40,397 nt of DNA from assembly GCA_017450705.1 (NCBI GenBank), contig JAFSTC010000033.1, forward strand, positions 1 to 40,397, written 5' to 3'. The stretch is from Lentisphaeria bacterium. Its GTDB lineage: Bacteria > Verrucomicrobiota > Lentisphaeria > Victivallales > Victivallaceae. The translations under genes were made by a program, and so were the position numbers. The notes under the pieces were generated by a model. It had not been told where the DNA came from. It did not search any database and was given only the letters and a program-made list of their open reading frames with translations. Of the stretch, positions 1 through 40,397 are shown in pieces. How positions within the stretch are numbered: the stretch's first letter is position 1; every line of letters begins with the position of its first letter.

Positions 1-477
1 CACGTGACCGCCAAGGATCTGGGGACCGGCAAGGAACAGCAGATCACAATCACCGCCTCCAGCGGTCTCTCCGACAGCGAGATCGAGCGCATGGTCAACG
101 AGGCCAAGGCCCACGAGGCCGAGGACAAGAGCGCCAAGGACAAGATCGAGACGAAAAACCACGCCGACTCCATGGTCTATCAGCTGGAAAAGCAGATCAA
201 GGAGCTGGGCGACAAGGTCCCCGCCGACGTGAAGTCCCAGCTGGACGGCAAGATCGCAGCCCTCAAGGACGCCATCAAGGCCGACGACACCGAGGCCATG
301 AAGGCCAAAATGAAGGACCTCGAGGAGACCGCGATGAAGATGGGCGAAGCGGTGTACGCTGCCCAGCAGCAGGCTCAGGCCGGCGCGGGAGCGCCCCCGC
401 CGCCCCAGGGCGGTGCGGCCGGAAACGGCGGTTCCAAGCCCGATGACGGCGTGGTCGATGCCGAAGTCGTGGAGTAA
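1..477 (+). CDS. dnaK: Chaperone DnaK (Hsp70), C-terminal part only
   Basis: The reading frame is open from the first base, so the gene is cut by the window edge and only about 158 residues are visible. They match the end of the Hsp70 substrate-binding domain and the helical lid: an ITITASSGLSDSEIERM stretch, then charged helices (EAEDKSAKDKIETKNHADSM) that are very characteristic of DnaK. The tail is Gly/Pro/Ala-rich and ends in DAEVVE, close to the usual acidic DnaK tail. DnaK is the cytoplasmic ATP-dependent chaperone that works with DnaJ and GrpE. The stop lies 57 nt before groES on the same strand, so the three chaperone genes may be co-transcribed. The ATPase domain lies outside the window. 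Confidence 0.95.
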   Translation, partial: HVTAKDLGTGKEQQITITASSGLSDSEIERMVNEAKAHEAEDKSAKDKIETKNHADSMVYQLEKQIKELGDKVPADVKSQLDGKIAALKDAIKADDTEAMKAKMKDLEETAMKMGEAVYAAQQQAQAGAGAPPPPQGGAAGNGGSKPDDGVVDAEVVE

Positions 478-534
478 AAAAAAGAAACAACAACCGGCAC
501 GGAAGTGCAGTCCAAAAATAAAAGGAGATAAAAA

Positions 535-831
535 ATGGCAAAATCCAACATCAAACCGCTGGGCGATCGCGTTCTGCTCGAGATCTGCGAAAACACCGAG
601 GTCATGAAGGGCGGGATCCTCATTCCCGACTCCGCCAAGGAGAAACCCCAGGAATTCAAAGTCATCGCGCTCGGGACCGGCAAGAACGACGACAAGGGCA
701 AGAAGATCCCCTTCGACGTCAAGGTCGGCGACATCGTTCTGACCAGCCGTTACGGCGGGACCGAAGTCAAAGTCGGCGACAAGGAGTACAAGATCGTCAA
801 CCAGGACGACATCCTCGCCGTCGTCGGGTAA
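535..831 (+). CDS. groES: Co-chaperonin GroES (Hsp10)
   Basis: The 98-residue product has the usual Hsp10 length. It carries the conserved N-terminal [10 protein letters not shown] segment, the mobile loop that docks on GroEL (around residues 18-37, with [13 protein letters not shown]), and the C-terminal DDILAVVG end. It forms the seven-membered lid of the GroEL cage. The start is set by a strong Shine-Dalgarno (AAAAGGAGAT) just upstream of the ATG. It is followed 56 nt later by groEL, the standard groESL arrangement. No CIRCE-type inverted repeat is seen in front of it, so heat-shock control, if present, probably acts upstream of dnaK. Confidence 0.98.
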
Positions 832-884
832 CTCCCCTCCGGACCAGGTGTGAAGAAAACGAAACTTATTTGAAGGAAAAATAG

Positions 885-2501
<1,617 letters not shown>

Positions 2502-2530
2502 TTCCCGCCCCGGCTCTATCGCCGATCCGA

Positions 2531-2563
2531 CCCCGTTCCCTTTGCCGGGAACGGGGTTTTTTT
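2531..2563 (+). terminator. Rho-independent terminator of groESL
   Basis: Ten perfect base pairs (2531-2540 with 2547-2556), a 6-nt loop and seven T residues, starting 30 nt after the groEL stop. One of the strongest intrinsic terminators in the window. Confidence 0.93.
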
Positions 2564-2584
2564 CGGCCCTTTCGGGGAATGCGC

Positions 2585-2613
2585 TTGAAAAGGGATTGGG
2601 CGTCAAGTATATT
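2585..2613 (+). promoter_or_regulatory. Sigma70-type promoter for the esterase genes
   Basis: TTGAAA (2585-2590), 17 bp, TATATT (2608-2613). It lies between the groEL terminator and the ATG at 2656, giving a short leader of about 35 nt that holds the Shine-Dalgarno. It has the same TATATT -10 box as several other promoters in the window. Confidence 0.7.
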
Positions 2614-2655
2614 ACACTCCGGAAGTTTCCCTTTTTACGAGAGAAGGAGGTCATT

Positions 2656-3819
2656 ATGTCTCGTATGGAAAAATGGCTGGGCGCAGCGTGCGGGATCGCC
2701 GCGGGCGTGTGTGCGTATTGTGCTGACTTCAACGAGGATCCCGCGAAATACTGGAAATTCGAAGAATTGACCAAGGCTCCCGCCTACCGGCCCTCCGGCA
2801 TCGAAGAGTGCAAGGATCCCGATCTGCAGGACATCCTCTTCGACGGCGTTCCCTTCAAGGGAAAACCTGCACCGGTGTTCGCTTATATCGCCTATCCCAA
2901 GACCCCCATGCCCGAGGGCGGTTATCCCGGCGTTCTGCTGATCCACGGCGGCGGCGGAACGGCTTATCCCTATTTCGCCAAGCTGTGGGCCTCCAAGGGA
3001 TTTGCCGTCCTGATGATCGACTGGTACAACTGCCGCCCGCTGAAGCGCGCCGTCGAGAAGCGCGGCCAGAAGCCCAACGCCCCCCTCGAGGGCGGCCGGC
3101 GCAACGACGTTTTGACCAATGTCGCCAACATGGTGCTGGCCCACTCGCTGCTGCGCAGTCTGCCGAATGTCAATCCCGAGAAGACCGTTTATGTGGGCCT
3201 TTCGTGGGGCAGCTGGTACGGGACCGCCGTGACGGCGCTGGACGGACGCTTCAAGGGCGCCGTCGAGATCTACTGCGGCGACATCAATCCCAAGAAGAAT
3301 TTTCTGCTCAACGGCCGTTTCGTCCATGCGGCGAAAGTGCCGATGTACTGGGTGTGCTCCACCAACGACGCCAATGTGACGCTCGACACGCTTCAGGCCT
3401 CCTGGGATGCCTGTCCCAAGCTGGTCACCAAGTCCGTGGTCGTGCGTCTGCCCCACAGTCATGTCGGATTCCGTTTCCCCGCCTGTCACCGCATGGCGCA
3501 TCATTTTGCCGAGGGCGCGCCCGCGCTGCCTGTCGTCGGCAGGATGACCGTGAAGGACGGAAATGCGTCGGCGAAAGTGCTTTCCCGCGGCAAGGGGCTC
3601 ATCAAAACGGTCTTCTGTTACACGACGGACGGCGAAGATGTCCTGCCGAAGAACCGCAAGTGGCAGGAGACCCCGGCGCAGCTCAGCGGCGACGAGCTCT
3701 CCGTCAAACTGCCCGAGGGCATCCGTCAGGGATTTTTCTCGGCCTACGATGAAAAGAGCGGGTTCCGCGACTGCTGCGGTTCCAGCAATGTCGTCAATTT
3801 CCCGGCTCCGGAGAAATAA
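2656..3819 (+). CDS. Alpha/beta hydrolase, acetylxylan-esterase/dienelactone-hydrolase-like
   Basis: A 387-residue alpha/beta hydrolase. The start at 2656 follows AGAAGGAGGT, better than an in-frame start 114 nt upstream that lies inside the groEL terminator. A short hydrophobic stretch after MSRMEK, ending near CAYCADF, could be a signal peptide, so export is possible. Visible catalytic features are an oxyanion segment LLIHGGGGTA (about residue 96), the nucleophile elbow GLSWGS (about residue 182), a candidate acid in CSTNDAN and a candidate base in PHSHVG. The family removes acetyl or other acyl groups from sugars or small esters; the real substrate cannot be read from sequence. It precedes a CE15-like esterase by 28 nt, which suggests work on hemicellulose side groups (inference). 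Confidence 0.8.
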   Translation: MSRMEKWLGAACGIAAGVCAYCADFNEDPAKYWKFEELTKAPAYRPSGIEECKDPDLQDILFDGVPFKGKPAPVFAYIAYPKTPMPEGGYPGVLLIHGGGGTAYPYFAKLWASKGFAVLMIDWYNCRPLKRAVEKRGQKPNAPLEGGRRNDVLTNVANMVLAHSLLRSLPNVNPEKTVYVGLSWGSWYGTAVTALDGRFKGAVEIYCGDINPKKNFLLNGRFVHAAKVPMYWVCSTNDANVTLDTLQASWDACPKLVTKSVVVRLPHSHVGFRFPACHRMAHHFAEGAPALPVVGRMTVKDGNASAKVLSRGKGLIKTVFCYTTDGEDVLPKNRKWQETPAQLSGDELSVKLPEGIRQGFFSAYDEKSGFRDCCGSSNVVNFPAPEK

Positions 3820-3850
3820 GGAGGCCGGCGTTTTTGCCGGAGTTCAGATG
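3818..3850 (+). promoter_or_regulatory. Shine-Dalgarno separated from start codon by a hairpin
   Basis: A strong AAGGAGG (3818-3824) overlaps the stop of the upstream gene. It is followed at once by a 5-bp hairpin, CCGGC (3825-3829) with GCCGG (3836-3840), and then 7 nt before the ATG at 3848. If the hairpin forms, the Shine-Dalgarno is brought to ideal distance. A weaker GGAG (3839-3842) nearer the ATG is the alternative, but it is partly inside the stem. Confidence 0.45.
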
Positions 3851-5215
3851 AAGACATATCCTCACATCGAAGCCGGACGGGCGTTCGCCTCTCAGATCGG
3901 CGACGACGCCGGCCGTTTCCGGGCTCTCGAGTCCCGGATCAGGGCCGAAGCCGTCAATACCGATGAGGCCTTCGTGCCGGAATACACGCTTCCGTCGCCT
4001 CTCGAAGGGCCCGGCGGCAGCCGGGTCGCGACTGCCGCGCAGTGGATGGATCTCCGCCGTCGGGAGGTGATCCGGCTTTATGAGCGGGAGATGTACGGCT
4101 GCATGCCGCCCCGTCCCGACAAAATGACCTTCGAGGTCCTCTCCGCCAAAGAGGGGGCGCTGGGGGGCATCGCCCGCCGCCGGGAGGTGCGCATCACCTG
4201 TGCCATGAACGACGGAAAAAGTTTCTCCTTCGACCTTCTCCTGTACGTGCCGTCGAAGGCGGAGAAGCCGGTCCCGGCGTTTCTTGGACTCAACTTCAAG
4301 GGCAACCACGGCTGCACCCGGGAGGCGGACGTCATGATGACCCCGGCCGCTTTCAACGACGGGAGATTTGCCGACGTCGGGGAGGCCCGGATTTTTTACG
4401 GTGCCGACAACATGCTCAACGTGCGGGATCCCGCCTTTTTCGCTCCGTCGTCGCGGGGGATCCAGGCGGACCGCTGGTGTTTCGAAGAGGTCGTGCGGCG
4501 CGGTTACGCGGCGGCGACCGTGTGCTACGAGGATATTTTTCCCGACAACGTCAACGGCTGGGAGTACAGCTGTCTCGCGCTTTTCGAGGATCTCCGGAGA
4601 CACCGCGGTTCTCACGAAAAGTACACCGCCATCGGCGCCTGGGCGTGGGGACTCTCCCGCGCTCTGGATTATCTGGAGAGCTGTCCCGAGATCGATGCAA
4701 AAAGAGTCTGCGTCCACGGACACTCCCGCCTCGGCAAGACCGCGTTGTGGGCGGGGGCGACGGACAGCCGCTTCGCCATGGTCGTCTCCAACGATTCCGG
4801 ATGCGGCGGCGCGGCGCTCTCCCGGCGGGTGTTCGGCGAGAACTGGCTGGTCATCGTCAACTATTTTCCCCACTGGTTCGTCCGTTCGTCCCGCCGTTTC
4901 ATGGCCGCCGAGGAGACCATGCCCTTCGACCAGCACTTTCTGATCTCGCTCATGGCGCCCCGTCCCGTGGCCGTGGCCAGCGCGACGGAGGATCTCTGGG
5001 CCGATCCCCGGGGCGAGTTCCTCGCCGCGCTGAACGCGAAAGAGGTCTACGGGCTTTTCGGCTCGCAGGGGCTGCCCTGCGGCAAGATGCCCGAACCGGA
5101 TGTTTTCGTCACGGGCGACGTGAGTTACCATCTCCGCACGGGGAAACACAATCAGACTCCGGAGGACTGGGCGCACTATCTTGAGATCGCGGATAAATAT
5201 CTGGCTTCGGTCTGA
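3848..5215 (+). CDS. CE15-like 4-O-methyl-glucuronoyl esterase
   Basis: The 455-residue product matches carbohydrate esterase family 15. It has the nucleophile motif GHSRLGKTALW (about residue 299; family form GCSRxGK), followed by NDSGCGGAALSRR, and a C-terminal histidine in GKHNQTPEDW. An N-terminal LLLYVPS...FLGLNFKGNH stretch is also typical. CE15 enzymes cleave the ester between lignin alcohols and glucuronic acid on xylan. The first 30 residues have no hydrophobic signal segment, so it may act in the cytoplasm on imported fragments. The only credible start is 3848; its unusual ribosome-binding context is listed separately. It lies downstream of another esterase on the same strand, probably in one transcript. 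Confidence 0.85.
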   Translation: MKTYPHIEAGRAFASQIGDDAGRFRALESRIRAEAVNTDEAFVPEYTLPSPLEGPGGSRVATAAQWMDLRRREVIRLYEREMYGCMPPRPDKMTFEVLSAKEGALGGIARRREVRITCAMNDGKSFSFDLLLYVPSKAEKPVPAFLGLNFKGNHGCTREADVMMTPAAFNDGRFADVGEARIFYGADNMLNVRDPAFFAPSSRGIQADRWCFEEVVRRGYAAATVCYEDIFPDNVNGWEYSCLALFEDLRRHRGSHEKYTAIGAWAWGLSRALDYLESCPEIDAKRVCVHGHSRLGKTALWAGATDSRFAMVVSNDSGCGGAALSRRVFGENWLVIVNYFPHWFVRSSRRFMAAEETMPFDQHFLISLMAPRPVAVASATEDLWADPRGEFLAALNAKEVYGLFGSQGLPCGKMPEPDVFVTGDVSYHLRTGKHNQTPEDWAHYLEIADKYLASV

Positions 5216-5248
5216 TCCTCGGAACGCAGGAAAACAGGGAGGAAAATC

Positions 5249-5725
5249 ATGTTGAAGACATTGTGTGTTCTGTTTGGAGTTCTCTTCACAGTCTGCGCAT
5301 TTTCCGGTGAGCGCACGATTTACCGCGATGCCATGGGGCGTCCGGCGGGCACGGCGCGGCAGCAGGGCAACCGGACTTTTTACACCGATGCCATGGGGCG
5401 TCCCGCGGGAACCGCGGTCCAGCAGGGCAGCCGGACGATCTACCGCGATGCCATGGGGCGCCCTGCGGGTACGGCGCGTCAGCAGGGCAACCGGACTTTT
5501 TACACCGATGCCATGGGGCGTCCCGCGGGAACTGCGGTCCAGCAGGGCAACCGGACGGTCTACCGGGACGCCATGGGGCGCCCCGCGGGCAGTGCGACCC
5601 AGCAGGGCAACCGGGTCTTTTACCGCGACGCCATGGGCCGTCCCGCGGGCAGTGCGACCCCGCCGGACAACCGGATCATTTACCGCGACGGCATGGGACG
5701 TCCTGCCGGGAGCGCATTGAAGTAG
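5249..5725 (+). CDS. Secreted protein of seven 20-residue repeats
   Basis: A 158-residue protein with a clear signal peptide (MLKTLCVLFGVLFTVCAFSG). After it come seven tandem 20-residue units with the core YRDAMGRPAGTA and linkers such as RQQGNR. Units 1-2 and 3-4 are nearly the same 40-residue pair, so the array grew partly by duplicating a double unit. Short Tyr-Arg-Asp...Gly-Arg repeats of this kind resemble small beta-flower or beta-propeller-like secreted proteins, but I do not recognise a named family with certainty and propose no activity. The start follows GGGAGG. It lies 33 nt after the CE15-like gene and could share its transcript. No convincing terminator is seen after it. Confidence 0.8.
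   Translation: MLKTLCVLFGVLFTVCAFSGERTIYRDAMGRPAGTARQQGNRTFYTDAMGRPAGTAVQQGSRTIYRDAMGRPAGTARQQGNRTFYTDAMGRPAGTAVQQGNRTVYRDAMGRPAGSATQQGNRVFYRDAMGRPAGSATPPDNRIIYRDGMGRPAGSALK
5309..5725 (+). repeat. Seven 60-bp in-frame tandem repeats
   Basis: Tandem 60-bp units encode the repeat region of the small secreted protein. The block CGATGCCATGGGGCG recurs nearly unchanged in most units. Units 1-2 and 3-4 form a higher-order 120-bp duplication; the last two units have diverged most. Confidence 0.85.
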
Positions 5726-5797
5726 CCTCGTGACCGCAGCGGTCGGGATTGTCCCGGGGGGCTGTGTTAAAAATCGGCAATCATCATCGATCCGGTC

Positions 5798-5825
5798 TTG
5801 AAAAAAGGAGATATCGCGGTATATT
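5798..5825 (+). promoter_or_regulatory. Promoter for the glmS-glmM operon
   Basis: TTGAAA (5798-5803), 16 bp, TATATT (5820-5825), followed by AA. It lies 63 nt upstream of the glmS ATG and leaves a leader of about 55 nt with no strong Shine-Dalgarno. No glmS-ribozyme-like core is recognisable in this short leader. Confidence 0.65.
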
Positions 5826-5888
5826 AACCCGTCGCAATTTTGCACACATTCGATTTCGTTGACAACAAAGCAATCGGGAAAAGAAAAA

Positions 5889-7715
5889 ATGTGTGGAATT
5901 GCAGGATGCACGGGCGGTCTTTCCGCAGGTGCCGTCGTTATCGCCAGTCTGAAGCGTTTGGAGTACCGCGGGTACGATTCCGCGGGGATCACGCTCGGCG
6001 GCTCTCCCCTTCGCACCGTGAAGATTTCAGGAAAGGTCTGTTCTCTGGAGAGGTCTCTCGGACCTGACGACTGCCTTGCGACGTGGGCCATCGCTCATAC
6101 GCGGTGGGCCACTTGCGGCGCTCCGACCGCGGAGAACGCCCATCCCCATCTCAGCGGCGACGGCAGAATCTCCGTCGTACACAACGGCATCATCGAAAAT
6201 TTTGCCGAACTTCGGGAGGAATTGACCGGTTCCGGGCATGTTTTTCTCTCGGAGACGGACAGCGAAGTCATTCCTCACTTGATCGAGGAGTATTATGACG
6301 GCGACCCGCTTCGAAGTACGGCGTCGGCTCTGCGCCGGCTTTCGGGGGCTTTCGGCGTGGCTGCGGTTTTCGAACGGCATCCCGAAACGATCATTTGCGC
6401 CTCCGTCGGCAGTCCGGTCGTGATCGGACTGGATGACGGTCGGACATTCGTCGCCAGCGATGTGCAGGCGCTGGCTCCTTACACCCGTCGCGTCATTCGC
6501 CTGAAGGACGGAGAGATCGCCCGGTTGACGCCTTGCGGCGCGGAGATATTTTCTCTCGCCGATCTCCGGCCGATTCGGCCGGAGATCTCCGATCTTCCCG
6601 TGGAAACATCCGTTGCGGACAAAGGGGGATTTGAACACTTCATGCTCAAGGAGATCATGGAGCAGCCCGAGTGCTGCAGCAACGCCCTGAAGGGCCGTCT
6701 GGACTTCGACCGCGGCACTGCCGTGCTTCCCGGACTGGGATTGTCTCCCCGGGAACTTGCCCGCGTGTCGCGCATCCTCATCGCGGGGTGCGGCAGCAGC
6801 ATCCACGCGGGACTTGCGGGGGCTTACTGCATCGAAGGTCTGGCGGGGATTCCAGTTTCCGTGGAGCAGGCTTCGGAATTCCGCTACCGGAATCCCGTGC
6901 TGGAACCGGAGACGCTGGTGATCGCCCTCAGCCAGTCGGGTGAGACGGCCGATACCGTTGCGGCTGTCCGGGAGGCCAGATCGAAGGGAGCCTGGGTGAC
7001 AGCCGTCTGCAACGTCGAAGCGTCCACCATCGCGCGGGAGGCCGATTCGGTGATCCCGCTGCGCGCCGGACCGGAACTGAGCGTGGCTGCGACAAAGACT
7101 TTTACCTCGCAGCTGGTCGTTCTTTATCTGCTGGCTCTGCTGGCCGGGCGCAATCGGCGGCTTCCCTTCGAGACGGCCTCCCGCCTGCTCCGCGAAGCGG
7201 AGGAGCTTCCTTGTCTGATCCGCGAAGTGCTGGACGAGGCGCCGGCCATCAAGGCTCTTGCCGAAAAATATGTCCGGGCGGAAGACATGTTTTATATCGG
7301 ACGGGGCAATCTTTATCCGGTGGCGCTGGAAGGCGCTCTCAAACTGAAAGAGATCAGTTACGTCCACGCCGAGGGATATCACGCGGCTGAATTGAAACAC
7401 GGTCCCATCGCGCTGCTGGACGAACTTGTCCCCGTTGTCGCTTTGGTCAATCCCGAGGACGAGGGGGAAAAGGTCTGCGGCAACATCCGAGAGTGTCTGG
7501 CGCGGAAGGCTCCGGTCATCGCCGTCGTCGCCGGGAAAGATATGCCCGATGCACTGCCTGTCAGGGACATCATCCGCGTGCCGGCGTGTTCGCGTTTTCT
7601 TCTGCCGGCTGTTGCGGCGGTCGCGCTGCAGCTGTTCGCCTATTTCTTCGCCCGAAGCCGGGGATGCTCCGTCGATCAGCCCCGGAATCTTGCAAAAAGT
7701 GTAACTGTCGAATAA
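5889..7715 (+). CDS. glmS: Glutamine--fructose-6-phosphate aminotransferase (isomerizing)
   Basis: The 608-residue product is full length. The start is chosen so that the protein begins Met-Cys-Gly-Ile-Ala-Gly, leaving the catalytic Cys at position 1 after Met removal. The N-terminal Ntn glutaminase half contains AHTRWATCG and HNGIIENFAELR; the C-terminal half has two SIS isomerase domains with GCGSSIHAG, ALSQSGETADT and a C-terminal AKSVTVE. It makes glucosamine-6-phosphate from fructose-6-phosphate and glutamine, the first committed step to UDP-GlcNAc for peptidoglycan and LPS. glmM follows after 18 nt in the same direction. The Shine-Dalgarno is weak (an A-rich stretch). Confidence 0.97.
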   Translation: MCGIAGCTGGLSAGAVVIASLKRLEYRGYDSAGITLGGSPLRTVKISGKVCSLERSLGPDDCLATWAIAHTRWATCGAPTAENAHPHLSGDGRISVVHNGIIENFAELREELTGSGHVFLSETDSEVIPHLIEEYYDGDPLRSTASALRRLSGAFGVAAVFERHPETIICASVGSPVVIGLDDGRTFVASDVQALAPYTRRVIRLKDGEIARLTPCGAEIFSLADLRPIRPEISDLPVETSVADKGGFEHFMLKEIMEQPECCSNALKGRLDFDRGTAVLPGLGLSPRELARVSRILIAGCGSSIHAGLAGAYCIEGLAGIPVSVEQASEFRYRNPVLEPETLVIALSQSGETADTVAAVREARSKGAWVTAVCNVEASTIAREADSVIPLRAGPELSVAATKTFTSQLVVLYLLALLAGRNRRLPFETASRLLREAEELPCLIREVLDEAPAIKALAEKYVRAEDMFYIGRGNLYPVALEGALKLKEISYVHAEGYHAAELKHGPIALLDELVPVVALVNPEDEGEKVCGNIRECLARKAPVIAVVAGKDMPDALPVRDIIRVPACSRFLLPAVAAVALQLFAYFFARSRGCSVDQPRNLAKSVTVE

Positions 7716-7733
7716 GAAAGGAACATCGATAAA

Positions 7734-9089
7734 ATGACAAAATTGTTTGGAACGGACGGGATTCGCGGCAAAGCCAACCAGTATCCGATCACGCCGGAGA
7801 TCGCCCTGTGGACGGGAAAGGCGATCGCAACGATCTTCAAAGAGAGCGGCCGGTCCAAACCCCGGGCCATCATCGGCAAGGATACCCGGCTTTCGGGATA
7901 CATGCTCGAAACCGCGCTGACCAGCGGATTGGTCAGCATGGGCATGGACGTTTTCGAGATCGGCCCCATGCCGACGCCGGCCATTGCGCATCTGACCCGG
8001 TCCATGTGTGCGGACTGCGGCATCATGATCACGGCCTCTCACAATCCGGCCTCCGACAACGGGATCAAGATTTTCGACGGAGCCGGCTACAAGCTGCCGG
8101 ACGAACTTGAAGACAAAATCGAGGCGGAGGTCTTCCGGATGATCGCCGACCACGCCATGACCGGTCCGGAGGAGATCGGCAAGGCTTTCCGCATCGACGA
8201 CGCCCGGGGGCGGTACATCGAGTTTGCCAAAAGTTCCATCAAAAATCACTCCCTCAACGGCATACGCGCTGTGCTGGACTGCGCCAACGGCGCGGCGTAC
8301 TACATCGCTCCGCTCATTTTCAAAGAATTGGGGGTCGATTTGATCCGTACCGCCACTTCGCCCGACGGTACCAACATCAATGAGAACTGCGGCGCGACCA
8401 GTCCGCAGAACATGGTCCGGCTGGTGAAGGAGTACGGTGCCGACGTGGGGATATCTCTTGACGGCGACGCCGACAGGGTCATTTTCGCCGACCAGTTCGG
8501 AAACATCGTCAACGGCGACAGGATCATCGGATTGTGCGCCCTCGACTACAAGGCCCGCAAGCGGTTGTCGAACGACACCATCGCCGTGACGTGCATGAGC
8601 AACCTCGGTCTCGTCGAGGCCATGACTCAGGCGGGGATCCGTACGGAGATCACCCCCGTGGGTGACAGGTACGTCATCGAAAAAATGCGCGAACTGGACC
8701 TCAACCTCGGCGGAGAACAATCCGGGCATCTGATCTTTCACGATTACGCGACAACCGGAGACGGCATCATTTCCGCTCTGCATGTGCTCCGGCTGATGAA
8801 GCGCAAAAACATGACGCTGAACGCCCTCGCGGGCAGTTTCATGACGGAGTTCCCTCAACTGCTGACCAATATCCCCGTTCAGGAAAAAGTTCCGCTGGAG
8901 GAACTGCCTCTTGTCACCCGTGTGATCGAAGAGGCCGAGGCGGCTCTCGGCAGTTCCGGAAAGATCATGGTCCGTTACTCGGGGACCGAGAAAAAACTCC
9001 GGGTCCTCGTGGAAGCCCGCTCCCGGGAGGAGGCCGAAAAGTGGCACGGACTCATCTGCGACGCCGTGAGAAAGGGGGTCTGCTCATGA
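7734..9089 (+). CDS. glmM: Phosphoglucosamine mutase
   Basis: The 451-residue product has the normal GlmM length and all hallmark motifs: N-terminal LFGTDGIRGKAN, the phosphoserine loop TASHNPASDNGIK (around residue 99), the Mg-binding DGDADR (around residue 244), the sugar-binding GGEQSGH and the C-terminal phosphate loop RYSGTEKKLRV. It converts glucosamine-6-phosphate to glucosamine-1-phosphate, the step after GlmS. The start follows AAAGGA. Its stop overlaps the start of the next gene as ATGA, so that gene is probably translationally coupled. Confidence 0.97.
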   Translation: MTKLFGTDGIRGKANQYPITPEIALWTGKAIATIFKESGRSKPRAIIGKDTRLSGYMLETALTSGLVSMGMDVFEIGPMPTPAIAHLTRSMCADCGIMITASHNPASDNGIKIFDGAGYKLPDELEDKIEAEVFRMIADHAMTGPEEIGKAFRIDDARGRYIEFAKSSIKNHSLNGIRAVLDCANGAAYYIAPLIFKELGVDLIRTATSPDGTNINENCGATSPQNMVRLVKEYGADVGISLDGDADRVIFADQFGNIVNGDRIIGLCALDYKARKRLSNDTIAVTCMSNLGLVEAMTQAGIRTEITPVGDRYVIEKMRELDLNLGGEQSGHLIFHDYATTGDGIISALHVLRLMKRKNMTLNALAGSFMTEFPQLLTNIPVQEKVPLEELPLVTRVIEEAEAALGSSGKIMVRYSGTEKKLRVLVEARSREEAEKWHGLICDAVRKGVCS

Positions 9090-9940
9090 TCGCCTTTTCG
9101 GATATGTCCGTCCCCTCATCCCTGGCCCCTTTGGACTGCATGGAGTCGATGCTTCAGTTCGAGATGGGAACGGGAACTCTCGAAACGACCATCCGGGAAC
9201 GGTGGAAAACCGTCCCCGCGGTCGAAGAAGTCTCCGCATCGTTCTGGCCCTCCTGCGAACTCCTGCAGACCCTTGCCGAGTGCGGGAAGGGATTTCTTCT
9301 TGCCGCTCCCGGCGGCCGCACGCTTGCGGCGGGCGGAGACCGTTCGCGGGCGATGTCGCCGGATGAGGACTCCTTTTTCATCCGATATCCCTGGGATCTG
9401 CTGCGCATCCAGGAGGAGATCTATCCGGGATTTTTCGAGTCCAGTCTTCTGGGAACAGTCAGGGAGGGCGCCGTGATCGACGGCGTCGTTCTGCTGGGGG
9501 AGGGCTCCGTCCTTCTTCCCGGCGTGTTTATCGAGGGCGTTTCCGTGATCGGACGAAACTGCCGTTTGGGCCCCAACTGCTATCTGCGGGGGAACACTTT
9601 CATCGGAGACAACTGCCATATCGGACAGGCCGTGGAAGTCAAAAACAGCATTCTCATGCATCATGTCGCGGCCGGACATCTGAGTTACATCGGCGACTCC
9701 ATCGTGTGTCCGGACACAAATTTCGGAGCAGGCACGATCATTTCCAACTTCAGGCATGACGGGAAAAATCACAGGGCCTTTGCCGACGGCATTCTGACCG
9801 ACACCGGGCGGCGGAAGTTCGGAGCCGTCATCGGACGCGGCGTCCACACGGGCATCCATACGGCGGTCTATCCGGGCCGCAGGATCGGTTCAGGCGCGAG
9901 CACTCTCCCCGGAGAGGTCGTTCGCGGGAATATCGGCTGA
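9086..9940 (+). CDS. Left-handed beta-helix acetyltransferase resembling the GlmU C-terminal domain
   Basis: A 284-residue protein. The start at 9086 overlaps the glmM stop and sits behind AAAGGGGG. The N-terminal third (about 90 residues) has no clear match and lacks the pyrophosphorylase LAAGxGTRM motif. From about residue 125 hexapeptide repeats begin (VIDGVVLLGEGSVLLPGVFI), then the stretch equivalent to the GlmU acetyltransferase active site: VEVKNS, AAGHLSYIGDS with the expected catalytic His, and NFGAGTIISNF. The likely role is acetyl-CoA-dependent N-acetylation of glucosamine-1-phosphate made by the upstream genes. The uridylyltransferase step must then be done elsewhere. It could instead act on another nucleotide sugar. 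The 3' end overlaps the convergent trmL by 51 nt. Confidence 0.75.
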   Translation: MIAFSDMSVPSSLAPLDCMESMLQFEMGTGTLETTIRERWKTVPAVEEVSASFWPSCELLQTLAECGKGFLLAAPGGRTLAAGGDRSRAMSPDEDSFFIRYPWDLLRIQEEIYPGFFESSLLGTVREGAVIDGVVLLGEGSVLLPGVFIEGVSVIGRNCRLGPNCYLRGNTFIGDNCHIGQAVEVKNSILMHHVAAGHLSYIGDSIVCPDTNFGAGTIISNFRHDGKNHRAFADGILTDTGRRKFGAVIGRGVHTGIHTAVYPGRRIGSGASTLPGEVVRGNIG

Positions 9941-10405
9941 ATCCCACGCCGTTCGGGTCTGGCGCAGGGCCTCGTAGAGCGCGATGGAAACGGAGTTGGC
10001 CAGATTGAGGCTGCGGTAAAAGGTCCCCGGCATGGGGATGAGGCGCAGACGGTCGGCGTATCCCGTGTAGAGTTCCGGCGGCAGTCCGGCGGATTCGCGG
10101 CCGAAGACGAGGTAGTCCCCCGGCGTGTACCTGACGTCGAAATAACTCTTTTTCCCGTGGGTGGAAAAGAGATGCAAAACCGCGCCCGGGTTCAGTTCCA
10201 GAAACTTTTCCCAGTCCGGATACCGGCAGAGATGGAGATGTTTCCAGTAGTCCATCCCGGCGCGGCGGAGATGTTTTTCGTCCAGCGAAAAACCCAGCGG
10301 GTCGATCAGGTGGAGGATGCTCCCCGTCGAGACGGCCAGCCGGCCGATGGAACCCGTGTTCTGGGGGATCTCCGGCGCGACGAGAACGATGTTGAAGGGC
10401 GTCAT
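9890..10405 (-). CDS. trmL: tRNA (cytidine/uridine-34-2'-O)-methyltransferase TrmL
   Basis: A 171-residue SPOUT-family methyltransferase. It has the TrmL signature APEIPQNTGSIGRL at the N-terminus, LVFGRESAGLP in the middle, and RSLNLANSVSIALYEALRQ at the C-terminus, which makes the knotted SAM site. TrmL methylates the wobble-base ribose of certain leucine tRNAs. The start overlaps the stop of the upstream minus-strand methyltransferase by 4 nt (ATGA), so the two are coupled. The last 51 nt overlap the convergent acetyltransferase gene. It is slightly longer than the usual 155-160 residues because of a tail rich in Asp, Ser and Ala. Confidence 0.92.
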   Translation of the reverse strand: MTPFNIVLVAPEIPQNTGSIGRLAVSTGSILHLIDPLGFSLDEKHLRRAGMDYWKHLHLCRYPDWEKFLELNPGAVLHLFSTHGKKSYFDVRYTPGDYLVFGRESAGLPPELYTGYADRLRLIPMPGTFYRSLNLANSVSIALYEALRQTRTAWDSADIPANDLSGESARA

Positions 10406-11706
10406 TTTTTTCTTTCCATTTTCGCGGCAAACATGATGTCGCAGTCGAAGCCCTCAGGCATGTGCATGAACCCGTCCCCGGGGGCTCCCGTGAAGGGGTC
10501 GGGGGCCCGGGAGAGAACGAAATCCGGATGTGCTCCGAGAAAGCGCTCCACGACCTCTTCGTTCTCCTGACGGAAGGCCGAGCACGTTGCATAGACGAGC
10601 ACGCCGCCCGGCTTGACGCAGGGAGAAAAGCTGTGCAGGATCCCCGTTTGCTTTTCCGCATATTTCGCGATATCCGCCTCTTCCATCGTCCACGGTCCCC
10701 AGGGGGCGCGGCGCCAGACGCCGGAGCAGGAACAGGGCGCGTCGATCAGGACGCCGTCGAAGGGTTTGAGGCCGCGCCACGGACGGCCGTCGTGACAGCG
10801 GGTCACGATATCCGGATACCCCGAGCGGCGTGCCCTGCGGCGCAGTTCCAGGAGGATCCTTTCCCTCACATCTCCCGCGACGACCGTACCGGTCCGGCCC
10901 ATGGCTTCGGCGATGGCCAGCGTCTTGCCGCCCGCTCCGGCGCAGGGGTCGAACCAGCGTTCTTTTCTGCGGGGAGCGCAGAAGCGGACGATGCACTGGC
11001 TCGCCAGGTCCTGCACTTCGACCTCACCCTTTTGGAAACACGGGAGCACCGCCAGATTGACGGAGGGCGCGGAGACGGCCGCAGCCTCGGGAAACTCGGG
11101 GAAGGTCTCGACGGCGACGCCCGCCGCGGCCAACTCCTCCAAAACATGGTCTTGGCCGTTTCGGTTGATCCTCAGCCACATGGGGGGCCTCTCCGGCATG
11201 CGCCGGGCGAAGTCCGCCGGAAGAAGCGGCCGGGCCCACTCGGGAAGCAGTTCTTCCTCGCGGAAGGTCATGGGGATATCCAGCGCTCCGGCCGCCGCGG
11301 CGGCCCGCGTCTCCCGGGGGAGGGCGGTCAGGCCGCCGGGGACCTGAACGCCGATGATGCGGGCGGCGGAGGAGAGGCTTTCCCGATCGTTTCCGCCGCA
11401 GGCCAGCGCAAAAAAGAGCAGGGCGGAGACGTCCCGTTCGGAGGGGAGCGCTTTCCCGGTTTCGAGCTCGGAAACGAGCCGTTCGCCCGCAAGTTTCCTC
11501 GCCCAGCCCCAGTGCCGGAGCAGCGTGTAGACGGTCCTGTTGATGAAAGCGCGGTCCCTGGAGCCGCACTGTCTGTTGGTCCGGTAGAACGCGGCAAGTT
11601 CCCGGTCGGCGGGAGCCTTTCTGCCGAACATGCCCGCCAAAACCGTCTCCGCCGCGCCGACGAGCAGTTGAAACTGCGCCGCTATTTTTCTTTCCGAAAG
11701 TTCCAT
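10402..11706 (-). CDS. RsmB/NOL1/NOP2-family RNA (cytosine-5)-methyltransferase
   Basis: A 434-residue protein. Its N-terminal helical region (RDRAFINRTVYTLLRH) resembles the NusB-like domain of RsmB. The SAM domain follows: DPCAGAGGKTLAIAE (motif I), DAPCSCSGVWRR with the Pro-Cys of motif IV, and YATCSAFRQEN with the catalytic Cys of motif VI. It probably makes 5-methylcytosine in 16S rRNA; the exact base cannot be told from sequence. I place the start at 11706 because a GGGGAG site precedes it. An ATG at 11724 is only about six nt from the predicted transcription start. It is coupled to trmL through an ATGA overlap. Confidence 0.88.
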   Translation of the reverse strand: MELSERKIAAQFQLLVGAAETVLAGMFGRKAPADRELAAFYRTNRQCGSRDRAFINRTVYTLLRHWGWARKLAGERLVSELETGKALPSERDVSALLFFALACGGNDRESLSSAARIIGVQVPGGLTALPRETRAAAAAGALDIPMTFREEELLPEWARPLLPADFARRMPERPPMWLRINRNGQDHVLEELAAAGVAVETFPEFPEAAAVSAPSVNLAVLPCFQKGEVEVQDLASQCIVRFCAPRRKERWFDPCAGAGGKTLAIAEAMGRTGTVVAGDVRERILLELRRRARRSGYPDIVTRCHDGRPWRGLKPFDGVLIDAPCSCSGVWRRAPWGPWTMEEADIAKYAEKQTGILHSFSPCVKPGGVLVYATCSAFRQENEEVVERFLGAHPDFVLSRAPDPFTGAPGDGFMHMPEGFDCDIMFAAKMERKK

Positions 11707-11736
11707 GAATGCCGCTCCCCGCATTTTTTCCGCTAT

Positions 11737-11765
11737 AATGTAGCACGGAAAGAAGACCAGCGCAA
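11737..11765 (-). promoter_or_regulatory. Promoter for the RsmB-like/trmL operon
   Basis: Read on the minus strand: TTGCGC (11760-11765), 17 bp, TACATT (11737-11742). It faces away from the formate/nitrite transporter promoter, so the two share a 137-bp divergent region. Confidence 0.55.
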
Positions 11766-11786
11766 GCCTGCGGACATTTCCGGGTC

Positions 11787-11815
11787 TTGCATTTTTCCTC
11801 TCCCTGCATTATATT
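11787..11815 (+). promoter_or_regulatory. Promoter for the formate/nitrite transporter
   Basis: TTGCAT (11787-11792), 17 bp, TATATT (11810-11815), about 29 nt before the ATG at 11844. The short leader holds an AAGGGGG ribosome-binding site. Confidence 0.6.
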
Positions 11816-11843
11816 TACCGAAAATATCCACAAGGGGGAAAAG

Positions 11844-12473
11844 ATGAAAGATTTTCTGCCGACTCTGCGGGGCGCGTTCTCCGCGGGGCTTTTCATCGGT
11901 CTGGCGGGCACGGTGTTCCTCTCCGTGCCGGACAGGTTTTCAGGGGCCTTCCTCTTCGGATTCGGGCTCCTCACGATCGTCTGCTGCGGCTTCAAGCTCT
12001 ACACGGGCGCGGTGGGCTATCTCGTTCTGCAGGGAGCCGCTGCGGGGAAGTATCTCCGGACGCTGGCCGTCATCTGGATCGGCAATTTTCTCGGGACCCT
12101 TTGCGTCGGGACCGCCCTTCGGTTTTCGAGGGTGGGCGCGCCGCTTGCGGAACGCGCGCAGGCCCTGTGCCGGATCAAAGCTGCCGACTCATGGACCAGT
12201 CTGCTCGTGCTGAGTTTCTTCTGCGGCATCCTCATGTTTCTGGCCGTGGACACCTTCCGCCGCAAGGAGGAGGTGCCCTCCGTCATCCGCGGGGCCATGG
12301 TCTTTCTCTGCGTGATGGTCTTCATCCTGAGCGGCTTCGAACACTGCGTCGCCGACATGTACTACTTTTCCGTCGCCGGCATGTGGACACGGGAAACGCT
12401 TCTGCGCACCCTGTGGATGACGCTGGGCAACTCCCTCGGAGGCTTCCTTCTGCCTCTGCTGGGACGGCGTTAG
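11844..12473 (+). CDS. Formate/nitrite transporter family membrane protein
   Basis: A 209-residue protein with six predicted membrane helices, as expected for the FocA/NirC (FNT) pentameric channel family. Family marks are GFKLYTGAVGYLVL after helix 2, the WIGNFLGTL stretch of helix 3, and GFEHCVADMYYF in helix 5, which holds the conserved channel His. FNT proteins move formate, nitrite, hydrosulfide or lactate through the inner membrane; the substrate here is not decidable. It is shorter than the usual 250-280 residues because both termini and the loops are compact. The start at 11844 follows CAAGGGGG. Its stop overlaps by 4 nt with the convergent DtxR-type gene. Confidence 0.85.
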   Translation: MKDFLPTLRGAFSAGLFIGLAGTVFLSVPDRFSGAFLFGFGLLTIVCCGFKLYTGAVGYLVLQGAAAGKYLRTLAVIWIGNFLGTLCVGTALRFSRVGAPLAERAQALCRIKAADSWTSLLVLSFFCGILMFLAVDTFRRKEEVPSVIRGAMVFLCVMVFILSGFEHCVADMYYFSVAGMWTRETLLRTLWMTLGNSLGGFLLPLLGRR

Positions 12474-13144
12474 GGCAGGGGAAGCACCCAGACGTTTTCC
12501 GCCACGCGGGCGGGGATCTCCAGAACGGTGTCGCCCTTTCTGATCCGCAGGGACGTTCTGTCGAGGGAAAAATTCTGACAGACGATGGCATCGTCTTTGG
12601 CAACGGGCAGCGTTTCCGCGTTCTGCAGATTGCGTCCGATGTGGAAGACCCGGGCGCGCTCGCCTGAACTCAACTCCGACATGAGAAGGGGTTTCTCCCC
12701 CGTGCCGCCTCCGAGAAAGGACATGGCTTCGGTCAGGAAGACCTGAAGCTCCCGGGCGTCCTGCCGGTTGCCGATGGCCTGGGAAAAGATCACGAACCGC
12801 TGGATCGTGTCGCTGTCGACGGCATGTTCGAGATAACACGCCGTCGCCGACGCCTTTTCGGGAGACAGTCCGAGAACGGCGGTGAAGAAATTTTTCAGAA
12901 CGCCGTGGCGGCGGACGACCTCGTCGGCGATGCGTTTCCCCTCCGCCGTCAGCTCCACCGGGTAGTGGGCGTTGTAGACGATGTACCCCATCTTTTCCAG
13001 CTGCCGCAGAGCGGCGGTCACGGAGGGCATCTTGACGTTCAGTTTCCCCGCGATCTCCTTGGTGTGTGCATGGCCTTCGCCTGCGATCAATTCAGAGATC
13101 GCCTCCAGGTAATCCTCCAGGCTCGCTGTCAGTCGCTGTGTCAT
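12470..13144 (-). CDS. DtxR/MntR-family metal-dependent transcriptional regulator
   Basis: A 224-residue protein. Residues 1-65 are the DtxR winged helix (SLEDYLEAISEL, KMPSVTAALRQLEKMGY), followed by the dimerisation and metal-binding region (RHGVLKNFFTAVLGL, CYLEHAVDSDTIQRF). The last 75 residues look like a FeoA/SH3-like domain (LSSGERARVFHIG...LRIRKGDTVLEI). Such regulators repress iron or manganese uptake genes when loaded with metal. No feo or mnt gene is next to it, so the target is unknown. It has its own promoter and ends convergently against the FNT gene with a shared TTAG stop. Confidence 0.9.
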   Translation of the reverse strand: MTQRLTASLEDYLEAISELIAGEGHAHTKEIAGKLNVKMPSVTAALRQLEKMGYIVYNAHYPVELTAEGKRIADEVVRRHGVLKNFFTAVLGLSPEKASATACYLEHAVDSDTIQRFVIFSQAIGNRQDARELQVFLTEAMSFLGGGTGEKPLLMSELSSGERARVFHIGRNLQNAETLPVAKDDAIVCQNFSLDRTSLRIRKGDTVLEIPARVAENVWVLPLP

Positions 13145-13174
13145 GTTTCTTCTCCGGGGTTTGTCGGCCGTCTT

Positions 13175-13202
13175 AATATACCCCGTTCCCAGTCAATAAC
13201 AA
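13175..13202 (-). promoter_or_regulatory. Promoter for the DtxR-type regulator
   Basis: On the minus strand TTGTTA (13197-13202), 16 bp, TATATT (13175-13180), 30 nt upstream of the start. It is divergent from the promoter at 13281. Confidence 0.5.
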
Positions 13203-13280
13203 GCGTGAAAAAATTTTTTTTCGATCTTTTGTCCGTTATCCACGCGGGGGCGGGGATGACGCAGTCCCGGATGAGGGGTA

Positions 13281-13309
13281 TTGACAAAACCGGATCCGCG
13301 TGTTATATT
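13281..13309 (+). promoter_or_regulatory. Consensus promoter for the DUF975-like gene
   Basis: Perfect TTGACA (13281-13286), 17 bp, TATATT (13304-13309), about 50 nt before the ATG at 13360. One of the best -35 boxes in the window. Confidence 0.7.
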
Positions 13310-13359
13310 CACTCCCCATCAGGACCATGACGGCAACTTGAAAATGCGGGAGGCGGGAA

Positions 13360-14079
13360 ATGGGACGTTATGAAATCATCTCTCCGGGGCGCTCCTTCGG
13401 GGAGCTGGGAAAGATCGCGTGGGCGGCCCTCAAGGGACGCTGGGGCGCGGCCATCGGGACGAGCTGTATCGTCCTCGGGATCCAGATGGCGGCCGGGATG
13501 GTCCCTCTTTTCGGCCGTCTCGCAGGTCTGCTGCTCTGCCCGCTGACGGCGGGGATGATGCTCTTCTGGCTGCGTCTGTTCCGCGGGGAAAAAACGGAGC
13601 TTTCCGTCGCCTTCGAGCCTTTCGACAGGTATTGGACCTTTCTGTGGGCCAATCTCCGGGTGATGATCTTCATTTTTCTCTGGATCCTGCTCCTGATCGT
13701 TCCGGGCCTCGTCGCCGCCTTCCGATACGCCATGACGATCTACATCCTGCTGGACCACCCCGAGTACTCGGCGGAAGAGGCCATGAAGGAAAGCTGTGAG
13801 ATCATGTACGGCCACAAGCTTCGGCTCTTCGGCTATTCACTTCTGTTCACTCTGATGATCGTTTTCGCCGCCGTTTTCACGCTGGGGATCGGATTGATCT
13901 GGCTCATTCCGTGGCTGGGCGTCTTCATGGCGGCTTTCTACGAGACCGTCCGCAAACCGGATGGATCGACGGAAGCGGAAGAACCCCCCGCCGCACTTCC
14001 GGAGCCTGCGGAAGCGGAAGAAACGTCCGCCGCGCTTCCGGAACCGGACAAAACAGAAGAAACATCCGCCGCGGAGTGA
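13360..14079 (+). CDS. DUF975-like integral membrane protein
   Basis: A 239-residue protein with about five or six hydrophobic helices. The central segment (ANLRVMIFIFLWILLLIVPG, then RYAMTIYILLDHPEYSAEEAMKES, then MYGHKLRLFGY) is the pattern of DUF975 proteins, whose function is unknown. The last 35 residues are a soluble acidic Pro/Glu/Ala tail with a short duplicated unit (ETSAALPEP). The gene stands alone behind a consensus promoter and ends 4 nt from the convergent uvrB stop. A small 5-bp hairpin with four T residues (14075-14092) overlaps both stop codons and may act as a weak terminator. Confidence 0.75.
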   Translation: MGRYEIISPGRSFGELGKIAWAALKGRWGAAIGTSCIVLGIQMAAGMVPLFGRLAGLLLCPLTAGMMLFWLRLFRGEKTELSVAFEPFDRYWTFLWANLRVMIFIFLWILLLIVPGLVAAFRYAMTIYILLDHPEYSAEEAMKESCEIMYGHKLRLFGYSLLFTLMIVFAAVFTLGIGLIWLIPWLGVFMAAFYETVRKPDGSTEAEEPPAALPEPAEAEETSAALPEPDKTEETSAAE

Positions 14080-14083
14080 AAGA

Positions 14084-16102
14084 TCACTTTTTCTTCAATG
14101 CCTTGATCCGGTCGCGCAGTTGCGCCGCACGCTCGAATTCGAGGGCCTCCGCCGCGGAGAGCATTTCTCCCGTCAGTTCTTCCACGAGGGCGTCCAGTTC
14201 TTTTGTCGAAAGCCCCAGCTGATCCAAGTTGTCCCCCGCCGTGCCGTCCAGCATGGTCCCGGCCAGACGGGGCGCTTTCAGCTTGGATTTTTTCGTTTCC
14301 GCCGCGCCTATGAGTTCGCTGATGGTGACGTTGCGTTTTTTGGCGACAGTCTGCGGAACGATGTTGTGCGCCTTGTTGTAGGCGATCTGTTTTTTGCGCC
14401 GGGCCGCGGTCAGGTCGATCAGGGCCTGCATGCTGGGGGTGACGGTGTCCGCGTAGAGGACGACGCGTCCGTTTTTGTTTCTCGCCGCCCGGCCGGCGGT
14501 CTGGACCAGAGAGCGCTCCGACCGCAGGAAACCCTCCTTGTCGGCGTCGAGGATCGCCACCAGCGCCACCTCGGGCAGGTCGATGCCCTCCCGCAGCAGG
14601 TTGATGCCGATCATACAGTCGTACTCCCCCTCGCGCAGTTTGTTGAGCACGCGGACCCGTTCGAGGGCGTCCAGTTCGGAGTGCAGATAGCAGGCCCGCA
14701 CGCCCAGCTCCGACAGGTAGTCGGCCAGCCGCTCCGAGCCTTTCTTGGTCAGCGTCGTGACCAGAGTCCTCTCGCCCCGGTTTGCGGTCTCGCGGATCAG
14801 GCCGAGCACGTCGTCCACCTGACCCTCCAGCGGGCGGATCTCAATCTCGGGATCCAGGAGTCCCGTCGGGCGCACCACCAGTTCCACGGGTTTTCCGCTT
14901 TGGCTCAATTCGTACTCGCCGGGCGTGGCCGAGACGTAGACGGTCTCACGGGTCACGGCCTCGAATTCCTCGAATCTCAGCGGCCGGTTCTCCAGCGCCG
15001 ACGGCAGGCGGAAGCCGTGTTCGATCAGGATCTCCTTGCGGTGCCGGTCGGCCTTGTACATGGCCTGGAGCTGGGGCAGCGTCACGTGGGACTCGTCGAT
15101 GACGGTCAGGAAATCGTCGGGGAAGAAGTCGAAGAGGCAGTAGGGCCGCGTTCCCGGACGGCGGTTTGAGAGGTGCATGGAGTAGTTCTCGATGCCGCTG
15201 CAGTATCCCAGCTCCTTCATCATCTCGATGTCGTAAGTCACCCGCTGCTGGAGCCGCTGGGCCTCGACGAGAAGATTGTTTTCCTCGAAGAATTTGAGCC
15301 GTTCTCTCATCTCCTCGAGGATCGTTTCGGCGGCGTTGGCGATCCGGTCCGGCGGCAGGACGAACTGCTTGCAGGGGAACAGCGTCGCCAGCTCCGGGCG
15401 GAGTTTGACTTTGCCCGAAACCGCGTCCCGGCGTTCGATGGTGTCGATCTCGTCCCCGAAAAAACTGATCCTGACGAAATCGTTCCTCTGGGGCTCGAAG
15501 ACGTCCACCACGTCGCCGCGGACGCGGAACTCCCCCCGGCCGGGGGCAGTGTCGTTGCGGTCGTACTGGATATCCACCAGTCTTGCCAGCAGATCGTTGC
15601 GGCTGAGCGTGTCGCCCCGGGATATGCGGACGCACATGTCTGTGAATTCCTCCGGCGCGCCCAGACTGTAGATACACGAAACGCTGGCGACGACGATCAC
15701 GTCCCGGCGTTCCACCAGACTGGTTGTCGCGGAGAGGCGCAGCCGCTCGATCTCCTCGTTGATGCTGGAGTCTTTGGCGATGTAGGTGTCCGTCTGAGGG
15801 ATGTACGACTCGGGCATGTAGTAGTCGTAGTAGCTCACGAAATACTCGACCGCGTTCTCGGGGAAGAAGCTCTTGAACTCGCTGTACAGCTGGGCCGCCA
15901 GGGTTTTGTTGTGGGAGAGGACCAGTACCGGCCGCTCCTCCTGTGCGATGGCGCAGGCGAGGGTGTAGGTCTTGCCCGATCCCGTCACGCCCAGAAGCGT
16001 CTGGCGGCTTTTGTGCGCCCGGAACCCCTCCTGAAGCAGACGGACCGCTTCCGGCTGATCTCCCGCGGGAGGGAAGGGGGCGTGCAGTTTGTAGATGCCC
16101 AT
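14084..16102 (-). CDS. uvrB: Excinuclease ABC subunit UvrB
   Basis: The 672-residue product is full length. It contains Walker A GVTGSGKTYT (around residue 39), the beta-hairpin YYDYYMPESYIPQTDTYIAK used for strand separation, the DESH helicase box, motif VI QTAGRAARN, and a C-terminal UVR domain (FERAAQLRDRIKALKKK) for UvrC contact. It verifies DNA damage in nucleotide excision repair with UvrA and UvrC. It is last in a minus-strand operon after the TrmH-like gene and NAD kinase, 19 nt behind the latter. The start follows a GGAG site. Confidence 0.98.
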   Translation of the reverse strand: MGIYKLHAPFPPAGDQPEAVRLLQEGFRAHKSRQTLLGVTGSGKTYTLACAIAQEERPVLVLSHNKTLAAQLYSEFKSFFPENAVEYFVSYYDYYMPESYIPQTDTYIAKDSSINEEIERLRLSATTSLVERRDVIVVASVSCIYSLGAPEEFTDMCVRISRGDTLSRNDLLARLVDIQYDRNDTAPGRGEFRVRGDVVDVFEPQRNDFVRISFFGDEIDTIERRDAVSGKVKLRPELATLFPCKQFVLPPDRIANAAETILEEMRERLKFFEENNLLVEAQRLQQRVTYDIEMMKELGYCSGIENYSMHLSNRRPGTRPYCLFDFFPDDFLTVIDESHVTLPQLQAMYKADRHRKEILIEHGFRLPSALENRPLRFEEFEAVTRETVYVSATPGEYELSQSGKPVELVVRPTGLLDPEIEIRPLEGQVDDVLGLIRETANRGERTLVTTLTKKGSERLADYLSELGVRACYLHSELDALERVRVLNKLREGEYDCMIGINLLREGIDLPEVALVAILDADKEGFLRSERSLVQTAGRAARNKNGRVVLYADTVTPSMQALIDLTAARRKKQIAYNKAHNIVPQTVAKKRNVTISELIGAAETKKSKLKAPRLAGTMLDGTAGDNLDQLGLSTKELDALVEELTGEMLSAAEALEFERAAQLRDRIKALKKK

Positions 16103-16121
16103 GGGGGGGACGCTCCGGGCT

Positions 16122-16865
16122 TCACACCATGCCCGAGAAGGGCTGTTTGTGAGGATGGCGCAGCAGACGGCAGTTTTTGCACATGAAGCCGTCGAGGCCG
16201 AGGATGACGGCGCACTGCTCCGACTGGTAAAGTTCGACGGTGTCCCCGACGGGGATCGTTTCCGGAACGAGGGCGTTGTCGGTGACGAGCAGACCCGGTC
16301 CGCGGACGATCTCGATCTCCACGCGGGATCCCGGATCCAGCACCAGGTGGTTCACCTCTTCCGTGGAATTGCTGAAGGCAAGACCGATCCCGACCCGGAA
16401 GAGACTGTGGGTGATGCTTCTGTAATAGGCGGAACTGCCGTGGACGCTCGACAGACAGACGCCGTCGCCCACGATCTCATGCGCATACAGCTCCCCGTCG
16501 ATCCTGACCCGGTAACGGAGCGCGCTGCCCCGGTCGAAATTGTGGATGAACACGTCGTTGAGAGCCATGGATTCCTTCCCGCGGGCGCGGGCCGCCACTT
16601 TCGGCAGCAGAGTGCGGACGGCCTTGCCAGAGACAAGTTCTTCGAGACGGGTCTTCGCGTCGTGCCGCGGACAGGGCGAGGCCGTCGCCGCGTCCCGCAG
16701 GGGAAACTTGGGGATCCCGGGGTAGTCCCGTTCGGCGCCCAGCAACGCGCCGTCGCCGCCGTGGGTGACGATCAGTTCGAAGTCCCTGTCGCACTCCTCC
16801 AGCCCGAAAGAGCGAAGGACCGGACGGATGTCGTCGAGATTTTTTCCCAGCAGTTTGATTTTCAT
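16122..16865 (-). CDS. nadK: NAD kinase
   Basis: A 247-residue NAD kinase, compact against the usual 270-300. It has the phosphate-binding GGDG motif (THGGDGALLGAERDYPG, around residue 36), a LND segment (ALNDVFIH) where most NAD kinases have LNE, and GDGVCLSSVHGSSAYYRS, equivalent to the conserved DG...STPTGSTAY loop. It phosphorylates NAD to NADP with ATP or polyphosphate. The start at 16865 follows AAGGAG and overlaps the upstream gene by 4 nt. The C-terminus carries a CKNC motif plus His residues not typical of the family. The Asp and Ser-Ser replacements make activity likely but not certain. Confidence 0.85.
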   Translation of the reverse strand: MKIKLLGKNLDDIRPVLRSFGLEECDRDFELIVTHGGDGALLGAERDYPGIPKFPLRDAATASPCPRHDAKTRLEELVSGKAVRTLLPKVAARARGKESMALNDVFIHNFDRGSALRYRVRIDGELYAHEIVGDGVCLSSVHGSSAYYRSITHSLFRVGIGLAFSNSTEEVNHLVLDPGSRVEIEIVRGPGLLVTDNALVPETIPVGDTVELYQSEQCAVILGLDGFMCKNCRLLRHPHKQPFSGMV

Positions 16866-17332
16866 GACAAGTCGCTCCTTGCTTCGATTGCATATAAGAT
16901 GGCCGCCGCCGCATTGCCGACGTTGATGGAGGCCTTTTTTCCGTACATGGGCAGTGAGATCGTGCCGTCGACCGCTTCCAGCGTCGCCGGATGGACTCCC
17001 AGCGCCTCGTTGCCGAAGATCACCGCCAGAGGGAAAGTATAGTTTCTCCGCCACGCGGGAACGCTTCCCGGCAGGGGTTCCGCGGCGAGGATCTCTTTCA
17101 CGCCCTCCCGCCGCAGGGCGTTCACCGCCTCGAGGGAGGTGTCGAATGTGCGGCAGGGGACCATTTCATCCGTCCCCATGGCGGTTTTCACCAGGCGCGG
17201 GTGGGGCGGGACGGGCGTGCAGCCGCAGGCGATGATCTCCGAGGCGCCGAGCGCTTCGGCGATCCTGAAGATATTGCCCGTATTGTGCGCGCTGCGCAGC
17301 CGGTCCAGTACGATGATGACTTTTCCCTTCAC
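16862..17332 (-). CDS. TrmH/SpoU-family RNA 2'-O-methyltransferase
   Basis: A 156-residue SPOUT methyltransferase. Motif 1 is HNTGNIFRIAEALGA, motif 2 is LAVIFGNEALGVHP, and motif 3 is ISLPMYGKKASINVGNAAAA, forming the trefoil-knot SAM site. It probably 2'-O-methylates tRNA or rRNA ribose; it lacks the extra N-terminal domain of rRNA-specific members, so a small tRNA-type enzyme is likely. It overlaps nadK by ATGA and lies 28 nt downstream of the MFS gene, in the same operon. Confidence 0.88.
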   Translation of the reverse strand: MKGKVIIVLDRLRSAHNTGNIFRIAEALGASEIIACGCTPVPPHPRLVKTAMGTDEMVPCRTFDTSLEAVNALRREGVKEILAAEPLPGSVPAWRRNYTFPLAVIFGNEALGVHPATLEAVDGTISLPMYGKKASINVGNAAAAILYAIEARSDLS

Positions 17333-17360
17333 TGCCGTTCCGCTCTTTGATTTCCTGTCG

Positions 17361-18497
17361 TCATCCGTCGGTCCTCCGGAGCGAGAAGATTCCGAACGAT
17401 ATCCCCGCCGCGGAGAGGACCGCCGCCGCGGGGAAGGCCGCGCCGCTGGTCTGAGGCGAGGTGAGCAGACCGGCCGCGAAGGGGCCGATCGTTCCCGTCA
17501 CTCCGACGATCACCTCGTTGACGGCCACGTAGCGGCTGCTCTTGTCCGGCGAGATCAGCGAGTGGTAGACGAACATGAAATAGAAGAAACCTGAGTAGAT
17601 GCCGAAAAGCGCTGCGGCCAGCATGAACTGGAAAAAGGTGCTCCCCGTCCCGAAGATGAGCAGTGCCGCGATGCCGCAGGCTCCCGCGGCGGCGGCGGGC
17701 AGGGGCCTGTACATGAAGGTCTTTCCTCGGATCAATGCCAGGGCCGTCAGCGCCTGGACGTAGCTCACGGCGGCGATCACGATCCCCGCCTGGGCCTGGG
17801 AGAATCCCAGCAGGTTCTCCCGGTAGGGAACGAGACTGCGGAGAATGAAAATGGCGACGGTGCCCGTCCCGCCGATGACCCACCCGACCAGGACTTTATC
17901 CGGCTTGTCCGAAGAGGGAAGGGGTGTTTCCGCGGGAGGGACGTCCGCGGAGACCGGCGCTTTTTTTGCAGACCGTGAGATGAAATATATCCCGGCTGCG
18001 ATGCCGAGACCGATCACGAGATTGATCGTGAAGCTCGTTCCGGTCTTGAGCAATCCGAAGACGAAGGGGCCCGTGGCGAGTCCGGCGCTCCAGCTGGCGG
18101 TGTAAAGTCCCGTGGCCCGGATGACACCCGCGTTCTGATCCGGCTCGACGGATTTGGCGAAGATCTGAAACGCCGTGCAGTACGCGGCCGCTCCCACGCC
18201 GTAGAGGGAGATCCAGACGAACTGCAGGTAGACGTCGGGAAAAATCAGAAATCCGGCCGAGGCCAGCGCGATCATGAGCCCGGCGGAAACGATGAGCGAA
18301 ACCGCGTTGCCCGGCGTGGTTTTTTTGCCGATCAGGAAGGACGAGACGGCGTAGACGAAGGCCCACGCGGAGAGCGTCGCCCCGACGACCCAGCCGGGAG
18401 CGGAGGCCTGCGCGCAGCGCAGCGGGACGATGAAGAAGGCACCGCCCAGGATGTAGTTGACCAATATCGGGAAAATGTACAATGCCCAGCGGATCAT
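17361..18497 (-). CDS. Major facilitator superfamily transporter
   Basis: A 378-residue, very hydrophobic protein with about twelve membrane helices and a hydrophilic central loop around residues 180-205 (KKAPVSADVPPAETPLPSS), the usual MFS half-half linker. The second half contains SSRYVAVNEVIVGVTGTIGP, typical for helices 10-11. The substrate is not readable. The start follows GGGAGAGGA. It is the first gene of the minus-strand set MFS, TrmH-like, nadK, uvrB. No clear promoter is seen in the roughly 90 nt upstream, which end at the pnp terminator. Confidence 0.8.
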   Translation of the reverse strand: MIRWALYIFPILVNYILGGAFFIVPLRCAQASAPGWVVGATLSAWAFVYAVSSFLIGKKTTPGNAVSLIVSAGLMIALASAGFLIFPDVYLQFVWISLYGVGAAAYCTAFQIFAKSVEPDQNAGVIRATGLYTASWSAGLATGPFVFGLLKTGTSFTINLVIGLGIAAGIYFISRSAKKAPVSADVPPAETPLPSSDKPDKVLVGWVIGGTGTVAIFILRSLVPYRENLLGFSQAQAGIVIAAVSYVQALTALALIRGKTFMYRPLPAAAAGACGIAALLIFGTGSTFFQFMLAAALFGIYSGFFYFMFVYHSLISPDKSSRYVAVNEVIVGVTGTIGPFAAGLLTSPQTSGAAFPAAAVLSAAGISFGIFSLRRTDG

Positions 18498-18586
18498 AAA
18501 AATCCTCTCCCTTTTCCGCCCCCGGATGTTTCGGACGGTACTGCCGAAACCCCCGTCACGCCCTTTTGCGTCCCGCTTTTCAAAGT

Positions 18587-18619
18587 AAAAACAGCCGGAA
18601 ATCGCTCCCCGGCTGTTTT
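18587..18619 (-). terminator. Rho-independent terminator of pnp
   Basis: Eleven base pairs (18588-18598 with 18609-18619), a 10-nt loop, and a run of five T residues when read on the minus strand. It starts about 34 nt beyond the pnp stop. The opposite strand also carries T residues, so it may work both ways. Confidence 0.88.
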
Positions 18620-18652
18620 GATTCGGATCATTTTTTCACTCGATCCGGAGAG

Positions 18653-20767
18653 TTATTTCTCATCCATCTCCTTGAGCGCCGCCTTGCGGCTCAGGCGGAT
18701 CTTGCCGGCGCTGTCGATGTCGATGACCTTGACGGTGACGTAGTCCCCTTCATTGCAGATGTCGGTGACCTTGTTCACGCGGTAGTCCGCCATTTCGGAG
18801 ATGTGCAGGAGCCCGTCCATTCCGGGAAGGATCTCGACGAAGGCGCCGAAATCACGGAGCGTGACGACCTTGCCGCGGTAGATCTTGCCGACTTCGGCCT
18901 CCGCGGTGCAGGCGAGGACCCGCTCCTTGGCCGCATCGAGCTTGCTCTTGTTGGTGGCCATGATCTTGACCTCGCCGGAGTCGTCCACGTCGATGGAGGC
19001 TCCCGTCTCCTCGGTGATGGAGCGGATGTTTTTGCCGCCGGGACCGATGAGCGCGCCGATCTTGTCGGGGTTGATCTTGACGACTTCCAGCCGCGGTGCC
19101 CGCTCGCTGATCTCCGCGCGGGGAGCCGGGATGCAGGCCTCGATCACGTCGAGAATTTTGAGACGGGCGATGCGGTTGCGCTCCATGGCCTCGCAGAGCA
19201 GGTCGATGGGGATGCCCGGCAGCTTGAGGTCGAGCTGAAACCCGGTGATGCCGGTGCGCGTTCCGCAGACCTTGAAGTCCATGTCGCCGAAGTGGTCCTC
19301 GGCGCCGAGGATATCGGTGAGGAGCAGTCTCTCGCCGTTGTCGCCCGTGACCAGGCCGCAGGAGATCCCCGCGACGGGAGCGGTGATGGGCACGCCGGCA
19401 TCCATCAGCGCGAGGGTCGCGCCGCAGACGCTGGCCATGGAGGTGGAGCCGTTGGAGCTCATGATCTCCGAGACGCAGCGGACCACGTAGGGGAAATCCG
19501 CCGGAACGACCTTGGAAACGGAACGCTCCGCCAAGTTGCCGTGGCCGATCTCACGCCGTCCGGGACCGGTGATGCGGCCCACTTCGCCGACGCTGAAGTT
19601 GGGGAAGTTGTAGTGCAGATAGAAGCGCTTGAGACCGATCCCGGTCTCGCTGTTGAGATCGTCGTACTCCTGCGCATCCTTGTCGCTGCCCAGCGTGGCG
19701 ATGACGAGGGCCTGGGTCTCGCCGCGGGAGAAGAGCGCGCTGCCGTGGACCACGGGCAGGACGCCGACTTCGGCGGAAAGCGGACGGATGTCGGTGATGG
19801 AGCGTCCGTCGGGACGGAACTGCTTTTCGAGGATGATCTTGCGGGTGATGGTCCGCACGTAGTCGTCGAACCCCTTGGCGGTCTCCAGCGCGAAGTCCGT
19901 GTCGCTCATGTCGGCGAACCGGCCGCGCAAGGCGGTACGCAGTTCGGTGAGCAGCGCGTTGAGCGCGTTGTTCCGGTCCTCTTTGCCGGGAACGGTGCAG
20001 ACGGTCTCGATGGTGGGCGCGCAGAAGTTTTCAAGTGCGGTCTGCAGCGCTTCGGGAACGAGATAGAGCTTGTAGTCCTTCTTGGGGCGGCCGGCCTTGC
20101 GGGCCAGCTCGATCTGGGCCTCGCACTGTTTCTTGACGGCTTCATTGGCGAAATACATCGCCTTGCGCATATCCTCTTCGCTGACGAACTGGGCTTCACC
20201 TTCGATCATGATGACCTGGTCGGGACGGCCGGCGTAGATCAGTTCGAGGGAGCTTTTCTTCATCTCCTCGCGGGTGGGGTTGACGATGAACTTGTCGTCG
20301 ATCTTGCCCACGCGGACCGCGCCGATGGGGCCGTCGAAGGGCAGGTCGGAGAGCATGAGGCTCACGCTGGCGCCCAGCATGGCCAGCACGTCCGCGTCAT
20401 TGACGCCGTCGGTGCTGAGCATGACGCTCTGGATCTGCACCTCATTGAAGAACCCCTTGGGGAAGAGCGGACGGATGGGGCGGTCGATCATGCGGCAGGT
20501 CAGGATCTCCTTGGTGGAGGGGCGGCCTTCGCGCTTGATGTAGCCGCCGGGGAATTTCCCGGCCGCACTGTACTTTTCGCGGTAGTCGACCTGAAGCGGG
20601 AAGAAATCCGTTCCTTCCCGGGGTTCGCCGGAACAGGCGGCGGCGAGGACCACCGTGTCGCCCATGCGGACGAGACAGCTGCCGTTGGCAAGTTTCGCGA
20701 CTTTGCCGGTGGAGATCTCCATGCTCCGGCTGTCGTCGATGAGAAAATTGACCTTCTCTTCTGACAT
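18653..20767 (-). CDS. pnp: Polynucleotide phosphorylase
   Basis: The 704-residue product is full length. Domain order is RNase PH 1 (about 10-145), an all-helical linker, RNase PH 2 (about 310-550) with GRREIGHGNLAERS and the catalytic-site segment around SNGSTSMASVCG, a KH domain (IGPGGKNIRSITEETG, around residue 565) and a C-terminal S1 domain (RGKVVTLRDFGAFVEILPG). It degrades RNA 3' to 5' using phosphate. The start follows GAAAGGA. The gene has its own promoter and a leader of about 230 nt with a likely regulatory switch. rpsO, its usual upstream partner in many bacteria, is absent here. Confidence 0.98.
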   Translation of the reverse strand: MSEEKVNFLIDDSRSMEISTGKVAKLANGSCLVRMGDTVVLAAACSGEPREGTDFFPLQVDYREKYSAAGKFPGGYIKREGRPSTKEILTCRMIDRPIRPLFPKGFFNEVQIQSVMLSTDGVNDADVLAMLGASVSLMLSDLPFDGPIGAVRVGKIDDKFIVNPTREEMKKSSLELIYAGRPDQVIMIEGEAQFVSEEDMRKAMYFANEAVKKQCEAQIELARKAGRPKKDYKLYLVPEALQTALENFCAPTIETVCTVPGKEDRNNALNALLTELRTALRGRFADMSDTDFALETAKGFDDYVRTITRKIILEKQFRPDGRSITDIRPLSAEVGVLPVVHGSALFSRGETQALVIATLGSDKDAQEYDDLNSETGIGLKRFYLHYNFPNFSVGEVGRITGPGRREIGHGNLAERSVSKVVPADFPYVVRCVSEIMSSNGSTSMASVCGATLALMDAGVPITAPVAGISCGLVTGDNGERLLLTDILGAEDHFGDMDFKVCGTRTGITGFQLDLKLPGIPIDLLCEAMERNRIARLKILDVIEACIPAPRAEISERAPRLEVVKINPDKIGALIGPGGKNIRSITEETGASIDVDDSGEVKIMATNKSKLDAAKERVLACTAEAEVGKIYRGKVVTLRDFGAFVEILPGMDGLLHISEMADYRVNKVTDICNEGDYVTVKVIDIDSAGKIRLSRKAALKEMDEK

Positions 20768-20772
20768 GATAT

Positions 20773-20975
20773 TCCTTTCGGTTTATTTGATTTCCCTGAA
20801 AGGATCAGTCATCCGCGCCGGATCCCGCCGTGCGCCTCTCTCCGGAAGAAACGAAACTTCAAGAGAGACCCGCGGAATCCCGGTATCGGTTCCCCGAAAC
20901 GCTCCGGGAGCCCGATAGCGACCGAATTCCACGCGGCGGAGCGGAAAACGTGCGCCTTGAACGACTGATCCTTTC
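20773..20975 (-). promoter_or_regulatory. pnp leader with mutually exclusive pairing around the Shine-Dalgarno
   Basis: Element A (20963-20975) lies about 20 nt after the predicted transcription start and is a perfect 13-nt complement of element B (20798-20810). Seven bases of B (20798-20804) also pair perfectly with element C (20773-20779), which is the pnp Shine-Dalgarno GAAAGGA, 5 nt from the ATG. A:B pairing would free the ribosome site; loss of A would let B cover it. The 152 nt between A and B contain GC-rich short hairpins and no convincing gene. Confidence 0.6.
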
Positions 20976-21001
20976 CTGTCGAAAATACAATCTTGACGTA
21001 T

Positions 21002-21030
21002 AATGTAGCTCCATTCCGGCTTTTTTTCAA
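21002..21030 (-). promoter_or_regulatory. Promoter for pnp
   Basis: On the minus strand TTGAAA (21025-21030), 17 bp, TACATT (21002-21007). It sits between the nagA stop (21069) and pnp, so pnp can be expressed apart from the ROK-nagA operon. Confidence 0.6.
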
Positions 21031-21068
21031 GCCCGGGATGTCCCTTTTTATCCGTTTTTCGCTGTTTT

Positions 21069-22214
21069 TCAGAGACAGCGCGTTCCGTCGATGAAGACCT
21101 GCCGGACCTTGAATTCGTCCGAAAGCAGGACGAGATCGGCGGTGTATCCCGGTTCGATCTTGCCCAGTCCCTCGAGTTTGTGTTCCCTTGCCGCGTTGAA
21201 GGAGGTCGTTTTGACCAGTTCAGACAGGGGCAGTCCCGTGACTGAGGCGACGTTTTTCAGCGCGTCGCAGATGGCGAGGGTGCTGCCCGCCAGCGCGCCG
21301 TTGGAGCTCAGGCGGGCCGCGCCGTTCTGAACGGTCACGGGCAGACCGCCCAGCGTGTAGCTGCCGTCGGGCATCCCCGCCGCGCGCATGGCGTCGGAGA
21401 TCAGCATGACGTGATCGCAGTCCTTGACCTGGAATATCAGCTTGACCATCGGGGCGGAGACGTGGATCAGGTCGCAGATCAGTTCCGTCACCGTGTCGCT
21501 CAGCAGCAGCCCCGCGCCGACCATGCCGATATCCCGGTGGTGGAGCGGCGTCATCTGGTTGCAGAAATGGGTCATGTGGCGCAGGCCCCGGTCATAGGCG
21601 GCTTTGAATTCCTGAAACTTCGCCGCCGTGTGCGCGCCGGAGGGAACGATCCCTGCGGCGATCATCTGCGCCGCGAACTCGGGGCCGTTACCGCACTCGG
21701 GGGCGTAGGAGATGCGTTTGACAGGGTAGATGGCGTTCAGCCGCCCGACCAGAGACGCATCCGGTTCCCGGACGAAATCGGGATTCTGCGCGCCGAGACA
21801 TTTGGGATTGATGAAAGGTCCCTCCAGGTGGATCCCGGGGACCTTTGCCCCCGTACGGTGCCGCGCGTATTCCTTCGCCTGAGCGCAGGTCGAGGCCAGA
21901 TCCGACTCGGGAAGCGTGAGGGTCGTGGCGAAGACGGAGGTGACGCCCTCGGCCACCTTGGCTTTCGCAACTTTTTCAAGGGATCCCGGTTCGGGATCGC
22001 TGAAGTCCGCCCCGGCCTTGCCGTGACAGTGGACGTCGATGAAACCCGGCAGGAGCATGCCGCCCGCCGCGTCGACCGTTTCCGCATCCCGGGGAAGGGC
22101 CGCGTTTTGGTTCAGGACGGCTTCGATCTTGCCGCCGGCGATCAGAACGCTGCCGGGACGGTCGACGCCGGGAGAGATGATCCGGGCATTTTCGATGAGG
22201 AGTTTTTCAGCCAT
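21069..22214 (-). CDS. nagA: N-acetylglucosamine-6-phosphate deacetylase
   Basis: A 381-residue amidohydrolase. Visible marks are DVHCHGKAGADF near the N-terminus, the NagA signature HLEGPFINP with its metal-binding Glu (around residue 131), a GAHTAA segment, THFCNQMTPLHHRD, and the catalytic Asp in LISDAMRAAGMPDG. It removes acetate from GlcNAc-6-phosphate during amino-sugar breakdown and cell-wall recycling. It lies 16 nt after the ROK-like kinase gene, so the pair probably phosphorylates and then deacetylates GlcNAc. No nagB is visible in the window; the glmS product pool could be the exit route (inference). Confidence 0.94.
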   Translation of the reverse strand: MAEKLLIENARIISPGVDRPGSVLIAGGKIEAVLNQNAALPRDAETVDAAGGMLLPGFIDVHCHGKAGADFSDPEPGSLEKVAKAKVAEGVTSVFATTLTLPESDLASTCAQAKEYARHRTGAKVPGIHLEGPFINPKCLGAQNPDFVREPDASLVGRLNAIYPVKRISYAPECGNGPEFAAQMIAAGIVPSGAHTAAKFQEFKAAYDRGLRHMTHFCNQMTPLHHRDIGMVGAGLLLSDTVTELICDLIHVSAPMVKLIFQVKDCDHVMLISDAMRAAGMPDGSYTLGGLPVTVQNGAARLSSNGALAGSTLAICDALKNVASVTGLPLSELVKTTSFNAAREHKLEGLGKIEPGYTADLVLLSDEFKVRQVFIDGTRCL

Positions 22215-22230
22215 GACGCACCTTCTTTCT

Positions 22231-23619
22231 TCACTTGCCCACTTCGGGGAGACTGGCCGCGATCATGGCCTGACCGTGGCGTTTGAACTCCTCGTCGGGC
22301 ACCTTGAACTCCAGCTGAGCCGCGATCTCGGGGAATTCCGTTTCGACGACCTCGCGGGCCGTTTCGATCACCACGTCGCCGCCCCGTCCGGAGCTGACTC
22401 TGCCCAGCAGCAGGAGTTTTTTGACCAGCCCGTAGAAATCCGAGAACTGGGCGGCCGCGTAGCCGAGGTAGATGCCGATGGCGCGGAAAATCTTTTCGGC
22501 GCGGGGATCGTCCTGCTTCATGGCCTCCTGAACCTTTTCCAGCCGGGTGGGGAAGGGCATGTCCTGCGGGAAGTCGAATCCTGCGGCCGGAGCCAGACGG
22601 GCCACCGCCTGCTGCGAGAGGTACTGCACCGCGCACCCCGTGTCGCCGGACCACTCGTCGGCAGGGGCGTCCGCGCGGAAATCGATGGGCACGAAAGCCA
22701 GTTCGTCCAGATAGTCGGTGATGTTGCCGCGGGCGTTGACGAACCCGGCGGCGACACTGGTCCCCATGGAGACGCCGAGGACCGAGTCCGAATGCATGGA
22801 CATGGCTCCGGCCAGGGCGGTCACTTCCCCGTCGTTGGCCACGACGAAGGGGACCTTGAATTCGGCGGCCAGTTCGTCGAAAAGCGGCCAGATCTTCTCT
22901 TTGAAATCCTTTTCCGACACGCCGCGGAACAGGGAGACGAGCCGTGGCTGGCCGTCCACGTACACGCCCGCGGAGCTGCCGCCGATGCCGTCGATGCGGG
23001 GCAGATGGGCCGCCGCCCGCAGGATGGAGTCGCGGATCCCCGCCTTGTGATAAGCCGGATCGCTCTGGAAATAGGGATCCCACTTGACCTCCTCGGAGAA
23101 GACGCATTTGCCGTCGATGACCGCCGCGCACTTCCTGTCGGAGCCGCCCAGATCGAAGCCGACGCGGCAGCCGTTCAGATGGTTGCCGAGGGGGATCTCC
23201 GGCGTCTTCTCTTCGGGACACTCGTCAAGGGAGATGTTCCGGACCGTGAAATCCCGTTTGTAGATGCGCTGCCCCATCATGGCGTGGTCGAAGGACCGTG
23301 CCCCGGAGGGAGAATAGATCTTGGCAAGTTCTTCCCCGATCTCCCGGTCCCCGGCGACGAGGACCTCGCAGCCGCCGTACATCCAGAGCATGAATTTGAG
23401 CGTCCGCTCGGCGACCAGCAGATTTGCGGCGCGACTGTCGGGATCACCGGCCTTCAGCAGCTTCATCCGGCGCAGGGAGACCGCCCCGTTGGGCCGTTTG
23501 ACGGCCAGAACGAAGGGCTCCGTTGCCTGTTTCGCGAATTCCCGCAGATAGAGGGCGCCCGGCGTGAACCCGGGGTCCAGTTCACTGACGAATTTCGGTG
23601 CGACTGCGATTTTTGACAT
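22231..23619 (-). CDS. ROK-family sugar-kinase-like protein with an unusual N-terminal extension
   Basis: A 462-residue protein. From about residue 154 it follows the ROK fold: GFDLGGSDRKCAAVID (ATP phosphate 1, normally DxGGTK), PFVVANDGEVTALAG with the catalytic-type Asp, and SVLGVSMGTSVAAGFVN (phosphate 2). It lacks an obvious CxCGxxGC zinc motif. The first 150 residues (WMYGGCEVLVAGDREIGEEL) are not part of ordinary ROK kinases of about 300 residues and include no DNA-binding helix-turn-helix that I recognise. Context beside nagA and an AraC regulator suggests an amino-sugar kinase. The start follows AAAGGAG. Confidence 0.7.
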   Translation of the reverse strand: MSKIAVAPKFVSELDPGFTPGALYLREFAKQATEPFVLAVKRPNGAVSLRRMKLLKAGDPDSRAANLLVAERTLKFMLWMYGGCEVLVAGDREIGEELAKIYSPSGARSFDHAMMGQRIYKRDFTVRNISLDECPEEKTPEIPLGNHLNGCRVGFDLGGSDRKCAAVIDGKCVFSEEVKWDPYFQSDPAYHKAGIRDSILRAAAHLPRIDGIGGSSAGVYVDGQPRLVSLFRGVSEKDFKEKIWPLFDELAAEFKVPFVVANDGEVTALAGAMSMHSDSVLGVSMGTSVAAGFVNARGNITDYLDELAFVPIDFRADAPADEWSGDTGCAVQYLSQQAVARLAPAAGFDFPQDMPFPTRLEKVQEAMKQDDPRAEKIFRAIGIYLGYAAAQFSDFYGLVKKLLLLGRVSSGRGGDVVIETAREVVETEFPEIAAQLEFKVPDEEFKRHGQAMIAASLPEVGK

Positions 23620-23640
23620 GGACTTTTCTCCTTTCGGGAT

Positions 23641-23670
23641 GCGGCGGACGGACGCCCGCCGCCTTTTTTT
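23641..23670 (+). terminator. Plus-strand terminator-like hairpin between divergent genes
   Basis: A 7-bp all-GC stem (23641-23647 with 23656-23662) and seven T residues read on the plus strand. No plus-strand gene ends here. On the minus strand the same hairpin lies in the 5' leader of the ROK-nagA mRNA, just upstream of its Shine-Dalgarno. Confidence 0.6.
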
Positions 23671-23681
23671 GCCTTTTCGGT

Positions 23682-23710
23682 TTGAAAATCAGACTTTCCG
23701 ACATTAATTT
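23682..23710 (+). promoter_or_regulatory. Possible AraC-regulator promoter in the divergent region
   Basis: TTGAAA (23682-23687), 17 bp, TAATTT (23705-23710), close to the ATG at 23733. The AT-rich core (ATTAATTTATAT) probably also holds the minus-strand promoter of the ROK-nagA operon, but I cannot place that one exactly. Confidence 0.4.
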
Positions 23711-23732
23711 ATATCGGGAAAGGGAAAATAAC

Positions 23733-24608
23733 ATGGATAAAAACACAAACTTGAATGCCATTATCTTCCGCGACGACATCTGCGTGCATCAGCTGCCGTC
23801 GCGGCGGATGCCCCGGATCAACCGTGATTCGGGGTTGTGGATCTTCAACTGGGCCCGGGATTTCGTCTCGCAGGGCCCTCCCGGTGAGGAGCTGCGTTAT
23901 TTCGAATTTTACTGCATCGCCCACCTGCTGAAGGGCAGGGGCGTCTACCGGCGGGGGGATGCTTCCGATCCCGTGGAGCTGGAGCCCGGCATGTGCGTTC
24001 TTGTATCGCCGGGGGTCCGGCATCATTACGGCGCGCTCCCCGGCTGTCAGTTTGTCGAGGACACCGTCAATTTCTGCGGTCCGGCCGCGGACGTCATGCA
24101 GAAATGCGGTCTGTTCCGCGACGGCATCTACAGGATCGGTACGGCCCCCGTCCTGCGGCAGGTGATGGAGCTGGCCGCCGACCCCTCGGAACACAGTCAG
24201 CTCAACGCGGAATTCGTTCTGCGGGAGATCCTGCTGAACATCTACAACGAAACCTTTTCCCGGGGCGGGAATGACGCCGTCGGACAGGGGATCGCCCCCC
24301 TGCTGGAGGCGGTGAAAAAGCATCCGGAAAAAAACTGGAGCGTAAGTGTCATGGCCGAATTCTGCGGCATGAGCATCAACGGTTTCCGGGAGCATTTCCG
24401 GCGGCGGACGGGGGTCCTGCCCAAGATCTACCTCGACCGCTACCGGATGGGCTTGGCCGCCTCTCTGCTGATCGGCACGTCCCTCTCCTCCGGGGAGATC
24501 GCCGAACGCTGCGGATATCCGGATCCCTTCCATTTCAGCCGCCGATTCAAGAGCGTCACGGGATTGTCCCCCGTCAATTACAGGCGGCGTTTCTCCAAAA
24601 ACACCTGA
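23733..24608 (+). CDS. AraC-family transcriptional regulator
   Basis: A 291-residue protein. The N-terminal half is a cupin-like sensing domain (LLKGRGVYRRG, ELEPGMCVLVSPGVRHHYG). The C-terminal 100 residues carry two helix-turn-helix motifs: SVSVMAEFCGMSINGFREHF, and GEIAERCGYPDPFHFSRRFK followed by the family ending TGLSPVNYRRRF. It is divergent from the ROK-nagA operon with 113 bp between start codons, so it most likely controls that operon in response to an amino sugar (inference). The start at 23733 follows AAAGGGAAAA; an in-frame upstream extension runs into the neighbouring leader and is unlikely. Confidence 0.9.
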   Translation: MDKNTNLNAIIFRDDICVHQLPSRRMPRINRDSGLWIFNWARDFVSQGPPGEELRYFEFYCIAHLLKGRGVYRRGDASDPVELEPGMCVLVSPGVRHHYGALPGCQFVEDTVNFCGPAADVMQKCGLFRDGIYRIGTAPVLRQVMELAADPSEHSQLNAEFVLREILLNIYNETFSRGGNDAVGQGIAPLLEAVKKHPEKNWSVSVMAEFCGMSINGFREHFRRRTGVLPKIYLDRYRMGLAASLLIGTSLSSGEIAERCGYPDPFHFSRRFKSVTGLSPVNYRRRFSKNT

Positions 24609-24646
24609 TGTGCCTCGGAAAATCTCTTTTCCGTGCGTTTCAGGGG

Positions 24647-24674
24647 TTGACAAATTCTTTTTTCGGAGTATATT
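24647..24674 (+). promoter_or_regulatory. Consensus promoter for the small basic protein gene
   Basis: TTGACA (24647-24652), 16 bp, TATATT (24669-24674) followed by AA. It starts 39 nt after the AraC stop and gives a leader of about 45 nt. Confidence 0.72.
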
Positions 24675-24727
24675 AACGGGATGAAACCCTTCGATTTGTC
24701 GAAACTGAAAGCAACAGAGGTGATCAT

Positions 24728-24883
24728 ATGTCTCAGCATCCGAGTCTCCGCGTCGGCGGAAAGATCCGCAAGGTCCGCAATGTCATGAAACGTTACGAGC
24801 GCATCGACGTGCTCCGCGCCGACGGGCGCATTCCCGAAGACAAGGTCACGGGGCTTCCCAAGACCAAGCCGGTGGAGATCTGA
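24728..24883 (+). CDS. Small basic protein of the Chlamydia/Verrucomicrobia (PVC) type
   Basis: A 51-residue, very basic protein starting MSQHPSLRVGGK, then RKVRNVMKRYERIDVL and ending GLPKTKP. This pattern matches my memory of the short Lys/Arg-rich proteins conserved across Chlamydiae, Verrucomicrobia and Lentisphaerae (TIGR04137-type); their role is not firmly known, with a link to the ribosome suspected. The ribosome-binding site AGAGGTGAT is a near-perfect complement of the 16S tail, 3 nt before the ATG. The gene has its own consensus promoter and its own strong terminator, so it is a single-gene, probably highly expressed unit. It is a useful lineage marker. Confidence 0.82.
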   Translation: MSQHPSLRVGGKIRKVRNVMKRYERIDVLRADGRIPEDKVTGLPKTKPVEI

Positions 24884-24933
24884 TCCCTCCGGTCCGGGCG
24901 CGGCGGACGCCGCGCTCCCGGAACGACGTTTGC

Positions 24934-24969
24934 GGAGAGTGCCGGAGGAAGGTGCTCTCCTTTTTTTTT
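24934..24969 (+). terminator. Rho-independent terminator of the small basic protein gene
   Basis: A 10-bp stem (24934-24943 with 24951-24960, two wobble pairs), a 7-nt loop and nine T residues. It ends 21 nt before the nitroreductase ATG, so the nitroreductase transcript must start within or after it, or depend on readthrough. Confidence 0.93.
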
Positions 24970-24990
24970 ACAGCCGAACAGGAGGTGGGT

Positions 24991-25569
24991 ATGGAGTTTT
25001 CGAAAGCGGTTCTGGCCCGGCGCAGCATCCGGCGCTACCGGCAGGAGCGTGTCGGCGACGACGCTCTGCGGAAGCTGATCGAGTTCGCCCGCGTCGCGCC
25101 GTCGGGGAGGAATGCGCAGAATCTGCGTTTTTGCGTGATCCGGAGCCGGGAGATGGTGAAAACCGTGTTCGATCTCACGGCGTGGGCCAGCTACGTCACG
25201 CCGCGCCGCACTCCCGTCTGGGGCAAGGATGCGCCGGATTGTTTCATCGCGGTCACCGTGGACCGGGAGATGCAAAGTCCCGTCGCCCACGCCGACGCCG
25301 GGGCGGCGATCCAGAACATTTTGCTGGGCGCGGTCTCCCTGGGGCTGGGCACGTGCTGGATCGGCGCGTTCGACAAGGAGAAGGCGCGTGAACTGCTCGG
25401 ACTTCCCGGCAGCGTCCAGGTGCTGTACCTCATTGCCGTCGGTTATCCCGCCGAGACCCCCGTCCTCGAGGATGCTTCCGGCGTCGAACAGACCCGGTAT
25501 TACCTCGACGACAAGGATTGCCTTCACGTCCCCAAGCTGACGGCGGACGACTTGACGACATGGATTTGA
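24991..25569 (+). CDS. Nitroreductase-family flavoprotein
   Basis: A 192-residue FMN-type nitroreductase. Marks are the N-terminal ARRSIRRYRQERV, the VAPSGRNAQNLRF stretch that contacts FMN, and the mid-region DAGAAIQNILLGAVSLGLGTCWIGAF. The family reduces nitro compounds, quinones or other electron acceptors with NAD(P)H. The start at 24991 follows AGGAGGTGGGT; an in-frame start 39 nt upstream lies inside the terminator hairpin of the previous gene. It is followed after 6 nt by the chromate transporter pair, so a redox or oxyanion-stress operon is possible (inference). Confidence 0.88.
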   Translation: MEFSKAVLARRSIRRYRQERVGDDALRKLIEFARVAPSGRNAQNLRFCVIRSREMVKTVFDLTAWASYVTPRRTPVWGKDAPDCFIAVTVDREMQSPVAHADAGAAIQNILLGAVSLGLGTCWIGAFDKEKARELLGLPGSVQVLYLIAVGYPAETPVLEDASGVEQTRYYLDDKDCLHVPKLTADDLTTWI

Positions 25570-25575
25570 AGTCTT

Positions 25576-26187
25576 ATGGGTGATGCTGAAGCGCCGGCAT
25601 ACGCCGCCCTTCCTCCGTGGAAGCGGGACCTGGCTCTTTTCTGGGCATATTTCAAGATAGCCGCGCTGGTCGTGGGCGGCGGTTACGCGATCCTGGCCGC
25701 CGCCCGGCGGGAGTTCGTCACCCAGAAGGGGTGGCTGACCGAGGACGACGTCGTCGAAATGCTCACTGTGACCCAGACCGTCCCCGGGATCATCGCCTGC
25801 AACACGGCGGCCTGGATCGGCTGGCGGATCGACGGTCTCCGCGGTGCGGCGGCCGCGGTGCTGGGGGCTGTGTGCCCCTCGTTTCTCATCATTCTGCTCA
25901 TCGCTTCCGGCATGACGTTTCTCGCCGATTTCTTCGCCGCGCCGGCCGTGCGCGGGGCCTTCCGGGCCGTGACGGCTGCCATCGCCGCCATGGTCGCGGT
26001 CACGGGGGTGAAGATGCGCAAAAAAACCGTCACGACCGGTGACGGCATCGTGATCGCCCTCATCTGTTTTTTTGCCATCACGGTGCTCCGTTTTTCGCCC
26101 CCCGTCATGATCGCGTTTGCCGTCGCGGCGGGCATCCTCCTCGAAGCAGTCTGCCGGGTGCGGCTGAAGAGGGAGGCAAAGCGATGA
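25576..26187 (+). CDS. Chromate transporter, first half-size subunit
   Basis: A 203-residue membrane protein of the short-chain CHR family. The family core is ALVVGGGYAILAAARREFV near the N-terminus, then VVEMLTVTQTVPGIIACNTAAW, followed by about five helices. Short CHR proteins occur as pairs encoded by adjacent genes and together equal one full ChrA. Substrates are chromate or sulfate-like anions, but many members have no proven role. There is no good Shine-Dalgarno; translation may be coupled to the nitroreductase 6 nt upstream. The stop overlaps the next start as ATGA. Confidence 0.87.
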   Translation: MGDAEAPAYAALPPWKRDLALFWAYFKIAALVVGGGYAILAAARREFVTQKGWLTEDDVVEMLTVTQTVPGIIACNTAAWIGWRIDGLRGAAAAVLGAVCPSFLIILLIASGMTFLADFFAAPAVRGAFRAVTAAIAAMVAVTGVKMRKKTVTTGDGIVIALICFFAITVLRFSPPVMIAFAVAAGILLEAVCRVRLKREAKR

Positions 26188-26759
26188 CTCCTTTTTCTCT
26201 CTTTCTGCTTTTCGTCAAGTATTCCGCGCTGTGCTTCGGCGGGGGATATGTGCTCATTCCCCTGCTGAGTGCGGATCTGGTCGGCGCGCCGCCGCGGCCG
26301 CTGTCGCCGGAGTTGTTTTCGCGGATCATTTCTGTCTCTCAGGTGACGCCCGGACCGGTGTTCATCAACGTGGCGACCTTCGTCGGTTTCCAGCAGGCGG
26401 GATTTTTCGGCTCCCTCGGCGCGACCTGCGGCGCGGTCCTGCTTTCCGCTCCCCTCGTGATCCTGGCGGTCAAGCTGCTGCGCAAATACGAGTCGGGCGT
26501 TCTCGTGCGGGGCTTTTTCCGGGGGATGCGTCCGGCCTCCTTCGGGCTGATCCTGGCCGCGGCGTGGATCTTTTTCGAATTGTCCGTCCTCGGCGGTCCG
26601 GTCCCCTGGTTCGAGCCGGCCCGGATCTCCGAACTCAAGATCGACTTTGCCGCAGCGGGGATCTTCGCTGCGGCGCTGGTCCTGCTGGGAAAAACAAAAA
26701 TCAACTTGACGCTGCTGCTGATTGCCGCAGCCGTCGCGGGCGCGTTTCTGTGCCGGTAA
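26184..26759 (+). CDS. Chromate transporter, second half-size subunit
   Basis: A 191-residue protein, partner of the previous gene. It repeats the CHR core: SALCFGGGYVLIPLLSADLV near the N-terminus, then SVSQVTPGPVFINVATFVGF, then about five helices. The two halves differ in the conserved turn (PGIIACN in the first, PGPVFIN in the second), as usual for the antiparallel pairs. It overlaps the upstream gene by 4 nt and is followed after 18 nt by an SGNH hydrolase gene. Confidence 0.87.
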   Translation: MTPFSLFLLFVKYSALCFGGGYVLIPLLSADLVGAPPRPLSPELFSRIISVSQVTPGPVFINVATFVGFQQAGFFGSLGATCGAVLLSAPLVILAVKLLRKYESGVLVRGFFRGMRPASFGLILAAAWIFFELSVLGGPVPWFEPARISELKIDFAAAGIFAAALVLLGKTKINLTLLLIAAAVAGAFLCR

Positions 26760-26777
26760 AATAAGGAGATGTTGAAA

Positions 26778-27410
26778 ATGAGTCGAGTCATCGTGTTTCA
26801 GGGAGATTCCATCACGGATGTGGGGCGCAGCCGCGACGAGGCCACGCCTGCCAATCAGGGAATGGGGTCGGGGTATCCGTTTCTGGTCTCCTCCTATCTG
26901 CGCTGTCACGAACCGAAGCGGGACTGGCAGATCTTCAACCGGGGCATCAGCGGCAACCGGGTCGTGGATCTTTACGCCCGCTGGAAGATCGACGCGCTCA
27001 ATCTGAAGCCCGACATCCTGAGCATCCTCATCGGCGTCAACGACACCTGGCACGAGTTCGCGCGGGGCAACGGCGTGGAAGTCCCCCGGTACGAAAAGAT
27101 CTACCGCATGCTGCTGGAGTGGACGTTCGAGGTCCTGCCCGACGTCCGGCTGGTCCTGCTCGAACCCTACGTCCAGCGTTCCGAGATCGTTCTCGATTCG
27201 TGGGTGAAGGAGATGGATCAGCGGCGCGCCATCGTCAAGGCTCTGGCCAAGGAGTTCGGCGCGATCTTCATCCCCACCCAGAGCCTGCTGGATGCCGCGC
27301 TGAAAAAGGCGCCTTCGAAATACTGGCTGCACGACGGCGTGCATCCGACCTCCGCGGGACACCAGCTCATCGCCGAGGCCTGGATCAAGGCCACGAAAGA
27401 CATCCGCTGA
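26778..27410 (+). CDS. SGNH/GDSL-family hydrolase
   Basis: A 210-residue esterase-type hydrolase. All four SGNH blocks are visible: GDSITDVG (block I, nucleophile Ser near residue 12), NRGISGNRV (block II), GVNDTW (block III) and DGVHPTSAGHQL (block V, catalytic Asp and His). Such proteins often deacetylate plant or bacterial polysaccharides. There is no signal peptide, so it is cytoplasmic. The start at 26778 gives AAGGAG a 9-nt spacing; an in-frame ATG at 26769 would touch the ribosome site. It ends before a terminator shared with the convergent ceramidase-like gene. Confidence 0.9.
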   Translation: MSRVIVFQGDSITDVGRSRDEATPANQGMGSGYPFLVSSYLRCHEPKRDWQIFNRGISGNRVVDLYARWKIDALNLKPDILSILIGVNDTWHEFARGNGVEVPRYEKIYRMLLEWTFEVLPDVRLVLLEPYVQRSEIVLDSWVKEMDQRRAIVKALAKEFGAIFIPTQSLLDAALKKAPSKYWLHDGVHPTSAGHQLIAEAWIKATKDIR

Positions 27411-27443
27411 ACGACCGGTATTTCGTTCCGCCCTGCAGAGGGC

Positions 27444-27480
27444 AAAAAAACGGCTCGGAAAATTCCGAGCCGTGTTTTTT
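27444..27480. terminator. Bidirectional Rho-independent terminator
   Basis: A perfect 10-bp stem (27451-27460 with 27463-27472) lies between seven A residues on the left and a T-rich run on the right. It can stop the plus-strand SGNH transcript and the minus-strand ceramidase-like transcript. Confidence 0.92.
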
Positions 27481-27494
27481 GGATGTCAGCCGGG

Positions 27495-28850
27495 TCACTT
27501 GGCGGCGAGTTTTTTCCAGTTTTCGATGAGAGCCGCCGCGGTCTCGGTTCCGAAGCCGCTGCTGCGGGGCGTGGTCTCGTAGCCGCCGCGGCCGTAATTC
27601 CAGGCGTTGGGGATGTACCCGCCGGCGAAGCCTTTGCCGCCGTTGTAGTTGCCGTGAGAGGTGACGACGCAGAACTTGTCGCGGAACACCGATCTGCGCA
27701 AGGCCAGTCCGATCTCGGTGAAGGGCTCGCTGGGCAGAGAGGCCAGCACGACGTGATCGCCGAATTCGATCTTGGTGAGCAGGAAGTTCGGCGTTTTGGG
27801 ATTCTCCGCCAGCTCCAGCAGCCTCGCGGCAAAGTATTTGAGCGCGAAGGGCGCGCCTTTGGCCAGATCCTCGCTGGTCAGGTCGATCTCGGAACCGACT
27901 TTGGAGATATCCACGTCGGGATACTTTGCCACCGTCGCCCGGGCGGCGGCGATCTCCTCCGGATCGATCGCCCGCGGGGAGGTCTTCACCTTGCGCGTCG
28001 CCACGCGGATCTTCTTGCCCGGGGCGGGCGTGAGATTGTTCCAGGCTTTCTCGATGGTCTCCGCGTAGCCCTCGCCGATGCGTTTGGGTTCGGCGTAGCA
28101 GGTTTGATTCATGTCGGTGGTGACGTCGAAGTGGTTGATGTTGCCCGAGGCGCCGACGAGGGGCAGGACCATGGCGCCGGGAGCCATCTGCGGTTCAAGT
28201 CTGCGGCGCATGAAGCCCGGCCAGTCGGAGGAGACGCCGCAGCCGCCGATGGTGTCCGTGTGGTTGACGATGCTGGTGATGAGCAGCGCGATGCCGTTCT
28301 CGTTCCTGATGGCCAGCATGGGGATCTGGGGGTCGATCTCCCCCTCGGGACGGAGAATGTCCGGGTTGAGTTTGCCGGGGTTGGTGACCACGGTCCCGTT
28401 CTTCATCCAGTAACGGCGGTTGAAGAGGAAACGGCCGTCCTGGGTCATGCCGTAATAAAGTTCGCCCTTGGAGATGTTCCCCATGGCGTCCTTGAGGGCT
28501 TCCGCGGCCTTTTTGGCGGCGAACTGGCGGTACACCATGCTGTTTTTGTCGCCGAAGGTGTCGGGCGCCGTGTGGGCGTGGGTGGCGCAGACGAGGACGT
28601 TTTTGGAGGAAAATCCCTTCAGACCGGCCTCTTTGATCGCGGAGAAGACCTCTTTGTACAGCAGATAGTTGATGCTGAGCAGATCGAACTGGATGATCGC
28701 CGTGTAATCGCCGCCTTCCTTGAAAACGACGGCCCGGACTTCGAGATCGTCGAGGACCTGGTTCCACATGCGCTTGTTGAAGTATCCCGCAAGAGAGATG
28801 GGCACTTCCGGATTTGTACAGCGTCTTCCCGTACCGAATTTGATTTTCAT
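27495..28850 (-). CDS. Neutral/alkaline ceramidase N-terminal-domain-like protein
   Basis: A 451-residue protein that follows the neutral ceramidase N-terminal fold. It has a zinc-binding-type LVCATHAHTAPDTFG segment (around residue 95), VSSDWPGFMRRRLE (family form SxDWPGxxRxxLE), PLVGASGNINHFD, and late SLPSEPFTEIGLAL and TSHGNYNGGKG segments. True neutral ceramidases cut ceramide to sphingosine and fatty acid, but many bacterial relatives of this length have unknown ester or amide substrates. There is no signal peptide at the chosen start (28850), unlike secreted ceramidases, and the C-terminal Ig-like domain is missing. A start 45 nt upstream is possible but gives no signal peptide either. 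Confidence 0.78.
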   Translation of the reverse strand: MKIKFGTGRRCTNPEVPISLAGYFNKRMWNQVLDDLEVRAVVFKEGGDYTAIIQFDLLSINYLLYKEVFSAIKEAGLKGFSSKNVLVCATHAHTAPDTFGDKNSMVYRQFAAKKAAEALKDAMGNISKGELYYGMTQDGRFLFNRRYWMKNGTVVTNPGKLNPDILRPEGEIDPQIPMLAIRNENGIALLITSIVNHTDTIGGCGVSSDWPGFMRRRLEPQMAPGAMVLPLVGASGNINHFDVTTDMNQTCYAEPKRIGEGYAETIEKAWNNLTPAPGKKIRVATRKVKTSPRAIDPEEIAAARATVAKYPDVDISKVGSEIDLTSEDLAKGAPFALKYFAARLLELAENPKTPNFLLTKIEFGDHVVLASLPSEPFTEIGLALRRSVFRDKFCVVTSHGNYNGGKGFAGGYIPNAWNYGRGGYETTPRSSGFGTETAAALIENWKKLAAK

Positions 28851-28904
28851 GATATCTACCCAAGGTTGATGATTTTTGCGGCGGGCATTCCGCACGCCGC
28901 CATT

Positions 28905-28933
28905 AATTTACATCGCAATACGGTCAAATTCAA
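28905..28933 (-). promoter_or_regulatory. Promoter for the ceramidase-like gene
   Basis: On the minus strand TTGAAT (28928-28933), 17 bp, TAAATT (28905-28910), about 55 nt upstream of the start. The -10 differs from the usual TATATT of this window. Confidence 0.5.
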
Positions 28934-28970
28934 CTCAAAAAAAAGACGATCCCCTTTTTTGCGGCCGATA

Positions 28971-29846
28971 TCATTTGGGCCGGGGAGGGGGAGCGTACGT
29001 GATTTTTTTTCCGGCCAGTCTCGCTTTCAGGATCTCCGCGAGGGCGGGGCCCTCCTTTTTCGTCGAAAGCTGGAGCCGGATCAGCGGCAGGACCTTTTCG
29101 AACGGGATGAACGAATCCTGCGTCCTTGTCCTGACCTGGGCGATCATCCAGCCGCCGGGGGATCTCAGGAGCGGCGTCGTTTCGCGGACTTTCATTTTTG
29201 CCGTCAGCGCGAGGAGCTCTTCGGTCGGCTCGGCGTTTCCCGAGGACGCGTATTTCTGCGCCACGGCGTCGAAGGAACTGCCTTGAAGGAGGAGGGCATG
29301 GGCCTCCTCCGCTTTTTCCCGGTCGGCGATCTCCATGATCCCGAGGATGGTCCGGCCCCGCACGCGGAAGAGCTGCGGATTGTTCCGGTAGCAGGCTTCG
29401 GCTTCCTCCCGGGAGACGGCGAGTTTCCCGGGAACGGTCTTCTCAAGATAAAAATGAAGCGCGCCCTTCAGTCGGGTGTCCGGGGCTTCGGGGGAGGGGG
29501 CGTACTTTTTCCAGGCTTCGGGGTCCGGCAGGACCTTTCTCCAGGCGGCCAGATACTTTTCCGCGGCCTCCCTGTCGGGGGGAAACCCGGCCCCCTCCAG
29601 CAGAAGAACGATCTCGCGCTGCCAGATGATCTCATCGACGAAGGTGCGGAACAATCTGTCGATCGTTTCCTGCGAGACATCGTCGGGCAGGGCGAAGAGG
29701 GCCTTCGCCCACGCCCCCTTCATCTTTTCCGAAGAGGGGATCGCCTGCCCGTCGACGCGGGCGATCACATCGGGCAGAGGGAGGACGGGTGCCGAAAAAA
29801 GCCGGAAGGCCGCCGTAAAAAAGACGATCAGCGGCAGCTTTTTCAC
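28971..29846 (-). CDS. SurA/PpiC-like periplasmic peptidyl-prolyl isomerase or chaperone
   Basis: A 291-residue exported protein. The signal peptide is MKKLPLIVFFTAAFRLFSA, and a SurA-like N-terminal helical region follows (VIARVDGQAIPSSE). A parvulin-like segment comes around residues 140-250 (EEAEACYRNNPQLFRVRG, LLLQGSSFDAVAQKYASS, LLRSPGGWMIAQV). It probably helps outer-membrane or secreted proteins fold. The parvulin part is divergent, so chaperone activity without isomerase activity is possible. The start is a GTG at 29846 that overlaps the upstream lipoprotein stop and follows GGAG. The two gene products likely act together in the periplasm. Confidence 0.68.
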   Translation of the reverse strand: MKKLPLIVFFTAAFRLFSAPVLPLPDVIARVDGQAIPSSEKMKGAWAKALFALPDDVSQETIDRLFRTFVDEIIWQREIVLLLEGAGFPPDREAAEKYLAAWRKVLPDPEAWKKYAPSPEAPDTRLKGALHFYLEKTVPGKLAVSREEAEACYRNNPQLFRVRGRTILGIMEIADREKAEEAHALLLQGSSFDAVAQKYASSGNAEPTEELLALTAKMKVRETTPLLRSPGGWMIAQVRTRTQDSFIPFEKVLPLIRLQLSTKKEGPALAEILKARLAGKKITYAPPPRPK

Positions 29847-30607
29847 TTTTTCTCCGCGGTGTCCGGCGGCTGGACCCCGGGAGCCGCGGCGGGCTGAGGC
29901 TTCGCAGCGGGCTGAGGCTTTTTCGGAACGGGGGGAACGGCAGTCTTTTTTTCCTGCTGCTTCGCCTTTTCGGCGGCCTCGGCGCGGGCTTTTATCTCCT
30001 CCCTGATCTTCTCCTGTCTTTCCGTTTCGTGTATCCTGCGCTCGTAAGCGGCGAAATAATTGCGGAGCGCCGGCGTTTCATTTGCGGCCAGTCCGATCTT
30101 CGCCGCGGTCAGGGCCGAGCGCATGGAGACGGAGTTGGACGCCTGCCGCATGCCGCCGATGAGATTTTTCGCATTCCGCAGCTGGCGCACGCGGGGCAGA
30201 AGTTCCCTCAGCGTGATGTTGTCGGGGTAAATCCTCACGCCCTGTTCGAGAACGTTCACCGCGCCGGCGATGTCGCCCGCGTTCACCATTTTCTGGGCGG
30301 TCCCGATGTAACTGTTGCACTGCTGGATCTCGACCAGCCGCGCGATGCTCTCATTGTGTCTGTCGAGGGAGCGCAGTTTGACTCCCTGACGCATGGCGGC
30401 GTTGGAATCGTTGTTTTTGACGCTCTCGAAGAAACGGGCGACCAGTTCCATGCGTTCCGTCGGGGGCGGGGGCGCCTTTCTGCCGCAGCCGGGCAGAAGC
30501 GGCAGCGCCGCGGCGGCGCCGCAGAGGGCGAGGCGGCATAATGCGGAAGATATCCGGCGGTCCTGCGAGTGCACTTCGACGATCCTTTTCAGTTTCCCAA
30601 AAAACAT
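29843..30607 (-). CDS. Putative lipoprotein with helical repeats and Pro/Ala/Lys tail
   Basis: A 254-residue protein. Residues 20-42 form a signal peptide ending in a lipobox, LLPGC, so the Cys at about position 41 is likely lipidated. The middle (MVNAGDIAGAVNVLEQGVRIYPD) reads like one or two TPR-type helix pairs. The end is a basic coiled-coil (EKIREEIKARAEAAEKAKQQ) and a Pro/Ala/Lys tail (KKPQPAAKPQPAAAPG) that could cross the periplasm or bind peptidoglycan. No named family is recognised. It has its own promoter and is coupled to the SurA/PpiC-like gene by a 4-nt overlap. Confidence 0.7.
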   Translation of the reverse strand: MFFGKLKRIVEVHSQDRRISSALCRLALCGAAAALPLLPGCGRKAPPPPTERMELVARFFESVKNNDSNAAMRQGVKLRSLDRHNESIARLVEIQQCNSYIGTAQKMVNAGDIAGAVNVLEQGVRIYPDNITLRELLPRVRQLRNAKNLIGGMRQASNSVSMRSALTAAKIGLAANETPALRNYFAAYERRIHETERQEKIREEIKARAEAAEKAKQQEKKTAVPPVPKKPQPAAKPQPAAAPGVQPPDTAEKK

Positions 30608-30626
30608 ACGGTTCTTTCCCGTGTAT

Positions 30627-30655
30627 AAAATACAGAGTCAAGTCCCTCTTTTCAA
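30627..30655 (-). promoter_or_regulatory. Promoter for the lipoprotein and SurA/PpiC-like genes
   Basis: On the minus strand TTGAAA (30650-30655), 17 bp, TATTTT (30627-30632), about 20 nt before the lipoprotein ATG. Confidence 0.55.
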
Positions 30656-30697
30656 GCCGGAGACCCGGAAAAACCTTTTCCCGGCCGGAAGAAAGTC

Positions 30698-30731
30698 AAA
30701 AAAAATCCGGGGCCGAACACCGGCTCCGGAT
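30698..30731 (-). terminator. Rho-independent terminator of rpsU
   Basis: On the minus strand an interrupted 10-bp stem (six outer pairs, one mismatch, four inner pairs) with a short loop, then eight T residues. It starts 13 nt after the rpsU stop. Confidence 0.9.
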
Positions 30732-30743
30732 CTTTCGTGAAGA

Positions 30744-30920
30744 TCAATGGCGATGCTGTTTGGCTTCGCGGCGTTTGACTTCGCTGGGCTTCTCGTAGTG
30801 GCGGCGGTTGCGAAGCTCCTTGAGAGTCCCCTCTTTATCCAGTTTCTTCTTCAAACGGCGCAGGGCGCGTTCGATCAGTTCACCTTTTTTCACGCTGACT
30901 TCGGTATCCAACTTGCTCAC
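30744..30920 (-). CDS. rpsU: 30S ribosomal protein S21
   Basis: A 55-58 residue basic protein with the S21 core (EVSVKKGELIERALRRLKKK, then KEGTLKELRNRRHYEKPSE). It binds the 30S platform near the mRNA exit and aids initiation. There is no ATG. The listed start is the GTG at 30920, but it nearly touches the purine-rich site AAAGGGG. A TTG at 30911 would have an 8-nt spacing and still give the whole domain, so it is a real alternative. The gene has its own promoter and terminator, a one-gene unit. Confidence 0.93.
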   Translation of the reverse strand: MSKLDTEVSVKKGELIERALRRLKKKLDKEGTLKELRNRRHYEKPSEVKRREAKQHRH

Positions 30921-30967
30921 CCCCTTTCGCTGTTTGACGGTTGAATCGCGGATCACGTCGTCCGGTT

Positions 30968-30996
30968 AATATAGCGCCGTGTCCCGAAAAAATCAA
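30968..30996 (-). promoter_or_regulatory. Promoter for rpsU
   Basis: On the minus strand TTGATT (30991-30996), 17 bp, TATATT (30968-30973) followed by AA. The predicted transcription start near 30961 rules out an upstream GTG at 30956 as the rpsU start. Confidence 0.65.
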
Positions 30997-31053
30997 TTCT
31001 CTTTTGTCTGCCGGATCCCGATTTCGCGGAAAAATCTTTTCCGGGGGGCATTT

Positions 31054-32646
31054 TCAGAGGGCTCCGATGCCGTACAGAAAGGCGAAGATCACCAGGATCG
31101 GCGTTATCCAGCGGATGGCGATCGACCAGAGCACCGCCGGGGTGAAGAGCGATTGCCCCGGATACTCTTTTGCGCTGAAGCCGGCCAGAAGGACCAGCAG
31201 ATTGGTGTCGAGCCGCCCGGATTTCGTTCCGCGGCGAACCTCTTTGACGGCTCTTTTGCTGCCCCAGACCCAGCCCGTGAAGGCCGCGATGGCGAGGCCG
31301 CCCAGAGGCAGCATCCAGTTGCTGGCGAAGTTGTCGGCCATGTCGAAGAAGCTGGGGCCCGCGTCGTGGAAGAAGGTTTTGAAGAATTTCTCGAGAGTCC
31401 TGAAGCGTCGCCAGTCCGTACAGCTGAAGGCTGAGAGCAGTCCGGCCAGATAGACGCAGAGGGCGCACAGGACGGCTGCCGCGTGACGGGAGATTTTGAA
31501 CTGCCTTGTCGCGTATCCCACCAGCGGCTCCAGCAGACTGATGAAACTGGTCAGCGCGGCGATTGTGAGCATCATGAAAAAGAGTCCGTTCCACAGCCAG
31601 CCCAGATTGCCCGGCACGAGGTTGAAGGCGGAGGGAACGACCATGTAGACCAGACCGGGCCCCTGGGCCGGATCCAGTTTCATCGCGAACACCGAGGAAA
31701 AGATGGCGATCCCGGCGAGGACGGCCGCCAGCGTGTCCAGCCCGATCACCAGCAGGGAACTGCGGATGATGTTGACGTCGCGGGTGAGATAACTGCCGTA
31801 GGTCATGGTGATGCCCATGGCCAGACTCAGCGTGAAGAAGGCCTGTCCCATGGCGATGAGGACGCTTTCGGGGCCCAGCGCCTTGAAGTCCGGCGAAAGG
31901 AAAAACTTCAGTCCCTTGGAGGCGCCCGGCAGGGAGATCCCCCGCAGGACCAGCGCTCCCAGCAGGAGGAACAGGAGCGGCATCAGCACCTTGGAGCTTT
32001 TTTCGATGCCGTTCCTCACGCCCCAGAAGACCACGGCGGCCGCGGCTGCGACAAAGAGACCGTGGGCGCCGCAGAGGATCATTTCCTGGCCCTCGTCCGC
32101 CCGGGCGATGGGGGTGAATATCGAGGCCGCCTGATCCGGCGTGGCGAATTCGAGTCCTCCGGCAAAGGCTTTGACCATGTAGATCACGGTCCAGCCGCCG
32201 ATGACGCCGTAGTAGGACATGATGATGAAGGGCACGATGACGCCGGTGGTGACGCCCACGCACTTCCAGCCTTTCAGCGAGAGGAAGATGCCGAAGACGA
32301 GGAGCAGGATCGCGTATCCGGGACGGTCGAAAAAAACCATCAGGAGACCGCTTATGATCATCAGCGCCCCGAGGCCGTCCGTCACGGGGGTCCGTTTCCC
32401 GGCTGTGAAGCGGTCGAAGGCCCACGCCGGATGGCATCCCGCGGCCCGGCCGATGGCCAGTTCCGCGATCATCAGGGGCAGCCCCACCACGAGGATGGCG
32501 ATGATGTAGACGCAGACGAAGGCCGCGCCGCCGTTGACGCCCGTCACGTAGGGGAATCTCCAGATGTTGCCCAGTCCGATCGCCGAACCGGCGGTCGCGA
32601 GAAGGAATCCCCAGCGGGACCCCCATTTTTCCTTGTGCTGTTCCAT
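31054..32646 (-). CDS. Sodium:neurotransmitter-symporter (NSS/SNF) family transporter
   Basis: A 530-residue protein with about twelve membrane helices. The family signature is at the N-terminus: GFLLATAGSAIGLGNIWRFP, with the Na-binding unwound helix 1, then GGAAFVCVYIIAI and PLMIAELAIGR. Helix 6 has QAFFTLSLAMGITMTYGSYL. NSS proteins import amino acids or related small molecules with sodium. The start at 32646 follows AAAGGA; a longer in-frame form would reach back into the upstream gene. It is the third gene after the PBP-like and SEDS genes, 13 nt behind, so it is probably co-transcribed with them. No clear terminator follows before rpsU. Confidence 0.92.
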   Translation of the reverse strand: MEQHKEKWGSRWGFLLATAGSAIGLGNIWRFPYVTGVNGGAAFVCVYIIAILVVGLPLMIAELAIGRAAGCHPAWAFDRFTAGKRTPVTDGLGALMIISGLLMVFFDRPGYAILLLVFGIFLSLKGWKCVGVTTGVIVPFIIMSYYGVIGGWTVIYMVKAFAGGLEFATPDQAASIFTPIARADEGQEMILCGAHGLFVAAAAAVVFWGVRNGIEKSSKVLMPLLFLLLGALVLRGISLPGASKGLKFFLSPDFKALGPESVLIAMGQAFFTLSLAMGITMTYGSYLTRDVNIIRSSLLVIGLDTLAAVLAGIAIFSSVFAMKLDPAQGPGLVYMVVPSAFNLVPGNLGWLWNGLFFMMLTIAALTSFISLLEPLVGYATRQFKISRHAAAVLCALCVYLAGLLSAFSCTDWRRFRTLEKFFKTFFHDAGPSFFDMADNFASNWMLPLGGLAIAAFTGWVWGSKRAVKEVRRGTKSGRLDTNLLVLLAGFSAKEYPGQSLFTPAVLWSIAIRWITPILVIFAFLYGIGAL

Positions 32647-32659
32647 GTCGATTTTTCCT

Positions 32660-33763
32660 TTATGTCGCAAGGGTTGATGATCCGGTCTTTCCGTCGTTTT
32701 CTCCGGAAGCGGAGAGGGCGATCCCCAGCATGGCGCAGCAGCCCGCAAGGGAGCTCCCCCCGTAACTGATGAAGGGCAGGACAAGTCCCGAGGGCGGCAG
32801 CAGCGCCAGATTGACCCCCATGTGGACGAGGACCTGAAGTCCGAGAAATACCGCCGTTCCGGCGATGAAGAGCCGGGCCGTTCCGGAGAGTCCCGGCCGT
32901 CCGGCCAGCCGGTGCAGGGCCAGGAGCAGGACGATGAACAGCAGGGCCGGAACGGCCGCTCCGGCCAGACCGAGGGTCTCGATGAGGGTCGCCCCGGCGG
33001 AATCGTTGTAGGAGAAGGGCAGATAGGCGTTGCTCCAGACCGCGCTTCCCAGCTTGGAGCCGAACCAGTGTCCCCGGGCCGCGGCCAGTTCGAACTGGCG
33101 GACGTGCCAGCCGCTGCCCATGGGATCCCGTTCGGGAAAGAGGAATCCCGAAAACCGTTTCAGAACGTAGGGATGGGCGACGACGATGCTCGCAGCCGAA
33201 ACGCAGGCTCCCGTTGCGAGGAGAAGCAGATGTTTCCACGGCGCGCCCGAGAGGAAGTAGATGACGAGGAAGGCGAGGGCGTAGATCATGACGGTCCCGA
33301 AATCGGGCTGAAGGCAGATCGGCGTGAGCCACAGGGCGGTCAGGAGCCCCGAGGCGGCCAGCCGTTTCATCCCGGCGGGGACGCCGCAGAAGACCGACAC
33401 GAGGGCCAGCAGAAAGAAGGGCCGTCCGCACTCGCTGGGCTGGAAGCTCAGGGGGCCGATGCGGAACCAGCCCCGCATGCCGTTGATCCGGGAGCCGAAA
33501 AAGGGCAGGAGCAGAAGCAGAAGCCAGAAGAGGAAAAACAGTTCGGGCGTGTGTTTTTTCCAGAAGTCGAACCGGATCCGGGCCGTCGCGGCCATGAGGG
33601 CCAGGCCGACGGCGAGGAACGCCAGCTGCCGCAGCACGAGATGCAGCGGCCTGTCGGCGGCGCTCTGACTGCTGGCGATGGTCAAGAGGCCGCAGAGCCC
33701 CAGCAGGAACGTGCACACGGCCGCCCGGTTCTCACAGGAAAACATGTCGGAGACCGATCTCAT
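32660..33763 (-). CDS. SEDS-family peptidoglycan polymerase (FtsW/RodA/SpoVE type)
   Basis: A 367-residue protein with about ten membrane helices. SEDS marks are FQPSECGRPFFLLAL (usual form QPSE), QPDFGTVMIYALAF (the Asp is in the conserved loop), the large extracellular loop with GSGWHVRQFELAAARGHWFG and LPFSYNDSAGATLIETLG, and the C-terminal PSGLVLPFISYGGSSLAG. SEDS proteins polymerise glycan strands from lipid II, normally with a class B penicillin-binding protein. The start at 33763 overlaps the upstream PBP-like gene by ATGA, which supports a working pair. I cannot tell elongation (RodA) from division (FtsW) by sequence alone. Confidence 0.92.
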   Translation of the reverse strand: MRSVSDMFSCENRAAVCTFLLGLCGLLTIASSQSAADRPLHLVLRQLAFLAVGLALMAATARIRFDFWKKHTPELFFLFWLLLLLLPFFGSRINGMRGWFRIGPLSFQPSECGRPFFLLALVSVFCGVPAGMKRLAASGLLTALWLTPICLQPDFGTVMIYALAFLVIYFLSGAPWKHLLLLATGACVSAASIVVAHPYVLKRFSGFLFPERDPMGSGWHVRQFELAAARGHWFGSKLGSAVWSNAYLPFSYNDSAGATLIETLGLAGAAVPALLFIVLLLALHRLAGRPGLSGTARLFIAGTAVFLGLQVLVHMGVNLALLPPSGLVLPFISYGGSSLAGCCAMLGIALSASGENDGKTGSSTLAT

Positions 33764-34440
33764 TTTTTTGCGGTCTCCTCCGCGTGTTCCAGCTCGATGG
33801 GCAGGACGACGTCCTCTCCTGCGACCGGGGGCCGGGTCATTTTCCACGTGGCGTCGATCCATTTCCTTCTGCGGTCGAGCATGACCTGATACGCCCCGTC
33901 CCGTCCCCGGAGACGGAAATCGTATTGGCGTTCCCAGCCGGAGACGCCGCTGCCGTTTCTGACGACGCCGGCCAGGGTCCTGACCTTCGGCGAATCGACG
34001 GTGACCCGCGTCGTCTTCGAGCGGATCTTCAGCGGGAATCCCCGCCGGATGAGGGGTTCGATCTGTTCGATCTCCTTTTCCGTCAGGCGGAAGCGGAGCG
34101 GCGCGGCGTTCCCGGGCAGGATCGGCAGCGTTTCGGCGGGAAAGATCTTTTGCAGCGTCCGACGCTGATTCTGCGTGAGATCCGCTCCCGGCGAAAGTGT
34201 CGTCCACAGCTCGAAATGCCGTTCGCTCCACACCAGCGGTACCTTGTTTTTATCCATGATGCGTCCCCGCCGGGCGGCGAGGAGGCCGCGTTTCAATGCG
34301 ATCTTTTCCCCCGCCCGCAGAAAACGCTCCCGCGAAATGACCGCCAGCTGGAGCGCCCGCAGGGCGATGAGCGAGAAGAAAATGAAGAACATCGTCACTG
34401 CCGCGCGCGACCGCGCACGAAAAAGCTCCTGTTCTCCCAT
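33760..34440 (-). CDS. Class-B-PBP-like pedestal protein without transpeptidase domain
   Basis: A 226-residue protein. One membrane helix lies near the N-terminus (AAVTMFFIFFSLIALRALQL), followed by the class B PBP start motif (ALKRGLLAARRGRIMDKNKVPL; the family has RGxIxDRNGxxLA). Next comes a pedestal-like region ending VVLPIELEHAEETAKK. In full PBPs an equivalent GxDVxLTIDxxLQ stretch opens the transpeptidase domain; here the protein stops at that point and the SEDS gene begins. So Ser-Lys and KTG active-site motifs are absent. It may serve as an activator of the SEDS enzyme. The start at 34440 follows GGGAGG. Confidence 0.75.
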   Translation of the reverse strand: MGEQELFRARSRAAVTMFFIFFSLIALRALQLAVISRERFLRAGEKIALKRGLLAARRGRIMDKNKVPLVWSERHFELWTTLSPGADLTQNQRRTLQKIFPAETLPILPGNAAPLRFRLTEKEIEQIEPLIRRGFPLKIRSKTTRVTVDSPKVRTLAGVVRNGSGVSGWERQYDFRLRGRDGAYQVMLDRRRKWIDATWKMTRPPVAGEDVVLPIELEHAEETAKK

Positions 34441-34505
34441 GATCTGCCTCCCTCCCGATACCGCTCCGGCCCGTCTTGTCCGCGGGTCTTTTTTCCGGAG
34501 CGGAA

Positions 34506-34534
34506 AATATACTCCCGTTTCCCGTTTTATGCAA
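34506..34534 (-). promoter_or_regulatory. Promoter for the PBP-like/SEDS/NSS operon
   Basis: On the minus strand TTGCAT (34529-34534), 17 bp, TATATT (34506-34511), about 65 nt before the start at 34440. It lies in the 326-bp divergent region shared with the giant repeat protein. Confidence 0.62.
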
Positions 34535-34649
34535 GTCCTTTCGCAAAAGAACCGCGGGGACCCGCCGCGGTCTCGCCACCCCGGGAGCGGCAGACGGGAT
34601 AGGCGGAACAGGGCGGATCCGGAAAAAATTTTTTTGAAACGCAAAAGAT

Positions 34650-34701
34650 TTTCACGATTTCGGGCAATTAATATAAATGGAGGGGAGTGATTTTCCTCCC
34701 C
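34650..34701 (+). promoter_or_regulatory. Possible promoter and leader hairpin of the giant repeat protein
   Basis: A weak match TTTCAC (34650-34655), 16 bp, TATAAA (34672-34677), in an AT-rich stretch. It is followed by a 6-bp GC-rich hairpin (34682-34687 with 34696-34701) without a proper T-run. The rest of the 326-bp gap before the ATG at 34767 holds A/T-rich tracts and no gene that I can see. Confidence 0.35.
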
Positions 34702-34766
34702 GGGAAAAAGTTTGGAAAAATTTTTTGTTTTGGACATAGTCTGAAAAAAAGGGAGACAGGAAAAAG

Positions 34767-37700
34767 ATGGCTGAGTATTATGTTTCGCAAACCGTGTCGG
34801 GGACCGTGCTGACCAGCGGCGACGTCATGTATGTTTCCAGCGGCGGCACGGGGGAAAGCATCGTCGTAAGTTCCGGCGGGCGCATCGTCGTCTCCAGCGG
34901 CGGCACGGCGCTGGATCTTCAGTGGACGCCCTGTGTCGGGACCGTGGAAGCGCTGGAGGGGGCCGTGGTGACCTATGCCGCCCCGCTCTCGGGCGTTTGG
35001 CTCGGCTCGGGCGATATCGTCTACTCTTCCGCCGCGGCGGTCGTGACGGGCGAAGACGTCAAGGGATCCATGTACGTCTACAGCGGCGGCGCCGTGGACA
35101 AAACCACTGTCAACGGTTACATGTATGTTTCCAGCGGCGGCACGGCCGACAGCACCACAGTCAATTGGGGCGGCAATCTGTACGTCTCCAGCGGCGGCAC
35201 GGCCAACGGCACCACCGTCAATTCTAGGGGTTATCTGACAGTCTCCAGCGGGGGCACGGCCAACAGCACCACCGTCTCGGGCGGCAATCTGACTGTCTCC
35301 AGCGGGGGCACGGCCAACAGCACCACAGTCAATGACTTCGGCTACATGTATGTTTCCCTAGGCGGCACGGCCAACAGCACCGTCAACGACGGCGACATGT
35401 ATGTTTTCCTAGGCGGCACGGCCAACAGCACCACCGTCAATTCCGCTGGCAGCATGATGGTCTCCAGCGGGGGCACGGCCAACAGCACCACCGTCAATTC
35501 CGGCGGCAGGATGTATGTCTACGGGGGCACGGCCAACAGCACCACCGTCAATTACGGCGGGCGCATCGTCGTCTCCAGCGGGGGCACGGCCAACAGCACC
35601 ACCGTCTCGGGTGTGATGACGGTCTCCAGCGGCGGCACGGCCAACAGCATCACCGTCTCGGGCGGCTATATGTATATCTCCAGCGGCGGCACGGCGTTGG
35701 ATATCGTGTGGACCCCCTGTGTCGGGTATGTGTGGGCAGACGGCGGCGCGACAGTGACCTATGTCAGCAGTTACAGCGGCGTGTATTTCGGTCCGGGGGA
35801 GACCCTCCTCTCCTCCGCCATGACCATGGCGGGAAAAACAGTCACGGGCTTCATGTACGTCATGACAAGCGGCACGGCCAACAGCACCACCGTCAATTTA
35901 AACGGCAATCTGTATGTCTGGAGCGGGGGCACGGCCAACAGCACCACAGTCAATTGGGCCGGCCGTATGTACGTCTCCAGCGGGGGCACGGCCAACAGCA
36001 CCACCGTCAATTCCAGCGGTTATCTGTATGTCTCCAGCGGGGGCACGGCCGACAGCACCACCGTCAATTCCGGCGGCAGGATGTATGTCTCCAGCGGCGG
36101 CACGGCCGACAGCACCACCGTCTCGGGCGGCTATATGTACGTCGAAAACTCCGGCACGGCCAACAGCATCACCGTCAATGGCTATTATGGCTCCAGATCT
36201 AGTGATGGCGGCTATCTGTATGTCTCCAGCGGCGGCACGGTCATCGGCGCCGCCGTTACTTCCGGCGGAAGTCTTCATGTCTTCAGCGGCGGCACGGCGC
36301 TGAATGTCGCGTGGACGCCTTTTGTCGGCGTGATGGAGGCCGAGAACGGCGCGATCGTGACTTACGTCAGCAGTTACAGCGGCGTGTATTTCGGTTCGGG
36401 AGAGTCTCAGTTTTCCTCCGCCATGACCATGGCGGGAAAAACAGTCACGGGATCCATGTACGTCATGACAAGCGGCGCGGTGACCTATACCACCGTCGAT
36501 AACGGCGGAAGTATGGTCGTTGCCAACGCCACGGCCGACAGCACCACCGTCAACTACGGGGGCTATCTGTATATCTCCAACGGCGGCACGGCCAACTCCA
36601 CCACCGTCAATGGTGCCTCTCATACTTCTCATGGTGAGATTGTTGGCGCTCTGTATGTCTCCAGCGGCGGCACGGCCAACAGCACCACAGTCAATCGCTT
36701 CGGCCGTATGTTCGTCTCCAGTGGCGGCACGGCCGACAGCACCACGGTCAATGACGGCGGCAATCTGTATGTCTCCAGCGGCGGCACGGCCGACAGCACC
36801 ACGGTCAATTCCGGCGGCGATATGACCGTCTACGACGGGGGCACGGCCAACAGCACCACCGTCAACTCATCCAGTTATATGTATGTTTCCAGTGGCGGCA
36901 CGGCAACGGCGATCATGGAGAACGGGGGATATGTCGCTGTTGCCGAGGGGGCGAATGTCACCTTTGCTTCCAATACCTTTTCCGGATTGATGTTGTCCAA
37001 GGCCGCCACGTTACACTCCGGAACGACCGCCGTCAGCACCACCGTCAAAGGTTACGGCTATCTGTACGTCTCCAGCGGGGGCACGGCCAACAGCACCGTC
37101 AACAACGGCTACATGTATGTTTCCCTAGGCGGCACGGCCAACAGCACCACCGTCAATACGTTAGGTCATCTGTACGTCTCCAGCGGCGGCACGGCCAACA
37201 GCACCACCGTCAATGGCAGCGGCGATATGACCGTCTACGACGGCGGCACGGCCAACAGCACCACCGTCATTTGGTCCGGCTATCTGACTGTCTCCAGCGG
37301 CGGCACGGCCAACAGCACCACCGTCAATTCTTGGGGTTATCTGACAGTCTGCAGCGGGGGCACGGCAAACAGCACCACCGTCAATTACGGCGGCTGTATG
37401 TTTGTCTCCAGCGGCGGCACGGCGAGCATCGTATTCGATCCCTGGCGGGGACAGGTCGTTTCCTCAGAGGGGGCAGACGTTACCTACCTGGAACACGATG
37501 CCAATATCTATTACGGCGGAAAAGGCGGACTGATCTCGAAATACGATTCCACAACCGGATTAGCGATAACAAGCGGCAACTCCACCATTATTTTTTCGGG
37601 CGGCACGGCCAACAGCACCACCGTCAATTCCAGCGGTTATCTGTATGTTTCCAGCGGTGGCACGGCCGACAGCACCACCGTCAATGACGGCGGCAATCTG

Positions 37701-40397
37701 TATGTCTCCAGCGGCGGCACGGCCAACAGCACCACCGTCAATTCTTGGGGTTATCTGACAGTCTGCAGCGGCGGCACGGCCAACAACACTACCGTCAATC
37801 AGAGCGGCTATCTGATGGTCTCCGGCGGCGGCACGGCGACAAACATCGTCGCCGTCAGTGGGGCAAACCTGGTCTTCGGTATCGCATCCGATACCTTGAT
37901 TCAGGGAACGATCGACGGTTCCGCATTCGAGCTGAGAGATACGGTTTCCGGGGGCATCATTGACAGATCTTACGATTTGCACGTCTCCAGCGGCGGCACG
38001 GCAAACTTCACCACCGTCAATCGCTACGGCAGTATGTTTGTCTCCAGCGGCGGCACGGCCAACAGCACCACCGTCAATGGGTCCGGCTATCTGACTGTCT
38101 CCAGCGGGGGCACGGCAAACAGTACCACCGTCAATCCCGACGGCAAGATGACCGTCTACGACGGGGGCACGGCCACCAGCACCACCGTCAATTACTACGG
38201 CTATCTGACTGTCTCCAGCGGCGGCACGGCCAACGGCACCACGGTCAATTCCGGCGGTCGTCTGTATGTCGGAAGCTCCGGCACGGCCACCAGCACCACC
38301 GTCAATTACTACGGCAGTATGTTTGTCTTCAGCGGCGGCACGGCCGACAGCACAACTGTCAACTCCGGCGGCAGGATGTTTGTCTCCCGCGGCGGCAAGG
38401 TCACGGGGCCGCTCACCATCGAAAGCGGGGGCGGGGTAACGGTATCAAGCGGCGGTATCATTGATTTCGACATTTCGGCGCTCGCTTCCCAAAACACGGC
38501 GCTGGTCAACGATCTGTCGCTGATCAAGGGGACGCCCACGTACACCATCACCGTTTCCGGCGGTCAGGCGACGGGGACTTACACGCTGGCCGAGGGTGCG
38601 GCGGATTTCTCGGCGGCGATTTCGGTCAGAACTTCGACGGAAAACCTCGGCACTGTCGTCGTCAACGGCGCGCCGCTTTCCCACAACGACTGCACCTATA
38701 CCCTGGTCCGGACCGACAGCACCCTGACACTGCGTGTTGCCGGGGACGAGATCCCGCCGGACGCCCCCAGGGCCTCGGCGGACATCACGGCGCCGACCGG
38801 CAAAAACGTCACCGTCACCGCCGTGTTCAGCGAAGATTCGGCGCAGAGGCAGTACAGTCTCGACAACAGCGACTGGCTCGCCTATACTGCCCCCGTCGTC
38901 ATGACGGAGAACGGGAGCGTCTACTTCCGCGGCATCGATGCGGCGGGGAACATCTCCAAGGTGACGGAGTACGTCGTTTCCAACATCGACAAAACGGTGC
39001 CCGAGATCACCGTCACGGCGGACGTCACGAGTCCGACCCGGGGCAACGTCACCGTCACCGCCCTCTTCTCCGACGACGCAGTGGAAAAGCTCTACGGCTT
39101 CGACAACGAGACGTGGACCGCCTACACTTCCCCCGTCGTCATGACGGAGAACGGGATCGTTTATTTCAAGGGCGTCAACGCCATCGAAGGCGCCGCAGTC
39201 ACGAGCTACACCGTTTCCAATATCTACAAGACCGCGCCAGTCCTCACCGTGACCGGCAATCCAGAAAGCTGGACGAACCGGGATGTCACCCTCACCGCCG
39301 CAAGCGGCGAAGAGGCCGAGATCGAGTACAGCTTCGACAATGCGGCATGGACGGCAGGCTCCGAAGTCACCGTCACGGAGAACGGGACAGTCTACTTCCG
39401 CGCGACCGATCCCGCCGGGAACGTCACGGCCGAGACCGTGGTCGTGGACAAGATCGACAAGATCCCGCCCGAAACGCCCGCGGCGTCGGCGGACAGCGTC
39501 CTGCCGACCAACAAAGACGTGACCGTCACCGCCGAGTTCGGCGGGGATGCGGCGCAGAGAGAGTACAGCCTCGACGGAAACAACTGGAGCGCTTACACGT
39601 CAGGCGTCGTCATGACGGAAAACGGCACCGTGTATTTCCGCGGCATCGATGCGGCGGGGAATGTTTCCCAAGTGACGGAGTACGTCGTATCCAACATCGA
39701 CAAGACTCTCCCCGACGCTCCCGAGGTTTCGGCGGACTTCACGAGCCCGACCCGGGGCAATGTCACCGTCACCGCCGTCTTCGGCGGCGACGTCGCGGAG
39801 AAACTGTACGGCTTCGACGGCGAGACGTGGCTCGCCTACACTTCTCCCGTCGTCGTAACGGAGAACGGGACGGTGTATTTCAAGAGCGTCGGTCCCACCG
39901 GCAAATCCGCCGTCACGCCTTATCAGGTCGCCAACATCGACCGGACCGCGCCGACCCTCACCGTCACCGGCAATCCCGCCGATTGGACGAATAAAGACGT
40001 CACCCTCACCGCCGCCTGCGATGAAAATGCAGAAATCGAGTACAGTTTCGACAACGAAACGTGGACGGCGGGTTCCGAAGTCACCGTCGGTGAGAACGCG
40101 ACGGTTTACTTCCGCGCGACCGATGCCGCGGGGAACGTTTCGGCGGAAACGGTGGTCGTGGACAAGATAGACAAAATCCCGCCCGAGGCTCCCGAAACCT
40201 CCGTGGACGTTACGACGCCGACCAGCGGGACAGTCACCGTCAGGGCGGCTTTCGGTGCCGACGCCGCGCGTAAAGAGTACAGTCCCGACGGGACGACGTG
40301 GCTGGATTACGCGGGCGGCGTGACGCTCTCCTCCAACGGCACGGTGTATTTCCGCGCCGTCGACGCCGCGGGGAACATCTCCGACCTGTCCAGCCGC
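34767..40397 (+). CDS. Giant AIDA-repeat and Ig-like-repeat surface or secreted protein, 3' end beyond window
   Basis: One frame runs from the ATG at 34767 (after GGGAGACAGGA) to the window edge, at least 1877 residues; I found no stop in the parts I translated, and the frame is kept to the last codon. It begins MAEYYVSQTVSGTVLTSG with no hydrophobic signal peptide. About 34810-38400 encodes roughly 45 units of 17-20 residues with core VSSGGTANSTTVN, the AIDA-type beta-helix repeat of autotransporter adhesins. About 38400-38750 is a non-repeat linker. From 38751 seven Ig-like units of about 80 residues follow (core TENGTVYFRAIDAAGNVS). The likely role is adhesion or cell-surface display. The membrane anchor or secretion signal is probably in the missing C-terminus. 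Confidence 0.88.
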   Translation, partial: MAEYYVSQTVSGTVLTSGDVMYVSSGGTGESIVVSSGGRIVVSSGGTALDLQWTPCVGTVEALEGAVVTYAAPLSGVWLGSGDIVYSSAAAVVTGEDVKGSMYVYSGGAVDKTTVNGYMYVSSGGTADSTTVNWGGNLYVSSGGTANGTTVNSRGYLTVSSGGTANSTTVSGGNLTVSSGGTANSTTVNDFGYMYVSLGGTANSTVNDGDMYVFLGGTANSTTVNSAGSMMVSSGGTANSTTVNSGGRMYVYGGTANSTTVNYGGRIVVSSGGTANSTTVSGVMTVSSGGTANSITVSGGYMYISSGGTALDIVWTPCVGYVWADGGATVTYVSSYSGVYFGPGETLLSSAMTMAGKTVTGFMYVMTSGTANSTTVNLNGNLYVWSGGTANSTTVNWAGRMYVSSGGTANSTTVNSSGYLYVSSGGTADSTTVNSGGRMYVSSGGTADSTTVSGGYMYVENSGTANSITVNGYYGSRSSDGGYLYVSSGGTVIGAAVTSGGSLHVFSGGTALNVAWTPFVGVMEAENGAIVTYVSSYSGVYFGSGESQFSSAMTMAGKTVTGSMYVMTSGAVTYTTVDNGGSMVVANATADSTTVNYGGYLYISNGGTANSTTVNGASHTSHGEIVGALYVSSGGTANSTTVNRFGRMFVSSGGTADSTTVNDGGNLYVSSGGTADSTTVNSGGDMTVYDGGTANSTTVNSSSYMYVSSGGTATAIMENGGYVAVAEGANVTFASNTFSGLMLSKAATLHSGTTAVSTTVKGYGYLYVSSGGTANSTVNNGYMYVSLGGTANSTTVNTLGHLYVSSGGTANSTTVNGSGDMTVYDGGTANSTTVIWSGYLTVSSGGTANSTTVNSWGYLTVCSGGTANSTTVNYGGCMFVSSGGTASIVFDPWRGQVVSSEGADVTYLEHDANIYYGGKGGLISKYDSTTGLAITSGNSTIIFSGGTANSTTVNSSGYLYVSSGGTADSTTVNDGGNLYVSSGGTANSTTVNSWGYLTVCSGGTANNTTVNQSGYLMVSGGGTATNIVAVSGANLVFGIASDTLIQGTIDGSAFELRDTVSGGIIDRSYDLHVSSGGTANFTTVNRYGSMFVSSGGTANSTTVNGSGYLTVSSGGTANSTTVNPDGKMTVYDGGTATSTTVNYYGYLTVSSGGTANGTTVNSGGRLYVGSSGTATSTTVNYYGSMFVFSGGTADSTTVNSGGRMFVSRGGKVTGPLTIESGGGVTVSSGGIIDFDISALASQNTALVNDLSLIKGTPTYTITVSGGQATGTYTLAEGAADFSAAISVRTSTENLGTVVVNGAPLSHNDCTYTLVRTDSTLTLRVAGDEIPPDAPRASADITAPTGKNVTVTAVFSEDSAQRQYSLDNSDWLAYTAPVVMTENGSVYFRGIDAAGNISKVTEYVVSNIDKTVPEITVTADVTSPTRGNVTVTALFSDDAVEKLYGFDNETWTAYTSPVVMTENGIVYFKGVNAIEGAAVTSYTVSNIYKTAPVLTVTGNPESWTNRDVTLTAASGEEAEIEYSFDNAAWTAGSEVTVTENGTVYFRATDPAGNVTAETVVVDKIDKIPPETPAASADSVLPTNKDVTVTAEFGGDAAQREYSLDGNNWSAYTSGVVMTENGTVYFRGIDAAGNVSQVTEYVVSNIDKTLPDAPEVSADFTSPTRGNVTVTAVFGGDVAEKLYGFDGETWLAYTSPVVVTENGTVYFKSVGPTGKSAVTPYQVANIDRTAPTLTVTGNPADWTNKDVTLTAACDENAEIEYSFDNETWTAGSEVTVGENATVYFRATDAAGNVSAETVVVDKIDKIPPEAPETSVDVTTPTSGTVTVRAAFGADAARKEYSPDGTTWLDYAGGVTLSSNGTVYFRAVDAAGNISDLSSR
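34810..38400 (+). repeat. Array of about 45 AIDA-type coding repeats, roughly 51-60 bp each
   Basis: The DNA core TCCAGCGGCGGCACGGCC followed by AACAGCACCACCGTCAAT recurs almost unchanged, while the 3-5 codons between cores vary. Longer breaks near 34914-35094, 35700-35870, 36303-36480, 36900-37040, 37425-37600 and 37843-37990 split the array into blocks. Confidence 0.9.
38751..40397 (+). repeat. Seven Ig-like units in an A-B-C-A-B-C-A order
   Basis: Units of about 78-81 codons start near 38751, 38994, 39231, 39462, 39705, 39939 and 40176. A units contain YSLD and end IDAAGN; B units contain KLYGFD; C units begin with TVTGNP, contain IEYSFD and end TVVVDKIDK. The A-B-C block is 711 bp, its second copy 714 bp; the last A unit is cut by the window end. 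Confidence 0.85.

Follow-up and report, generated by a model that had tools for sequence, protein, structure and literature searches.

How might the leader of a polynucleotide phosphorylase (PNPase) gene, pnp, regulate access of the ribosome to its own start? This question is raised by a 40,397-nt stretch of Lentisphaeria DNA (hereafter, the window), in which pnp is an open reading frame of 704 amino acids on the minus strand (18653–20767). The gene name comes from the initial annotation and from reading its translation, which shows KH and S1 motifs, rather than from a family scan, and the PNPase served as the tblastn query. In the E. coli-type arrangement rpsO lies directly upstream of pnp; in the window the upstream gene (21069–22214) is nagA-like instead.

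The initial annotation proposed that one leader segment, element B, can pair either with an upstream element A or with the Shine-Dalgarno (SD) sequence. Reading the minus strand directly, we find both complementarities as claimed and at the same coordinates. Element A (20963–20975, minus strand; GAAAGGATCAGTC, also written GAAAGGAUCAGUC), which forms the 5′ strand of a closing helix, and the core of element B (20798–20810, GACTGATCCTTTC, within 20795–20814, minus strand) constitute a perfect 13-nt inverted repeat with the two arms 152 nt apart. The ribosome site, or element C (20762–20781, minus strand), comprises the start codon (20767–20765) and the SD GAAAGGA (20779–20773), which is complementary over seven bases to TCCTTTC within B. 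In 400 shuffles of the 228-nt leader that preserved dinucleotides, a perfect 13-nt inverted repeat never arose, and the shuffle maximum of 12 was reached in one. With small gaps, A mimics the ribosome site (GAAAGGA-UCA-GUC versus GAAAGGA-AUA-UCA-U-GUC), and it is because of this resemblance that B is able to pair with either partner. A was also said to lie near the 5′ end of the transcript, which agrees with a promoter-like site, TTGAAA-17-TACATT (21002–21030, minus strand; one found, 0.1 expected), that places the predicted start near 20995, upstream of A, so that the transcript would include A.

A search of the leader against 100 related genomes returned a single full-length match (79%), in genome G005, whose PNPase is 97–98% identical to that of the window and which has TTGAAA-17-TATATT at the same place as the window’s promoter-like site. 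Between the two, 25 of the 26 positions of elements A and B match (A 12/13, B core 13/13), compared with 86 of 130 positions (66%) in the leader outside A/B, the conserved hairpin described below, and the SD (Fisher p = 0.0008). Judged by sequence, A and B are under constraint between these two close species. The sole changed base in A converts a C–G pair of the A:B helix to U–G. Conservation in relatives, on which the initial annotation had made its proposal depend, stands in part: the elements are nearly unchanged in G005 and the architecture is kept in 66 leaders, but the sequences of A and B were not found beyond G005 in the relatives searched.

Predicted folds of the transcript from 20995 to 20740 adopt a single large structure (−112.3 kcal/mol, z = −5.8). 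The structure is closed by an A:B helix that, at 17 bp in the minimum-energy fold (20975–20959 with 20814–20798), is longer than first claimed. When the 5′ part is removed, B is predicted instead to cover the SD and start codon through 16 bp (20811–20795 with 20781–20762), in segments GG:CC, UCCUUUC:GAAAGGA, UGA:UCA, and UGAC:GUCA. Folding with and without the 5′ end thus gives the A:B helix when A is present and B:ribosome-site pairing when it is absent. In both the window and G005, the 3′ flank is predicted to make ~0.35 pairs with the ribosome site when the 5′ flank is present and ~15 once it is removed, a predicted swing of ~14.5 pairs as against 2.0 and 1.0 in shuffles, and one that was reached by 0/200 shuffles in each species. 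Calculated duplex energies are −20.2 kcal/mol for A:B and −15.4 kcal/mol for B:C. The idea that A:B and B:SD exclude one another is therefore supported in silico in the window and G005, the two sequences on which the comparison of A:B and B:C rests; the predicted exchange is clear in the window lineage and supported in two species. A second hairpin, CUCUCUUGAAG...CUUCCGGAGAGAG, appears in the window fold at 20837–20869 (minus strand), and G005 has a hairpin of different sequence in its place. Two other kinds of leader element were considered and rejected: a leader peptide after A, where by reading there is no ATG, GTG, or TTG within reach of A’s SD-like part, and a transcription attenuator, there being no terminator-like site in 20700–21100.

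The best-supported part of the leader was overlooked by the initial annotation. Between A and B lies a hairpin (20872–20932, minus strand) with a lower stem GUGGAAU:AUUCCGC, an asymmetric internal loop, a 9-bp upper stem, and a variable tip. In the search of 100 related genomes, the match in 20 other genomes was partial and mostly limited to a 60-nt core; this core is a hairpin in which 28 columns are invariant over 20 sequences. A PNPase gene follows shortly after the match at nearly all of these loci; the L019 sequence stops short of it, and L025 lacks the hairpin and is probably a chance match. Of the 388 genomes of the phylum searched with a model, R1, 94 yielded the hairpin. Apart from the exceptions given next, pnp follows on the same strand at every locus that extends far enough to reveal it, and at all 94 loci where both can be seen the hairpin precedes the start by 45 to 437 nt. 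The R1 exceptions without a pnp link are a weak match outside the class (G347; R1 only, 30 bits, at a locus without pnp) and two weak second hits in G051, all of which we treat as chance.

An exact-pattern scan of 84,980 genomes yielded 53 copies, 50 with pnp just downstream and three where the sequence ends within 210 nt. The named sources of these copies are Lentisphaerota or its members, with Kiritimatiellota in three cases, and the cultured species Victivallis vadensis is among the carriers. A second model, R2, built on 88 sequences with matches counted at E up to 1e-4, found the hairpin in 104 genomes, all of them in the window’s class, Lentisphaeria. Among 19 pnp leaders from the class that R1 had missed, the hairpin is visible by eye in 17, some long-tipped and some diverged, and was not seen by eye in L185 and L188. 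Within class Lentisphaeria, very few of the pnp leaders examined lack the hairpin. A mobile repeat was rejected because strong matches are single in each genome and sited before pnp. The proposed Lentisphaeria pnp-leader RNA can be delimited as a covarying hairpin that lies before pnp, occurs about once per genome, and is confined to the class.

Within the hairpin, the lower stem is nearly invariant, and its second pair is U–G in 76 of 85 rows. The internal loop is asymmetric, with 2–6 nt on the 5′ side and 2 nt on the 3′ side. Seven of the nine upper-stem pairs show changes on both sides. The covariation score is 0.188 versus 0.085 in shuffled alignments (0/500), with 94.8% of cells paired, and covariation is lost when the partner columns are slid. 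One pair, at columns 18–122, is mismatched in 48 of 85 rows, mostly as C–C or U–C. An alternative CGG:CCG register is available in 44 of the 50 sequences with that upper-stem mismatch. Because this register is nearly always available in such sequences, the internal loop may be able to adopt either of two registers, an observation to which we assign no function. As a register of the hairpin itself the distal CGG:CCG pairing was rejected, as it shows no compensation, unlike the adjacent 9-bp register, which for this reason was used for R2. Greatly expanded tips occur in L021, L172, L173, L174, L175, L176, and L177, with both stems kept.

To what extent the logic of the window’s leader extends across the class can be approached in 66 leaders with a recognizable promoter, by comparing the flank from predicted start to hairpin with the flank from hairpin to start codon, a comparison that rests on predicted starts and predicted folds. 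Promoter-like sites, most of which have TATATT, predict starts 23–103 nt before the hairpin (65 leaders). Expected flank-to-flank pairs average 26.7 versus 13.7 in dinucleotide shuffles and are higher in 62 of the 66 leaders, with an excess in 24 of 26 genera (p = 6e-7). When the 5′ flank is removed, ribosome-site accessibility drops by 0.072 (shuffles −0.007; p = 1.3e-5; 66 leaders). The drop exceeds 0.05 in 30 leaders, while in seven accessibility rises by more than 0.05. By genus the accessibility excess is found in 21 of 26 (p = 0.002) with a modest genus average of 0.055, and the effect persists without the window and G005 (p = 6e-5, 64 leaders). These predictions support a general trend in which the 5′ strand pairs round the hairpin to the 3′ flank and guards the accessibility of the site. 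The overlap between 3′ bases serving both pairings is 0.91 and 0.84 in the window lineage; over all leaders it shows no excess (0.36 versus a baseline of 0.32, p = 0.38).

We put at an even chance the reading that members of the class Lentisphaeria have in common a pnp leader that acts in cis as an RNA device, probably one through which PNPase controls its own synthesis, and that the device works as follows. An endonuclease, most likely RNase III, a gene for which is present in the window’s genome, would cut in or near the hairpin and make a new 3′ end, after which the 5′ fragment, by analogy, would stay held by A:B and the lower stem. Where PNPase is abundant, it would degrade this fragment, including A, from the new 3′ end; the freed B would then cover the SD and start codon, and pnp translation would fall. 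Where PNPase is scarce, the A:B duplex would persist and pnp would be translated. That RNase III cuts the leader, that PNPase strips away A, and that pnp is thereby autoregulated we infer from analogy. Several observations count against this best reading: the A and B sequences are common to two species only; the one changed A:B pair goes from G–C to G–U; the class-wide drop in accessibility is modest on average and reversed in seven of 66 leaders; over all leaders the overlap of 3′ bases shows no excess; and RNase III cleavage leaves the lower stem and its mismatch, discussed below, in need of a further explanation. More tentatively, and with some doubt, we hypothesize a class-wide autoregulatory RNA in which PNPase’s digestion of a 5′ decoy strand is itself the signal, upon which the anti-strand B covers the real ribosome site.

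It is also conceivable, if somewhat unlikely, that the hairpin and flanking helix serve RNase III/PNPase control through mRNA decay and that B:SD pairing is a side effect or a quirk of the lineage. Such a role would suit a hairpin found class-wide alongside A and B elements whose sequences are not shared so widely, and there is precedent in Streptomyces, where RNase III cleavage of the rpsO-pnp hairpin works through transcript stability (PMC10126417). Against it stand the shift in accessibility of the ribosome site, which reaches significance when averaged by genus, and the constraint on A and B between the two close species.

Direct control of pnp without cleavage has to be weighed as well, with the hairpin bound by some regulator, whether the KH/S1 domains of PNPase, ribosomal protein S15, or a different protein. 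Cleavage by RNase III does not on its own account for the near-invariant lower stem and the frequent C–C/U–C mismatch, and the combination of the two suggests, on sequence grounds, that a specific protein reads the hairpin. The near-invariant GUGGAAU:AUUCCGC, the U–G pair kept in 76/85 rows, and the asymmetric loop likewise go beyond the sequence specificity of a generic RNase III site. We nonetheless consider a binding site without cleavage unlikely, as the flank-to-flank helix would need some further explanation. A role for S15 is further weakened because the window pnp does not adjoin rpsO and because the U–G pair is U–A in some relatives, several of them with rpsO upstream.

E. coli PNPase is a cold-shock protein, and the leader’s two long competing helices, A:B at −20.2 and B:C at −15.4 kcal/mol, would also suit a temperature switch in which the pairings exchange without a nuclease. 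This is very unlikely: the covarying hairpin would be left unexplained, and given that A:B is more stable and A is transcribed first, a change in temperature alone should not produce B:C while A is still present. Although the A/B sequence occurs in two species only, it is scarcely credible that A:B and B:SD are chance complementarities in a GC-rich leader, given a 13-nt inverted repeat in 0/400 shuffles, a swing reached by 0/200 in either species, and stronger conservation in A and B than elsewhere in the leader (p = 0.0008).

The reading we favor is a pnp-leader RNA that is new: it resembles Actino-pnp and the E. coli element by analogy and belongs to neither. Autocontrol of the E. coli pnp leader by RNase III and PNPase was reportedly described by Jarrige in 2001. 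The logic known there, an RNase III cut after which PNPase strips one strand, resembles the one we propose; in contrast, we found no sequence relation, the window pnp is not beside rpsO, and the output proposed here is B directly covering the ribosome site. Autoregulation of pnp involving RNase III cleavage of a hairpin before the gene is documented in both E. coli and S. coelicolor (PMC3997798, PMC10126417). The S. coelicolor rpsO-pnp hairpin, like that of Lentisphaeria, has an internal loop and precedes pnp, and it is cut there by RNase III in pnp autoregulation (PMC10126417). It differs in having a 4/4 internal loop rather than the asymmetric 2–6/2 loop of Lentisphaeria, in working on transcript stability, and in belonging to an operon with rpsO, which the window lacks.

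Actino-pnp (RF01688) is a short cis-regulatory RNA of ~60 positions in pnp leaders of Actinomycetales (PMC2864571). The Lentisphaeria hairpin shares with it a site in the pnp leader, and both are short conserved RNAs confined to one bacterial group, at ~60 positions (PMC2864571). However, the taxon is different, and the Actino-pnp consensus, accGGUCCUCGGUA...AUCGAaGACCggu, is unlike the Lentisphaeria sequence. At gathering score, Rfam 15 returned no family other than one tRNA for the window and the loci of 20 relatives, with Actino-pnp below its covariance-model cut-off in all of them. The window leader, searched at E up to 10, gave two chance-level matches, neither Actino-pnp, and the best Actino-pnp score in the window’s genome (14.9 bits, cut-off 47.7) is located elsewhere than the leader. 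In the literature, the sole match for a Lentisphaerota pnp RNA was PMC2864571, a paper in which the matching terms concern other motifs. Given no Rfam match and a different Actino-pnp consensus, we describe the RNA as new and claim no membership.

In a poorly studied class, pnp is thus preceded by a conserved RNA that Rfam release 15 does not contain, an addition to the enterobacterial and actinobacterial pnp-leader elements. The absence of sequence relation to either suggests that duplexes in the leader came to control pnp on more than one occasion. In the window lineage the idea takes a sharp form that lends itself to testing: taking away a single strand would directly turn translation off.

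Gene context upstream of the hairpin varies among relatives. At L182, L184, L186, L187, L188, and L190, an S15-like C-terminus (rpsO, by reading) precedes the hairpin or pnp. At two other loci a tRNA-Glu (UUC) gene, following a promoter-like sequence, is found just upstream of the pnp hairpin (L014, 1602–1677, minus strand; L020, 1382–1457, plus strand), so that at these loci the pnp leader could owe its 5′ end to processing of the tRNA.
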